Shown: positions 1 to 64,000 of the stretch, piece by piece
Layout: every line of letters starts with the position of its first letter
Numbering within the stretch: position 1 is the first letter of the stretch
Assembly (NCBI GenBank): GCA_004123355.1
Contig: SCHM01000004.1
Location: 4,124,316-4,188,315, forward strand
Source: Amphirosellinia nigrospora
Lineage: Eukaryota; Ascomycota; Sordariomycetes; Xylariales; Xylariaceae
DNA: 64,000 nt
Direction of reading: 5' to 3'
Position numbers and translations under genes: made by a program
Notes under the pieces: generated by a model
What the model was told of the DNA's origin: nothing
The model's input: the letters and a program-made list of their open reading frames with translations, nothing else
Databases searched by the model: none

Positions 1-563
1 TTGACCTTGAATACCCCGTTGCAGAATGCGACGCTGATATGAGAAGCTTCCCAGGGTGGCTTGATAGAGATATAAGCAGGCGCCCTTCGAGTCCGACTGC
101 GGATCGGATGGACTGGCCATAATGGGTAAGATGACACAGCATATATCGATATCCCATAGATTAGGTAGGTAGTATGGGATATTCTTTAGGTGCTGACAAG
201 CTGTCACCGGTCCTCACTTCCTTGATATGGGCAAAACTAGACACGCAAGCTAGAGTAGCTTTAACGTACACCGTAGCTCCACACCGGGAATGATTATGTC
301 AGTAGCCGGAGGATTGCTCGCTTTTGAGATCAATGGTTTCCCGAACAATCTGACCGAAAAGTGAATATAAGATTTGCGTGCGCAAATATTCGGGTTGTTG
401 TCTCCGACTTGACAACTATAATAGCACACTCAAGGGAATGTTTAAGACATCTGGGTTGTGAATTCGTGGCATTTGTTCCAAGAAGATACCCAAGCTCTTG
501 CGTTCGTTTTTAATTGGTCATTGCAGTTAGCGAGGCCCTAGAAGACTTCGATTGTAGTTCAAC
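1..563. other. Upstream region of the aminotransferase gene
   Basis: No coding region is recognisable here. It is the 5' flank of the plus-strand aminotransferase that begins at 564, and it presumably holds the promoter and 5' leader. I see no convincing TATA box or known operator. Confidence 0.5.
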
Positions 564-2274
564 ATGTCGGTGCCGTCTACATCCGCTGTGGTACATAGGA
601 GCCTCAAGGTTGATTTCCCTCGAATTGTTGGCGGCGAAGGAAACTATGTAATCTTAGAAGATGGACGCAGAATCTTTGACGCCTCTGGGTGAGCAATTCT
701 CGGAATCATTTTCTTCTTGATTTGGCCACTTGTACAGCTCTAGGTTTCCTTTTTAGGACAAGAGAGTGCCCGGAGCTCATGAAACCCTCACAAGTTGGCT
801 CCAAATGACATAACTGACTCTGAATATTGCAGTGGCGCCGCCGTCGCATGTATTGGACACGGTGACACACGAGTTCATGACGCCATCGCCGCTCAACTCA
901 AGCAGATCTCGTATTGTTCAACCATCTTTTATACCACAGATGTATGCGAGAAGCTTTGCCGGGAGCTGGTTGACTCCACTCACGGTATAATGAAGCGCGC
1001 ATATATAGTTAATTCTGGTACGTATGTCAAGCTTGTTCCAAAAAGTCCCTTCACTGGAACGGAGAACTAGGCTCGGAAGCTATGGAAGCCGCTATCAAGC
1101 TAGCACGGCAGTACTATCTTGAGAAAGTCCCGCCAGAGCCCAGCCGAACGCGGTTTATAGCTCGAGAGCACTCGTACCATGGGATCACACTGGGGTCACT
1201 CTCGATGGGTGGCCACGTCACGCGACGAGCCAAGTTTGAGCCTATGCTGCTTGATTGCGTTTCTCGAGTGTCTCGTTGCTTTCCTTTCCGAGATCAGGAT
1301 GCAAACGAGAGCGACTCACAATACGTGGCCAGGCTTGCAGATGAGCTGGATCAAGAATTCCAGCGAGTCGGGGCCGACACCGTGTGCGCGTTCGTCGCAG
1401 AGCCTATTGTCGGGGCGGTAAGTGAATAGCTTGATCAGCCAAAGATGATTGGCCGCTTCTTACAGATTAATAGGCTCTTGGTTGCGTCCCTTTTGTTCCG
1501 GGCTACCTTAAAGCAATGAAAGCGATCTGCGACAAACATGGTGCGCTGTTCATACTGGATGAAGTTATGTGTGGTATGGGACGTTCGGGCACCTATCATG
1601 CTTGGGAACAGGACAATGCTGGCCCTGATATCCAAACCCTCGGAAAATGCCTAGGCGGGGGTTACCAACCTATTGCTGGGGTGCTGGCCAGCACGAGAGT
1701 GATAGAAGCTTTTGAGAAAGGCACCGGGTAAGTGATGATTTGACCAGCCCTGCAATTTCATGTCTCTCCTCTGACCCGCGAACATCGTTATAGAGTTTTT
1801 GTCCACGGGCATACATACCAAGGTCATCCGATTGCCTGTGCCGCTGCCCTCGAGGTCCAGAGAATCATACGCGAGGAGAATTTAGTCCAGAATGTGGCAA
1901 AGATGGGTGGACTGCTCTCGGCAAGATTGCAAGACTTGCTCGCCGGCCATCCTAATGTTGGTAATATACGTGGCAGCGGCTTATTCTGGGGTGTCGAGTT
2001 CGTTATGGATAAGACAACGAACAAGCCGTTCCCCAGCTCTTCGGGCGTCGCGTTTGGAATGGCCGAGCTAGGCTTGACTAAGCCCTACTGCATGGCCGTC
2101 TACCCAACATCAGGGACAGTTGACGGGGTGAACGGAGACACTATCATCATCTCTCCCCCATACAACATATCATCGGTCGATGTTGAGACAATCGCCATTA
2201 CTGTGCAGAAACTGGTCACGGACTATTTTTCGTCCAAGAAGGTCGAGGCAGATGGTAATTCCCTTGGTCCTTAG
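564..2274 (+). CDS. Class III pyridoxal-phosphate aminotransferase, 463 aa, five exons
   Basis: Exons 564-688, 833-1017, 1071-1417, 1474-1727 and 1794-2274 join in one frame to 463 codons plus a stop. All four introns are GT-AG (gtgagc, gtacgt, gtaagt, gtaagt donors). The product is a fold-type I (class III, ornithine/GABA-like) transaminase, which moves an amino group from an amino donor to a 2-oxo acid using PLP. Visible family marks are the VNSGSEAMEAAIKLAR helix, the DEVMCGMGRSG segment whose Asp (residue 248) contacts the PLP pyridine nitrogen, and Lys277 in TLGKCLGGGY, the expected Schiff-base lysine. HTYQGHP and the terminal IIISPPYNIS region also fit. The length is normal for the family. 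The start is the first ATG, and the N-terminus lacks an obvious targeting signal. The substrate cannot be read from the sequence. This is the one long gene in the window with no apparent frame error. Confidence 0.93.
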
Positions 2275-2667
2275 AAGTAGGTAGGTTAGTTATCCTAAGC
2301 ACATAAAGATGAGACGTGATCTTAGATCTGAATATTACCTCATTATAATATGTAGGATAACCTATATAGGTACCTATTACTTAATGATAGTGGGGTGTCT
2401 AACCCCAACCCCACCAAACCCACCCGCAGCATCCCTAGATTGTACCTACCTACGACACCTATACCCAATGTAGACTAAGCCTTGTAGGCATCCGACGTAC
2501 TTGTGATAAGTTGCTCTCTTGTTCCGGGCTCTTGTTCTACCACGCATGAAGGACCTTGACTCGCCGGTTCATCGCCCCAAGTGTCTCTGGTTGCCTTATC
2601 GCCGTTGTCCTCGAACTTGGAACGGGAGCGTCATCTGTCGCGACGCCGTGAAACGTGCCAAAACATC
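2275..2667. other. Intergenic region, aminotransferase to Exo70
   Basis: This stretch of about 390 bp has no gene. It holds the aminotransferase 3' end, an AT-rich block with ggtacc/aggtagg words near 2275-2400, and the Exo70 leader. Confidence 0.5.
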
Positions 2668-4637
2668 ATGGCGGTCGGCTTAAGCAACGGCCGCCACGCC
2701 GCCGACGAGGAAACGCGCGCCGAGGTCGACGTGCTGAATTCGCGCCTCGAGAAGACGACCCAATTGACAAAGAAGATCCAGGCCTGCCTGGGGAGGCTGG
2801 AGGCCACGGGCAAGAGTGTGCGCGACGTATCGGGCCCCCTCAATGGCGAGACCAAGCGGCTCCAAACACTAGGAAACAGTACCATAACCGCTTCAAACCT
2901 CGAACGAGGCCCTTCTGAAGCACCCAGCACGCTAACCTTGCTGTCATGCAGATATCGACGCCGTCATCGCAGCCATCGAGAAGCTACGACAGCCTGCCGA
3001 CTCCAAGGATGACGAGGAGAATATCATCCGCCAAGGGCCTGAGAAGGCCGGCCTATCCAATTACCTCAACTCCATCAAGCGCCTGAACAAAGCCCTCGAA
3101 AACATGCAGACCTCGAACCTACGAGCCAACCAACAGACGATAAGCGACCTCCAGCGCTTGGTCAAGAATGGAAACACACAGCTCGAGAGCTCGTTCGACA
3201 AGTTACTCCGAAGCGAAACCCCCCGATCTATCGAACCTCTGCACTACATCACCAAGGATCGGCCCTTCCCTCTGCTCACCCAAGACACGATATCCAAACT
3301 AAGCTTGATGAACTCCTATGTTTCGGGCAATAGCTCGTCCGACAACTCACTTGTAAAATTATACGCCGAGATTCGGGGTACATATCTATCGCAAACCTTA
3401 GTCAACCTCGCATACGCAAGTGTGAACACCGCAAAAAAAAAGAGTCCCGATGCCATCTACCGGTCAGGCACCAATGGCATTGGCATGTATGCTCAGGCAA
3501 TGGAGGGCCTCTTTGTTGCCGAGTATGAGAATATTTGCAACATTTTCATGCGGCAGGACTGGGGCCCAGCCTTCCAGACGGCCTGCCAGGCACCATTGGC
3601 GGAATTGGCGCGAACCCTTCGGGAGTTGAACAACCATATCAAAGCTCATCTGAGCACGGACTGCTACCTCGCTTACGAGGTGACAGAGATCATGTCGAGT
3701 TTATCGAGCAATCTCGACACCAGGACAGGCGAACTTAAATCAACCCTTGCTGCGGCGCTCAAACCCGTGCGCGAGACGGGCAAGATGTCGCTAGCCGAGT
3801 TGCTGGACGACACGAGACGCAAGGTTTCTACCATACAGGCCTTGCCATCTGACGGTTCACCGATGCCCGTCGTATCGGAGACGATGCAGCGTCTTCAAAC
3901 AATGGTCGACTTCCTACGTCCGATATCTAGCATTATGGTTTCATTGGGCGACGGTGGGTGGAAGTCGATCACGCCGTCCAATACGAGCACAGATGCAATA
4001 CCTAGCTTGGCATCTTTCGATGTCGGCGCAGACGGAAAAGAGATATTTGCTCACTATTGCACCGACACTATAGATATACTTATGTCAGCGCTGGAACAGA
4101 AAGCCAGACTGCTCCTAAAGGGTAAGTCCGTGTTGGGAGTCTTCTTGGCCAATAGTATCACCATCATTGAGCGAATGATCCGGGACTCCGATCTCAAACC
4201 CATCCTAGAGGGCAGACTTGGTGCTCTAGATGCCTGGCGTAAGAAAGCAAAAGCTCTCTATTCCGACTCCTGCAAGGAGGTATCCATACATCTATTTGAT
4301 GTAATCCACACGAACCGTAACAACGGCCGCCATCAGGCTCGAACGAGTCCGCCTCGATCGTCAAGTCACTAAGCAGCAAAGATAAAGACGCCATTAAAGC
4401 CAAATTTCAGACATTCAACACCAGTTTCGATGAACTAGTGACCCGCCACAAAACATATAGCATGGAACGAGAAGTGCGTCAAATGTTCGCCAAAGACACG
4501 CAGCAGATGCTCGAACCCTTTACAACCGCTTTTGGGACCGTTACCATGAGATAGACAAAGGCAGGGGCAAATATGTCAAGTACGATAAATCATCGATTGC
4601 TGCCGTTTTTCAGTCTTTATTAATATTAATACGCTAA
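2668..4637 (+). CDS. EXO70: Exocyst complex subunit Exo70
   Basis: Exo70 binds PI(4,5)P2 and Rho GTPases and helps tether secretory vesicles to the plasma membrane at growing hyphal tips. Exon 1 (2668-2878) begins [20 protein letters not shown], typical of filamentous-fungal Exo70. An intron follows (2879-2951, gtacca...tgcag), after which exon 2 continues with the coiled-coil CorEx helices ([22 protein letters not shown]) and the long Exo70 rod to [11 protein letters not shown]. The frame then appears to shift near 4318-4330, resuming as [17 protein letters not shown], and again near 4516 (MLEP to [15 protein letters not shown]). The final stretch ends [11 protein letters not shown] just before 4637. 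Each jump is explained by one missing base beside C-rich sequence, so these look like sequence errors rather than gene death. The exact stop is uncertain because homologues usually end QSLY. The start is the first ATG that gives the conserved N-terminus. Confidence 0.92.
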
Positions 4638-7329
4638 TAATCTCTATTTTGGATTGGGACGATGCCGAAGGGTTATTCAAGCTCTGTAGAATCTTTCCAT
4701 GACGCCCGACATCATCAGATGATTTGGTCTCATGGTCCAGCAATACTAGTTTTGGGGATCACTCAGCCTTGAGTTCGGCACATCTCTACAAGGGCATCCA
4801 GTGGGCACTATCAAATAAATAGGATAGGCCATCCCTATTATCGGCGCTGCTTATAAATGTTTGATGAATGATGCTCACTTGAGGAAACTGGAGTTGGGGA
4901 GCAAGCTGCCTCGGAATGTTGGGATCGGTACTCTGTATCCCTATGCGTATATAGGCCTTAATTACATGTATTATATGATTAAAATACGAACTACCTACAT
5001 ATATGATGGTCAACTTGCACTTCTCATAAGATATGTGCTTACCTTAGACTTCGAAGTCTGATAACTTAGGATTTCCCTTTGATTTGCATTTTTGAGCTCT
5101 GCTATCTACAAGCTGCGCCGTATCTTTACTACTCAGCAACGCTGGCTGCAAGGCGGACTATCTGTCGGGTATAGAACATGGCGAGATGTTGGCTCAATAA
5201 TATTCAACTTCGTCTATTATTAGATTGAGTTGCATATGCTGTGCTACATCTTCTCATGTCACTGTAGGGTACCTACCCGCTATTTGGCCCCTTAGATAAG
5301 GCTTGGGCTGTGTGCGCAACGTGCATCGTCTCTGTTGGCGGTATTCGAGCTGCAATGCTACCATTTGTTATTAGTAGGTGTACTTCACAACGTTTCAATA
5401 ACAGCACTGCCCAGATTAGCAGCGAGCTTTTTTATTTCCTCTCATTTTGATAGCGATCATCGCCTTGCGTCTGAGCTCACTTGGCAATAGTCATAGATTG
5501 ACTCGTCGCGGCTTGTGAAATACACTATGCCGAAGACGATTGACTGTGATAAAGCACCTGATGCTAAGCGGCGCCCATGGTCTTAGACGACCGCCTCCGA
5601 AAATAGTCTGTCGGGCCGCTGCTCTGCCACGCCGCTGTCGGACGCATCTCATTCTTACAGGCTTGGTTTCACCCAAGCACAAGTTACCTACTTCTCCTGG
5701 AGCCTGCAGCAACTAATGCTGCCCACAGGCGTATAACATAGCTGACTGGTGAATGGTGATGGTGATGGCGCTGGGAGGATTGAACGAAGTTGGTCATTCT
5801 GACAAACCCAACTGCGGTTTGTTTGTCGATCGACACACGCTGCTCCCTCGCTGAATATTTCAAGACCAAAGCCCATCGCCGCTCAAAGGCGCGTACTGTA
5901 GTATCGATGCATCCATCGATAACTCGCCGATAGCCCGTCATGTGGCGTGGTGTCTAAGCCTGAGCAAAGGCTGATTAATCCTCGGTCAACTGAGTGGGCT
6001 CCACGAGTGTCTAGGGCTGGATTGCCCAAAGAGGTCAACAACCCTCCATGGTGTGGTCGCATTGGGGCGTCCAGCCTCTCTTGGCTGGTAGTCTTTTAAC
6101 TTGGCATTCGTCAGTCGAGGGGGTTGAGTTAGGGATGAGGGGACATCACGAAGAAGAACAATCTATAAACGATGGCGACATGACGCTTAAAGACTCTATT
6201 AGTAAACCGTGAACGGCAGTAGGGCCATCGATGGTCGATGTGATGGAGAAAAAGAGGCATCTTCCCCGGGTTCCAGACCGCCGTTGCACTCGGGGAGCTG
6301 GCCCAAGCTGACTTGGAGACAGGGGGAGGTGTCCAGGGGCCTGCGGTCAAATGAGCCACCTCTGTGAACGCGTTCACCTTCTCAAGCCTGTCCCGTGTCG
6401 CATTCCGCAACGCCGGCCCCTGCCTTCCCACGGCTCACATGGTAGCAGCCGCGAAGATCCAAGCCCGAGCAAACCACGCAACATCATTGCCCCAACGTGT
6501 TCTCTATCTCTACATGTACATCACGCTAGGGGCGCCTCGAGGGTGATGGGTCGACGTCGGATTTTTTGCTCCTCGCTTATACCCTGTCTACATAAGATCC
6601 CTACAGGAAAAGCCCATTTCTGAAGCCATTAGATGATACTATTGGATTGGCACCCCTTGCCCGGCCCCAGGACACATCTGTATCCAGGTTACTGGCGTTT
6701 TCTTCACCACTTCATGTATGCCAAGTAGGTTGATGAGAGCGAGGCGGAGGAACGCAGCCTGCATGTAGGTAGCAAGCCCAAGTGTAACAGCTGTCCTATA
6801 CCACCCAGTGTTGCTACATATAGAACGTAGCCTCTTTTTGAGAGCCTCGCCCCCCGTGACTTGATCTCTCGTCCGAGTGAATGTATCTAAAGCTCTAATC
6901 TGCATTTTTATCATCGTTTTCCTAAACTAGTTGTTGCTAAGTTGGGTATACGAATGTTATGTTTTATCTTATGCGAGTAATATAAGGCCGATGACGATAA
7001 ACCTCCCTTTCCAGTCAACTTATACGGAGACATACAACTACCAAATTTAAGCCAACTCTCGCTTGGTTTTAAAATCGAATGCCCCCGAATCCTCTAGTCT
7101 CATGAGCCATTGTGTGGGAGATTAGTGTAAAGAGCAGGTACTAAAGACAGCGAGATTTCGGGAGGACAATAGTCCTTCCGTCGTGTCGGGTTGCGATGCG
7201 TCGTCATCTCATTACAGTAAGGAGTCTAGAGTCATTTCTTTCTCGTCCAAGTGGTTTCTAGTGCGTAAAGTGTCCTTCAAGCCAAAATTCCAGTTTGGAG
7301 AAGCGACAAAATCTCATACCACACTCAGA
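4638..7329. other. Gene-free stretch, 4.6-7.3 kb
   Basis: Open frames here are short (up to about 100 codons), overlap on both strands and show no recognisable domain. The region contains the Exo70 3' flank and the likely promoter of the membrane-protein gene that follows. I see nothing else that can be supported. Confidence 0.45.
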
Positions 7330-8935
7330 ATGGCGATACTGACCGTGAGATTTCCAGTTGGTGCTCACAACGGGCACTCTTATCTCGGCAGACGCTACGC
7401 GGCTGGGCAACCCCTCAAAACAAAGACTCGATACTCCTGCCACCCGAGAGCCGCGTCTTGCTTCTAGGGCAGATGGCCTAGAGAGACGTGCTTGGGTCAG
7501 CCACTCAGAGACTAAATTCACGAGGAGGGACAAAAGCTACCATCACACTCCTAGAAAGTACGCCGGTGATTATGGTAATTACGAAGATAGCGACGACGAT
7601 GATGATGAACATGGTGAACATGATGAAAACGGCGGAGGCGATGATGATCATAATGATGGTCATACGAAACATGGCTACCCCCTACACAAAGTTCATCCCA
7701 GTACACTCCTACGTTCAACCACCACAAGCACATCTACCATTTCCATGGCCCCAGTGACCAGTCTGCCACCTCCAACTAGAACTAGTAGTACAACACGCGG
7801 CATCATTACACCACAACCGACTCCAGCTAGCGAAAACAAGCAGAGATGGTGGAGACGACAGCCACAACGATCCAGGATCCAATGGCAATGACGACAATGG
7901 GGGTAACAATAATCCCACGTCGAGGGCGGCAGTGATAGCAGCCAGCACCGTCGGCGCGCTTCTTCTGATACTCATCTTGTTGTTGATCTGGTACTGCGTC
8001 GCGGTCCGACCAAAGCGACGGAACGTCTAAAGGGGCAGGGCGCGGTGTTGTCCAAAGATAGCGACTTGGAGAGCCACGTCACCGTGGACTTGCGAAACGG
8101 GCCTCACACGCCGCCTCATGACACCAGGAGTAGTAGCATCGACGGGCTCTCGAGTCATGCCATGTCCACCACCGCGGTGAACGCAGTCGGCGGCGGTGCC
8201 AGCACGCCGGGCCAAGCCCCAGCTCACGGGCAGCAGGCCATTGTCGAGAGCGCCGTCCGGAGCCTCTCTATCCCACCCTCTCCGCGCGTGGCCCAGGCAG
8301 AGCCTTACGTGGCCTTGAAACTGGCACCCGTAGCCCCTTCGCCGAGCATGAGCCACGCATCCTTTACGAATGCATATGCAGTCCCGTACCCGCACCCGGT
8401 ATACAGCCAAGACTACCCGCAGTCTTATTCTCCCACGGGGAGTCCGCAAGGGGCGATCCCAACCTCTCACGGTCACCCGTCCGATGCCTTCCCTACACAT
8501 CTGAGCACGGCGCCTGCCACGATGGAACTTGATGGACGGCCGCCGCCGCCACGATACCCGGACGCGATAGCGGCGTCGCAAGTCCCTGGTTCGAGCCCGA
8601 CATCACCTCTGCCCGTGTCCCCGCTGTCCGTGGCCTCGCCTCATCTAGGCCTCCACGACCTCACGGCGGCGGACGAGCCCCAATATCATCCACAACAGTA
8701 CCCAGGCCCACGGCAGCCTAACTACGGAGACTACGAGCCCTCGTCGTTGCCCGAGGTCGTGTCGCCGATATGCCAGCTCGGTCAGACCTCCGCGTCGCTG
8801 CCCGAGTATGACGAGGCGGCCGAGGCGGCTCGGTCCGGGGTGAGCAATCAAAACAACCTCGTGGGCCAGCACCGCCTCCCAGGAGGTGAGGAGAAGCAGG
8901 CCTTCTCATCGCAGCAGCCTATGCCTCGCTATTAG
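7330..8935 (+). CDS. Single-pass membrane protein with Ser/Thr-rich ectodomain and Pro/Ser-rich tail (sensor-like)
   Basis: The layout is that of a type I plasma-membrane protein like fungal Mid2/WSC-type sensors, though no WSC domain is visible. A probable start at 7330 (MAILTV...) leads into a weak signal-like segment. An acidic Asp/His/Gly-rich stretch near 7560-7680 and a Thr/Ser/Pro-rich ectodomain (STTTSTSTISMAP) follow. A clear transmembrane helix lies near 7929-8000 (AVIAASTVGALLLILILLL) with a basic stop-transfer PKRR. The tail (8030-8935) is low complexity, with PPPPRYPDA and LPEYDEAAEAARSG motifs and the stop at 8933-8935. The ectodomain lies in one frame, the helix in another, and the tail returns to the first, with apparent shifts near 7840-7860 and 8020-8030. 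Single-base errors would restore one protein. The function as a cell-wall sensor is inferred from shape only, and the N-terminus is the least certain part. Confidence 0.55.
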
Positions 8936-9860
8936 AGTATAACGACCTGTATTGATAAAGTTAGGGTATAGGCGACGGAGGCGTACAGAAAACACTATGG
9001 TTTGTTTCAAATCAAAGGGAAGCAGTTCATCCCTTTTACACATGTATATGTTTTATTTGCAAGGCACATAACTGGTTCACGCATCATGTGATAAGACAAG
9101 GGAAAGGGGGGAAGGGGTTGTTACGCACGTGGGCTGATAGTGCCCCTGGACGGAAGACTGGTTTTCTTGTCTCTGAAAAATTAATATCAATTCTTCGTAG
9201 ATACTTACCTACCTACTGCCAATAGGTCGTAGGTATCTTGGATAGGCTGGTTTATTTCATTGGAGCGAAAATTCTCATCTTTTGTCATAGTCAATAAATT
9301 GGAAGAAATAGGCTTATACTGGAACTTTGACTCTAATCCTGAGTTAAAGTCCTGCCTCAATTTGTTTCTTAGTTCTTTTATCGTCGCTCATATATGACTT
9401 TAAGTGAGGGCCATATCACTATGGGACTACTAGGTGCAGGGTATCAGCACCTAGCGCGCACTGGGACTTTGGATGAGTAAATATGGTATAACCCTGTGAT
9501 TGTCTGAATTCCATGACTACTTTGCAAAAGAAAGAGCTAATTCTCACCTGGCTGTCCCATTCATGCCAAAAGAAAAACCCAAAAGCGCCGAACCAAGCGA
9601 GTGAACGCAAGACCAAAGTGTAGCTTGCGATATCCAATTTCCAAAGCTGTGGTAACCAGTAGTTTTCTGCAAGGGCAGGAAATGCGGAATACTAGACAAG
9701 CATCCAAAGCTCCAAACTTCAATCTAACTGTACAAGTTCGTGCTACTAAATAAAGTAGAAATATCAAGATGATCTTGTCTCTGTGGGAATCGTTAAAGAG
9801 AACACATATGGTGGTATAATGAGTGTAGGCCCGTGCAAAAAAGAATTAAGCAAGGGGGTT
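8936..9860. other. Convergent intergenic region
   Basis: The 3' ends of a plus-strand gene (8935) and a minus-strand gene (9861) face each other here. There is a CCTACCTA/TAGGT cluster at about 9205-9235. No gene is supported. Confidence 0.5.
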
Positions 9861-12594
9861 TTACGCGACTGTTTGACTATCCGAATAAGGGTCAACGTGG
9901 TTTCTCCATTCGAAAACCCGGTTCATACCACTGCCTGGCCCTGTAAGCCCGGCGAGCTCGGACGGCCTCGGCGGCTCCATCTGGCGATATCGTCGTCGGC
10001 CCATAGGCGCATCTACGGCGAAGTCATCCATATAAGTATGAGCGGTAGCTCTTCGGGGTAAAGAGGGCGGGGCGTAACGGGGATCGAACGGAATATCATA
10101 CATGTCATCATCCATGGTGTGACGTCGTGAGATAGGGCTCGGTATCATGGGGATTTGATGTGGTGGCGGAGGTCCATACCCAGAGGGGGCGCCGTGGGAG
10201 GAGGGACATGTTGACCGAAAGCATGAGGGTGGGGTTGAAAGGTTGTCGCTGGTCTGAGAATCTGTCTGCCAATCGTCTTTCCATTGATGAACCCCGTACG
10301 CCCCTTGCCTTCTTCACTCCGGAGACATAATTAGCACCGGATTTAGGGCGTTCAAGTGTGACAGAAGCCGGTGGTAGCGGTACAGCAGGTGGAGGAGCTG
10401 GTGGAACAATTGTGCTCTGTGATCTTCTCCGGTAATCCCATTCATAAAATGGCCAGCTGCGTTTCCCATGCCCATGCCTATGCCATTCCCATGCCCATGG
10501 CATCGCCCATGCCATGGAGATAGTCGTCATCATCATCGTTGTCGTCTTCGTCATCTTCATCGGCAGGTTGTAACCGCCGAGCTCGATTTTCGTCATGGTG
10601 TCCACGATAGTGTCGTGGCTCTTGCGGATAGGCTAAGCCAGAACGCAGGCCCCGCGCTAAACCGTCTGTACCGCCAAGGCGATCTCGGCTGACCATTGGC
10701 ACAGGTATCTCTACGTGGTTAAATCCATCTTGCTCGTTCATATCGTAGTTGAACATGGGACAGTCGCAAGCCTTCCACTTGGATCCACAAATCATACAGA
10801 ATTGAGCACCACAGCGGCTAGGCCGAATTAGAAATGTTCGTAGTTGTTGCACAGGAATGAGGAGGTGAACATACCAGGTCATATGGTTACAACCATCTTT
10901 CAACTCGACCATGGCTTGGCAGCTAAAGCAACGCTGCCAGCCCGCTTCTTTCGCTACCTTCAAGAATTGAGCTGTATCTGCGTCGGTAGGGCAATGTTTC
11001 GACTCATGCCACTTATTGTAGCATACGCCACATATCTCAGTGTCGCATTTCCTACACGTAGCACTGGTGCGGCCATTGCTGTGATGGCGGTGATCACCTG
11101 GCTGGATCCACGCTCTACATTTCGCCCTGGGGCAATAGTTGCGGTCTCTAGCGGAAAACTTGGCATATTTTTCGTTCCAGATCCTTTTGAAATCATCGTT
11201 GAACATCTCGTTGACATGCTTTAGGGTATGATGTCCGAATTACAACATCTGGGCGGCATGTTCTGGGCATCTTCGACTGAAACCTTGAAGCGTCTCTTTA
11301 GACAGGATTTACACCATCGGTGTCCACATTGAAGTTTTGTCAACTTCTTGGTTGAAACCCCATCACCACATACTATACACGCATGTCTAAAACCTTGTCA
11401 GCATAGTAATTCCTTAGTGTATAATGATAAATATCCGTGTTCAACATACATTTTGGAGCTCTTATCATAAGGTTGTGATAGAGCCGATGTCTGAAAAAAG
11501 TTCTCTAATGGTAGTTTTGACGAGGAACCCATACTATGGGATGTCACGCGCGAGGTTGAAGTCGCACGCGATCGCGAAAAAGACGGCTTCCGGAGTACGC
11601 AACATCGGAATGGTAATACTTTTTATCGACACTAGAAGCAAAACTGTCATTAAGGACATCCATGATTAATAGCATTATATCCACATACCGTTTTGGTGCA
11701 AAACCGGTGTCTTCCTCGCTATGCCGGTTGGAACGTCTTCTGTGGAGTGGGGCGCGACTTGGAGACCTTGATTGATGTGCTTGTTTGTGTCGAGACACTG
11801 ATCTTTTCACAACAACACGAGGGTGGTGAGAAATAACCTGATCCTCCTCTGAGTCATCCGTGGCACTTTCTATCTCAGGCACGATTCTGTCGCGGGATTT
11901 GTGCCTGGACCGGCTACGACTTGCGGGGTTAGCGGCGGGCTCAGAATCCGGTGTGCCATTCATGCGCTGTTTCAACGTTCGGGTGTTTTCCCGATAGTCT
12001 TGGGTACTGCCGGATGATTCATCATCAGAGTCATCGCTTGAACTCCCAGATGATGCCCCGAGTGAGGGCGCAGAAGGCGCCGAGCGTATATGGGCATAAG
12101 ATGATCTAGTCGGTGTTGGAATTGTGATTGATTCGGTCGAAGGGCTGCCCCGGACGTCGGTCGTGATTTCGCCGCCTTTGATTTGGCTCTCGACGTCGCC
12201 CTCGATCTCAGTCCCCAGGCGGAGGCAGGTCTTGATCTTGATCTCGATTGCATCCTGCCCCTCAGCCGCTCCTTCTCACTATCATCGTCGTTCTCGTCGT
12301 CATCATCTTCGTCATATACTCGCCGACCCCGGGGTTTTGGGTCGTCGGCCGGGTTAGCAGTCGCACTGGAGGCATGGAGCGGGTGTCCAGGAGGTCTTCG
12401 GCTGTCCTTGATGGCTGGGATGCGTACTTTGGCCTCCTGCGGTCGGACCTTTGTACTTCAGGCTGTCGGGTTCGATAAGGCACCGAATGACGTGACTCTT
12501 CCCGTCGTGGTTCCCAACCATGGTTTTCCGAAGCGGACATATGGCGGCGGTGTTTCTGCTGGCGCCTGCCAGGGACATGCTGTGAGTCGGCCAT
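9861..12594 (-). CDS. RBR (RING-in-between-RING) E3 ubiquitin ligase with Arg/Ser-rich N-terminus
   Basis: RBR ligases take ubiquitin from an E2 via RING1 and pass it through a RING2 cysteine to the substrate. Reading the minus strand from ATG 12594 (MADSQHVPGRRQQKHRR), there is a long RS/acidic low-complexity region. RING1 follows at about 11390-11250 (HACIVCGDG, CGHRWCKSC, PPRCC), then an IBR (CPRAKCRAW...CRKCDTEICGVC) and RING2 (CFSCQ, then GCNHMTCRCGAQFCMICG). RING2 is split by an intron at 10818-10874. The expected catalytic Cys of RING2 (the C of GCNHM) is present. Another intron probably lies at about 11393-11450. The C-terminal tail (ELAGLTGPGSGMNRVFEWRN) stops at 9861. Apparent single-base frame jumps occur near 12370, 12140, 11660, 11245 and 10500-10100. 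Neighbours suggest no operon-like link, and the substrate is unknown. Confidence 0.82.
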
Positions 12595-15250
12595 TCGTCT
12601 GCAACGTTTGCCCGCGTCAGCCCCAAAGCTCAGATGTGCGGAAGGAAGCCAAAGCACCGCTGCTCGGTTGGACGAGGAGAGGTGCCGATATAGTACAGTG
12701 GGAGCCAACTGGTTGCTCCTGAGTGGCCACCTGCACGCGGTGGTCTCTGGAGTTGATTGGGCTAGACGGGCGCACTCTGCATTAGAGCAGTGATGGCAGC
12801 ATCAGGGCGGGATCGGGTCACCAATGGCCAGGCACCGAGTCCGCACGAGGGTGGTCTGAGAGGGCTGACAATTTGTTCGTGGGGTGTGTGTCCGGGGGGG
12901 AGAGGGCACAAAAAGAAGCAATGAAATCAATGAAATATCTCTGGCCTTATTTCGAAACGAAACCAGAATTGTGCAATTACATGTCAGAACCGTGCTACCT
13001 CCTGTACATGCCCAGCCCTCGACAAGGTGTTGCACGAGAGTTGCACTCGCTGCTGCGGTATGACCTGGCCCTGATACTAGTACTTAATGCTAGGTAGCCA
13101 GGTCGATCTACCTTAGGTACTTCAGTACTCCGCACTTACTTAGCTCGGCCGACATGTATGCACTGCCTCAGATATCTACAGTAGTATAAGACAAGTACTA
13201 CACTAACCTCAAGACCTAAGCGACAACAGGCCAAACAAGCCCCTGACTCTGCCCTGACTTTCTGACCTGACACACCTTGCAACTCTTGTCTCGTTTAGAA
13301 CGGATGTTGGTCCATATTACTGTCTTGGGCTCTTGGTTGGCTGGAGATTAGCAAGCGCCCCAGCCGCAACTCCTGTTCCCCATCCTAGTGGCTTGATGCC
13401 GCTGTCGAATGCCAGGTCCTTCCGGCCACCCGTACTGGAACCCGTATGCTGTATTACGCTACAGGCAAGCATCGACTATCAGCTGGGAGGGCGATGGGCG
13501 CGGGTGATAGATAGATCTCTCACATGTGTGTTTGTGTGCGAGAGTGCGTGTGGGTGTTGTGGGGTTTGCACAAATTCGGGAAGATACATCCTCTCAGATG
13601 GAGAAATGAGAGACATGTCTCTGTCAAATGACTTACTACTATCCCGAAGAGAAATATTGGTGTTTGGGAACCGTCGCTGTTCGTGTTTAATTGGTGTAAA
13701 GGAAGGGGTGGTTGGGACGATGGTTACCCTGCCATCGTCCGTTTGCTCCATGATCAACGTGACTCCCAAACTTGTTGACCTCGGCTCTCTGGATCCTATG
13801 TTTCATGGCCTATTCCCTATTCCCTATTCCAGCTAAGCAGCGTAATGGATAAACAGAGTTGGTCCTGGGTCATCGACAATGTGACAGCATGTCCTACAGT
13901 AACAACAATCGATACCCAAATTCACCCAAATTCACCCAAATTCACCCAAATTCAGCGAGTGGGCTGGGCTGGGCAGGGGCTTACATATCCCCTCCGCCGG
14001 AATCCCCGCCATGGGTCGCATGGGAAGGACGGGACGGGACTTGGTACCTACTAGCTGGACTTATCCCAGCTTGGCTGAAACAATGTTGGGCCATGAGGAC
14101 AACGGCATACCAGATTCTGGTTCCCCAGCGTAATTTTCTTCCGACTTTAATGGCGCGCTCGCTCTACTCGGTTTTTGGTGCCTTAAACCCTTCTATGCTG
14201 TCATGGTTGACGTCGTGAATGGCTCTTAAGGCACACCTGGTCTGGCTTTTCTGTAAGTTGACGTCGCGGACGTATGATTCCCCTAGTCGCTGTTTTAGTT
14301 TGCGCAATTCTGGTGGGAGGTTAAGACCAAGAAACAATAAGCATCGAGAGACGTCACCGGATCGCACCCGCTTATCCTGCCATTCGCCATAACGATTGTT
14401 TCCGAGTAGAATGCGTGGTCTTACGAATGAACTGTGCTATATGGATTGCCTGCGATGGGAGAGTAGATGATGAGGACCGAAGTTCTTCACGTGTGGTATG
14501 AATAAAGTTCGGTTTTGCCAGGATGTTATTACGTCGACTATCTACCTTGTGGTCGGTCTATGACCATTCAGTCACCAGTTGTGAGCAACAGTTGAAAAAG
14601 CAATTGCCAGCTTTAACAGCCAGAGTCGCTTTGTCCCTCATTCTATTAGCCCCGGCATCCACGGACAACCTGTATATGAGTTCAAAAGACATGCTATATT
14701 GATGCAACGAAGCGATGACGCTGGGGCTATTAATAAACTCTGCACTGGTAGGTACAATAGGTAGGTGTACGTATTCCAACCACGTGTACCTAAGTCTTAG
14801 TATCTATAGGGGCGATTTAGTTCTCTGCCTTAGGCCTAGACTTGTGGTAGTTCCCGCTAAAGCAAACAAGCTTATCACCTGTGGTACCTAAAAAAGCTGT
14901 CGCCAATACCGAAATACCTATTAAGGAGAAGCACCATTTCGTCATTCCCATCTTCTAACCCACCCTGTCCATACATCCCTCCTCTTCATGCACCAATTTG
15001 TTCACCGAATCCTAATGTTCAATCTCACGTTCTCTTTTCGAAAACCCCTTCAAAGTTTCCTGGATAGTTGTTAATCTACTGGACTAAACGACTCAATACT
15101 TTACTAACAGGGCTCTGTAACCCACAGCTCCCGTCGCTGCAGAGACGGACTCTGCCCTCCTCGCCACACACAGCACCCCGGCGCATCATACCGGTACTCC
15201 GAGCTCGGCCATCACGTAGCCAACAATGAACCCTATCTTCCGCTGACACG
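12595..15250. other. Divergent intergenic region, 12.6-15.25 kb
   Basis: This region lies between the RBR ligase (minus) and the esterase (plus), so it should carry both promoters. Open frames such as 13333-13836 show no domain or fungal gene signature. It contains a short tandem repeat at about 13914-13955. The last 300 bp are C/T-rich, like a fungal 5' leader. Confidence 0.45.
13914..13955. repeat. Short tandem repeat, unit CCCAAATTCA (about four copies)
   Basis: The ten-base unit cccaaattca is repeated head to tail about four times, with a degenerate fifth copy at the edge. It lies in non-coding DNA and is the sort of array that changes copy number by slippage. Confidence 0.85.
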
Positions 15251-18200
15251 ATGCTCCTCCTACACCAAGTAGGCAGCGTCAAGATTGGCGAGGTTGTCCG
15301 CTACACCGTCACCTACACGCCGTCGCGTGACCGCATCCTCCCTCGCCCGAGGTCCTTCACCTACGCATCCGTAATACTTCACCACTGCCACTACGCGCAG
15401 CCTTCGTCCACGGCCCCTACACCCTGAGCGTATCCGCGTACCCCGCCCACTACAACCCTAATACGAAGTTCGAGAATCCCCGCCGCTATGGCGTCCCGGA
15501 GTTCGAGCCTATGCTCAAGGCTGCTGGCACTTGGTCTTGCCAGTTGACTGTACCGGACAACATCCGCCAGAGTGCGGGCATGGGCGCGGCAAGAGGCGAT
15601 TTTGCTCACAGCGCTGTCGAAGGATATGAAAACGTAAGCGCGAGCTGGGTTGTTGAAGTAGCTTCTCAGGTCATCTTCTCGTCTAGTGCCAGTGTTGGCT
15701 TTGAGGTATTACTTGCGCGCGATGAGAAAAGCTTAAGCTTGGGCAGCACGCCCGTCACCAAGGGACAAGCACATGTCCAACCAGCAGGGAAAGTAAGCGA
15801 CTTTCAGCAGAGCCTCGGTGCAAAAGATGGCCATCACCCAGACAATTAAAGGGCGTGTTCTCAAAAGCTATAGACCTGAAGGTTGAGGATACGGCAAGTT
15901 TGTGGAATACACCGAAACTTCCTGAATTGGAACGAATGGGATCATGGGAAAGTGAGGGCACATGGGGATGATAATGCCGTTGACAGTTTGGCCAGCCCAT
16001 CTAACCAAGGGCAGCACAAAACGCCGCCACGACCAAAAAAGATCCATCTCGTGGTCTTAACGCATGGGTTGCATAGCAATCTTGGCGCTGATATGTTATA
16101 TCTAAAAGAAAGTATTGATGCGACCGCGAGGCAAGCCAAGGTTGATGCCAAGATCAGAAAGGCCCGAGAGAGGGCTAAGAATAATACTAACCAGGTCAAC
16201 GATCAAATACAAATACCGATTACTGACGAGAATGAGAACGACGATCCTGATGAAGAAGTTATTGTACGAGGTTTTTCGGGAAATGCCACTCGGACAGAAC
16301 GAGGTATCAAGTTTCTTGGAAAACGCTTAGCACGCTATATTCTATCCATGACATACCCGGACCAGCCATTTCTCCCCACGACAAAAAAAGTTGCAGACAA
16401 TATAGCCTCTACTCTAAAAAGCGAAAATTCAAAGGCGCAGGACGCTACGGATACAAGCCATTGTGAATGGGAACGAAGATTTCAAATAACTAGCATTAGC
16501 TTGATCGGACACTCCCTTGGTGGTCTTATTCAGACTTACGCTGTCGCATACATACAGAAACATTCCCCGCAATTCTTCGATCTCATACGGCCCATCAACT
16601 TTATTGCTCTAGCTTCGCCATTCTTAGGCTTAAGTAATGAAAACCCCTTGTATGTCAAATTTGCATTGGACTTCGGTCTTGTAGGAAGGACCGGTCAAGA
16701 TGTAGGATTAACATGGAGGGCACCAACTATCGCTAGAAGTGGCTGGGGAGCAATTGTCGGTACTCTCGGGGAGAGTGCACATAAAAAGGTCATAGGCGAA
16801 TCACAGCCAGAGTCGAAGCCATTGCTAAGAATATTACCAACTGGGCCAGCGCATGTGGCTTTGAAAAAGTTTCGTAACCGGACCGTCTACTCCAACGTGG
16901 TAAATGATGGCATTGTGCCTCTACGGACAAGTTGTTTGCTATTCCTTGACTGGCAAGGCCTTGACCGGGTAGAAAAAGCACGGCGAGAAGCCGGGCTGAT
17001 GGAAACCGTTGTTGGGTTTGGATGGGCCGAATTAACCGGTACTAGCATGTCCACCCGAAAAGGGCCCTGGACTCCAGATGCAGACGCAGAAGAAGAGACA
17101 TCATCTCCACCCACGCCTGGTTCTATACCAGGAAGTTCCCATGGTGACTCTCATGAGGTGCCCCAGCCTGATAGTAATGCCACCGGTGGACGATGACAGA
17201 CAGAGTCTGAACCTTGCAATTCCTCCAAGGCATCATGAACCAGGGCCTGGTCAGAGCGGATACACGACCAATGATTCTCCGTTTTCTGGTTTCTTCAATT
17301 TGTTTAAAGGAAATCATCATTCTAAGACTCAAAACTCAAGTTCAACACCACATCGATCTCACGGAGAAAACAAAATCTATAAACGGAGCCAAACTTTGAA
17401 CTTTGACGAAACAGGGACAGACTCAACATCGTCAAGTAAAACAAAGGTTTCTTCAGGCCATGAACTTGATGACGACCAGAGCAATAGGATGTCCACACCA
17501 CCTCGTACAACATTCTTCGAATCTGCCGGCGATCTTCTCAACCCAAAACTACCCACTGTGGACTTCTTACTTGATCCTTCAAAGCGTCCTCGAACGATAT
17601 TCCATGATCGAATTTACCACCCAGCAGATATCCCTCCACCGCCATTGAAAAAACGTGCAACTGGTACTTCGATGCTTCGCAGGAGGACTACCAACCGTGC
17701 CGGTACTTTATCACCAAAGAGCGGAAGTAGCGTGGAAAAATCGTCCTCGGAAACACCAAAGTTGGTGTGAAACATCAAGACTCGGCGCTCTCTACTTATG
17801 ACTATGATGACCGTTTGCATACGGATCCTGAGAGACAGCCAGACGAGATAATTGACAGTTCTAGTATGAGGGTTGAGGAGAAAATTGCGAGAGCCTACCA
17901 CCGTGATCTCAGTTGGCGAAAGGTCCTCGTCAATATAGAACCAGATGCGCACAACAACATCATAGTACGCCGGACGTTCGCTAATGCTTTCGGATGGCCT
18001 GTTGTGAAGCATCTGGTTGATGCTCATTTCAGTGATGATGCCACTGCTCGCACGCGAGACGACGACGAAAACAACGTTGAACGTGCAAAGCCAATGGATA
18101 AGGGACCAGACGAGACAGGTACCGAAACAAAAGAAATCAGCCAACAGGAAAGCTCCGTCACCCCCGATAACGCGAGTAGACAGCCTCAAAATACTGGCAA

Positions 18201-18684
18201 GCAGACGACCAGACAAGAAACCCGCGAATCCAGATCTACAAAACAGGAGCGCTCCGCGAGTGAGACCCGCGAAGCCGCGGATGCTGTCCCAGATCTCCCG
18301 ACTTCCCAGGACAACAGGGCACAAGTATCTCACAGCTTCCAAGAATCAGCTTCACGGCCTCCCCTTCACACTGCCGACTCGGCTACCTGGAGTGATCGCG
18401 ATTTTGCCGATAGTGGAGATGAGAGTGAGTTTGATATGGACCTCGCAGACGGCCGCAATTTGAACCACAGGCTGCAGCCTCCCCGGGATGAGACAGGCAA
18501 GGACAGAGAGCGCAGCACGAGTCCCGTGTGGAATTGGACCGAGAAGATCGTCGGCAAAGGCGTCTCGCGGAAAACGAAAGATACCGATCCCCAGAGCCCA
18601 ATCAGTCCCGGCCCAGCAACCCACGACTCTGATATAGTCGTCGATACTTCGCCGGCGATGTTGGAAAATCATCCCTCTAAATGA
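15251..18684 (+). CDS. DUF676 alpha/beta-hydrolase, putative lipase/serine esterase (ROG1-like)
   Basis: The DUF676 family includes yeast Rog1 and relatives, lipid-active serine hydrolases. ATG 15251 gives MLLLHQVGSVKIGEVVRYTV, the conserved N-terminal beta domain of the fungal proteins, continuing GVPEFEPMLKAAGTW. The hydrolase core has the HLVVLTHGLHSNLG oxyanion segment (about 16050-16090), the nucleophile elbow GHSLGG (about 16507-16524) and SNVVNDGIVPL, which should contain the acid residue. A long Ser/Pro-rich region leads to the conserved EEKIARAYHRDLSWRKVLV block (about 17875-17935) and WPVVKHL. A disordered tail stops at 18684. Frame jumps that keep the family sequence going are seen near 15340, 15848, 15960, 17190 and 17758. 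Each fits a single lost base. No signal peptide is seen. The substrate is not deducible. Confidence 0.88.
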
Positions 18685-19701
18685 TTGGCGGTCTATAGGA
18701 GTCACCTTGCGGTGGCAAAATATGTTGAGACTATAATTATCGTTGGACACGCAAAGGCAACGGGTAGACCAGAAGACAAAAGCCAGGGCGCTGGGTTTAC
18801 ATAAATTCCACGGTACCTCAGTAATCCATCCAGAAAGCATAGCAGGTCAGGGCTTGGATAGACGGCACTCTCTCTTATATATGTAGATATGCTCTTCTTA
18901 AACTCATAGCGTCGGAATTTTATCTCGAGTGAAAGGATTAGTACATTGGGATCCTATTAAACTAGAACTACCACAAATATTATATTATGTATTATTTCTT
19001 ACTCGCTCATCTCCTACTTAGGCTGCGAAGGGAAAGCTGAAGTTGACTGAAGAAAATGTTCATGACGAGAGAGGCACAGGGATCAACGTGTTGGTCTGTA
19101 ATCACGACTTGAAAAGCGTAGAACAAGTAAAATCGACCGGTACAAGTACTTGAATATATTGCAATTGTATTGCTATCACAAGTTGGCCACCTATCTACAG
19201 TTCCATGAAAGTTCATCGGCCACCCAACCCGTCGATTACAGTGACCAAGCCTTCCATACTTCCAGTCTCTGAAGAGAAGAGGAATTTAGGCGTAGGCCTG
19301 CCGTGAGTCTCAGCCTTGACGACGCCGTCACAATATATAACGATCCCTTAAAAGAAGGGGGGGAGGGGGAAACAGAACGCCAGTCCATGCTGCATATTAG
19401 TAATGTACCGTAAAGATACAAAGACGCGACGCCGATAACAGCTCCGCAAACACTTGCGTGTAAGAAGTCCTGGGAAAAAGAGGGGGAAAGAAAGATTGTA
19501 CAGGTGCTTATAATACCCATCCCTGAACGCCGGCCACTATCCATTGAAAGGTGCGCCTTTACCTACATATTCTAGAGAATAACTCAGAGATGATCGGAGC
19601 CAATTCGAGGTCAGGGATGAAGAAACATCGCGGCGGAGTTCCGCCGAGCGGAGAAGAGGGAGGGAGGGAGACAAAGGTAGCCACCCTTTAACTCTCACAC
19701 T
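18685..19701. other. Convergent intergenic region
   Basis: This region lies between the stop of the esterase (plus) and the 3' side of the BTB-bromodomain gene (minus). There are only short open frames with no recognisable product. Confidence 0.5.
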
Positions 19702-19887
19702 TTAAGAATCAGGATTGGGGTCCACAGACGCAGACTTAGACTGACGAGTGGACATGAGCAATGTACGCTTAGCGGGTGTCGACTTAGCGGGCGTCGACTT
19801 AGCGGGTGTCGACTTGGCAGGTTTCGATTTGGTAGGCGCCGACTTGGTAGGCGTCGATGTGGTGGGCGTCGATGTGGTGGGCGTGTC
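19702..19887 (-). other. Open Thr/Pro/Lys-rich extension downstream of the bromodomain gene's TAG
   Basis: Directly after the TAG at 19888-19890, and in the same frame, 61 sense codons run to a TAA at 19702-19704. They encode a repetitive basic tail (TPTKSAP, then several TPAKS units, then RTLLMSTRQSKSAS and VDPNPDS). The composition resembles histone-H1-like or chromatin-protein tails. Either the TAG is a sequence error, with the real protein 61 residues longer, or it is a true stop and the tail is 3' untranslated or used by read-through. Confidence 0.55.
19766..19885. repeat. 15-bp minisatellite, about eight units
   Basis: Eight imperfect 15-base units (plus-strand form gacttagcgggtgtc) run head to tail. 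They lie in frame with the bromodomain gene on the minus strand and encode five-residue (S)TPAK/TPTK units, so copy changes would not break the frame. On the plus strand the same repeat fakes a pentapeptide-like open frame. Confidence 0.85.
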
Positions 19888-21351
19888 CTATGCAGCCTCG
19901 GTACCTTCGACGTTCTTACTAAGCCACTTATACATACTGGCAAATTTCTCCTCAAAAGACTTCTGAAAACGCTGTGCGGCCGCCGACATTTCATGGGATC
20001 GGCCCCAATACGTATAGCAGTTCTCGAAGATCTGCCTGATATCGAGCTCGAACTCTTCTACGGTGTTGTACTCGGCGTTATCAATCTTCCGCTTGATAGT
20101 CCCAAGATCCATGGGCTTATCAATCTTCTCGAAGTAGTTCGGCACACCGTCCTCAACAGGCCTAACAGGCTCCTTGAATGGTCCCACCAGTCTAGTCCAG
20201 AATCCTGTTAGAATAAAGTCAGCTTTCAGTCCGAATTGGCCAGTCAAATATTTAGGGCGGGTTGGCAGATGCCAGAGAAATTAGAATAAAATCAACAAAA
20301 CAATGGATTTAGAGGTCAACAAGGTGAGGGTGCTACGGAATAAAAAGAAATGCAGTGATACCCCCGCAGTATTTTGTGACATTAGAATATATGATACTTA
20401 CCAGGCCCAGAGAGCATGCGGTTCAGCAAATCAGCACAAAAGAGCAATTTCTGCTCTTGTGAATACTGGCTTTCATCATTCACAGTAATACTACTCCTTT
20501 TTGCCTTCGGGGGCTTGGGAGTGGTGGATAGTGATGGGCGCGGCGTCGCTTTCTTCACACGATGCAGCGGACCGTCTGAGAGGCGATGCTTTGTCGATTT
20601 TGCATCCCTCTCCTCATCTTCGTGGTCTAAATAGTGCACATTCTTGTGCTGATTAGAAGAGGGCGATGACGGTGGCTTCACCTGGATAACTGGCGTAGAG
20701 TTCAAATGGCTCATGGCTACCACCAATTCACTTAAAACCTCCTGGGGAAGCGATTTTGTAAACTCAGCACGAGATTCCGATGATCGAATATACTCGGCGG
20801 TCCATGACAGAAGCAAAGCACGGATGGGAGATCCTTCAGGGGTCTCATTCCAGGCCTTTACAAGGAGGTCAGTAGCAGGGATACTATTCGTTGCAGCTCT
20901 CTGCTCGGACATAGCCTTAAGAGCCTCCTCACAGAGACCCTCAATGCCCAGTCTATTGCCAAGCTTCCACACCTCAATTAAGACATCGTATGTGATTAGC
21001 GGCTTAGGCGCGGTAGCGATAGTGCCGGTAAAGATGAAGAGTTGGGCAAGGCCAAAAATAAATGGGTCGGCGTCGAAAAGCTCGACAACCGCTTCGACCT
21101 TCTCTTCTTTTTTTCGGCAAAGCATCGTCGAAAGTAGGTTGATTTGGTACTGAGAAAATCCTTCTGAATGCCAAAAGGCTCTGCATTCTCACCGACAAGA
21201 ATGATACAAAAGAGTGGATGCGGATTTCTATTCATTAGTATAGTCAGTAAAGCTAAAACAAGTGAAAATGCCTTGAACCGGCGAGAAAAAAAACTTACAA
21301 CCATGAGAAAGCTGTAGAGACTTGAGCGTCCCCATTGTCGTCTGTTGCCAT
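19888..21351 (-). CDS. BTB/POZ plus bromodomain protein
   Basis: This is a predicted nuclear chromatin or transcription protein. ATG 21351 starts MATDDNGDAQVSTAFSW. An intron (gtaagt donor, ...gaatag acceptor, about 21295-21235) leads to a BTB/POZ domain (LVGENAEPFGIQKDFLSTKS...TYFRRCF...LFIFTGTI, about 21230-21000). A helical region follows (LGNRLGIEGLCEEALKAM), then a Ser/Pro/Lys linker (KPPKAKRSS). A second intron (20205-20401, gtaagt...aacag) precedes a bromodomain (VPNYFEKIDKPMDLGTIKRK, IFENCYTYW), which ends at a TAG. One frame jump lies in the A-rich run near 21110-21120, where FAEKK meets EEKVEAVVELFD. The usual acetyl-lysine-contacting Asn of the NCxxYN motif is Trp here (NCYTYW). 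BTB domains usually mediate dimerisation. A 61-codon open tail follows the stop. Confidence 0.8.
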
Positions 21352-22984
21352 AGCGCTTCACTAAATTCGAAGATTAAACCACGCCCTCAATACAAAAAAA
21401 GGTAGAGGTGTTCAAGTGTTGAATCAAATTAAGATAATGGAAGGTATTTGGTATAACAAGGGTCAGAACGACGCATGTAATGCCAAGAGGTTTGATTCGG
21501 CAGATGATTCACGGTTGCATCCGCAGACGTGCAGAGTGGAATAGGTGTGGAAATCGAGGGGCAGAATAATGAACCAAGTGTAAGATTGACACGGAGGAAA
21601 ACTGGTGAGTCGACAGCGCGGAGGAGTATCAATGAGAATCAAAGGGTGCGATGAGGTGCGATGAGGATCGATGAGGTCTGGCGATGCTGACTCAAGGCCA
21701 GAAAGAGCTACTGGGGCAACTGATAGGGTAGTATGAGCGCTCACCTTGTCAGTGAGAAGGCTCACTTGACTGTACCTAAAAGCACTAACCTAGTCTACCT
21801 GCTAGAGGACGTCACAAGCGTTGATGAATGCGACGGAATGCGACAAAATGCGAAATGCGAAATGCGAAACCCAAGGCCAGTGTCGATGCGCCGCAAAGCA
21901 ATGGGTGCAACAGCAATACTGAGAGTACCGATGATTGATCGGAAGGCTCAGAGCTGAAGACGGTTCGTTCTCGAGGGCTAATCACTGCCGAGGGTGAGAC
22001 CTTGTGGTGTTGAGGTTGAGCCGGGAGTAGCCAGTGATGTGTTGCGCGCGTGGTACAAATGCAATGTTGAGATGAACGGAGCGGATGTGCAAGTGTGAAA
22101 AAACAGTCAGCTAGTACAGGGACCTAGGAACCTGTAGCTAATAATTGAGCCAATCATGCAACCCAATTAGGGAGAAGGGAACGCAAGCCCAGATAGATAT
22201 GGCCGAGCACCTAACGGGATCGCGCTATAGTCGGTCTTCTGCTGCTGCCCAGGCACTGGTTAAGTCTGCAATTGCAACAAGTAGGTTGTTTTGCGACGGA
22301 ACAGAAGAAGTCGAGTCGAGTCGAGTCGAAAAATAACAACAAGCGAAGAGGGAGATAAACCAGATTCATGCGAAGCCGAGCTTAAGTTGGGTCCGGTACC
22401 TGCTTTTATGGGCGGATACGGCGACACCTGAGCAGAGGAAGGTAGGTAGGTAGTGAATGAGGAATGGAACAATGGAATTCATTCAATTGATCGTCAATAC
22501 TAGCTACCTACCTCCCTTCTGCCTCCTACCTGCTACGTAAGTAGGTAAAGTAGGTACTTAGCTAAGCTAACCTCAGAAGACTTTCAGCACATTGAGATAG
22601 GTGGGTAGGCCACCCAAGCAAACAATGAGAGGGTCCAACTGGAGCTTGCAAACACTTGCGGTACCTACCTTACTTGTACTTTAGCAGGGTGCGACATGCT
22701 CACAGCTGGTGTCTAGTGGATCTGCAACTTACCTAAGGTAAGGTTTAGGTAGATGTTGGTCCATGCATTCATTCACTGCTTCAGATGGATCAAACCTTCA
22801 AATTCTCATCCCTTTACTCAACTAAGGTATATACTTAGGTAGGTATATATACCCAATGGCTTAAACCTACGTTCCTCAACACATCGAATTGGGAGATATG
22901 AAAGACGGTCATGAGTTGAGTTAACGAATAAAAAAGGATTAAAGAGCATTCGCAATAAAGCTGGATTAACGGGTGCATCACAAG
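21352..22984. other. Upstream region of the BTB-bromodomain gene
   Basis: No gene is visible. The region carries tandem-like words (gatgaggtgcgatgagg near 21645-21670, aatgcgaaatgcg near 21835-21870, a four-copy cgagt run at about 22311-22328). It also holds a dense cluster of TAGGTAGG/CCTACCTA words at 22440-22850. Confidence 0.5.
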
Positions 22985-22993
22985 CAACAACAG
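22985..22993. repeat. Left 9-bp target-site duplication of the MITE
   Basis: CAACAACAG abuts the left inverted repeat and is identical to the copy at 23397-23405. Confidence 0.85.
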
Positions 22994-23396
22994 CAGGTCG
23001 GATTCTCGGACGTCACGTTTTGATAACCACACGTCAAACTAGCCGCATGCGGAAGTCCACCCCACTTCAAGCCCCAACCTGGCCATTTGATTAGCTAGGT
23101 GCACAATGTAGCCCCGGTTAAATCTGCAGATTGAGCTACATACATACTATCAAACTAATATTCTATATATTACATATATAAATTTTTAAAAACTATAGAA
23201 AATAAACAACATATATATTATATTTTTTAGAATTTATTTATGCATAACTATAGTAATATTAGCTTAGATTTACGTACGTAATTGCTAACTTAGAGTTATA
23301 TGGTATGTATAGATGGTTAGTTGTGGGGTGAACGCTTCTAAATACGGCTAGTTTGACGTGTAGAAATCAAAACGTGACGTCCGAGAATCTGACCTG
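22994..23396. mobile_element. 403-bp non-autonomous DNA element (MITE), Mutator-like by target-site length
   Basis: Terminal inverted repeats lie at 22994-23045 and 23345-23396. The arms are 52 bp each, match at 48 of 52 positions and begin CAGGTC. They enclose an A/T-rich core with no open frame. Perfect 9-bp direct repeats CAACAACAG flank the element at 22985-22993 and 23397-23405. Long TIRs with a 9-bp target duplication are typical of Mutator-like (MULE) elements, whereas hAT elements make 8 bp. No transposase is encoded, so any movement would need one supplied elsewhere. The element sits 257 bp upstream of the glycosidase start codon. The intact duplication and well-matched arms suggest a fairly recent insertion. 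Confidence 0.85.
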
Positions 23397-23405
23397 CAAC
23401 AACAG
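23397..23405. repeat. Right 9-bp target-site duplication of the MITE
   Basis: CAACAACAG abuts the right inverted repeat and is identical to the copy at 22985-22993. Confidence 0.85.
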
Positions 23406-23478
23406 CCTGACGGAATCGACCCAACCAGAACACGCCCAACGATCCTAGATAAGCCTTCTAAGACTAACAGAACACGTA

Positions 23479-23531
23479 AATGGGGGTTTAATCGGTCAAG
23501 TTGCTGGAATTCTTGATGTAAAACCCCCATT
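23479..23531. repeat. Short hairpin: 11-bp inverted repeat, 31-base loop
   Basis: aatgggggttt (23479-23489) and aaacccccatt (23521-23531) are perfect reverse complements. The hairpin lies just upstream of the glycosidase gene. The role is unknown; it may be a cruciform or an RNA hairpin in the leader. Confidence 0.7.
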
Positions 23532-23652
23532 AAGAGACGCGTCTGCCATTTCGGAAGGGTTGTTAGTTGTAGCTACTCCGGAAAATATGGGGAAGTAGGA
23601 GAGCACCTATTCCCACCCTCTACTTCGCCATTTTGATATAAACCCAACCACG

Positions 23653-26533
23653 ATGTCGACGTACAAGTCACGCGCAATCTCCAAAATACCCCTCATTGGC
23701 CACCTTCTGCATTGGGACATCAACCCCCAGCGCACAGAAGACGATGGCCAAGGTCTGCTGGAGGACGATCCCTTAAGTATCCCATTGGAAAACCGTCAAC
23801 TTGACTCTAGTTATCCCTTCAGAGGACCGGGTCATCACATCACGACAATCACAACCACTCTCAGGGACATAAATATCCCCGACTGCAGTGCCACAACCAT
23901 TTGTACTTTCAGTTACCGTCTTTGCTTCGACTGGGGCAAGCCTGTGTTGTGATCATCATGGCAGCATTTATCTTCTGGTTAGCGTTGCTAGGAACGAGGG
24001 TTGGATCCACCGAAGCTGTCGAAGGCCAACTATTCTGTGGTAATCAAAAATACTATATCAATAATGTAAGAATAATCCGAGTACATGTCTACTAGATTCC
24101 TTGTAAGCTAATATCTACCAGCAAACGTGCTATCATGCCGACTTTCTCTGTCCTATTGAGGATGGACAACGCATGCTAAGATGTGGGAATGATTGTTATC
24201 TTCCACGGAAATCCTAGTATGGCATTCACTAGGGCTTAAGGGTCTCTCATTGACTTCAAAATAGTTGTAGCGATAGCCGTATTAAGCTACGACAGGGACC
24301 ACATTGAGCAACGAGCACGAGACACTCAATGGCGAGGACTCTTGCCCTTGAGTTACCTGCACTTGACAGACCGACCTTATGAAAACTACTTCGTTTCCGA
24401 CTGTAGCAGTGCCAGCCAGGTCGTTGTCACAAGCCCTATTGTTGATAGCGGTTTACGACTCGTGGACCCCAGACTCCTAGTAGGAAATATCCCCAGTTCG
24501 CCGTGAAACCAAAACTGACATTGACTCCAGATCGCATGGGCTGCCGGAAATAGCGGTATTGCCACTTACTTCTTACCCGGCGACGTGGCCGACGCAAATC
24601 TTACCATAGCCCTTGAGAGCTTGCCCAATCTAAATCGTACCGTTAGTCCCTCGTGGTGGTGTGACAGGCATTATATCTTTCAATTCTTCAGCTGTGCTAA
24701 ATCTGGCTATTATCGGAAGTATTAGGACGATAAGGGATTATGTGGAAGGGAACAGCTTAAATCCCAAATTTCAAGATGCGTTGAAGGTTCAGCAACAATC
24801 TGATGGGACCATCCTGCTTAGTCGGACATGGCTGGACAATATAACCGAGACATTTCTAACCTTCCAGTCACATAACGACGGAGTTGTCACGGTCAAGAGT
24901 GGGAAGGTCCATTTTGATAAAGGGGCCTATGTGTTTAACGCCTGGCACACTTATCCTGAGCTTGAACAACTGAGCGCCCCCGAAACTTTGAACCCGCAAT
25001 CCCAAGGTCTTATCACCAAGAATCCTGACGAGACAGCATCACTTTCTTTCTTTTCATTTACGTCCAAGGTCGTCGCGGGAGGCTGGAGATTTTTGACGTA
25101 TTTTGGTCGCGACAGCCTCATTTCGTTATTGCTGCTCCAGCCTGTTCTCAGCGAGGGTGATGGTGGGGCTATAGAGGCTATTCTCAGTGCCGCTATTGAA
25201 CGGATCGACGCGAGTGACGGGAGCGTATGCCACGAAGAAGTCATCGGCGATTATGCCACGTATCTGAACGAACAGGGAATACCTAGTGCTGAGGCCCAGT
25301 GCGATTATAAAATGATCGACACTGACTTCTTATTGCCGATTGCCATGAATGAGTATTTTGTGAAATCCCGCGTTGGAAGAGAGCGGCGTAACTCGTTCCT
25401 CGCGACCAACGCTTCTCTTATTGAGTCAAACCGAGGTCTGACGTATGCTGATCTGGCACTAACCACACTCGAAAAATTATGAATATCACGGCAGCGTTTG
25501 AGAAATCCCCTACAGTAACGAATCTGATTCATCTTAAGAACGGGCAGTCTGTTGGACAGTGGCGGGACAGCAATACTGGCCTTGGAGGGGGGCGTGTCCC
25601 ACACGATGTAAACAATGCTTTGGTCCCAGCCGCTCTTTATGCGATTGCTTCGTTGACGGCAGGGGCCTCTTGCCGGAGCACGCTGGATGGTCCCAAACGG
25701 CAAGCAAGCGGGCACAGTTCTGGAGGAAAAATCGTTGCCCTTTTTGAGGTCGAAATATCTGCAAATGAATCTCAGGGTCTAGTTAAGGACTATATTGCCG
25801 AGTCTAACTTCCCAGGCGACGTCGATATAACACAGATATCATCCCCTATTCGGTTCTACGGAATTGCGCTCGAGGCAAATAATCACCCTATTGTTAAGGT
25901 GATGAACACAGATGACAGTTTCCGTCTATATCTGTTGAATTCAACGAACCAGTCCCAGTTGTCAGCATTCCTATCACAGACGGTTAACAACATACTACGG
26001 CCGTTTCCTTTGGGTCTTTCTACATCGGTTGGACTACTCGTCTCAAATCCAGCATACGGTCAAGGTTCAGTAAACATCAATGACTTCCAGACAAGCTCGT
26101 ACCATGGCTAGTAGTCTGGAGCTGGCAACTTTCTATGATGGCTGCAGGGTTGGAGCGGCAGCTAGATCGATGCGGCAATGGTGGTGACAATCCAGATTTC
26201 TGTTCCGATGAGACATTACACGATCGCATCATAGAAGCTTATAACCATTTGTGGGATATCATCGAGCAGAACCAGAATCATCTAAGCAGCGAAGTCTGGA
26301 GCTGGGTTTTCAGAGATGGCGATTATGTTTACACGCCCTTAGGCGCTCTTCCAGGGCCAGACGGCCAAATCCCTACGGGTACGTTCATCGACCAAGCAGG
26401 ACTTGATATGCTATCTCCAATGCTATCAAATTGAATTCGAGCTAATCTTACTTCTCTTACAGAGAGCGATATCAGGCAACTTTGGAGTCTGACTTTTCTC
26501 GCAGTGAAACGAAACACTGATTATATAGCTTAG
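23653..26533 (+). CDS. Membrane-anchored six-hairpin glycosidase, glycogen-debranching-enzyme-like
   Basis: ATG 23653 opens a hydrophilic cytoplasmic-type N-terminus (MSTYKSRAISKIPLIGHLLH). Around 23915-23990 there is one transmembrane segment (ACVVIIMAAFIFWLALLGT), making a type II signal-anchored, lumen- or outside-facing enzyme. The body matches an uncharacterised fungal family of (alpha/alpha)6-barrel glycosidases related to debranching enzymes: GGWRFLTYFGRDSLISLLLL, SVCHEEVIGDYATYLN, CDYKMIDTDFLLPIA, VGQWRDSNTGLGGGRVP and VVWSWQLSMMAAGLERQL. Acidic residues in GRDS, CHEE and QWRDS are the likely active-site candidates. Introns include one beginning near 24065 and the last at 26379-26462, after which ESDIRQLWSLTFLAV ends at 26533. 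Frame jumps occur near 23900, 24500, 25479 (A-run), 25670-25745 and 26108. The substrate is not known; an alpha-glucan is an inference. Confidence 0.78.
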
Positions 26534-29500
26534 AAAGGGGGTTTAAACCGTTAGTTAATAGTTACAGTCACCCGTCATCAACTTGCTCCGCACCGTATAA
26601 TTCACGAAGTCTAAATATTGTTTACAAAATACATGACACCTGGCGAAGTTTACATTTCCCCGGCAGAAGTAGCTGCTTACCTTTCAACATGGCGTTATGA
26701 CGGAAGGTTGTGATACAGCCCCGACATCAACTTCTGTTTAACAACTATTGTCTGAGACACCGGAGGCGATAATTAAAATCTGAAAACACGGCATGTTATC
26801 TGAGTGAGGATACCCCGTCAGTCTAAAAATGCAAGCTTGAATCTATTCTCATCTTATTTATATTATTCATAAAGTAAAACGACGAGAGAAGAGGGAAATA
26901 TCGTGGAGGTGAGGAGCAGAATAGGAGTGCACATAAGCTCATCAGTCATAGATTTTGGCTGTGCTAAATTGCAATCGTCCGTTTACTTATTATTATGTAT
27001 GATGTATCATTTTTATTACCTCAACAATATTAATATTTCGATTTGAATCGGCGCCTACTCAAATAGTATGCATATAAAGTCACAGTGGTGATTCTTATGA
27101 GTTTTCGGGCTTGCCATTGAGGATCAAATACCAGCCCGCGGGTCCGTTGTTTATAGAATGGCCTTACACTGCAATATCAACTTTAAGCTTTAGCACACTG
27201 AATTCGGGATGACCCAATTTTGCGCATACTGGGCACTCATTCAATTCATCTACTTCATACCTCTCTTCTCCTTGAAAGTTCGGCTTCTTGGACTAGCAAC
27301 TTATTGAACTTCTAACGAGGATGTTTGACTTCGACCCTGATACACCCTCAATTAGAAATTAAAAGACAACGCAAGCTCCAGGTTACCAAGAGCGTCACAA
27401 CTTACATTTCAAGAAAAATGCGTTATGTCATCGGGCATAAAAAAACAAAAATATTGTGAATATCTCTGCTGCTTCCGCGGGCTCGGAAACCCTGGTCGCC
27501 AACGAACGGTGGCGACGAATTTACACCGGGAAGAACATACCAAAATATGGGAGAATGACTATTCTGACTAATTTGGAGACAAAAAGTCGACCAGAACGTG
27601 TTCTAAAGCCCTAGGTGGAGGACTTCGGTGGCTTTTCAGACAATTGAGAGACGTTGAAGCGTGTCGGTGTGCCAACAATACCTGAATACGAACATGCCTC
27701 CATGACAACACACTACTCCCTTCGACGAACCAGCCCCGAGGCAAAGCAAGTGTTCGCCAGCTCCTTATTCCCGTCGTCACGTATCCTATATACACGCCTG
27801 GATGGTGTCGCTTGAGAGGTACATGAAGGGGACAATGGACGCACACTGTGAAGGACATGATGCGTAAGACACAGAGTCAAAACCAACGGGAGTTGAAGTC
27901 TGGAAAGTTTACCCAACTCCAATATTCGATGAAAATGAGGCCAGGGACGTTCATTAATCGACGTGGTTTGGTTCCAAATCATCTTCAAATTAGGTGGCAT
28001 CAGTACAATGACGCTATGGTCAGGACATGATGATCTAGAGATTGAACGACTCCCGCAACGATCGGATATTTGATTGGCCCAAGCGCACCTATGAAATGGC
28101 CTCGAACGCCCGCTAAAAGCTTCCCCCGGCAAGGTCTGGCGCAATTGTTCCAAATGCTGGTTGACTTACATCTGGCCGTACCTGATTCGCAATCTGGCCC
28201 TGTCTATGGCCACTTACCGCTTGAACAATTTCATATGCACCGCAGGGACGGCGTGCGCCAGCCTTTTCCGTTCCTGTACACGGCCACAGATTCGGTCGCA
28301 GCAAGAGGGTCGATATGCACGATGGGGTGCGGGTTGACATGCCGGAAGCATATTTGCGGTCGTGTCTCGTCTACTGTTGAATCCGCAACGGCCTGGGCCG
28401 CTGGTTTTTGAGATATGGTACGTCTGGACAACTGGGCAAAACGTCGTTCGAATGTGGGCTCGCCGGGTCACCTAATTTCACATATGTAAACTGCTGCAGG
28501 GCGACTGTTTAGAAACCAGAGACAGCCGCCGGACTACTGTACTTACTTACACATGTCAACATCGGCATGGCTCCAGCGGATCGCGATAACTCCAATCCCT
28601 CACTCAGCATAAGTGGACAGATACTCTATGCGTCTTGTCTGGATGACTGTCTATCCACAGGTCTGCATATGAAGTGGAACCCTCTGGCCGCGGAAAATTG
28701 AGCCGCCTTTCCACCGAACTATTGGTGTGGTACTTTATGTCTACTATGTAGGTAGCTATCGGAGGCGAGTTGTTCTCGACATTTGTTCGAATTCTTCCGT
28801 GTGGCGTTAATGTCTGTGTAGACCGGCTCTTCCGACCGGTCTGCAAGGATGTGAACCGCCCGGAACTTTAGCGAGTATGCAGCACCGGCAAAGTGAATGT
28901 ACGTTGGGAAGTAATCGTGCGAGTTTTTATGGGATGATGAAGAGAGGCAGCGTGTTTTCATTCTAGTGCAGAATGTCTTCCATGTGACAGCCATTGGTCT
29001 ATGTCTGTCTTTAGGTGTGACTGCGACGACAGATCGCACGACAGTCGATCATGCGGCTACCCGATACCCATGTACGCGGGTTGTTTTTGTAGACGCAGCT
29101 TCACTGGATGTCTGCGTAATATAGAAAACAATACAATGTCACCCAGCAAAGATCGGCCGTTATAGTACGCGGAGCAAACGTTCTGGCGCACCGCTGGAAT
29201 AGCCCCCGAAGACCCATCCCCTACAGTGCTTGTTGAGGCGTTTGGAGTCGGTGCAAGATAGACAAGCGAATTTGCCCAGACCCTGCCAGACGAGACAGGA
29301 ACTTTGACTGAGAAGCTGCGTTGAAACGCTGCACTGCGACTATCCTAACCTGGTCTCGCACCGAAGCCGGCTAAAAGTGCTGACGTGTTTGAGCAACCAG
29401 TGGAGTTACTTGGTAGTCTTTTCTATTATGTAGCGTGCTGTTCGAGCATGATGCACAGGTGACAGTGGTTCGACGTCAAGGGAGTATTATGGCCCTCCGT

Positions 29501-29948
29501 TCGTACTTGTCTCTGAACTGTTCTGATGAAATGTGGACCGAGGAAAAGAGGGACTTGCTCCGTAGCAAAAAGAAAAATTTGACGGCCTATATTTGCCCCA
29601 TCACGCGTTTAAGGGGGCCACGGACCCTGAAAATACAATACAGATAGTAAATAGGCCGTGTTCATGTCGCGTGTAAAGGGCATCCCGTCCCACGATCTCG
29701 TCTTGCCGATCCGCTCGGTGGTATTCCACCATTAGATTCACCGGACCTAGTGCGCTACATAGCCCGGAGATGGTGGAGATGGCCATCAGTTATTTTATGG
29801 AATTAACTCTTATTTATGGAGTGGACGGGTCCATCCCGCCGCATAAAAAGGTCAAGAATAAACCCTCACCTTGGTTGAGCTTGCATCGGGCAGCAAGCTA
29901 GCTTAATATGTCGATGCGACTTCACAGAGAATGGTGATGTTTCTGTTC
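26534..29948. other. Gene-poor stretch, 26.5-29.9 kb
   Basis: No gene is convincing. A minus-strand area at about 27713-28471 has overlapping open frames of 85-146 codons and one plausible gtaagt...ccag intron near 28140-28210. Another minus-strand open frame of 106 codons lies at 28719-29039. None shows a domain I can name. They could be a broken or fast-evolving gene or chance. Confidence 0.4.
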
Positions 29949-31481
29949 TCAGGGCTCGCATGAGCCCTCTGGCTCTGACGTTTCAGCTGTCAAGTTGTCA
30001 TCATCCTCTACACGACCAAGGAGGAGATCTTCACTTCCCTGCCATTGCGGTGGCATATTCGGCATTTCAGCTTCATCATCATCTTCCCATCCGTAATCCT
30101 CCCTTCACTGTCAGCGATCTCAATCCCAGTCTCGTCGAACCTTCGCTTCTGGCGACGAGAGTTTGTTGCAAGTGCCAAGGACGGCTGATTGGTTGCCAAA
30201 TCCAACCCAGCTAAGCCACCCTACTCATTTTAATATGAAGAGAAGAAAAAAGCACAGTTAGGTTAGGACATACGTTGTAGATTTCGAAAGGGAACATTGA
30301 CCCAATACCATTAGGATTGGTTTGGCCATTGTTCTTTTGCACGCCGACGAGACGTATGTTACGCAATTCTGCATTGGCCGTTGTCCAGTCTTGGAAGAGG
30401 ACTAGCCGGGTAGCAACCCCTTGCTCCCAAGTAGAGGCTTTGATAGCTGGAGTTATTGTTGCACCGCGTTCAACTTGCATTCTCGTAGCGCATTGACTTA
30501 GTACTAGTATGAGGAGATCTTGAGTGGCTGAAAGCTTCTGCAATGATGAAACTAAGTACTGAAGAACTTGGAGACGCCTGACAGCCAAGTTGGAACCTAC
30601 ATTTATATGATGTCAACACAAAACATGTCAAATGAATCAATCTACTTCCGGAGGTGGCTACCTTTTGAGTTTTGGCGAGTTTCAACACTCTTCTGGAAAG
30701 CACGGTTTATTAGACCGGACAAACCGTCAATCACTATAAGGGATGTGTTGCTTAGAACGCTGGATGCCCTAGGCTTACAAAGCAGCCCAATCAGATGTGC
30801 GAGGGTTGGCGTGGAATAGTGAACGAAGTTGACCATAGCAGCAGGCATATCGAGACCAGTCGCCGTCTCGACAGAAGAGCACCGTAGACTCACGATTTCA
30901 GTAAGCCTATGATGGCATAGGGGATGAAACGCGTCTAGCCGTCACATTTAGCATCATAACCTAGGTTAAAAGAGAGAGCTATTTTTTTATATGGGCTATG
31001 GTTATGTCGGGGATCGAAGTACGGGAGACTAACCTACCCAGACAACTCTACAGCCATCTCGTAACGTGTTGGCAGCAATTTGCATGCTATGAATAGGTCA
31101 GTGCATGGCGCAAGCCAGACAGATAGTGATTGGAGTCGTACGCAAATGTTGTCTTCCCGAAGCCGGAGGTCCCCATACCTCTACAATTTGGCCCTTCTGG
31201 ATGCCTCCATAGTGTTGCGGTTCATCGCTATCTTCGAGCGGCACACCTGCTAACGTCTGATCGAGAGCTTCAAGACCCGTATGTATAAGTTGCCGAGGAC
31301 CGGCCTTGAGGTCGTCGAAGGCTTGCGCTGCTGAAACAGTAGGTAACCGATCTAGCTTTGATCAGAGGCGCGGTCTCATGCAGCAGGCGTTGTTATCGCC
31401 GAACTCACGAGTAGAGGTAAAATCGAAGCTCGACACATCCTTGCCATGGATTGACTCATATTTGTTCATTGTGTCCATCAT
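29949..31481 (-). CDS. RAD51/RecA-family DNA-repair ATPase (RAD51 paralogue)
   Basis: RAD51 paralogues help load or remodel Rad51 filaments in homologous recombination. Reading from ATG 31481 (MMDTMNKYESIHGKDVSSF), an intron with a gtgagt donor near 31410 leads to LIHTGLEALDQTLAGVPLED. The segment IQKGQIVEVWGPPG...GKTTF follows, a Walker A motif near 31155-31180 in which one G appears missing. Further exons carry VHYSTPTLAHLIGLLCKP and the Walker B TSLIVIDGLSGLIN (about 30720-30760). RRLQVLQYLVSSLQKL, VLSQCATRMQ and WEQGVATRLVLFQDW are typical of the RecA core. The last exon ends with an acidic tail (EDYGWEDDDEAEMP) and TGA at 29949-29951. Which paralogue (Rad55, Rad57 or Xrcc type) cannot be fixed by eye. 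Frame jumps are seen at Walker A, around the 30600-30640 splice and near 30095. Confidence 0.78.
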
Positions 31482-34400
31482 GCCTGTGAATATGACGTAT
31501 TCAGATGTACAGTTGCCTACATGGTTCCTTGTAGTGAAAAATATTTTCTGATCCTTCTACGCTCTAAGAAAAGCGAGGCTTGATCCCACGATGCGTACTG
31601 TGCTTGCGACGGTGAGGCTGCTTCCGGGCACCAAAGGTGTATAGGGACAGCATTGCGCAAGAGCCGCCAGCACGTGATGCTTTAGGTGAGATACCTACCT
31701 ATCTTGGCCATAGCTTACATAACTAACTCCAACACTCTAAATTGTCCCCACCCCGGCCCCAAACCGCCCGCTAGACCACGGGGCATTAGTTTGAGGCTCA
31801 AAATCTTGGGGTTAATTACTGTGCGATCGTAATTCAGCAATTAATGCGCTGTCCATTACATAATTTAGTTGACATGGGTGTGCCTCTCTGAAGCGTCTAA
31901 CGGGACGCCATCGCACCAAATAGTCCTACACGAGCTTACCGCTTTGCGTGATTTCTACATATACTAATACTGTATAGTCTAGGTCAAATGAAATCTTACT
32001 ATCAAGACATCATAGATATTCAGCTGGCATTTATCTATCGGTAAAGGGAATGAACGAAGCTGCAATTTGTGTCTTTAAAAAATAACCCGAATGACCAGAG
32101 AACCGAGCCAAAGCTGAGGTTGAATCACGTGAATACTACATTCATATATATGCCCGGGATTTAAGGTTAACCATTTCTAACTCAAGTGTGGTAAATATCT
32201 TGCATGCTCATCAAGAAAAAGCAGGTCGCCGTTCGTCTCCCGGAATTGAGGGTAAGAGCGCGGCACTAGACGTATGCGGTAGGTAGTAAGTAGGTGGCAT
32301 TTTCTCAGCAGGTGGCAGAAGTAATCCGGGACTCTTCGTAACCTACCAGGTAGATGTGGATAAAGCGCGTCGTAGAGAGTGAGTGAGTGTCAAAAGAGGT
32401 AAGATTATGGTCGACTATTGAGTCGGTATCCGCATAGTAGATAGGCTAAGAGTAGCCGGTTATAGAGGCCAAATTGAGCCAGTTTAGTTCTTATCGTCAG
32501 CTAAAAATGACTTAGCACGTCCACCTACCGAGGTTAGGTAGCTAGAGCACTGGCCCCCTTTAGCCTCATGGACTAAAGGATACCAGGATGAGCGGCCCGA
32601 ATATGCTCTGCTGGATACAGATACGTGGAATAGTACTGTAGACCACAGCAATATTATTCACTTGGCAAAGCACGTGCTGGTTTCAATGGCCAGACTGCAT
32701 TTCACCGAGTCCCGGGCCGTTTGCAAGATTCGCCGGCTCCGTAAACGATATCTATCGACCGACCTGCTTCTTATCGATTCTGGGCGTAAGCTGGGATTCA
32801 CTAAACGTGGTCGTGTCGTGCATGTACTTTTCAATCATTGCTATCGTGTCAAATGGTCCATTTCTCTCGATAACCGTTCTTTATTTGGGACTTGAGCCTG
32901 TAGCAGTAGTAAGTGTGCCACAAGTAATAGAAAACAACAGTGCTGCGGTTTCGGAAAACATCGGTTATCACAACTCCCCAGGACCCCGTATGTTACAGAC
33001 CGGCCACCCCCGATAGCTACGGTACCTCCGTTGATCCATGTCGAGTGTGGAGGGTTGATTCTTAGCTCTTATTGGCTCGGGGAGGTCAGTTTCCACCAAG
33101 AGACCCGGACATGCTGTAAGTAAAACTAGGTACCGGAATACCACCTTTGGGGATCGTTGACGGGGGTTTTGATGCAGGTACGATATACTGTACATTTTTG
33201 TCAGGCCACAGATTTGACCGGGTTTCCCTCTCTACATAGTACAAGGCGTGTTCCGTCAAATAATGCGGCAAGCTCATTGGTATCGGCCAATGATACGATA
33301 GACGATGGCGTCGATGCATGTATCTCTTGATGACCTGGAATCGTAGGTGTACTGTTAGAGCAAAGCACTGCTGTTGGGACTTAATGAGGCGACGCTTCGG
33401 GGTACCTATTACGGACAGGCGCAGATTCGACAACATACCCCACATTCTCATGCAACTTTAATGCTTCTACCATTGAGCAAGTAAAAATTATACTCGCAAA
33501 AAAAAGCAAAGGGTGGGAATCATGACAATATGAAGTCAATTCTTTCAATTCAGATTTGCTAGAAGCTGAGCGAAGAGTGTAGCCCTAGGCACATAGGCAT
33601 ACTGCTTATTCGATTGTTACCTGCCTTGGAAATACAGTTCTGTTCCATGCTTGCCAATGGTCATGAGACTTGTATTTGCAACCAAATTGTGTTACCATAA
33701 CTTGCTATCATCCCTCTCTCGCCCACTTAAAATTATTAGAGTACACGAGGCTTTTATGAGGTGCTAGATACAGCCTCAAGGGGGAAGCGGGGCCGGCGGC
33801 TATCCTTATCTACTCGCGGTCTACCTCAAGCTTGCCACCCAGGTAACGTTTCGCCCAAAGGAGGTCGGCAATATTATCCGTATTTCTGGATCGAGAAAGT
33901 CGGACATGGCGGCTGGCGGGCTGTACAGCAGATAGCAGGATTGACTATACTAGTTACCCCGAACTAAGTGTACTTAATGAAAGATTAATCATCTCCTTTC
34001 CTGCTACCCCTGTCTCTTTAAGTAGGTATTTCTTGAATCCGGGGCGGGATGGCGGCTGGCGTTAGGTTGGCCCAAATTTGCGAATCTACCTACACTAAGT
34101 TACTAAGATACTGGGCAGGTAACATGTAACATGTACTGTGGGGGAGGGCCTAGCGGGCTCTAAAACAACGCTGGACAAAACGATGCAAACCCTGACCATG
34201 ATATCCCTTTCGACATTCGCTGAGTTGTGACTGTTTAGAATCTCCCTGACTCGTACTTTGCCGTATCCTTGAAGCGGTCGGACGCATGGAATGTTACCTA
34301 AGGTTATGACCTCTATCTGCGGAGAAGTCACATGCCATTTCGATACTAAAATGACTGACCACGAAACCTGGAACAGCCGTGGCAGACTCTAATGTACTAA

Positions 34401-37359
34401 GGTTAGCTACAGGCATGCTTTGCCAGCAGGTCCACGAAACCTTTCAATGGCTTTGTATCACAACCTATGATGTTCGTCATTCACAGGAGCAATAGCGTAT
34501 GTACCTACCCAACTAAGCTTTAATAAAGAAGCGGCTCAAAATTGATCCTGCGAAATCTGGATGAGCCCCACGAAATATTTGGCGATACATGCACGTTCAT
34601 GCCCTTCCGGAGCCCGGATCTGCCAGTAGCTTTCCCCGATCACATGTCTAAGCGCGGCATCTGGGGTACATAGGCCGCAATTGCTGTACTGTAGAACCCA
34701 AAGGGGCTTGGCAAAACCTATCAATGTACCTGTCTACTACAGTATATTAATAGGGCCGTAAGGGGAGCGCGCCAAAGTCGCGAATCGTACATTTGGCAAG
34801 GCACGTCCCAGTTATTAAATGATCAAGTATCGTATTAAAATGACCGATATGGTCTCATTTCAATAAGTATCCCACACAACGTGTTTGTCAAAGTTTGTAA
34901 ACAAACAGCTTGACGCGCGGAGATTGACTGGAGAGTGAAGGAATAGACACGAAACACCCCCATCATTCCTTACATAAGTGTTTCTGACTATTGTACGATT
35001 GTATCGTAACTTGGAAGACGGTAGACAGGGCAGCTTAGAGGGTGTGATAAACACGATGAGTATTATATGTGTTTGTTTCTATGTACCGAGTATCTCCATA
35101 GTTAGGTTCGTGATAACCATGCTTGTCCATAGGCATATCGAAGTGAAGAGTGAGGGTGGTTTACTTACATGCTGACATATCACCGGGATATCACGGAATC
35201 CTTGGAAAAGTCAAACCGATGATGTACCCCCCACGCTTTCGCTAACGCTTGGCAAAACTACTATGATACGCCACACTTGCTCGGTGAACGATAAGATCTT
35301 TCCCGAGGTTAGTGACCCTACACTACCAGGTACTGTAGATGGCATACAGCGTCCCGGAGACGGCGGCCATGTGCACCGGATAAACATAGATACAGTAGGA
35401 TTTGCATGTGCATTATCTGTATGCATTTAGGGAGAATTCAAGTCCGTGCAGTCTCACTCTCTTTAAGTCGCATATTTTTCAGGTACCTAGTCCGGTGCCG
35501 AATTTATAGTAAGATAACTTGGAATGGAACTTACCCGTCACATCCATACATCTGGGGTGCGCAGCTTTGATATGGAATAAGGTTTACTAGCTTTTAAGTG
35601 GAGTGTGGGGAGAGCGTCCGAGACCCTGATAGATATGATAAGTTACAGTCTGGTGTTGTCGTTTGACCCCAGATTATATCTCGTGCCATTCCTCGAGCGA
35701 TCGTACGAGGCGATGCGGGAACGGCAGTTTACAGTAAAGGAGCGATTTGTGAGATAGACACCGAATCCACAATTCAAACACTTTAGGGCGCAGATAAATA
35801 TACTAGACAAAACTGAAGCCCTGGCCTCCGGATGCGTGAAAAGAAGAAGAAAAAAGAACTCTCTCGGTCAGAAGGAGAAGGAATTCCAACAAACCACGGC
35901 ATCATATGCATTCCGTTGCGTATTCTAGCGCGCTCAGCAGCCATCGCTTTGCCGACTTACTGATTGCGCTCAGCTCTGAGTCTCAGGTGCACACTAAGGG
36001 AATCAAGTGACGGGTGCAGTTCTTATCTATGCACCGAGTCCACACCCTAGATATCTGTCCCCGCGACTTAGTTGCATGGCTTTATATAGCATTATCGCGA
36101 ATCTGTCTAAAAAGGCGTCATCAGTTAGCTAGGCCCGGCCAAGACTTGCTGTGTACGTATATACTCTGTACAGAGTTGGAATGTTGATCCTGTTGAGATT
36201 TGTATCATGTACTTTAATTGCCACTCTAAACCAAAGGGTAGAAAGAGGATTTTCCGATTTTTTTAAGTGTAATGCTGAGTTTCAAGCAAGTAGGTGAGTC
36301 GCGTTCCTGAGTTTGTTGTCAATTTTGGTCGCTTTCTTCTTTCTTCACAGATGGCTCACATGAGGCCAAAATCGGAATAGGTGAAACTCAACACCAAGCA
36401 CTAAGAGGAATAAAAAAATATAGTCGCCGGTAGTAAGGGAGATGGTATCAACAACGAGTTATGACACCACAGACAGCGTATTAGGTCATAGCTAGCATGG
36501 CATATATAGGTTAATGGCTGTCAAATATATAAATATGACACCAGGTAAAATGGCATGGATATTTTGCTTCTCATTAGTTCTCGAAGTTTTATTCATGCCT
36601 AATGTCGGGCAGAAACTTCTATTGTGGCGCACTCACTAGACAGCCTCATTTACGGATATTTCCAGCGTTAATGAGATAGCCATGCATACCTAGTGCTCAA
36701 AGCGGTCAGACTCACAGGCCACGCGCATATGTCTCACAACTTCCTTTTGCATCCCGAAGCGTGGGTGGTGTGTTTCAACAGGAATGGACCTATCCAACTA
36801 CCTACGTTGTTTGACGATTATCATTCGATACAACAAACCCTCATTAGTTGCCCCAGTAGATCACCAAGGCATAACCTATATGCTGTGATACTCAAGAATG
36901 TAAACATGTCACCGAATCACTCGTACCGCTACCAACTTAATCATTTCACTCCGCATCGTAGCTGTTTTTCTTCAGGGTGGTTTCTTCATTTGAAGCATGA
37001 CAGCGCCAATATATCCCACTTACGAGCTCATTTAATACACCTCTCTATGTTCGTCCTGGATATATAGACTGGGCAAATAGTACTTTCTCATCATGATTTG
37101 GTCTCAGTTCAGCAAGAATCACAAGGGTCATAAGTTGGCTCCGGAGTGGAACGGAGCTGTACATGCAAATAAATAATAAACAAGTGCCAACACTTCCTTA
37201 ATGTGCTATCCCTGCGCTTCTGCCCATTCGACGTGTGTATTAGCTAATGTTTGCTTTTGTTTTTCTACCTACCTTGGTACTATGAGGGCCTTCAGTCCAG
37301 CCATGCTGGCCGGTGCCGAGTCTATTGACTTCTCCTGTGGTCCTGGTATGGCAATGGTC

Positions 37360-37365
37360 CCCCAC
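37360..37365 (-). promoter_or_regulatory. Candidate CreA/CRE1 binding site (SYGGRG)
   Basis: CCCCAC on the plus strand reads GTGGGG on the minus strand, matching the SYGGRG consensus of CreA/Cre1. It lies about 830 bp upstream of the CRE1 start and pairs with an identical, same-orientation site at 37379. creA-type genes are known to be autoregulated in some fungi. The motif is short, so chance is possible. Confidence 0.4.
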
Positions 37366-37378
37366 ATGTAGTGGGATT

Positions 37379-37384
37379 CCCCAC
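37379..37384 (-). promoter_or_regulatory. Second candidate CreA/CRE1 binding site
   Basis: Second CCCCAC (GTGGGG on minus), 13 bp from the first. Closely spaced double sites are the arrangement usually needed for CreA repression in vivo. Confidence 0.4.
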
Positions 37385-38194
37385 TTAGCGAGTCGATAGA
37401 AGGTACCTTAGGCAAGTACCTTAGGTAGTAGGTGAGGGAAACGCCAAGCGCAAGGCGTGCCGGGGCAGAGCTCAGGCGGAGACCGACGAGTTACAAACTT
37501 GCAGGTACCTGGATGCACTGTGCTCCTGAATAGGTAGTCCCCTGTAATACCATGTAGCGACGTACCTATGCAGCCTGCCTACCAGGTAATGCCTGTGGTG
37601 TGCCGCAGGGTGCTGAAGTACCTCCCCTCCCCCAACAGCCCCCCTACACCCTACGCTACACCCCAGTATCCCCCAGCGAGGAGTGTGTCCGGGCCCACGC
37701 CTTTTTTTTAGAGGGCTTGACCTCTGACCACCATGTCTTCCCGCATGCCTCCTTTAAAACTCATCAATACCCCCATCTGCCCGCAGATGCTTTCCCCTCT
37801 CCAAATCTTCGGCCATACTTCACACCAAAAAAAAAATTTAACAAGCCTTGCGACCACCGTTCCCCAGATTCCAGGCGGATAAACATTAACGCCAGCTCTT
37901 ATTAGTCGATCAGCACCAACGACACAACAACACACACGGCCACAACATTAAATTACATCGACATTCTCTCGTCAACACACTTGGCCAGCTTCGCCCTAGA
38001 GGATTTCCGAAATAAGTGATAGGATTTATGCGCAACTCGAAGGCCGGGTCTTTACTCACTGTTGGACCGAATTCCTATTTGGTGCACCATCTAAAAACAA
38101 ATCAAGTCAGGCCATTCACCACTATCACCACTCTAGGATCTACCGCAGCTATCCCAAGGCAACGGATACTAGTGCCCTCTTGGCTGGTGATCAC

Positions 38195-39420
38195 ATGCAA
38201 CGCTCACAGTCGGCGGTGGATTTTTCCAACCTTTTGAATCCTGAAGCCACCACGATATCGACCGACAAGAAGGACACTGACGGGGACATCACTATGGCCT
38301 CTGTGAGTGTGATCCGACCCAATGGGCCTTTACCACCAGGTGGCCAACCTGCCGAAACCGCAAATGAACTGCCGCGACCCTACAAGTGCCCCTTGTGTGA
38401 TAAGGCCTTCCACCGGTTGGAACACCAAACAAGACATATTAGGACGCATACAGGCGAAAAGCCGCACGCCTGCACATTCCCCGGCTGCACCAAGAAATTT
38501 TCCCGTTCAGATGAGCTCACCCGGCACTCGAGAATACACAACAACCCGAACTCGAGGCGAGGTAACAAGGCTGGCCAAGCTACACACCATGTACTCAGCC
38601 ACGCTCTGTCGCCCGAATCCATGATGCCGCCTCCTGTGTCGGGGCCCCGGAGTATCAAATCGGCCCCTAATTCTACCATCGTGTCACCCAATGTGTCGCC
38701 GCCACATTCCTATTCTGCATTTGCTGTACCACATCACAGTCCTATGCACCATTACGCGAGGGGCATGACCGGCAATAGCCCATTGCCTGTACCTAATGGG
38801 GAGCTGGGTATCCTGGCAAATGCTGCACATCAACTAGAGCACGAGGGTCTATCACCCAACAACTCTAGACCACAGTATTATTCCCACAGCCACCATAACT
38901 CACGTAACCATCTTCCTTCTCTTTCTGCATATCACATGTCTCGCTCGCATTCGGGCGAGGATAATCGAGATGATCATTATTCGTCTGCTCGCCTTGCGAA
39001 GCGATCGCGACCCAACTCGCCTAATTCAACTGCTCCATCTTCCCCGACCTTTTCGCATGATTCTCTGTCGCCCACGCCCGACCATACACCACTGGCTACC
39101 CCTGCTCATTCGCCACGCCTTCGCCCTATGCCGGCATTGAATTGCCTACGCTACGAAATCTAACACTGGGCCATACACCGGCCCTCGCACCCATGGAACC
39201 GCATCTGGAAGGTTCAGGTTTCCAGTCGACGCTTCAAACAACCGCTGGCGCCCGGACGCCAGGCTTGTCGCTAACCGATATCATCAGCCGACCCGACAGG
39301 AGCAGGAAATTACCGGTGCCCCAGGTGCCTAAAGTAGCGGTGCATGATCTGCTCTCCCATGACACTTTCAACGCCAGTGGTCGGAGTTCAACCAGCGGCA
39401 GTATTACTGGGGGCGACTAA
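38195..39420 (+). CDS. cre1: Carbon catabolite repressor CRE1/CreA, C2H2 zinc-finger
   Basis: This nuclear repressor shuts off genes for alternative carbon use and cell-wall-degrading enzymes when glucose is present. ATG 38195 gives [18 protein letters not shown], the conserved start in sordariomycete CRE1; an upstream in-frame ATG at 38180 is less likely. Two C2H2 fingers follow ([20 protein letters not shown] and [20 protein letters not shown]), identical in the base-reading residues to known CreA. After them come [36 protein letters not shown] and the diagnostic block [20 protein letters not shown]. Near 39128-39135 the frame jumps by one base (LRPM to [20 protein letters not shown]), then runs to TAA 39418-39420. 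Restored, the length is about 408 aa, normal for the family. No intron is seen. Confidence 0.95.
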
Positions 39421-40403
39421 GCAGCCAAGGCAACGCATCCAGAATGACGAGATTTGACGAAGCTTGGGACCACGATATGAATTATGACGCTTTTGTCCAA
39501 GGCATAGACATTTATTATAGACGGAGGCGTTTTTACCAATTTCTCCACTCATAATTACGGCGACTAGCTGCGGCTGTCAACATCCAATATATGGATAGGT
39601 GTGGATAGACTGGATCGTTTGGGATAGGCAGTGTGTTTTTCAAGGGTTTACGATTATAGATTTCAGGTTCCCCCAGCGGCTAGACTTTGTTGATACAGGC
39701 AGGACTTTTGAACTGGCGTTTCTGTTCTCTTTGCGAGATCCGGGGCTGGATCTCCCGAGGACAAAATTGCGAGTACCAGCGTCATTCTTATTCCCTTTGT
39801 TTTACCCATGAGTCCCAAATCGACTCGTCTCTTATATTACAAAATGAAATTGTTATTTGAATAATGATGGGTCGCTCTTCCCTCTTTCTTATCATTGTAT
39901 CATATCATAGACAGCAAGTGGAACCAAGGCACAAGGACAACTTTGTCACCTGAGGCGCTTGTTGGGAATGGCTGATTGATACCTAGGTAGACTTGACCAA
40001 AATCAGATTCAGGGTGGGCAACTCCACTCACCGTCAACGAATCATCTGACCTTGGGGCTTCGCAACACATAGAGTGACTACCAATGAAGTAACGAGACAG
40101 GCCGTGATAAGCTGTCACGGCTAGCCTGCTGTTCCTGTATGCCTCTCGTCCTAAACCGTTGGCGCTGACGAAGTCGATACTGATTCATTCGACACACTTT
40201 GCATCGACGAGCTCAGGTAAGGGAGAGAGAAGATGAGGAGGCTGAGTTTGACGACGTCCGGGCAAATAAAAATGACCGATTCTTGGTTTGAGATAACCGT
40301 TTTTTCTCTTCCCCCAACCCACCGTGTCCTTTCCTCTTCTGCTTGCGATCTGCTCTATCGAGTCCTGACCAGATCCTGACGTATGCGTCTAGTCGGGTAG
40401 TTC

Positions 40404-40436
40404 CCTGGGCAGACCTGGGCAGACCTGGGCAGACCC
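40404..40436. repeat. Three-copy tandem repeat, unit CTGGGCAGAC
   Basis: ctgggcagac is repeated three times head to tail just before a C/G-rich block. It lies in non-coding DNA downstream of cre1. Confidence 0.85.
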
Positions 40437-41433
40437 CGGGGGCCCCGCACACGGCGGGGGACGCGATCTCCCCAGCAGCGTGAAAAGGGAAAGAGAGTAA
40501 CGATAAAGTAATAGTCCTATCATGCCCCCATCTTGCCTAGCCAGGAAGAGGAATGTCGTTCTCGATGTTGGCTGTTAGCGACCGTGTTGCTTGAAACATG
40601 ATGCGCAGCGCCGCGCCAGGTTCCTACTGTGTTGGTTTCGCGGCCCCAGATTTCAAAAACCCCAGACCGGCCCCCCAGACACCTGGCCAGTAAGACGACA
40701 TACCGGTAGCCGACAGCGGCAGCGCGCAAACCACTGTCGTAGCCCCTTACTAGCTTACCCAGGTAGGATCCCATGTACTGACACTATTGTCACGGGCTCG
40801 CCTAGTCATCGTTTTACCGGCAATCTGATCGTCTATTATTAGTCACTTGGTGTTGGCTGAACATTCTGACGACGACGGGCGCACACAAAAAGACCGCGTT
40901 ATCCGCGCGTCGCGCTTGTAATCTAATACAAGTCTATCGTAGACGTATGTTGATCACATGTTTTTTCTGAAGATAGGTTGTGACCTGTTGGTGCCTTTCC
41001 TCCGATACGTTAGTTTCTACACCGGGGAAGAAAAGGCTATAGCCTCGCACACACATTAATATTTTTTGAATTTGCACCTCTGTATTACTGTGCATACGCG
41101 ACTCTGCCAACTTGACTACACGCCTTACGAGTGCAATTTAAATATGCGGGTGTATGGTACGACCTACTGTACGGTATGTAGGACGGCTATAAGCCGCCTC
41201 GGCCTGCCTGGCCGTCCCGGCGCACCCCACATGTGCCGGGTGTAATCGTATGTGATGCGTATTAATGACTGCATAGAGAAAAGGCAAGCTTTTGTTGACC
41301 GAAACCCTGATATCTAGGAACAGTACCACCACACCCAAAAGTTACTTGTAACCCTTATAACTTAGTTGTAACAACCTAGCCACGTTCGTATGCGTGTCCT
41401 GTGCAATTTGATATATTCCCGATATTGCCGTGA

Positions 41434-41459
41434 CGATGCGATGCGATGCGATGCGATGC
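41434..41459. repeat. Microsatellite (CGATG)5
   Basis: Five exact copies of the 5-base unit cgatg lie in the gene-free region. Confidence 0.85.
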
Positions 41460-44400
41460 AGCTGTTGCTGGTGGTGGGGCCCGCCATGCAAAAGCATGAT
41501 ACCAAGATTCTACTCGGACAAAACGCTGCTGCACAAGGGGACGGGTAACAGGTTACAAGACAGAGAGCAAGGCTGACCTTGCATTAGGCTCGGGCGTCCC
41601 CGAAACAGCACTTACTCAGCAGTGCATAAGTTGGTTGGGCAAGTGTTAGTAGGTTATATATACCTATGTTGCACAGAAGGAGGCGGTGGGGAATGTAAGG
41701 TAAAGAGTAAAGAAATTTTTTCATGCTGGCTGATGACATACGTCGATGGATGAGCGAATGAAACCATGCATGCATTACATGGATATCGCATCTACCCTAT
41801 CAAATGTTGGGACTCGTTCTTTTGTGAGGCAACAATTATACAACGCCCTTATATCTCTAGGCACTCAGTATTCGCAGAGTTTGTTTAGCCGTAAGGCTCT
41901 GCAATGTGTGTGCGCGGGAGTTCTTTACATAGTATCTGTCACAATAGGGGCAAGGGGCAATTATCCTCAATGGCGACATGAGTCAAAAGTCACGACGACG
42001 CTGACGTGATATGGGGGTTTTATGGCTAGAATATATACTTGTAGGTATATTTCCGTCCACCTCCCACGAACAAGGAACGTTGCGTCACCCGGAGACCCCA
42101 CGTTCGACGGTTTCAGCTGACTCCTTGGGCCTACCTGATCGTGTGTCGCGTGCTGGTTCGTTGCCTGACGAAGGAGGGCGAAATGCGGTCACACAGAAGG
42201 AAGAATCCTGGCAAAATAAAATAAAAATGTATCAATCCCATCTCCCAACAATTTACTACTCAGATGTACCTGTAGTATCGAAATGGACAGGAGTATTTAT
42301 TACTGATACATTTCTCTCAGACCCGGCTAAGAGGGGCAGCTTTTTAAAAAATCAATCATAAAAGGATTGCTGTACGGAGTACGTATTAACATTCTAGGTC
42401 ACCGGCAGCACGCCACGACGGGGGCGATAAGGGTTTACAACTACCTAGTAGGTACCTAGGTACTTGGAGTGCTTGTACAGGCAGGCCACAACTTTCGGTA
42501 TTCGTGCCACCCACGCTGGGAAAGGCGGGGACTCCATCTGCTAGTGTAACAAGGTAGCGCGGGGAGCACCGGAAATCTCGCTGATCGCCTGGTTACATGC
42601 CTTAGCGGCCGAGAGGAACAAAGGAGGGAGCGCCCTGGGTTTGCAGGGCGCGTCCGCTCCCCTTCCAAACCCGAATCAGGAAAGAAAAATCTTCCGAGCG
42701 GGTACTTTTCTTTGTCCTGCTTGTTTGCCCGCTCAATAGTTCGATGGTTTTATATTTCACTCATCATAATTATATTAATGTCATCCACCTCGCCAGCTAC
42801 CGCGCAGTACTTTTCTGTCGGCTGTGGGCGCTCTGTACCGTATACCAGGCTTCTGTGACCGTTACCCGAGGTCACATCGTCACATCAGGGAGTGCACTCC
42901 ACCCTAGTAGGTATGTTCAAAGATAAGACGAGCCCAAGCCTGATCCCGCGTACTGTGCAATCTGTCATGGGCGACATCTCCTGCCCAGCCAAGAGAAAGT
43001 CAAGAGAAGTGACAAGAGGCTCTGATCTGTGCTGTAGTGTAGTTAGGTACTCTTGCTACAGCGCATTTGCTGTTTATGCTGTCGTTTGCCAGGACCGTGG
43101 TATGATACACGCTTCCACCGGGCGATTACAGAGGCGTACACGATACGGGGCGAGGATGCATTGGGGCGCCTGCTGTTGCCTGGCCGTGCACTGCTGTGTT
43201 TCTTTGCTACTTGTCACCAGAGACCGGCACGGTCGCATCGGGATTTGTGTTGGGCTTGGCCCCTTTTTTCAGGTCAGCTCATCTCTGGCCTCACATCGCC
43301 TGATTATGCGGCGTCTCTCCATTGCCCGAGGGACGTTGGGGAGTGCTGCTACACTGTTCCTGGGCGAGCTAGGCCTGTCTACCTATGTTGTGCAGTGATG
43401 CGACCACTATCCATACTCTACTCGGTACATAGATGTACAGTATGAAAAGCTTCAGGTCCGCCCCCTATGAAACTAATTAATCCCAATACAGATCTGATTA
43501 CAGAAGGTAAAATAGTTATTAGTGGGCGGGTGTATCCGCAGAACGGCTCCTGAGATCGCTAAGCCACTGACGCTGACAAAGGACGAGAAACAGTAGCATC
43601 TAAACGATGTTGCCATACCGGGACCGCTGTGCCGTCAACAGCCAATATTCTCTGCCTTTTAATATCTTATACCTACACCGCAACTTCGGTATACGTCTTG
43701 CTGGTAAACTACCGCATTCTCCGATGTGAGGCTGTCTCTCTGCATACTGGTTGGCTGACAATTCCTCTTTAGGGCTGAGCATGTGTGAGATAAGCTACCT
43801 AGATTGGCATTGAATGACAGCACACACTGTAGCCAAGAAGCAAGCTTCTTTGGAAATTCCAGACTCTTTCCCTCTCGAGCCACCCTCGCAAATATCCCGG
43901 TCGGCTGTGCGGGGTGACAGTCTGGGGAGCCTAGTCGCCTATCTCATCGTCTCGCACTCCCGATTCGCTCGCTTGTAATAACCCTTGTCTATTTACGAGA
44001 ATGATGCTTGTCTTGGTGTTGCTTTTTTTGGGGCCTTGCTGACGTCCTCCAATCCCTGCTCGTAACCAAATAGGTCAAGCAATACCATACCGGAGTATCT
44101 ACAGAGTACTTTCCGTGATAAGCGCATAAACAATCGGTCATCCCCGAAACACCAAACACCTCAGAGCATTTCCAGTGGGCCATGCCGTCTGTGGTCATTT
44201 TCACCGAAATAAAAAGGCAATTACACAAGGAAGCCCATCATTATATACGGTGTTCCGTGCTCGCCATGCTGCTGCCACTACCGACATGAACGAGTGATAT
44301 CGGTGTCACATCTGTGGGGAGAAGGTAGATCACTGCACCATAATCGGATCAGAATCAGGGACAAGAGGCTAAGTGCACGATGACACGCGTCTTTTGGTGA

Positions 44401-47400
44401 TGCGTAAACACTATAAGTACACCCAAGGACCGTGTCAATACCAATGGGGGCTATACACACAGTATTATGAATGTACCTCGAAAGCTGTCAATACGCAACT
44501 TGGCAATGGTGAGGAAAACCCACGTGTATGAAGGAAGTCCTATCGCCCTGAATATTTGGGGCGCGGCCGATTCCAAATCCCGAAGCTGAACATCCTCTTA
44601 TCCTTGGGAGGTTCACTTACGAGGCTTAGCAAGTTCCTTACGTCCTGCATATTGATGGCGTGCGTAAGTATAGGTAGCATTATTGGACAGATGGTAGCTG
44701 GTTCCATCATCCTCGCCCTTCCTATCCGGCCGAGCCAAGCGATGCCAAGAAACCCCGTAATCTGGCGGCGTGGGGGTTGCTGCAGGTTCACTTCACGGGG
44801 TTAAAGCCCCTTGTTTGATGGATGATGTGACGATAACCCCAGTTGCAGCTGGCTCGGGCCCTCAGCTCCCTTGGCTGATGTTGGCGTGCTATCTGGCTCG
44901 TATGGCGACCAAAGTAAGGAGTATTATTCACTGCTGACGGGTGGCTTTGTTGGATGTATACAGTGTATAGTGAGTACGATACGTGGGTTTGCTAAACCAC
45001 GATCACCCCTCCTGCAGGGTACTTTTACCCCATACTTCATACTCGCCTCTTTAGGTCCAGTATCTTTATACAACAGAGCCAGAAACAGAAGTTGGATCGG
45101 CCCAGTTGTCAGAAGACGGACACAAGATGGATCTTGTTAATATCCCTAATGAGACTGCCTAGGACTTCCCGGTGGACAGGATTTAGCGGCGTTACACTAC
45201 AGCCTGCAATCCTCAACGCTGCCGACCTGAAACTGTAGGCAAAGCAGGGACTATTCGAAGCCAAATTTCACTCGAAGAGGGAATCACTGCCATTGACCGT
45301 GAGGCCGTAACATAAGGCAACCGTTGCCATGGTCACCTTGGCGCATCCGTTCTACAGTCCATCCAACTCAATATGTCAAAACGTCAGTTCTGTTTCGGCA
45401 GGGCATGCCGGATCACCAGTAGGATCAATTTATGGCTAGCACGATTACACCTCGGCGTGGATGGGTCCGGTCGACCTCTCCACGATCTTTCATATTTGAC
45501 GGCGTGTATATTGAGACGTAGCAAACCCTGGTGGGAAACATTGCGAGTCTAAGTAGCGAGCGGCTTATATGAAAGTTATTGGGTGATAGAGTTATCTTAG
45601 CTATGTCAGTCGGCTGGATATCAATGCACCTGAGGCCACGGCGCTCTGACGCCGGTCTGGTGATCTTTTCAGCCGTCTTCTTGCCTATCGAAGGAAGCTA
45701 TTACCGGTCGATTTTGGCCATTTGTGATAAGCCAACCCACATCAGAATATGACCTTGGCCCAAGGATCTTGCTAAAGCGGTACTTTGCGCCTTAACCCCC
45801 ACACTTCAACTGAGCCCTCACATAGTCAGCACAACAAAAACGTGTTTGTCGGTGGGGAGAAGTACGAAGGGGTACCTTCGCCAGTACGTCAGAATTAAGC
45901 GAGCCCCCCAGATTCCGCCAGCCACTTTGTGGTGTCTCGGATAGGCGCAGATGATGCCACATTATTGTGTGATGGTGAACCGAGAGTAATGACAGGAACA
46001 ATATCTGCACTACTTGTGAGCTCGCCGGTCACAATGCAGGTGCGCAAGCAGCTCAGAGTGTCTTATCTCCAGGCAGGACGCTAGGGAACGTTAGATGTTG
46101 ATTGATTGATCACATGGTCAAGGTCTAGCCCTATCTAGTCTTGTAGTTTAAGACTACATATGTACGTACGATCACTCCAGACCCCCTAGCAGTGGTACAT
46201 TACTAACTGTCTCAAAGGAGGAATGTTCTTTCTCCGCACAACATCATTGTGTACACCCAGACATTGAAAGACGCAATCCACCTCGCAGGTGTCTAATAAC
46301 CTAAATCGCGCTCTCGACCATAGGAGGGCAGTTGATCGCCCCGTCCGGAGACCCCGCATCGAAGATCTAAATCTCTGTTATGATTTCGACCTTTAACCTT
46401 GAGAGAAAAGCTTTTAGCGGATATTGGGAAGAGGCATCAGCTGACACCAAGAATTCCATATAATTGGGCTTTGCGTTGTAGTCGGTATACCAATGCTGAC
46501 AATCTGCGAGAGGTAAAGGTAACTCTATATGACAGTTATACGACATCTCATGGCTCCTCCAATATTACTACCAGCTATTCTGGTCAACATTCCGTCCTAG
46601 TCCAAGTCGAATGTTGGGGGGGGGGGCAGTGGACTAGCTCAAGTCTAACTCTATCGCGAATACTGTACGAATCTATCTATAGGAGTTTCAGGACGCAGGT
46701 GCGGTCTCTTTAAAATCTAACATACGCGAGGAGATATCATTCGTTCTAATATTGATTCATTAGGCGTCACTTGTCCATACAGTCACCAAGGGGCCTTCTA
46801 CAATTAAACCCACGATAATGATGGAGATATACGCTAAGTGCGAATCGCGTCCAATTTCCGCGTTGTCTCCGACGTAGCCCCAATGCTCTTTACGTTTTGG
46901 ATGAGCAGGTTTCTGGTATAACCGAGAATCTAGATCTTTCCGGCCGCCTAGCTTTATCGCCACGAACCAAGAGATGTCGAGATACCTCATATTGTCTTGG
47001 CATTTCAGGCTGAAAAGCTTCACAGAGAGTTACCAAGGTAGCTGAAGGAAATACCAATATATTACAGCCCAACCTCCATGGCTACGGAAAGTACTTTATT
47101 AGGCAAGCCATCAACGATAATCTCCTCCGCCACGGCTGAATGGACACTTCATATATTGCCTACGTATGAAACATGGTCAGATCACCCATTGCGAATTATT
47201 TCTACGCTAAGTAGGAGAGAAGGCTCAATACTCAAAACCCGATACCGAGCACCACCCAAGCTTGCCTTTGAGGGGCTTCGTCAAATTCACAAGCCAGGCC
47301 AATTATATGTGTGTCGACAAATTCGTCGTATGTGACCCGCATTCGGTGAACGCAAGGTCGTAGGAGCTTCCCGCGCGAATGCCCGTCATATGGCAGCTCC

Positions 47401-50141
47401 CGAGCACAAATTAATGCATTATAATATTGTTGCCGTACGCTCGGGATACTAATATAGTTCCCGAACCGTGTACAAGTAGAATTTGTATTTCATTCGTGGA
47501 TCCAAAGGCGTGGGATTAAATGATATACCTCTCCACTTCTACTATACCGTGGTCCCGCCCCGGGATCGTACGAGAGTGTCCTCCCAGTGGGCAGAGGCTT
47601 CTGGCTCGATGTTGAGTCTGCTTAATCAATCTAACATACCTCGCCGATGGGATCGCCCGTTATTAGCCTCGTCATATCTATTGCTCGTTAAAAACACCTC
47701 ACCCCCGCAGATGAGCCGTATTATTAGCCTCTAAGGATGCAGCTAGCCTGAGGGGAAGCCTGTCGATGTCGTATCAGCTGCACCACGCAACCAGAAGCCC
47801 CTGAACCCGTGTGGCGGCCATCGAGCAATGAGAAATATTAAAAGTATATTTATGGCCGTAATTACAGGGATTCATTAGGATCATCTCGTTTTCCCGTCGC
47901 CCTACCGCCAATATGCCTTTGTCTATATAGCCGTTGGGATTCCCTTTCTGCTGTGTAACTACAAGTGCGTATTCCGAAAAGCGCAACATTCCCTATCTGG
48001 GGTTGTTCATGCCACTTAACAAGCGTCAACTCAATCTCTTGGATAAGAAGGAGCCTGACTCGATGCGGTTCCCGCTTTCCGGCCAGAGACCGCCATGACC
48101 CCTGACGTTAGGACGTTCTGTAATCAATGACCGGTGAGGATATTGATGGGAATATGACGTCTAATCCAGACGCCCAAGCATCGGGTCCCTTGGTCAGGCC
48201 ATGCCGGCTCATGGAAATATGCTCTCCGCGACGCAAGCACTGCAACCGTAGGATCGTTCGCGCGGTACATTACACATCCCCTATGCACCAGGTATCCTTG
48301 CGAATATAACACCATGAATCGCAGTGTGAGATCTCACGTCATCGGAAACCAGACGGAAGCCTACGTTGTGTCGCACGGCAATCTAACTATTCATAGAGCC
48401 TAAGAAAATATAGCTTCCGTTCTCCAGGTGGTGGGCAAACGGTTGTCGGGAAGGGGGGGGGGATTGATTAGGTCTTGATTCCAAGATTAACGTTAGATCT
48501 CGGGATGTTCCGATGCGTAATAATCTATTCAATCGCTAATAGCTCAAAATAACTCTCGTACGTAGGAAAAACCGGCCTTGAGTAGAAGCTGCTGGCGGAG
48601 GGCCTCTCCGTTTGATGCCATCGACAACAACCCCTTGACTAAGAAGACCAACACCTCACCTCGGGACCGCCTGGAATGTCGGCCCGCCAGTAAACCCGGG
48701 CTTTAAGGTAGGCACACAACCCTCCCGACCTATTTATACAGTAAAGGGTGGCCTCTGCCAGTTTCGCGTAGCAATAAGCGAGCGGTCCGAACCGTCGAAC
48801 GCAGCGGATTGGACCAACAGTTTTTCCTTCCTAGCAGATGCGGCAGGTCGACAAGAGAGAGTCGGGGGGCATTGGTTGCTACATCCCCTTGAATATTGCA
48901 ACGCTTTGAGGGTTTTTGGCGAGGAGGCGAACTCCTGCTGCTGGCCCAGCTCGAGTAAAGGAACGACAGTTCAACCGGAATAGGTGACTTCCCCTAATTT
49001 CATCGAGGGCTTCGAACTATCGAAGGCAAGGTACTTCAGGATACTCTCGATTGAAGTCATTGAGCTCGGGAGGCACTGTGGACGTAGCGACCACACGGAC
49101 GAGGAACGTCTTCCAATCCAGACGGCCGGAGATGTTACTGTCGGTGCCTAGGGCCGTCTAGTCGTTGAGAAGGGTCGCACAGATACTCGACTCGGATTTC
49201 TAAACCTGAAGACTTCAAGTAATATTATTAAATTCTATTCGACGACTTGATATTATTGGTCAATGTCGACGTCACGATGAGCGGAGATCTGCTTTGTGTT
49301 GGGGAGCTGTGCACCTTTCTCACTCACTCTTCGAGGATACTCTGAGACGCCATTCATGGAAACTACTCATGTAAGTGAAAATCGAGCTTCGCAAGTTCGA
49401 AGCCGTTGTATTTTAGCCCCGTTAGCAAAGAAGAGAATGTATTAATAGTAATCGAAGGATACCCTTTGGCCTGTGTCATGAGAGACACTGACAATTTGCT
49501 ATTGTAGTAAAGTGAGTGAAATCGATATTGAGCTGGCTGTTGCGTAGCAACTGAGCGTTCTGTTAGAGTACTCACGGATTCCTATAGCAATGAGCTGCTC
49601 TTGATTGGTTGATAGGGGTTTTAGTCTACGGGTCGTAATGTTGCAATCGATTGCAATTATCGTCTGAAAACACGAAGGCAGATGAGTCTACCGCCGAACT
49701 GGCTGGTATATGCTCACTCATCACGCTCAAACTAGATGTTCTAAACGCTCATCATTGCCACTACCCGGAAAAGAACGCATAAATTTGTTGACTATCATAA
49801 GGTAAGTACTTACACACTCCACCCGTCCCACGTAGATGAACTAATTGCCGAAATAAAAGAGTTATTGATGTCCATGCTCTGTTTGCAAATGAAACCAATG
49901 GAGCACCGGGACTACATCTCCAGAGAAAGACCGGTAGACGCAAAACCGATGTCAGCCCGTAGAACTTCGTGAAAACTCGTAACACACGCCATCATCTTTA
50001 AAATAATCGTTACATCGCCCACTTAGTTGAAGTAATCATTTTGTTATGATCCCTCTGTTAAACCATCCACTCATCACGGAAGCCCTAAGACTTCGGGGTC
50101 TTCTTGAAGATTAAGGATGTTGTTAGAATTGATTGGCGACT

Positions 50142-53109
50142 TCATTCGTAGTCGTCTTCAAATTCTTCAGCCTCCTCAGTTTCAGAACCGCTCAACGCCG
50201 CGTCGGCTTCAATCAATGGGGACTCTGGGGCATGTCGGTCGGTCACAAGCCAGTATCTCTCTTCTGCGGACAGTAGTTTTGGCTTTTTGCCTTGCGTCAT
50301 TGCGTCTTTAATCTCTGCGCCCTTTTGAATTTGCAATTTGAGAAGCCGCTCATCAATTGTACCTGCGGCGAAGAGGCGAACCAGGTACGTCTCCTTCGTC
50401 TGTCCATGGCGCTTTATTCGACCGAACGCTTGGGCATCACTTGCGAAATTCCACCAAGGATTCATAATGATCATTCGATTAGCGACTGTAAGGTTCAATC
50501 CAACGCCACCAGCTGCCATACTTGCGACCTAGATGACGATTTTGATTAGAGGTTTCTCATTAGCTGCTAGATGAAGATGTTCCACATACCATAACTTTAA
50601 CCGCTGGTTAGTCTTAAAGTCTTGGAGGTTTCTCTCCCTTTCCTTCGCTGAGATATGTCCACTGTAGTAAACAAATTCGACTTTGGCTCTGTTAAGCATG
50701 CCGCCCTAGAACTCTAAGAGTGTCAATCCACTCCGAGAAGATCACAATCTTGTCATTGGGCTTTTCTTCTTGCCACCCCATGACTGTGGAGATCGCCTCA
50801 TTCGTTTTGGTACTTGAGGTGATCTCGCCTATTTCATCGCGTTTCTCGAGCCAGCCGCCACTCGAATTACCCGCTTGGGGTTGATACCCATTGTAATCAT
50901 CCCCTGGACCCCTTCGGTTTCGTTTATTATTTGATACAACAGGAAACCCCTGACTGCCCGAAGTTCGAACCGCTTCAGTTTTAATTCTCAAAATCCCATT
51001 GGTATCAGGATCTTTTATCACCATAGGGATAATCTTGTCACAGCGCGGACATTTGCATTGTTTATTTGCTGCCAAGGCATCGCGGCTATGGTGCAAATAG
51101 CAACTCTGACACATATCGTGCCCGCACTATAGAACTATTAGCAACTCTCCACCAATCATTCGACTAGTGCGGAGTCTTACCCCAAGCGAATGAAGTTCAA
51201 GGGTACCGAAACATTCAATACAGGAGTTCTGGTTATAGGATGAAAGAATGTCTTCTATTCGAGATCTAATGTCAACTGCCAATGAATAGGCACCCGGCTG
51301 TACCGATGGGAACCTATCCGACGATGTATTTTCGTTCTTGACCTTGCCTTCGAGATCTCGATCTCGATAAGCTCTGCTCTTAGGTTCGCTAGTTCATCTT
51401 TGTTTAGGGTGTTTGTGATGCTCGACATCACGAGACACGGATGATCAACTGCTTGTCTAAGGTCGGTAGTCGAGTTTGGTAATTCGATTTAGGTGCGACT
51501 AAACCGGGCCCTCGGCGTTGGTACTTGAGTGGCTTCTCCTTTGACTCCTGTTTTGGTATCTTTGGCTTTTTTCCTAGCTTCTCCTCCTCTCGGAGCATGG
51601 CTCTTTCTAGTGTCTTGAATAAAAGGTTAGCTTTACCTAGGGTAGTTTTTTCTTACGCACTTGGAAATTGCTGCCTCTTTCGTCCGTAAGGCGAAGTTCC
51701 TTGTTAACGATATAAGACTTTGGGAGATTACACATGTTTCGACCTAAGAAGGTCTGGCTGGCTTCCCTAAAGTGGTGTTTAAGTTAGGATGTGCTGGTCA
51801 ACATACAAGAAGACATACCGTCGAAACATTATATTAGCCAGAACCTGCATTGTTCGGCCGTGATCATCATCCTACGCCGTATCAGTACTCGTGGTAATTC
51901 TAATTTCTTCTCCTCTTGTTAGCGCTATCATCGAAGACTCACGGTCTCAGGTTTCTTCCATCTTTTCACGAATTCCTCCGACTCTTCGTTTATGTCGATA
52001 CCGAGGAACCGGAAATATGGGAAACATTCTGTGATGGGTCAGTTTAATTAACACATTACTGGGTAAGCCATCATAATTACCATTAATATCGTTTCGTAAT
52101 GGAGTTCCAGAGAGTACCCATTTAAGTTGAGCATTCAGCTCGCAGCAGGCCTTGGAAGCTATCATTCGCGTTAGTTATGCTACATCATCATTTATGCTTT
52201 ATGCCATAACACGTACTACTTCCATGATAGTTCTTAATATTGTCGCCTTCGTCAAGAATGATACGGTAGAACTCAACTTCAAACAGAGGCCCTTCATCAC
52301 CCGCTCTCTTGCTGGAGTGGAGTCTGAAGTCTCGCTCAACTTGACTATATGTTGCGAGCCTAAAACCGTCAGTGACAAACGCGAACGAGGAAATTACACA
52401 TACACATAAGGATATCCTTCTATCGCCAAAGCTCCCATTTTACCCCCATATTTGCAAACCCTCTTGTTCGGTATGCCTGCGTGAAGTAATAGCTCCTCAG
52501 TCCACTGTTTTATGAGCCCTTGGCTAGGGACTATTATCAGAGTCGCACCCTGATGTGCGTGCAACGCCCTCTTGGATGGCGGATGAGCAAGCATGCAGGC
52601 GATAGACTGAACCGTCTTTCCGATGCCCATCTCATCGGCGAGGATGCCTCCCCGACAGCCATTCGGTGGTTTCTCTTGATTTGTTGATAGATTAGACTTC
52701 TCGTCCGGCTTTGATGCACTCATTGCTTTCCGTGATCTCTCTTGGCGTAACATGAAAGCGGCTCCAACAGCCTGATAATCTCGAATGGTAGTGAGCATTC
52801 CACTAACACGGAAAAGTTGGGGCTGTCCTGTTCCTGCCCCACACGTTCAATCTTAGAACCAAACGATAAAACCGCTTCTTCGAGCAGAGACTCATCACGC
52901 TTACGCTGCTCCGCGGTATTCTCCGGAGTGTCAGAAGACTGGTTTTGTTGCCGCAACGCCCAATCAAACAGATTTCCTAACTGATTCCCAAGCTCGGCCT
53001 TACGAGCCTTGAGCTTTCTTGGGCCTGGATTCCGCCTTTTTCTCTGTCCTGCTTTTTTTGATAGGGCGCTATCACTGCCCTTGCGTTTCTGACTAGCCAC
53101 AGGGCTCAT
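50142..53109 (-). CDS. SNF2-family DNA translocase with inserted RING finger (Rad5/Rad16-like layout)
   Basis: This is an ATP-driven DNA translocase with a RING between the two helicase lobes, as in Rad5, Rad16 and HLTF; such proteins usually ubiquitinate at damaged or stalled DNA. ATG 53109 (MSPVASQKRKGSDSALSKK) opens a basic N-terminus. Lobe 1 has IRDYQAVGAAFML, the Walker A ILADEMGIGKTVQS (about 52630-52590) and LIIVPSQGLIKQW. Motif II reads ILDEGDNIKN, with Asp where His is usual. KWVLSGTPLRN is motif III, split from motif II by the intron 52159-52216. The RING (CIECFG...CGHDMCQSC...CKCPRC) lies near 51220-51050 and is split by a gtaaga intron. Lobe 2 has KIVIFSEWIDTL and MAAGGVGLNLTVANRMIIMN...AFGRIKRHGQT, and an acidic tail ends at 50142. 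Apparent frame jumps occur near 52800, 51950, 51330-51400 and 50560-50700. No HIRAN domain is seen, so true Rad5 is unlikely. Confidence 0.85.
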
Positions 53110-55216
53110 CTTAATCGATTTCTCACTCGGGTTGATGTGTGTAGACTTGGTTTCTGGAGAAGTTCCAGAAGTGGCTGACCCTGAACTGTTGTCAGAATAT
53201 TACAGGACGAGACTTTAGCAGGCAGCGGTTCTATGTACTTGCCGCAAAGTTTATTACCGGTAAAAGGACTGAAACGTAAGATATGCCGCTGATATAATAT
53301 GCGGCAACTGATAATCGTATCGGTAAAGTCTCAAAGCCAAACTCCTAATGCGATAAATAGAAGGAGCTGGCTGAGAGATATAGGGGCGGCATAAGTACTT
53401 CTGTTGAAAATATTAGCAATATGAACGATTGAGAGAGTTATTCTTAACTAATAAGGATCTGACCTCAACTAAAAAGAAAGTGTGTGCGTAGATTGATGAT
53501 TGATGCAGGCGCTGTAGGCTGCCTATAGAACGTAGGTGAGATGAGAGATTGACTGAGAGATTCTGCGCTCTGATATATTAGTATCCTCACACTGCCGTTC
53601 AAGCTTGATCCTTAAATATGAAAAGGTGTAGCCTGAAGATGAAGGGCGCTAAGATGAATAAAAAAGTAGGAAGGTGCAGGATGTGGGATGAGGAATCCGA
53701 TGCGGCTGATGCAAAAAGCTAAAGTTTATGAATGATTTATAATGAAGAAAAGGGTGTGTGCTTGAGAGAGCAAGGGGGATGGCTGAGTGAGGACTTGGTG
53801 CTCGAGGGCCTTGTTCAAGAGAAAGAGGAGATGGAAAAGACAAGTGCCTATGATTGATGAGATACGATAATTGATAAAGGAGCAAGGGGCTAATCGAGAA
53901 GGCTTTCTTGGCTGGCGGAAATATTTCGATATGATATTTACCTCGTGGGGTGTTGAAATGGCGTGGATGATCAATGATGTGTAGCATCGATTAAAGAACA
54001 TGCACTGCTAGCTGGCAGCAGGCTTGAGATACCAGTCGCTGTAAAGACGAAGGGGCAATAAGAAGAACCGTCTAGCTAGATAGCATGTAAAATCAAGGAC
54101 CTTCCATGGACCCTGCCTCTATTTCCTCGTTGAGATGTTGCTTTCTTTGCACGACCATGAGTGAGATTCCTGGAGAAGGAGAAGGTAGAAGGTAGATGGC
54201 AGTATGCAAAAGACTAGGGTGGAATATGATACGCGGCGAAGTAGGTAGGTAGGTACCAGAAGTCTTTACGGCAGGCACGAACATTCGGATCACCATTTTC
54301 TTCCTGATGATTAAGCTATATATCCAAGTAGTAGATATACCTATTTGCCCTCGTGCACAGGTGTCTACTTAACACCCTCGGTGATGAAGTAGTTATAGTA
54401 CATATTCGTGTATAATAGCACGTTCTATGTGTATTCTACTGTAGTGGAAGTGGTGGAAGAGTTAATGAGAGGGTGTGGGCGGCTACGTCATAGAGAAACT
54501 TTGCTTTAGCATATCCAAAAGTTTGCCGAACATCGGCAGGTTTCCAATGCTAGGAATAATACGCTTAGCACTGTTGCTAGAATCACACGACTTAGTTCTA
54601 GTCTTGAGTAAGAAGCTAATATGATGGCATTGATAATGAAGTCTAATATAAAAATTGATGATCGGTTGCCTCCGTGGGCTCGCCGCCGATTGCTATTCGA
54701 AATACGCGAGAGAAGTGAATAAGTACTGTAGTAGAAACCCTCAATAAGGCAGAGATGAATTGGTGAGCTATTATGATCGATATTGCAAGAGGGTGATAGA
54801 AAGACTATCGATATGGTAAACAGACTCTAGCACTAGCACCTTTGAGGCGACCCATCATTGACCTTCGTAAATATACTTCATTCTACGTAATGTCCCCTAT
54901 AATCAAAGCAGTCGGGCTGATGTGGATACTAGAGCATATCCTCATACTCGTCACAGTATTAACTCAATATTGATGTTGTCACCATTTGATATACAGCTGC
55001 CTCGGTATTGGTATGGCACTTCATTGGGTGCTTCAGTCATCAATTATCATAATAGATTATCCTCAAGTATCCCCTGGAACGCCATTTTCTCATCATTATA
55101 CCAAGACATGTCGTATGATCACACCTATGGATCAAATCTTGTATACTAATTCGCCATCCGTGTACCTGGTTTACGTTAGCATTAAATTAATCAGTAGGTT
55201 TGGGGTAGAATGACAC
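53110..55216. other. Intergenic region between SNF2-RING and MCM3
   Basis: About 2.1 kb containing the promoter of the SNF2 gene and the 3' flank of MCM3, both on minus. A minus-strand open frame at 53649-54001 is Pro/Ser-rich and looks like C/T-rich leader sequence, not a gene. A GGTAGGTAGGTACC word sits at about 54241. Confidence 0.5.
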
Positions 55217-57900
<2,684 letters not shown>

Positions 57901-58681
57901 GATGCCTCGAATTTTTGTCGACGACGAGCCTATGAGGTCTGTATGTAGGAGTCGGGAGGCTGAATTTGTCGGCTGATGGTATATTTTGTCACTTCCAAAC
58001 TCCGAACTGGGATGTGGGCGGCGAGAAGAGTTGTGATGCTGGATTGGCACGAGGCGGGAGGCGGTAGGTAGGTGGGGTGGCCAGCAAATGTTAGGTTGCA
58101 CAATGATCAAAAGGGGATACGCGTCTCGTCGCGTGAATCGCGACAGCTAAAGTAGACTAGTGGAATCAATTAAAATGCCTGCTTAGGAAATCTCTCTCGC
58201 CGAATATCTCCGAGCCTAGGGTACCTGCAACAGGTACGAAGTGGGGTTCTAGTTCTGCTGTAGGTGGGCTACCTACCTAAGTTACAGCGAGTCCCGGGCA
58301 ATAAAATGCCTGACTCACCCGAAGAAGTTAACAATCGAGTCACATATGCGGTACGATTCTCTTCAGCCCAGGTTGATTTCGCCTTGTGAATCATAATGGC
58401 TCAACTGGAACTGTCTTAGCCTTACGACCAACCAGCCGCCTTGCTTTGCTAACGCCTTTGAGCTTGTGTGCATAGCATCCAATTAAGTTTTAAACTGGTC
58501 CCGTTCTTACACGATGTGGAAGATTTTATCTAGATTTTCATAAAACTTAATTGAATTTTTATTTCACTTCGATTCATCTGTGCCTTGTCTGCTTGATAGC
58601 TACATAACCCGTCATTTGCTTGATATCGTCTCTAGCCTTTTGCTTAATATTCACCTCATTATCCCATACAGCAATCCAGCC
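57901..58681. other. Divergent promoter region, MCM3 / RNA end-processing gene
   Basis: These 781 bp separate the MCM3 start (minus) from the start of the multidomain RNA gene (plus), so the two genes share this upstream DNA. It contains an ACGCGT box at 58119, a nearby CGTCGCGTGA, and CTACCTACC words at about 58265-58280. Confidence 0.55.
58119..58124. promoter_or_regulatory. MluI cell-cycle box ACGCGT upstream of MCM3
   Basis: ACGCGT is the core recognised by MBF/DSC1-type factors (Swi6-Mbp1 in fungi), which drive G1/S genes including MCMs. This copy is about 219 bp upstream of the MCM3 ATG, with a second CGCG core (gtcgcgtga) a few bases away. The position and target gene fit; binding is inferred. 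Confidence 0.5.
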
Positions 58682-61600
58682 ATGGCGAACGAGGAGAATT
58701 CATCGCGACCTACGACAGTGCCCATTGATTCCTATGATACGGCCTTATGTATAATCCCTCCAAAGCACCTTTGGCTTCCCTTGACCGTCTGCGATCACTA
58801 TATGATAAAGCTTATGAGAAATGGCCGCCTCACATCAACCTCGTCTATCCATTTGTTCGCGTCGAAGACCTGCCAGGGGCTTCCGCATCGGTGGCATCTA
58901 AGTTGAGCTCGACCTCTGAAGATGCTGCGGCCCCATCGAATAGTGTCGAGATTTGCCTCAATGCAACCGATGTATTGCTCATACACGCGACAACACCATT
59001 TTCATCCATGATAATGATGAAGAGCGAACATCAAGACTTCGAGATTTGCGACAGACCGTCTTAGGAGCGATCGGTCAAATGTCAGCAACAAACATCGCAT
59101 GCACATGACGGTCGGACAAAGCCAAGACCTCAATGCATCTTCTCACAAGTATCTCTTAGAAAAGGCATCTATGTTGCACCCGCAGAGTGGACGGTTGACA
59201 AGCTATATATTTTGATTCGAAGGCGTATGGAAATTGATGGCGACGCCTTCAGCCGGATGAGAGTATGGGGACTAGTGAGTACCTAACGTCACCAACGTTG
59301 CTCTTCTTTCCAGCTCCACCCTGCTCCCAAGCTCTACGATCTCGACATCATGCTAATAGACCAAAATTGCTGACTCTTCATGTTGAAGTTGACCTCACTA
59401 CATTTTCATTGTTCAAGGCAGACTTATCCGAGCACCTCAATGAGGATGATGAGGTGCTGATTCCACCTCAGACGCGGTATCAAAATCCCCAGGAGAATGT
59501 AGCTCTCTTGTAAACAACCCATTACTTTTTCGGATGAACGAAAGTGGGCTCTTTTATAAGCCTTCTACACCTACACCTGGAGAAGGCGAGCTCAGCTCTT
59601 TAACGATCGCGAGTTACAACGTTTTAGCGGAGTTCCACTACCCTCTTCGAAAGCCAGATATCCACTTATTGTTCAGAATATCTTACAGAAGCCAATTTTG
59701 ACCGACGTTTTAGTCTTGCAGGAAGTTACTGACGATTTTCTGTCATTTATCTGTCAGAATGATGGTATTCGTGAACACTATCGATTTGTCAGTATGGGCC
59801 TCCCGACCAAGACGATATCGAACCACTTCCAAGCCACCTAAATGTCGTAGTATTTAGCAGATGGGCTTTCTCTTGGAGTTGGCTGTCATTTAACAGACGC
59901 CATAAAGGTTCCATCATCGTGAAGTTCACAGATATTGGAAAGCACGACAATGGAGTTTTTATCCCAACCATCCTATCGACCGTCCATTTAACCTGTGGGC
60001 TAACCGATGCTCCGTTTCGTCGAAGAAGTCGGAGCTTCAAACTTTAATCGCTCATCTATCTAAAAACTATCCACGGAATTCGTGGATTCTTGCTGGCGAC
60101 TTTAAATTACTACTAGCATTTATACGATCGAAGCAGCATTCAGGAAGAAAACTATCTCATCGCAAACAGTAGCATATCTGAAAGGGCTTGAGAACACACT
60201 TGCTAAAGCTGGGCTAGTGGACACCTGGACGTCCGCTCGAGTCCAGTACGGCGACTTGATGGATTCTGAACAAGATTTGAACGTCAAACGGAGACGTTCG
60301 AAGGAGAACAAGGAGCAACATTCGATCCCACAGTCAACGATTTAGCTGCGGAAATTGTCGGTATGGTTTAATAATAGGCCCCAGAGATATGACGGATACT
60401 TGTGAAAGGAGAGGACTTTCATGTGTCCGGCTTCACTATGTTTGGGCGAAGACCAGGCCATCTGCATGAAAGCACTACGGAAAACGCGAACGACTCGAAG
60501 ACGCGTCAAAGATTAAACTATCGTATGCTAGCGATCACTGGGGGGTCAGGTGCTCCCTAAAAATGCATCAACCTGGAGACAATATTTCAGCTGAGAATAC
60601 TTCCAAGCTTTCCGTGCCGGTATACGTTAAACCAGCCTTAAGTTCTCTAGACCATGTTTCGGAACTCAAGGATTGCCTCAACGAGTTAAACATATATTCC
60701 TTCCGAGGTAGATGCTACGAGACGAAAAGCTGCCTTGGAACTGTTGAAGAGTGTGGTCATAGAGAACGATGCCATCACAGCCCGGGACAGCCACTTTTGT
60801 TCTTGTCCCAGTTGGGTCGTATGGTCTCGGCGTTTGGACAGCGTCATCGGATATTGACTGTCTTTGCATTGGCCTATCAGTGCTAAAACCTTCTTTACCC
60901 TGGTTACCCAAAGGATTCGCAAGACCGAGAATCGAGGAATCAAACTCCGGAGGAGAGTGAATGCTCACTCTGGTACTATGCTTGAGCTCGAGGTATTGGA
61001 CGTCAAGATGGACCTGCAATACTGTCCATCAACTATCATTGCTGATACTTGGCCACATGCAATGAAGCTACCGGCTACTGATCCCATATTCGCATTACCA
61101 ACTCAAACGTTGACGAAGTTAAAACCGGCAAGGGATATGTACTATTCTGCGAACAATTCCTGACTATGCCGCTTTTCGAACTGCTTACCATTTCATTAGA
61201 CATTGGGCAAAACAGCGCGGTATTTACTCTGCCAAATTTGGCATGTTAAGTGGAATACAGATCTCGATTCTATTATCCCGAGTGTGCAAGCTGTTGTCAC
61301 AAGAGGGAACAGCTGTTGCCTTGCCTTCTATCCTAACAACTTTCTTTCACCACTACGCAAATTTTGATTGGAGTACACAGCTGGTATTCGACCCATTCTT
61401 TCACAAGCAACTTCGGTACGTCCGTACCGGCAGAGAACCGCTGGCGATCCTAGGATTCCATCCTCCCAGTCTGAACACGGCTCTCAATGCATCTCTGCCT
61501 TCCGTAAGAACGATCTCCAACGAGTTCAAGCGAGCAAATAGGCTCTTATCGCAAGATGGAATGACTTGGAACACGTTCTTGAACACTACACTGGAGGGGT

Positions 61601-62649
61601 CTGTAGAATTTTTGTCGGGGTTTAAAACTTTCATCAAGATTGATGCTCAATTTTGGGGTGTTTCACTAGCAAAGGGCAGCAGCTTTGTCGGTTGGTTGGA
61701 ATCTAGGTGCACAATGCTTTTAGTTGGTAAGTTCTGATCTCATCCCAATGCACTAAGGGAATGCTCATGCAATTCTAGATATCAACCGGCGTCTTCCTAA
61801 CATTCATGCCCAAATTTGGCCTGCCCGGTTCATTAATGAAGGTGTTTCCGAAGATGAGACAGATTACCAAGGCTATTATCTGATCGGCTTAGATAAGTGG
61901 GAGGTTCTAGTGAAGAGCCCATGTCCAGGGATGACATGAAGACAACACTAGGTTCGTTGCATGCTGCACTACAAAAATTCGAAGGACAAATCCGCGGCGA
62001 TGAGAAATATTTCGATTCGAACACCTCCTGGATGAGCGCATCGTTGGTCAACCGATCAGAGCTTGGGATATTGCGGCTTGATAGCCGTGACTGGGGCGAG
62101 TACACAGTCGGCGACGATGGCTTTGATGAAGATGAGGAAGAGGAGATAATCGACTCTGATGACGAGGCCCACAGTGGTCCAGAACCGATGGCAGGCAAAT
62201 CAAAATCTAAGAAAGGAACAACTGCGCAGCCGCCTGCGCTCCCAACATACAGCGGCAAGTTTCGCTCTTCAGCTGATGTTATTAACAGAATACGCTGGGA
62301 CCCAAATATGGACAGCGGCGATTACATTGTCGGCTACGAAGATCGATTCTTGGGGGCCAAAGAGAGGCCACTTGATGCATGGAAGTCAGAACAAACCGAC
62401 GAAGAATTCATCCCTCAACATCGAATTCTGTATTTCAAGCGGAAGAGTGATGGGATTGTTGTGTGGGACCGTAAGGAACGGCGGGATACTGTTTTGGGAG
62501 CGGGATCAGCAGCATCAATGACGATTAAACGGGCAGCGGCGTTTCAACCGCGTTCTCTGCAGAGGCTCGATAATATTCTAGGTCTAGAGTCAAGAAAATT
62601 CGGTAAAGCGGTGAAAAATTCCTTGGATACTATATCGTACCGGAAATAA
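58682..62649 (+). CDS. Multidomain RNA end-processing protein: 2H phosphoesterase, EEP nuclease, poly(A)-polymerase-like NTase, MJ1316/DUF504
   Basis: Four RNA-end enzymes or binders appear in one fungal gene starting MANEENSSRPTTVPIDSYDT. First is a 2H (LigT/AKAP7-like) phosphoesterase with HINLVYPFV (about 58830) and HMTVGQS (about 59100). Second is an endonuclease/exonuclease/phosphatase domain (about 59600-60560) with LTIASYNVLAEFHYP, VLVLQEVTDDF, STVHLT, ILAGDF and the catalytic SDHWGV. Third is a poly(A)-polymerase-like nucleotidyltransferase with PVGSYGLGVWTASSDIDCL (about 60800-60860), a third Asp in DVKMDLQYCP, and the helical central domain (FIRHWAKQRGIYS, FGMLSGIQISILL). Last is an MJ1316/DUF504 domain (INRIRWDP, YIVGYEDRF, RILYFKRKSDGIVVWDR; about 62270-62510). 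An intron lies near 61731-61779, after LLV; another is likely near 59275-59311. About ten one-base frame jumps occur. By family, the parts would open, trim, rebuild and recognise 2',3'-cyclic or damaged RNA ends. Confidence 0.85.
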
Positions 62650-63520
62650 TTACTTAGTGTATGTGATCTTCCGAACCAACCCAAGATCGAGGGGGGTAGG
62701 ATGGATGGCCTATTGGTTGACACTTTCGCACGTTATCTCACCGCTCCCGTGCCTAACTCATAGACTATCGTCGCGCAGGATCGATACACAAGTGCCGTAT
62801 TATGCAGTATCCAATAAAATGACTCGTCACGGGTGATCCCGAATTCGACAGTCACCTGACGCTATTTCTATGCATGGCATCCCGTCCTATCCCTACGGAA
62901 CGTGCGCATCCACCCTAGAAGTACCGGTACCAGCCTCAAGTCTCACCCTCCCGTTCGCCCTAAAGTCATCTACTTTTCCTAATGGAAGTAGCATATTCGA
63001 GGAAAGAAAAGCACCATGTACCGGGACAGAGACGATGTTCCTGGTCTCTGGCAGGGTTGGTGTATTCGCTGCCCCACGAGTTTGCGTTTTGCTAGCCGGG
63101 TGGGCGGGAAAGCTGGCGCTTTAGGCCGAATAGGTGACAGACCGCTGGACTTATATGATGTAATCGAGCGGTTGAGATTCACGGACCTACATCGGTAGAA
63201 GCATCTTTCAGAAGAAGAGAGGGCATCTAGTCCGAAAAGAGTTCTACTTCTTCTACCGGACGCCCTACGTGCGCTAACTATCTTTATTTATACCCTCTCG
63301 GCACTTGTTGTGAGATGATAAGCAGCTAGCTAGCCCAGTAAGCAACCTTTATATCCAACCGAACATAAAATTTAAAATGAGCGAGCGAGCAGCCCGTGAT
63401 CGGCATCCTTTGCCCCTCACCATACACCTAGATTCCGCCAGGAGCGAGGTCATTGATATAGACTAGTCAGGTACCTGATGGCGTGTTCTTCGACAGGTTT
63501 AAAGATGATTATTAAGCAAC
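62650..63520. other. Intergenic region downstream of the RNA end-processing gene
   Basis: There are only short overlapping open frames on both strands, with no recognisable domain. Confidence 0.45.
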
Positions 63521-63529
63521 TTACACTCT

Positions 63530-63715
63530 CTATGTTACACTTGAGCCCTGCGTTGAGGATCAATGCGTTGAGGCGCTGGAGCTGCGAGGCGAGCTTCTGG
63601 GCTACCTCGTGCGTCTGCTGCAGGTCCTCGACCTCGCATTAGATTAGCTCAACGCATGATACGTCGCCATATTTCTGGAGCGCGTCGTATGCTTCGGCCA
63701 GGAACTCCTTTCTTA
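63530..63715 (-). pseudogene. Short-chain dehydrogenase-like remnant
   Basis: On the minus strand, about 60 codons read KEFLAEAYDALQKYGDVSCV, then an in-frame TAG, then CEVEDLQQTHEVAQKLASQL leading to RLNALILNAGL. This resembles the middle of an NAD(P)-dependent short-chain dehydrogenase, where the conserved NAG motif follows an Asp/Glu-rich 'cDv.D' strand. The piece is G/C-richer than its surroundings. Neither the glycine-rich nucleotide-binding N-terminus nor the YxxxK active site is visible. It may be a gene fragment or an exon of a gene with errors. The region lies close to the window end. Confidence 0.35.
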
Positions 63716-64000
63716 CTAATTAGGTATAGCCTTTCGCAGCTATACTGTAGAATGTGTGCTGCAATACCATAGCCTATATCTACGCTCCTGCCACACGACC
63801 ACTGAGGTCTGGGATGTCTGTGTTAGGTTTAAAAGTATTGCTGGAGCCAAGCATGGCTGTGGCTTTTAAAAATAAATACTTGTCAATAACGAGGTAACAG
63901 TTTTTGGATCTATTGATTCTAATGTTATATCTCTGGATAGTTTATAAGGGCTGTAGTAGGCGTTCATAAACAACGAATAGTATTGATGACGTCCTCATGC
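63716..64000. other. Window end, A/T-rich
   Basis: Nothing is recognisable. If the dehydrogenase-like piece belongs to a larger minus-strand gene, its 5' part would have to lie here or beyond the window, but no glycine-rich motif is seen. Confidence 0.4.

What the first reader, a model, noticed from the sequence alone, without database searches (positions are those of the whole stretch)
58682..62649. Fungal four-domain RNA end-processing protein (2H + EEP + PAP-like + MJ1316)
Seen: HINLVYPFV/HMTVGQS (2H phosphoesterase), SDHWGV and VLQEVT (EEP), SDIDCL plus a later catalytic-type Asp (nucleotidyltransferase), and INRIRWDP/YIVGYEDRF (MJ1316/DUF504) in order on one strand within 4 kb. Known: the MJ1316 domain is proposed to recognise RNA 2',3'-cyclic or processed ends, and 2H enzymes open or make 2',3'-cyclic phosphate or 2'-5' linkages. 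Inference: a one-protein RNA repair or tagging machine that opens a damaged end, trims it and adds nucleotides. The architecture has been noted in comparative genomics as far as I recall, but it is not characterised biochemically to my knowledge.
Basis: partly seen in the sequence, partly recalled or inferred. Interest (0 to 1): 0.85.

Follow-up and report, generated by a model that had tools for sequence, protein, structure and literature searches.

The report
Four-enzyme RNA end-repair fusion protein
A fungal gene encodes one large protein that appears to join four RNA-end-handling parts (an end sensor, two phosphate-removing enzymes and a tail-adding enzyme), and some bacteria carry the same four parts in a different order, a few of them next to an RNA ligase, which points to repair or tagging of cut RNA.

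Summary
Window 58682-62649 (+) carries, in order, a 2H-like module, an EEP module, a poly(A)-polymerase module (nucleotidyltransferase plus central domain) and an MJ1316 domain. MJ1316, PAP_central and 2H pass Pfam cut-offs on single frame pieces. Frameshift-tolerant profiles of bacterial homologues find all four modules far above controls. The frame breaks about 19 times, but the neighbouring MCM helicase gene is broken at comparable density, and RNA-polymerase and chaperonin genes are broken too. Assembly errors are likelier than decay.

The main new evidence is bacterial. Single ORFs in one cyanobacterium, three actinobacteria and six of 13 Myxococcota MJ1316 loci hold the same four modules, permuted to MJ1316-EEP-2H-PAP. 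In 3 of 3 of these actinobacterial loci an RNA ligase-kinase gene overlaps the start codon. In one other locus MJ1316 is fused to RtcA beside RtcB. The bacterial EEPs are nearest TDP2, not ANGEL2/CCR4; their PAPs are of canonical eukaryotic type. Best reading: a one-polypeptide machine that recognises, cleans and re-extends RNA 3' ends. The chemistry is inferred, not shown. Related MJ1316 fusions are already in print.

The parts
58682..62649 (+). whole gene: 2H-like, EEP, PAP (NTase + central), MJ1316; about 1,276 codons in 22 frame segments
   Evidence: codon model scores the chosen frame highest in 21 of 21 hand-cut pieces, though two of these score below the non-coding model and its free decoder left 59500-60864 (or 59839-60698 at a looser cost) as non-coding
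58742..59223 (+). 2H phosphoesterase-like module; HINL and HMTV motifs in different frames
   Evidence: PF13563 E 4.1e-11 for the first part; bacterial 2H profile 69.9 bits, control max 12.9 in 86 tiles, model 1-154 of 172
59275..59313 (+). candidate intron (39 bp, GTGAGT...CAG, CTAAC branch-like); frame kept across it
   Evidence: read from sequence; unusually short, not confirmed
59588..60574 (+). EEP module, of TDP2 type by its bacterial relatives: SYNVL, LQEV, TVHL, GDF, SDHWG
   Evidence: bacterial EEP profile 73.9 bits, control max 11.8; general EEP profile 15.5-20.6 bits; TDP2 best in PDB for the bacterial relatives
60702..61139 (+). nucleotidyltransferase palm: GSYGLGV...SDIDCLCI and third Asp in VKMDLQY
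   Evidence: PF01909 E 4.1e-4; bacterial PAP profile path
61138..61590 (+). poly(A) polymerase central domain
   Evidence: PF04928 E 1.2e-14; bacterial PAP profile, 94.9 bits over NTase plus central domain
61727..61778 (+). intron (52 bp, GTAAGT...CTAAG...TTCTAG), explains one frame change
   Evidence: read from sequence; inference
61779..62256 (+). PAP C-terminal/RNA-binding-like stretch (one frame break) and acidic linker
   Evidence: PAP RNA-binding likeness by eye only; no Pfam hit
62257..62487 (+). MJ1316 (DUF504) domain
   Evidence: PF04457 E 2.5e-21, 76.6 bits against cut-off 26.3; only match found in the genome

Best explanation
The gene encodes a single multidomain enzyme that resets damaged or nuclease-cut RNA 3' ends. 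Proposed order: the MJ1316 domain holds an RNA ending in a 2',3'-cyclic phosphate or a related end; the 2H-like module opens the ring to a phosphomonoester; the TDP2-type EEP removes the remaining phosphate or terminal adduct to leave a 3'-OH; the canonical-type poly(A) polymerase module adds nucleotides. The product is then ligated, restored or tagged. Shown here: the four modules, their catalytic residues except one that falls on a frame break and the Thr/Ser of the first 2H motif, fusion of the same four in bacteria in permuted order, and an RNA ligase-kinase gene overlapping the actinobacterial versions. Inferred: substrate, reaction order, and repair rather than decay as the outcome.
For: All four modules were found against controls. 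The same four lie in one ORF in Calothrix, in two Embleya and one Nonomuraea, and in 6 of 13 Myxococcota MJ1316 loci. An RNA ligase-kinase gene, open in all three, overlaps the start codon in 3 of 3 actinobacterial four-module loci (Pfam PF09414 and PF13671 on Nonomuraea; the Embleya copies by tblastn). MJ1316 is fused to RtcA next to RtcB in one locus. The bacterial EEPs are nearest TDP2, which also acts on a protein-RNA bond (PMC4055861 passages). The bacterial PAPs are nearest canonical PAPs, E 4.5e-55. 2H enzymes can open cyclic phosphates, e.g. yeast Usb1 (PMC5591277 passages). [quoted passage not shown] RtcB was not searched in this genome).
Against: No biochemistry on this protein in anything I could read. 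The first 2H motif is HxN, also in 7 of 10 bacterial relatives with a 2H module, so ring opening is not assured. TDP2 is best known for 5' tyrosyl adducts (recalled), not 3' phosphates. The ligase-kinase gene was not found at the Calothrix or Myxococcota loci. Two Myxococcota relatives lack the 2H module. Asn of GDFN cannot be read because a frame break falls there. Bacterial genome context does not show what the fungal protein does.
Confidence: 0.6

Rival explanations
1. A decayed pseudogene: the frame breaks are real mutations and the fungus no longer makes the protein.
For: About 19 frame breaks in 3.97 kb, 16 of them in the first 2.1 kb. In nine chaperonin-family genes I count by hand, from the coordinates, at least nine breaks in about 12.7 kb, some of the genes having none; this locus is denser than that average.
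Against: The adjacent MCM helicase gene (about 55324-57809, -) is broken at comparable density: its P-loop domain is spread over five overlapping Pfam pieces in three frames within about 0.66 kb, at least four frame changes. An RNA polymerase second-subunit gene has five breaks in 1.06 kb. No in-frame stop in the 22 chosen segments (choosing the segments favours this). Catalytic residues are kept apart from the Asn lost at a break.
Confidence: 0.08
2. RNA tagging for decay: the protein cleans cut RNA ends so that the PAP module can add a tail that marks them for exonucleases, with no re-ligation.
For: Canonical-type PAP module (bacterial relatives); ligase gene not found at Calothrix and Myxococcota loci, nor a significant match in the fungal window.
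Against: Overlapping RNA ligase-kinase gene in 3 of 3 actinobacterial four-module loci; MJ1316-RtcA beside RtcB in one locus.
Confidence: 0.25
3. Oligonucleotide signalling: the nucleotidyltransferase makes a 2'-5' or cyclic oligonucleotide and the 2H/EEP modules degrade it.
For: Weak matches of the PAP module of two of the bacterial proteins scanned to oligonucleotide-cyclase profiles; 2H and EEP families include 2'-5' phosphodiesterases (PDE12 appears as an EEP relative; its activity and the 2H cases are recalled).
Against: Those matches are far below cut-off (32 bits against 200); canonical PAPs match over most of the module at E 4.5e-55; MJ1316 is found with RtcA/RtcB.
Confidence: 0.07

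Closest known systems
MJ1316-domain RNA-repair fusions (Burroughs and Aravind 2016, not seen; cited in PMC6514570)
   Same: MJ1316 joined to RNA end-processing enzymes
   Different: I could not check whether this exact four-module set, the bacterial permutation or the ligase-kinase link was described there
Bacterial four-module protein, e.g. Calothrix brevissima BAY66805.1 (annotated thpR_2)
   Same: MJ1316, TDP2-type EEP, 2H-like and canonical-type PAP in one polypeptide; HINL first 2H motif
   Different: module order MJ1316-EEP-2H-PAP instead of 2H-EEP-PAP-MJ1316
Tyrosyl-DNA phosphodiesterase 2
   Same: best PDB match of the bacterial EEP modules (E 3.5e-21); SDHWG also in the TDP2 chain shown
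   Different: fused to 2H, PAP and MJ1316; substrate unknown
ANGEL2 (CCR4-type EEP, 2',3'-cyclic phosphatase)
   Same: EEP superfamily; the activity one would expect here
   Different: different EEP branch; CCR4-type matches are much weaker (E 2.3e-6) and ANGEL2 itself is not among the matches listed
Canonical poly(A) polymerases (Pap1, PAPgamma)
   Same: NTase plus PAP_central, aligned over most of the bacterial module
   Different: embedded in a repair fusion; the genome has a separate ordinary PAP at C1:7245379
Trl1 / T4 Rnl-Pnkp style heal-and-seal systems (recalled)
   Same: phosphoesterase, kinase and ligase activities combined, if the actinobacterial gene pair works as such
   Different: here a polymerase and an end-sensor domain are part of the healing protein

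Membership tests
MJ1316 (PF04457) | profile match over curated cut-off | tested here: met
   76.6 bits against 26.3
MJ1316 (PF04457) | binding of RNA 2',3'-cyclic ends | not testable with these tools
   stated in the literature (PMC6514570 passages)
2H phosphoesterases | profile match over cut-off | tested here: met
   PF13563 43.6 bits against 27 on part of the module; 69.9 bits with bacterial relatives' profile
2H phosphoesterases | two H-x-T/S-x motifs (definition from PMC5434554 passages) | tested here: not met
   second motif HMTV fits, first is HINL (H-x-N); same variant in 7 of 10 bacterial relatives. Hence called 2H-like here
EEP superfamily | full-length profile match in order | tested here: met
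   model 1-257 of 257 at 59588-60574; general profile model 4-261 only at the loosest of three frameshift costs
EEP superfamily | catalytic N/E/H/D-N/D-H set | tested here: inconclusive
   all readable except Asn of GDFN, which falls on a frame break; set recalled
TDP2 | closest EEP branch | tested here: met
   for five bacterial relatives (A2): E 3.5e-21; next other types are beta-hemolysin 7.9e-11 and CCR4 2.3e-6. Not run on the fungal EEP, which is in pieces
Canonical poly(A) polymerase | GS-DxD...D palm and PAP_central | tested here: met
Canonical poly(A) polymerase | ATP-specific tail addition | not testable with these tools
   none
Four-module end-processing proteins (bacterial set found here) | all four modules in one polypeptide | tested here: met
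   in the fungus the single polypeptide is inferred across frame breaks

The most novel reading that the evidence does not exclude
A conserved, movable one-polypeptide RNA 3'-end resetting machine is shared by fungi and scattered bacteria. It uses a TDP2-type EEP as end-cleaner and a eukaryote-type poly(A) polymerase to rebuild the end, and in actinobacteria it feeds a co-encoded RNA ligase-kinase. That would be an untemplated 'clean, extend, seal' RNA repair pathway unlike plain heal-and-seal systems.
Probability: 0.3. Interest if true: 0.85.

Novelty: new member of a known kind. Interest (0 to 1): 0.6.

Why it matters
How fungi deal with RNAs left with 2',3'-cyclic ends after nuclease attack is, to my knowledge, largely open; [quoted passage not shown] A protein with sensor, two phosphoesterases and a polymerase, and open bacterial versions that can be expressed at once, makes the question testable. 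The permuted bacterial forms and the overlapping ligase-kinase gene are comparative evidence that the modules act together on RNA ends.

Tried and rejected
Pfam and PDB searches of single EEP pieces gave nothing. A strict frameshift-tolerant EEP scan failed (9.2 bits against control maximum 10.3 in 112 segments); looser costs and better profiles succeeded. The general EEP profile is weak: a true EEP of this genome (L037) scored 12.8, below the highest random tile at the loosest cost (13.2). A first hexamer decoder called 57806-61896 non-coding; the second left the EEP region largely non-coding. Pattern searches for MJ1316, 2H and the bacterial alignment in viral contigs, and for MJ1316 in genome contigs, confirmed no relatives; phage records gave none. 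MJ1316 was in 0 of 400 genomes of the phylum of G009, whose locus is titled Anaerolineaceae, and in 0 of 4 genomes of other loci. I first expected an ANGEL2-like EEP; one search argued against it. The PAP comparison used a wrong frame and is void; one search repeats it and does not settle whether the fungal PAP is nearer to the bacterial set or to the genome's own PAP (best 44 identities over 139 residues, and 27 over 83). In one search one control tile out-scored the window for PAP (145.7 bits); traces it to L021 at the genome's own canonical PAP, the next tile scoring 17.9.

Literature: MJ1316 occurs in 2 papers of the library, one relevant. A search for LENG9, DUF504 and two related terms gave 42 papers; of the 30 listed none holds DUF504 and none bears on this architecture by title. 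Searches gave background only, seen as listings. So these searches showed no description of the architecture, but the key 2016 paper is not held. Papers were seen as passages only.
Full report
What is there. The window lies at G000:C6:4124316-4188315 of a 48.1-Mb genome in 11 contigs. Its CCR4 gene is nearest to a PDB chain named glucose-repressible alcohol dehydrogenase transcriptional effector, i.e. yeast CCR4 by recall, which fits a fungus; the species is not known.

Domains on separate frame pieces. Pfam gives 2H (PF13563, E 4.1e-11), PAP_central (E 1.2e-14) and MJ1316 (E 2.5e-21), and NTP_transf_2 at its cut-off (E 4.1e-4). EEP is not found by Pfam in any piece nor at this locus by a whole-genome PF03372 search, which found five other places. 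MJ1316 and PF13563 each have one match in the genome, here. PAP_central matches this gene and an ordinary PAP on contig 1.

EEP test. Five EEP motifs in order with bounded spacing occur once in the window and in 0 of 200 window shuffles and 0 of 2000 region shuffles. The patterns were written with the window in view, so I built an independent test: 29 EEP sequences (27 from eight bacterial genomes, two from this genome) were made into a profile and aligned to DNA allowing frameshifts. Three of 32 sequences were dropped for lacking the motifs; two others that lack them by the same regex (L144, L145) were kept. A strict cost failed (9.2 bits, control maximum 10.3 in 112 segments). With three looser costs the region scored 20.6, 17.0 and 15.5 bits, against control maxima of 13.2, 12.1 and 12.1 in 224 genome tiles and 9.4 in 82 window tiles; the path covered model 4-261 at the loosest cost and only model 4-44 at the other two. 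Three EEP genes of this genome scored 12.8, 14.5-19.0 and 31.0 in the same test, so its power is modest. With the bacterial four-module EEPs (below) the score was 73.9 bits, control maximum 11.8 in 86 tiles.

Frame breaks. The gene falls into 22 hand-chosen segments without internal stop, 1,276 codons; of 21 junctions two are intron-like (59275-59313, 61727-61778), leaving about 19 frame breaks, 16 of them before position 60770. A codon model trained on other parts of the window and genome gives the chosen frame the best of three scores in 21 of 21 hand-cut pieces; two pieces still score below non-coding, and its free decoder did not call the EEP region coding. The breaks are very probably assembly errors. 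The neighbouring divergent gene is an MCM helicase subunit. All ten pieces scanned match MCM-family domains, two of them weakly, and the P-loop domain alone is split over five overlapping pieces in three frames within about 0.66 kb, at least four frame changes. One RNA polymerase second-largest subunit gene shows five breaks in 1.06 kb, another two (my count from coordinates). Nine chaperonin-family genes show at least nine breaks in about 12.7 kb, counted by hand; several have none. Such genes are essential in fungi (established knowledge), so decay is not needed to explain the breaks. The 5' half of the finding is denser in breaks than the chaperonin average; the MCM gene shows that this corner of the contig is poor.

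Bacterial relatives. The 2H piece and the MJ1316 piece were searched apart against 72,556 plasmid records. They hit 12 and 8 records; five are common to both, with the two hits within about 1.4 kb. The 2H matches alone are not significant (E 0.5 or worse); the MJ1316 ones are for the best hits (7e-9). Calothrix brevissima NIES-22 plasmid2 holds one ORF of 991 residues, annotated thpR_2: MJ1316 1-67, EEP 137-375, 2H 425-576, PAP_NTPase 640-714, PAP_central 752-888, all over cut-off. Embleya sp. NBC_00896, Embleya sp. NBC_00888 and Nonomuraea gerenzanensis have MJ1316, EEP, 2H and PAP_central over cut-off in one ORF; the palm is weak or unlisted by Pfam there, but GS, DxD and the third Asp are invariant in the alignment. 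Two Streptomyces plasmids carry an ORF with MJ1316 plus 2H only, a third one MJ1316 with a cut-short 2H. The eighth record (E 4) was not followed.

In Myxococcota (taken to be the phylum of G010, from a locus titled Myxococcales) MJ1316 matched in 14 of 377 genomes, 15 places, 13 of them over cut-off. All 13 were fetched and scanned: six carry MJ1316, EEP, 2H and PAP_central in that order (PAP_central over cut-off in four, below it in two); two carry MJ1316-EEP-PAP without 2H; two are RtcA proteins (one with MJ1316 by Pfam, one only); three show no further domain. The two places under the cut-off were not followed. In 400 genomes of the phylum of G009 there was none. The distribution is patchy.

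Same family. Profiles of the bacterial modules align along the fungal DNA: MJ1316 74.1 bits (control maximum 14.5), EEP 73.9 (11.8), 2H 69.9 (12.9), PAP 94.9, in 86 control tiles each. For PAP one control tile scored higher (145.7); it is the genome's own canonical PAP, and the next tile scored 17.9. The order of frames found largely agrees with my hand reading. The EEP score rises from about 20 to 74 bits when the general profile is replaced by the four-module one, so this EEP belongs with that set. The module order differs (2H-EEP-PAP-MJ1316 in the fungus, MJ1316-EEP-2H-PAP in bacteria); survival of the set under rearrangement argues that the modules work together (inference).

What kind of parts. 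A profile of five bacterial EEP modules matches TDP2 best in the PDB (E 3.5e-21); beta-hemolysin follows at 7.9e-11 and CCR4 type at 2.3e-6. A profile of five bacterial PAP modules matches canonical eukaryotic PAPs (E 4.5e-55) far better than non-canonical ones (1.1e-7); PF04928 was not found in the 14 named prokaryote control genomes. The first 2H motif is H-x-N in the window and in 7 of the 10 bacterial relatives with a 2H module, against the textbook H-x-T/S (PMC5434554 passages).

Context. In all three actinobacterial four-module loci the gene directly upstream encodes an RNA ligase with a kinase-like AAA_33 domain; Pfam was run on Nonomuraea, the two Embleya copies were found by tblastn. 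All three are open, and their stop codon overlaps the start codon of the four-module gene. tblastn did not find the ligase at the Calothrix or Myxococcota loci. In Myxococcota G356 RtcB lies just upstream of MJ1316-RtcA. Of 17 flanking ORFs scanned with Pfam these two, the Nonomuraea ligase and RtcB, have a repair link and 15 do not; two of the 15 (L156, L161) were other-frame ORFs over the Embleya ligase genes.

Mechanism. Reported for relatives: 2H enzymes can open 2',3'-cyclic phosphates (yeast Usb1, PMC5591277 passages); EEP enzymes include a cyclic phosphatase (ANGEL2, PMC9525292 and PMC13247085 passages) and TDP2, which also cuts a protein-RNA bond (PMC4055861 passages). MJ1316 is described as recognising cyclic ends (PMC6514570 passages). 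Inference: recognise, open, clean, extend. Whether the extended RNA is sealed or destroyed is open; the overlapping ligase-kinase gene favours sealing in actinobacteria.

Verdict. A real, probably functional, conserved multi-enzyme RNA end-processing protein. Related MJ1316 fusions are in print, so I class it as a new member of a known kind; the four-module set may already be in Burroughs and Aravind 2016, which I could not read.

Noticed in passing
window 55324-57809 (-): An MCM replicative helicase subunit gene lies divergent to the finding and is heavily frame-broken, which marks this part of the assembly as poor.
   Followed up: yes
L157:2010-3995, L156:2262-3995, L161:2208-3992: RNA ligase plus kinase-like protein (662-codon frame in Nonomuraea) whose stop codon overlaps the start of the four-module gene in three actinobacteria.
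   Followed up: partly
L188:2896-5826: Myxococcota rtc-like gene pair: RtcB followed by an MJ1316-RtcA fusion.
   Followed up: partly
L158 and L159 (3977-4900 and 3977-4855): Streptomyces plasmids carry a minimal MJ1316 plus 2H protein of about 300 residues.
   Followed up: no
L182:4318-6729, L183:4301-6682: Myxococcota MJ1316-EEP-PAP proteins without the 2H module, so the 2H step may be dispensable or supplied elsewhere.
   Followed up: no
window 2936-4369 (+), 10478-11239 (-), 15880-17193 (+), 38000-39160 (+): Other genes: exocyst Exo70, an IBR-type protein, a DUF676 esterase, and a C2H2 zinc-finger protein that looks like a CreA-type repressor (last name recalled).
   Followed up: partly
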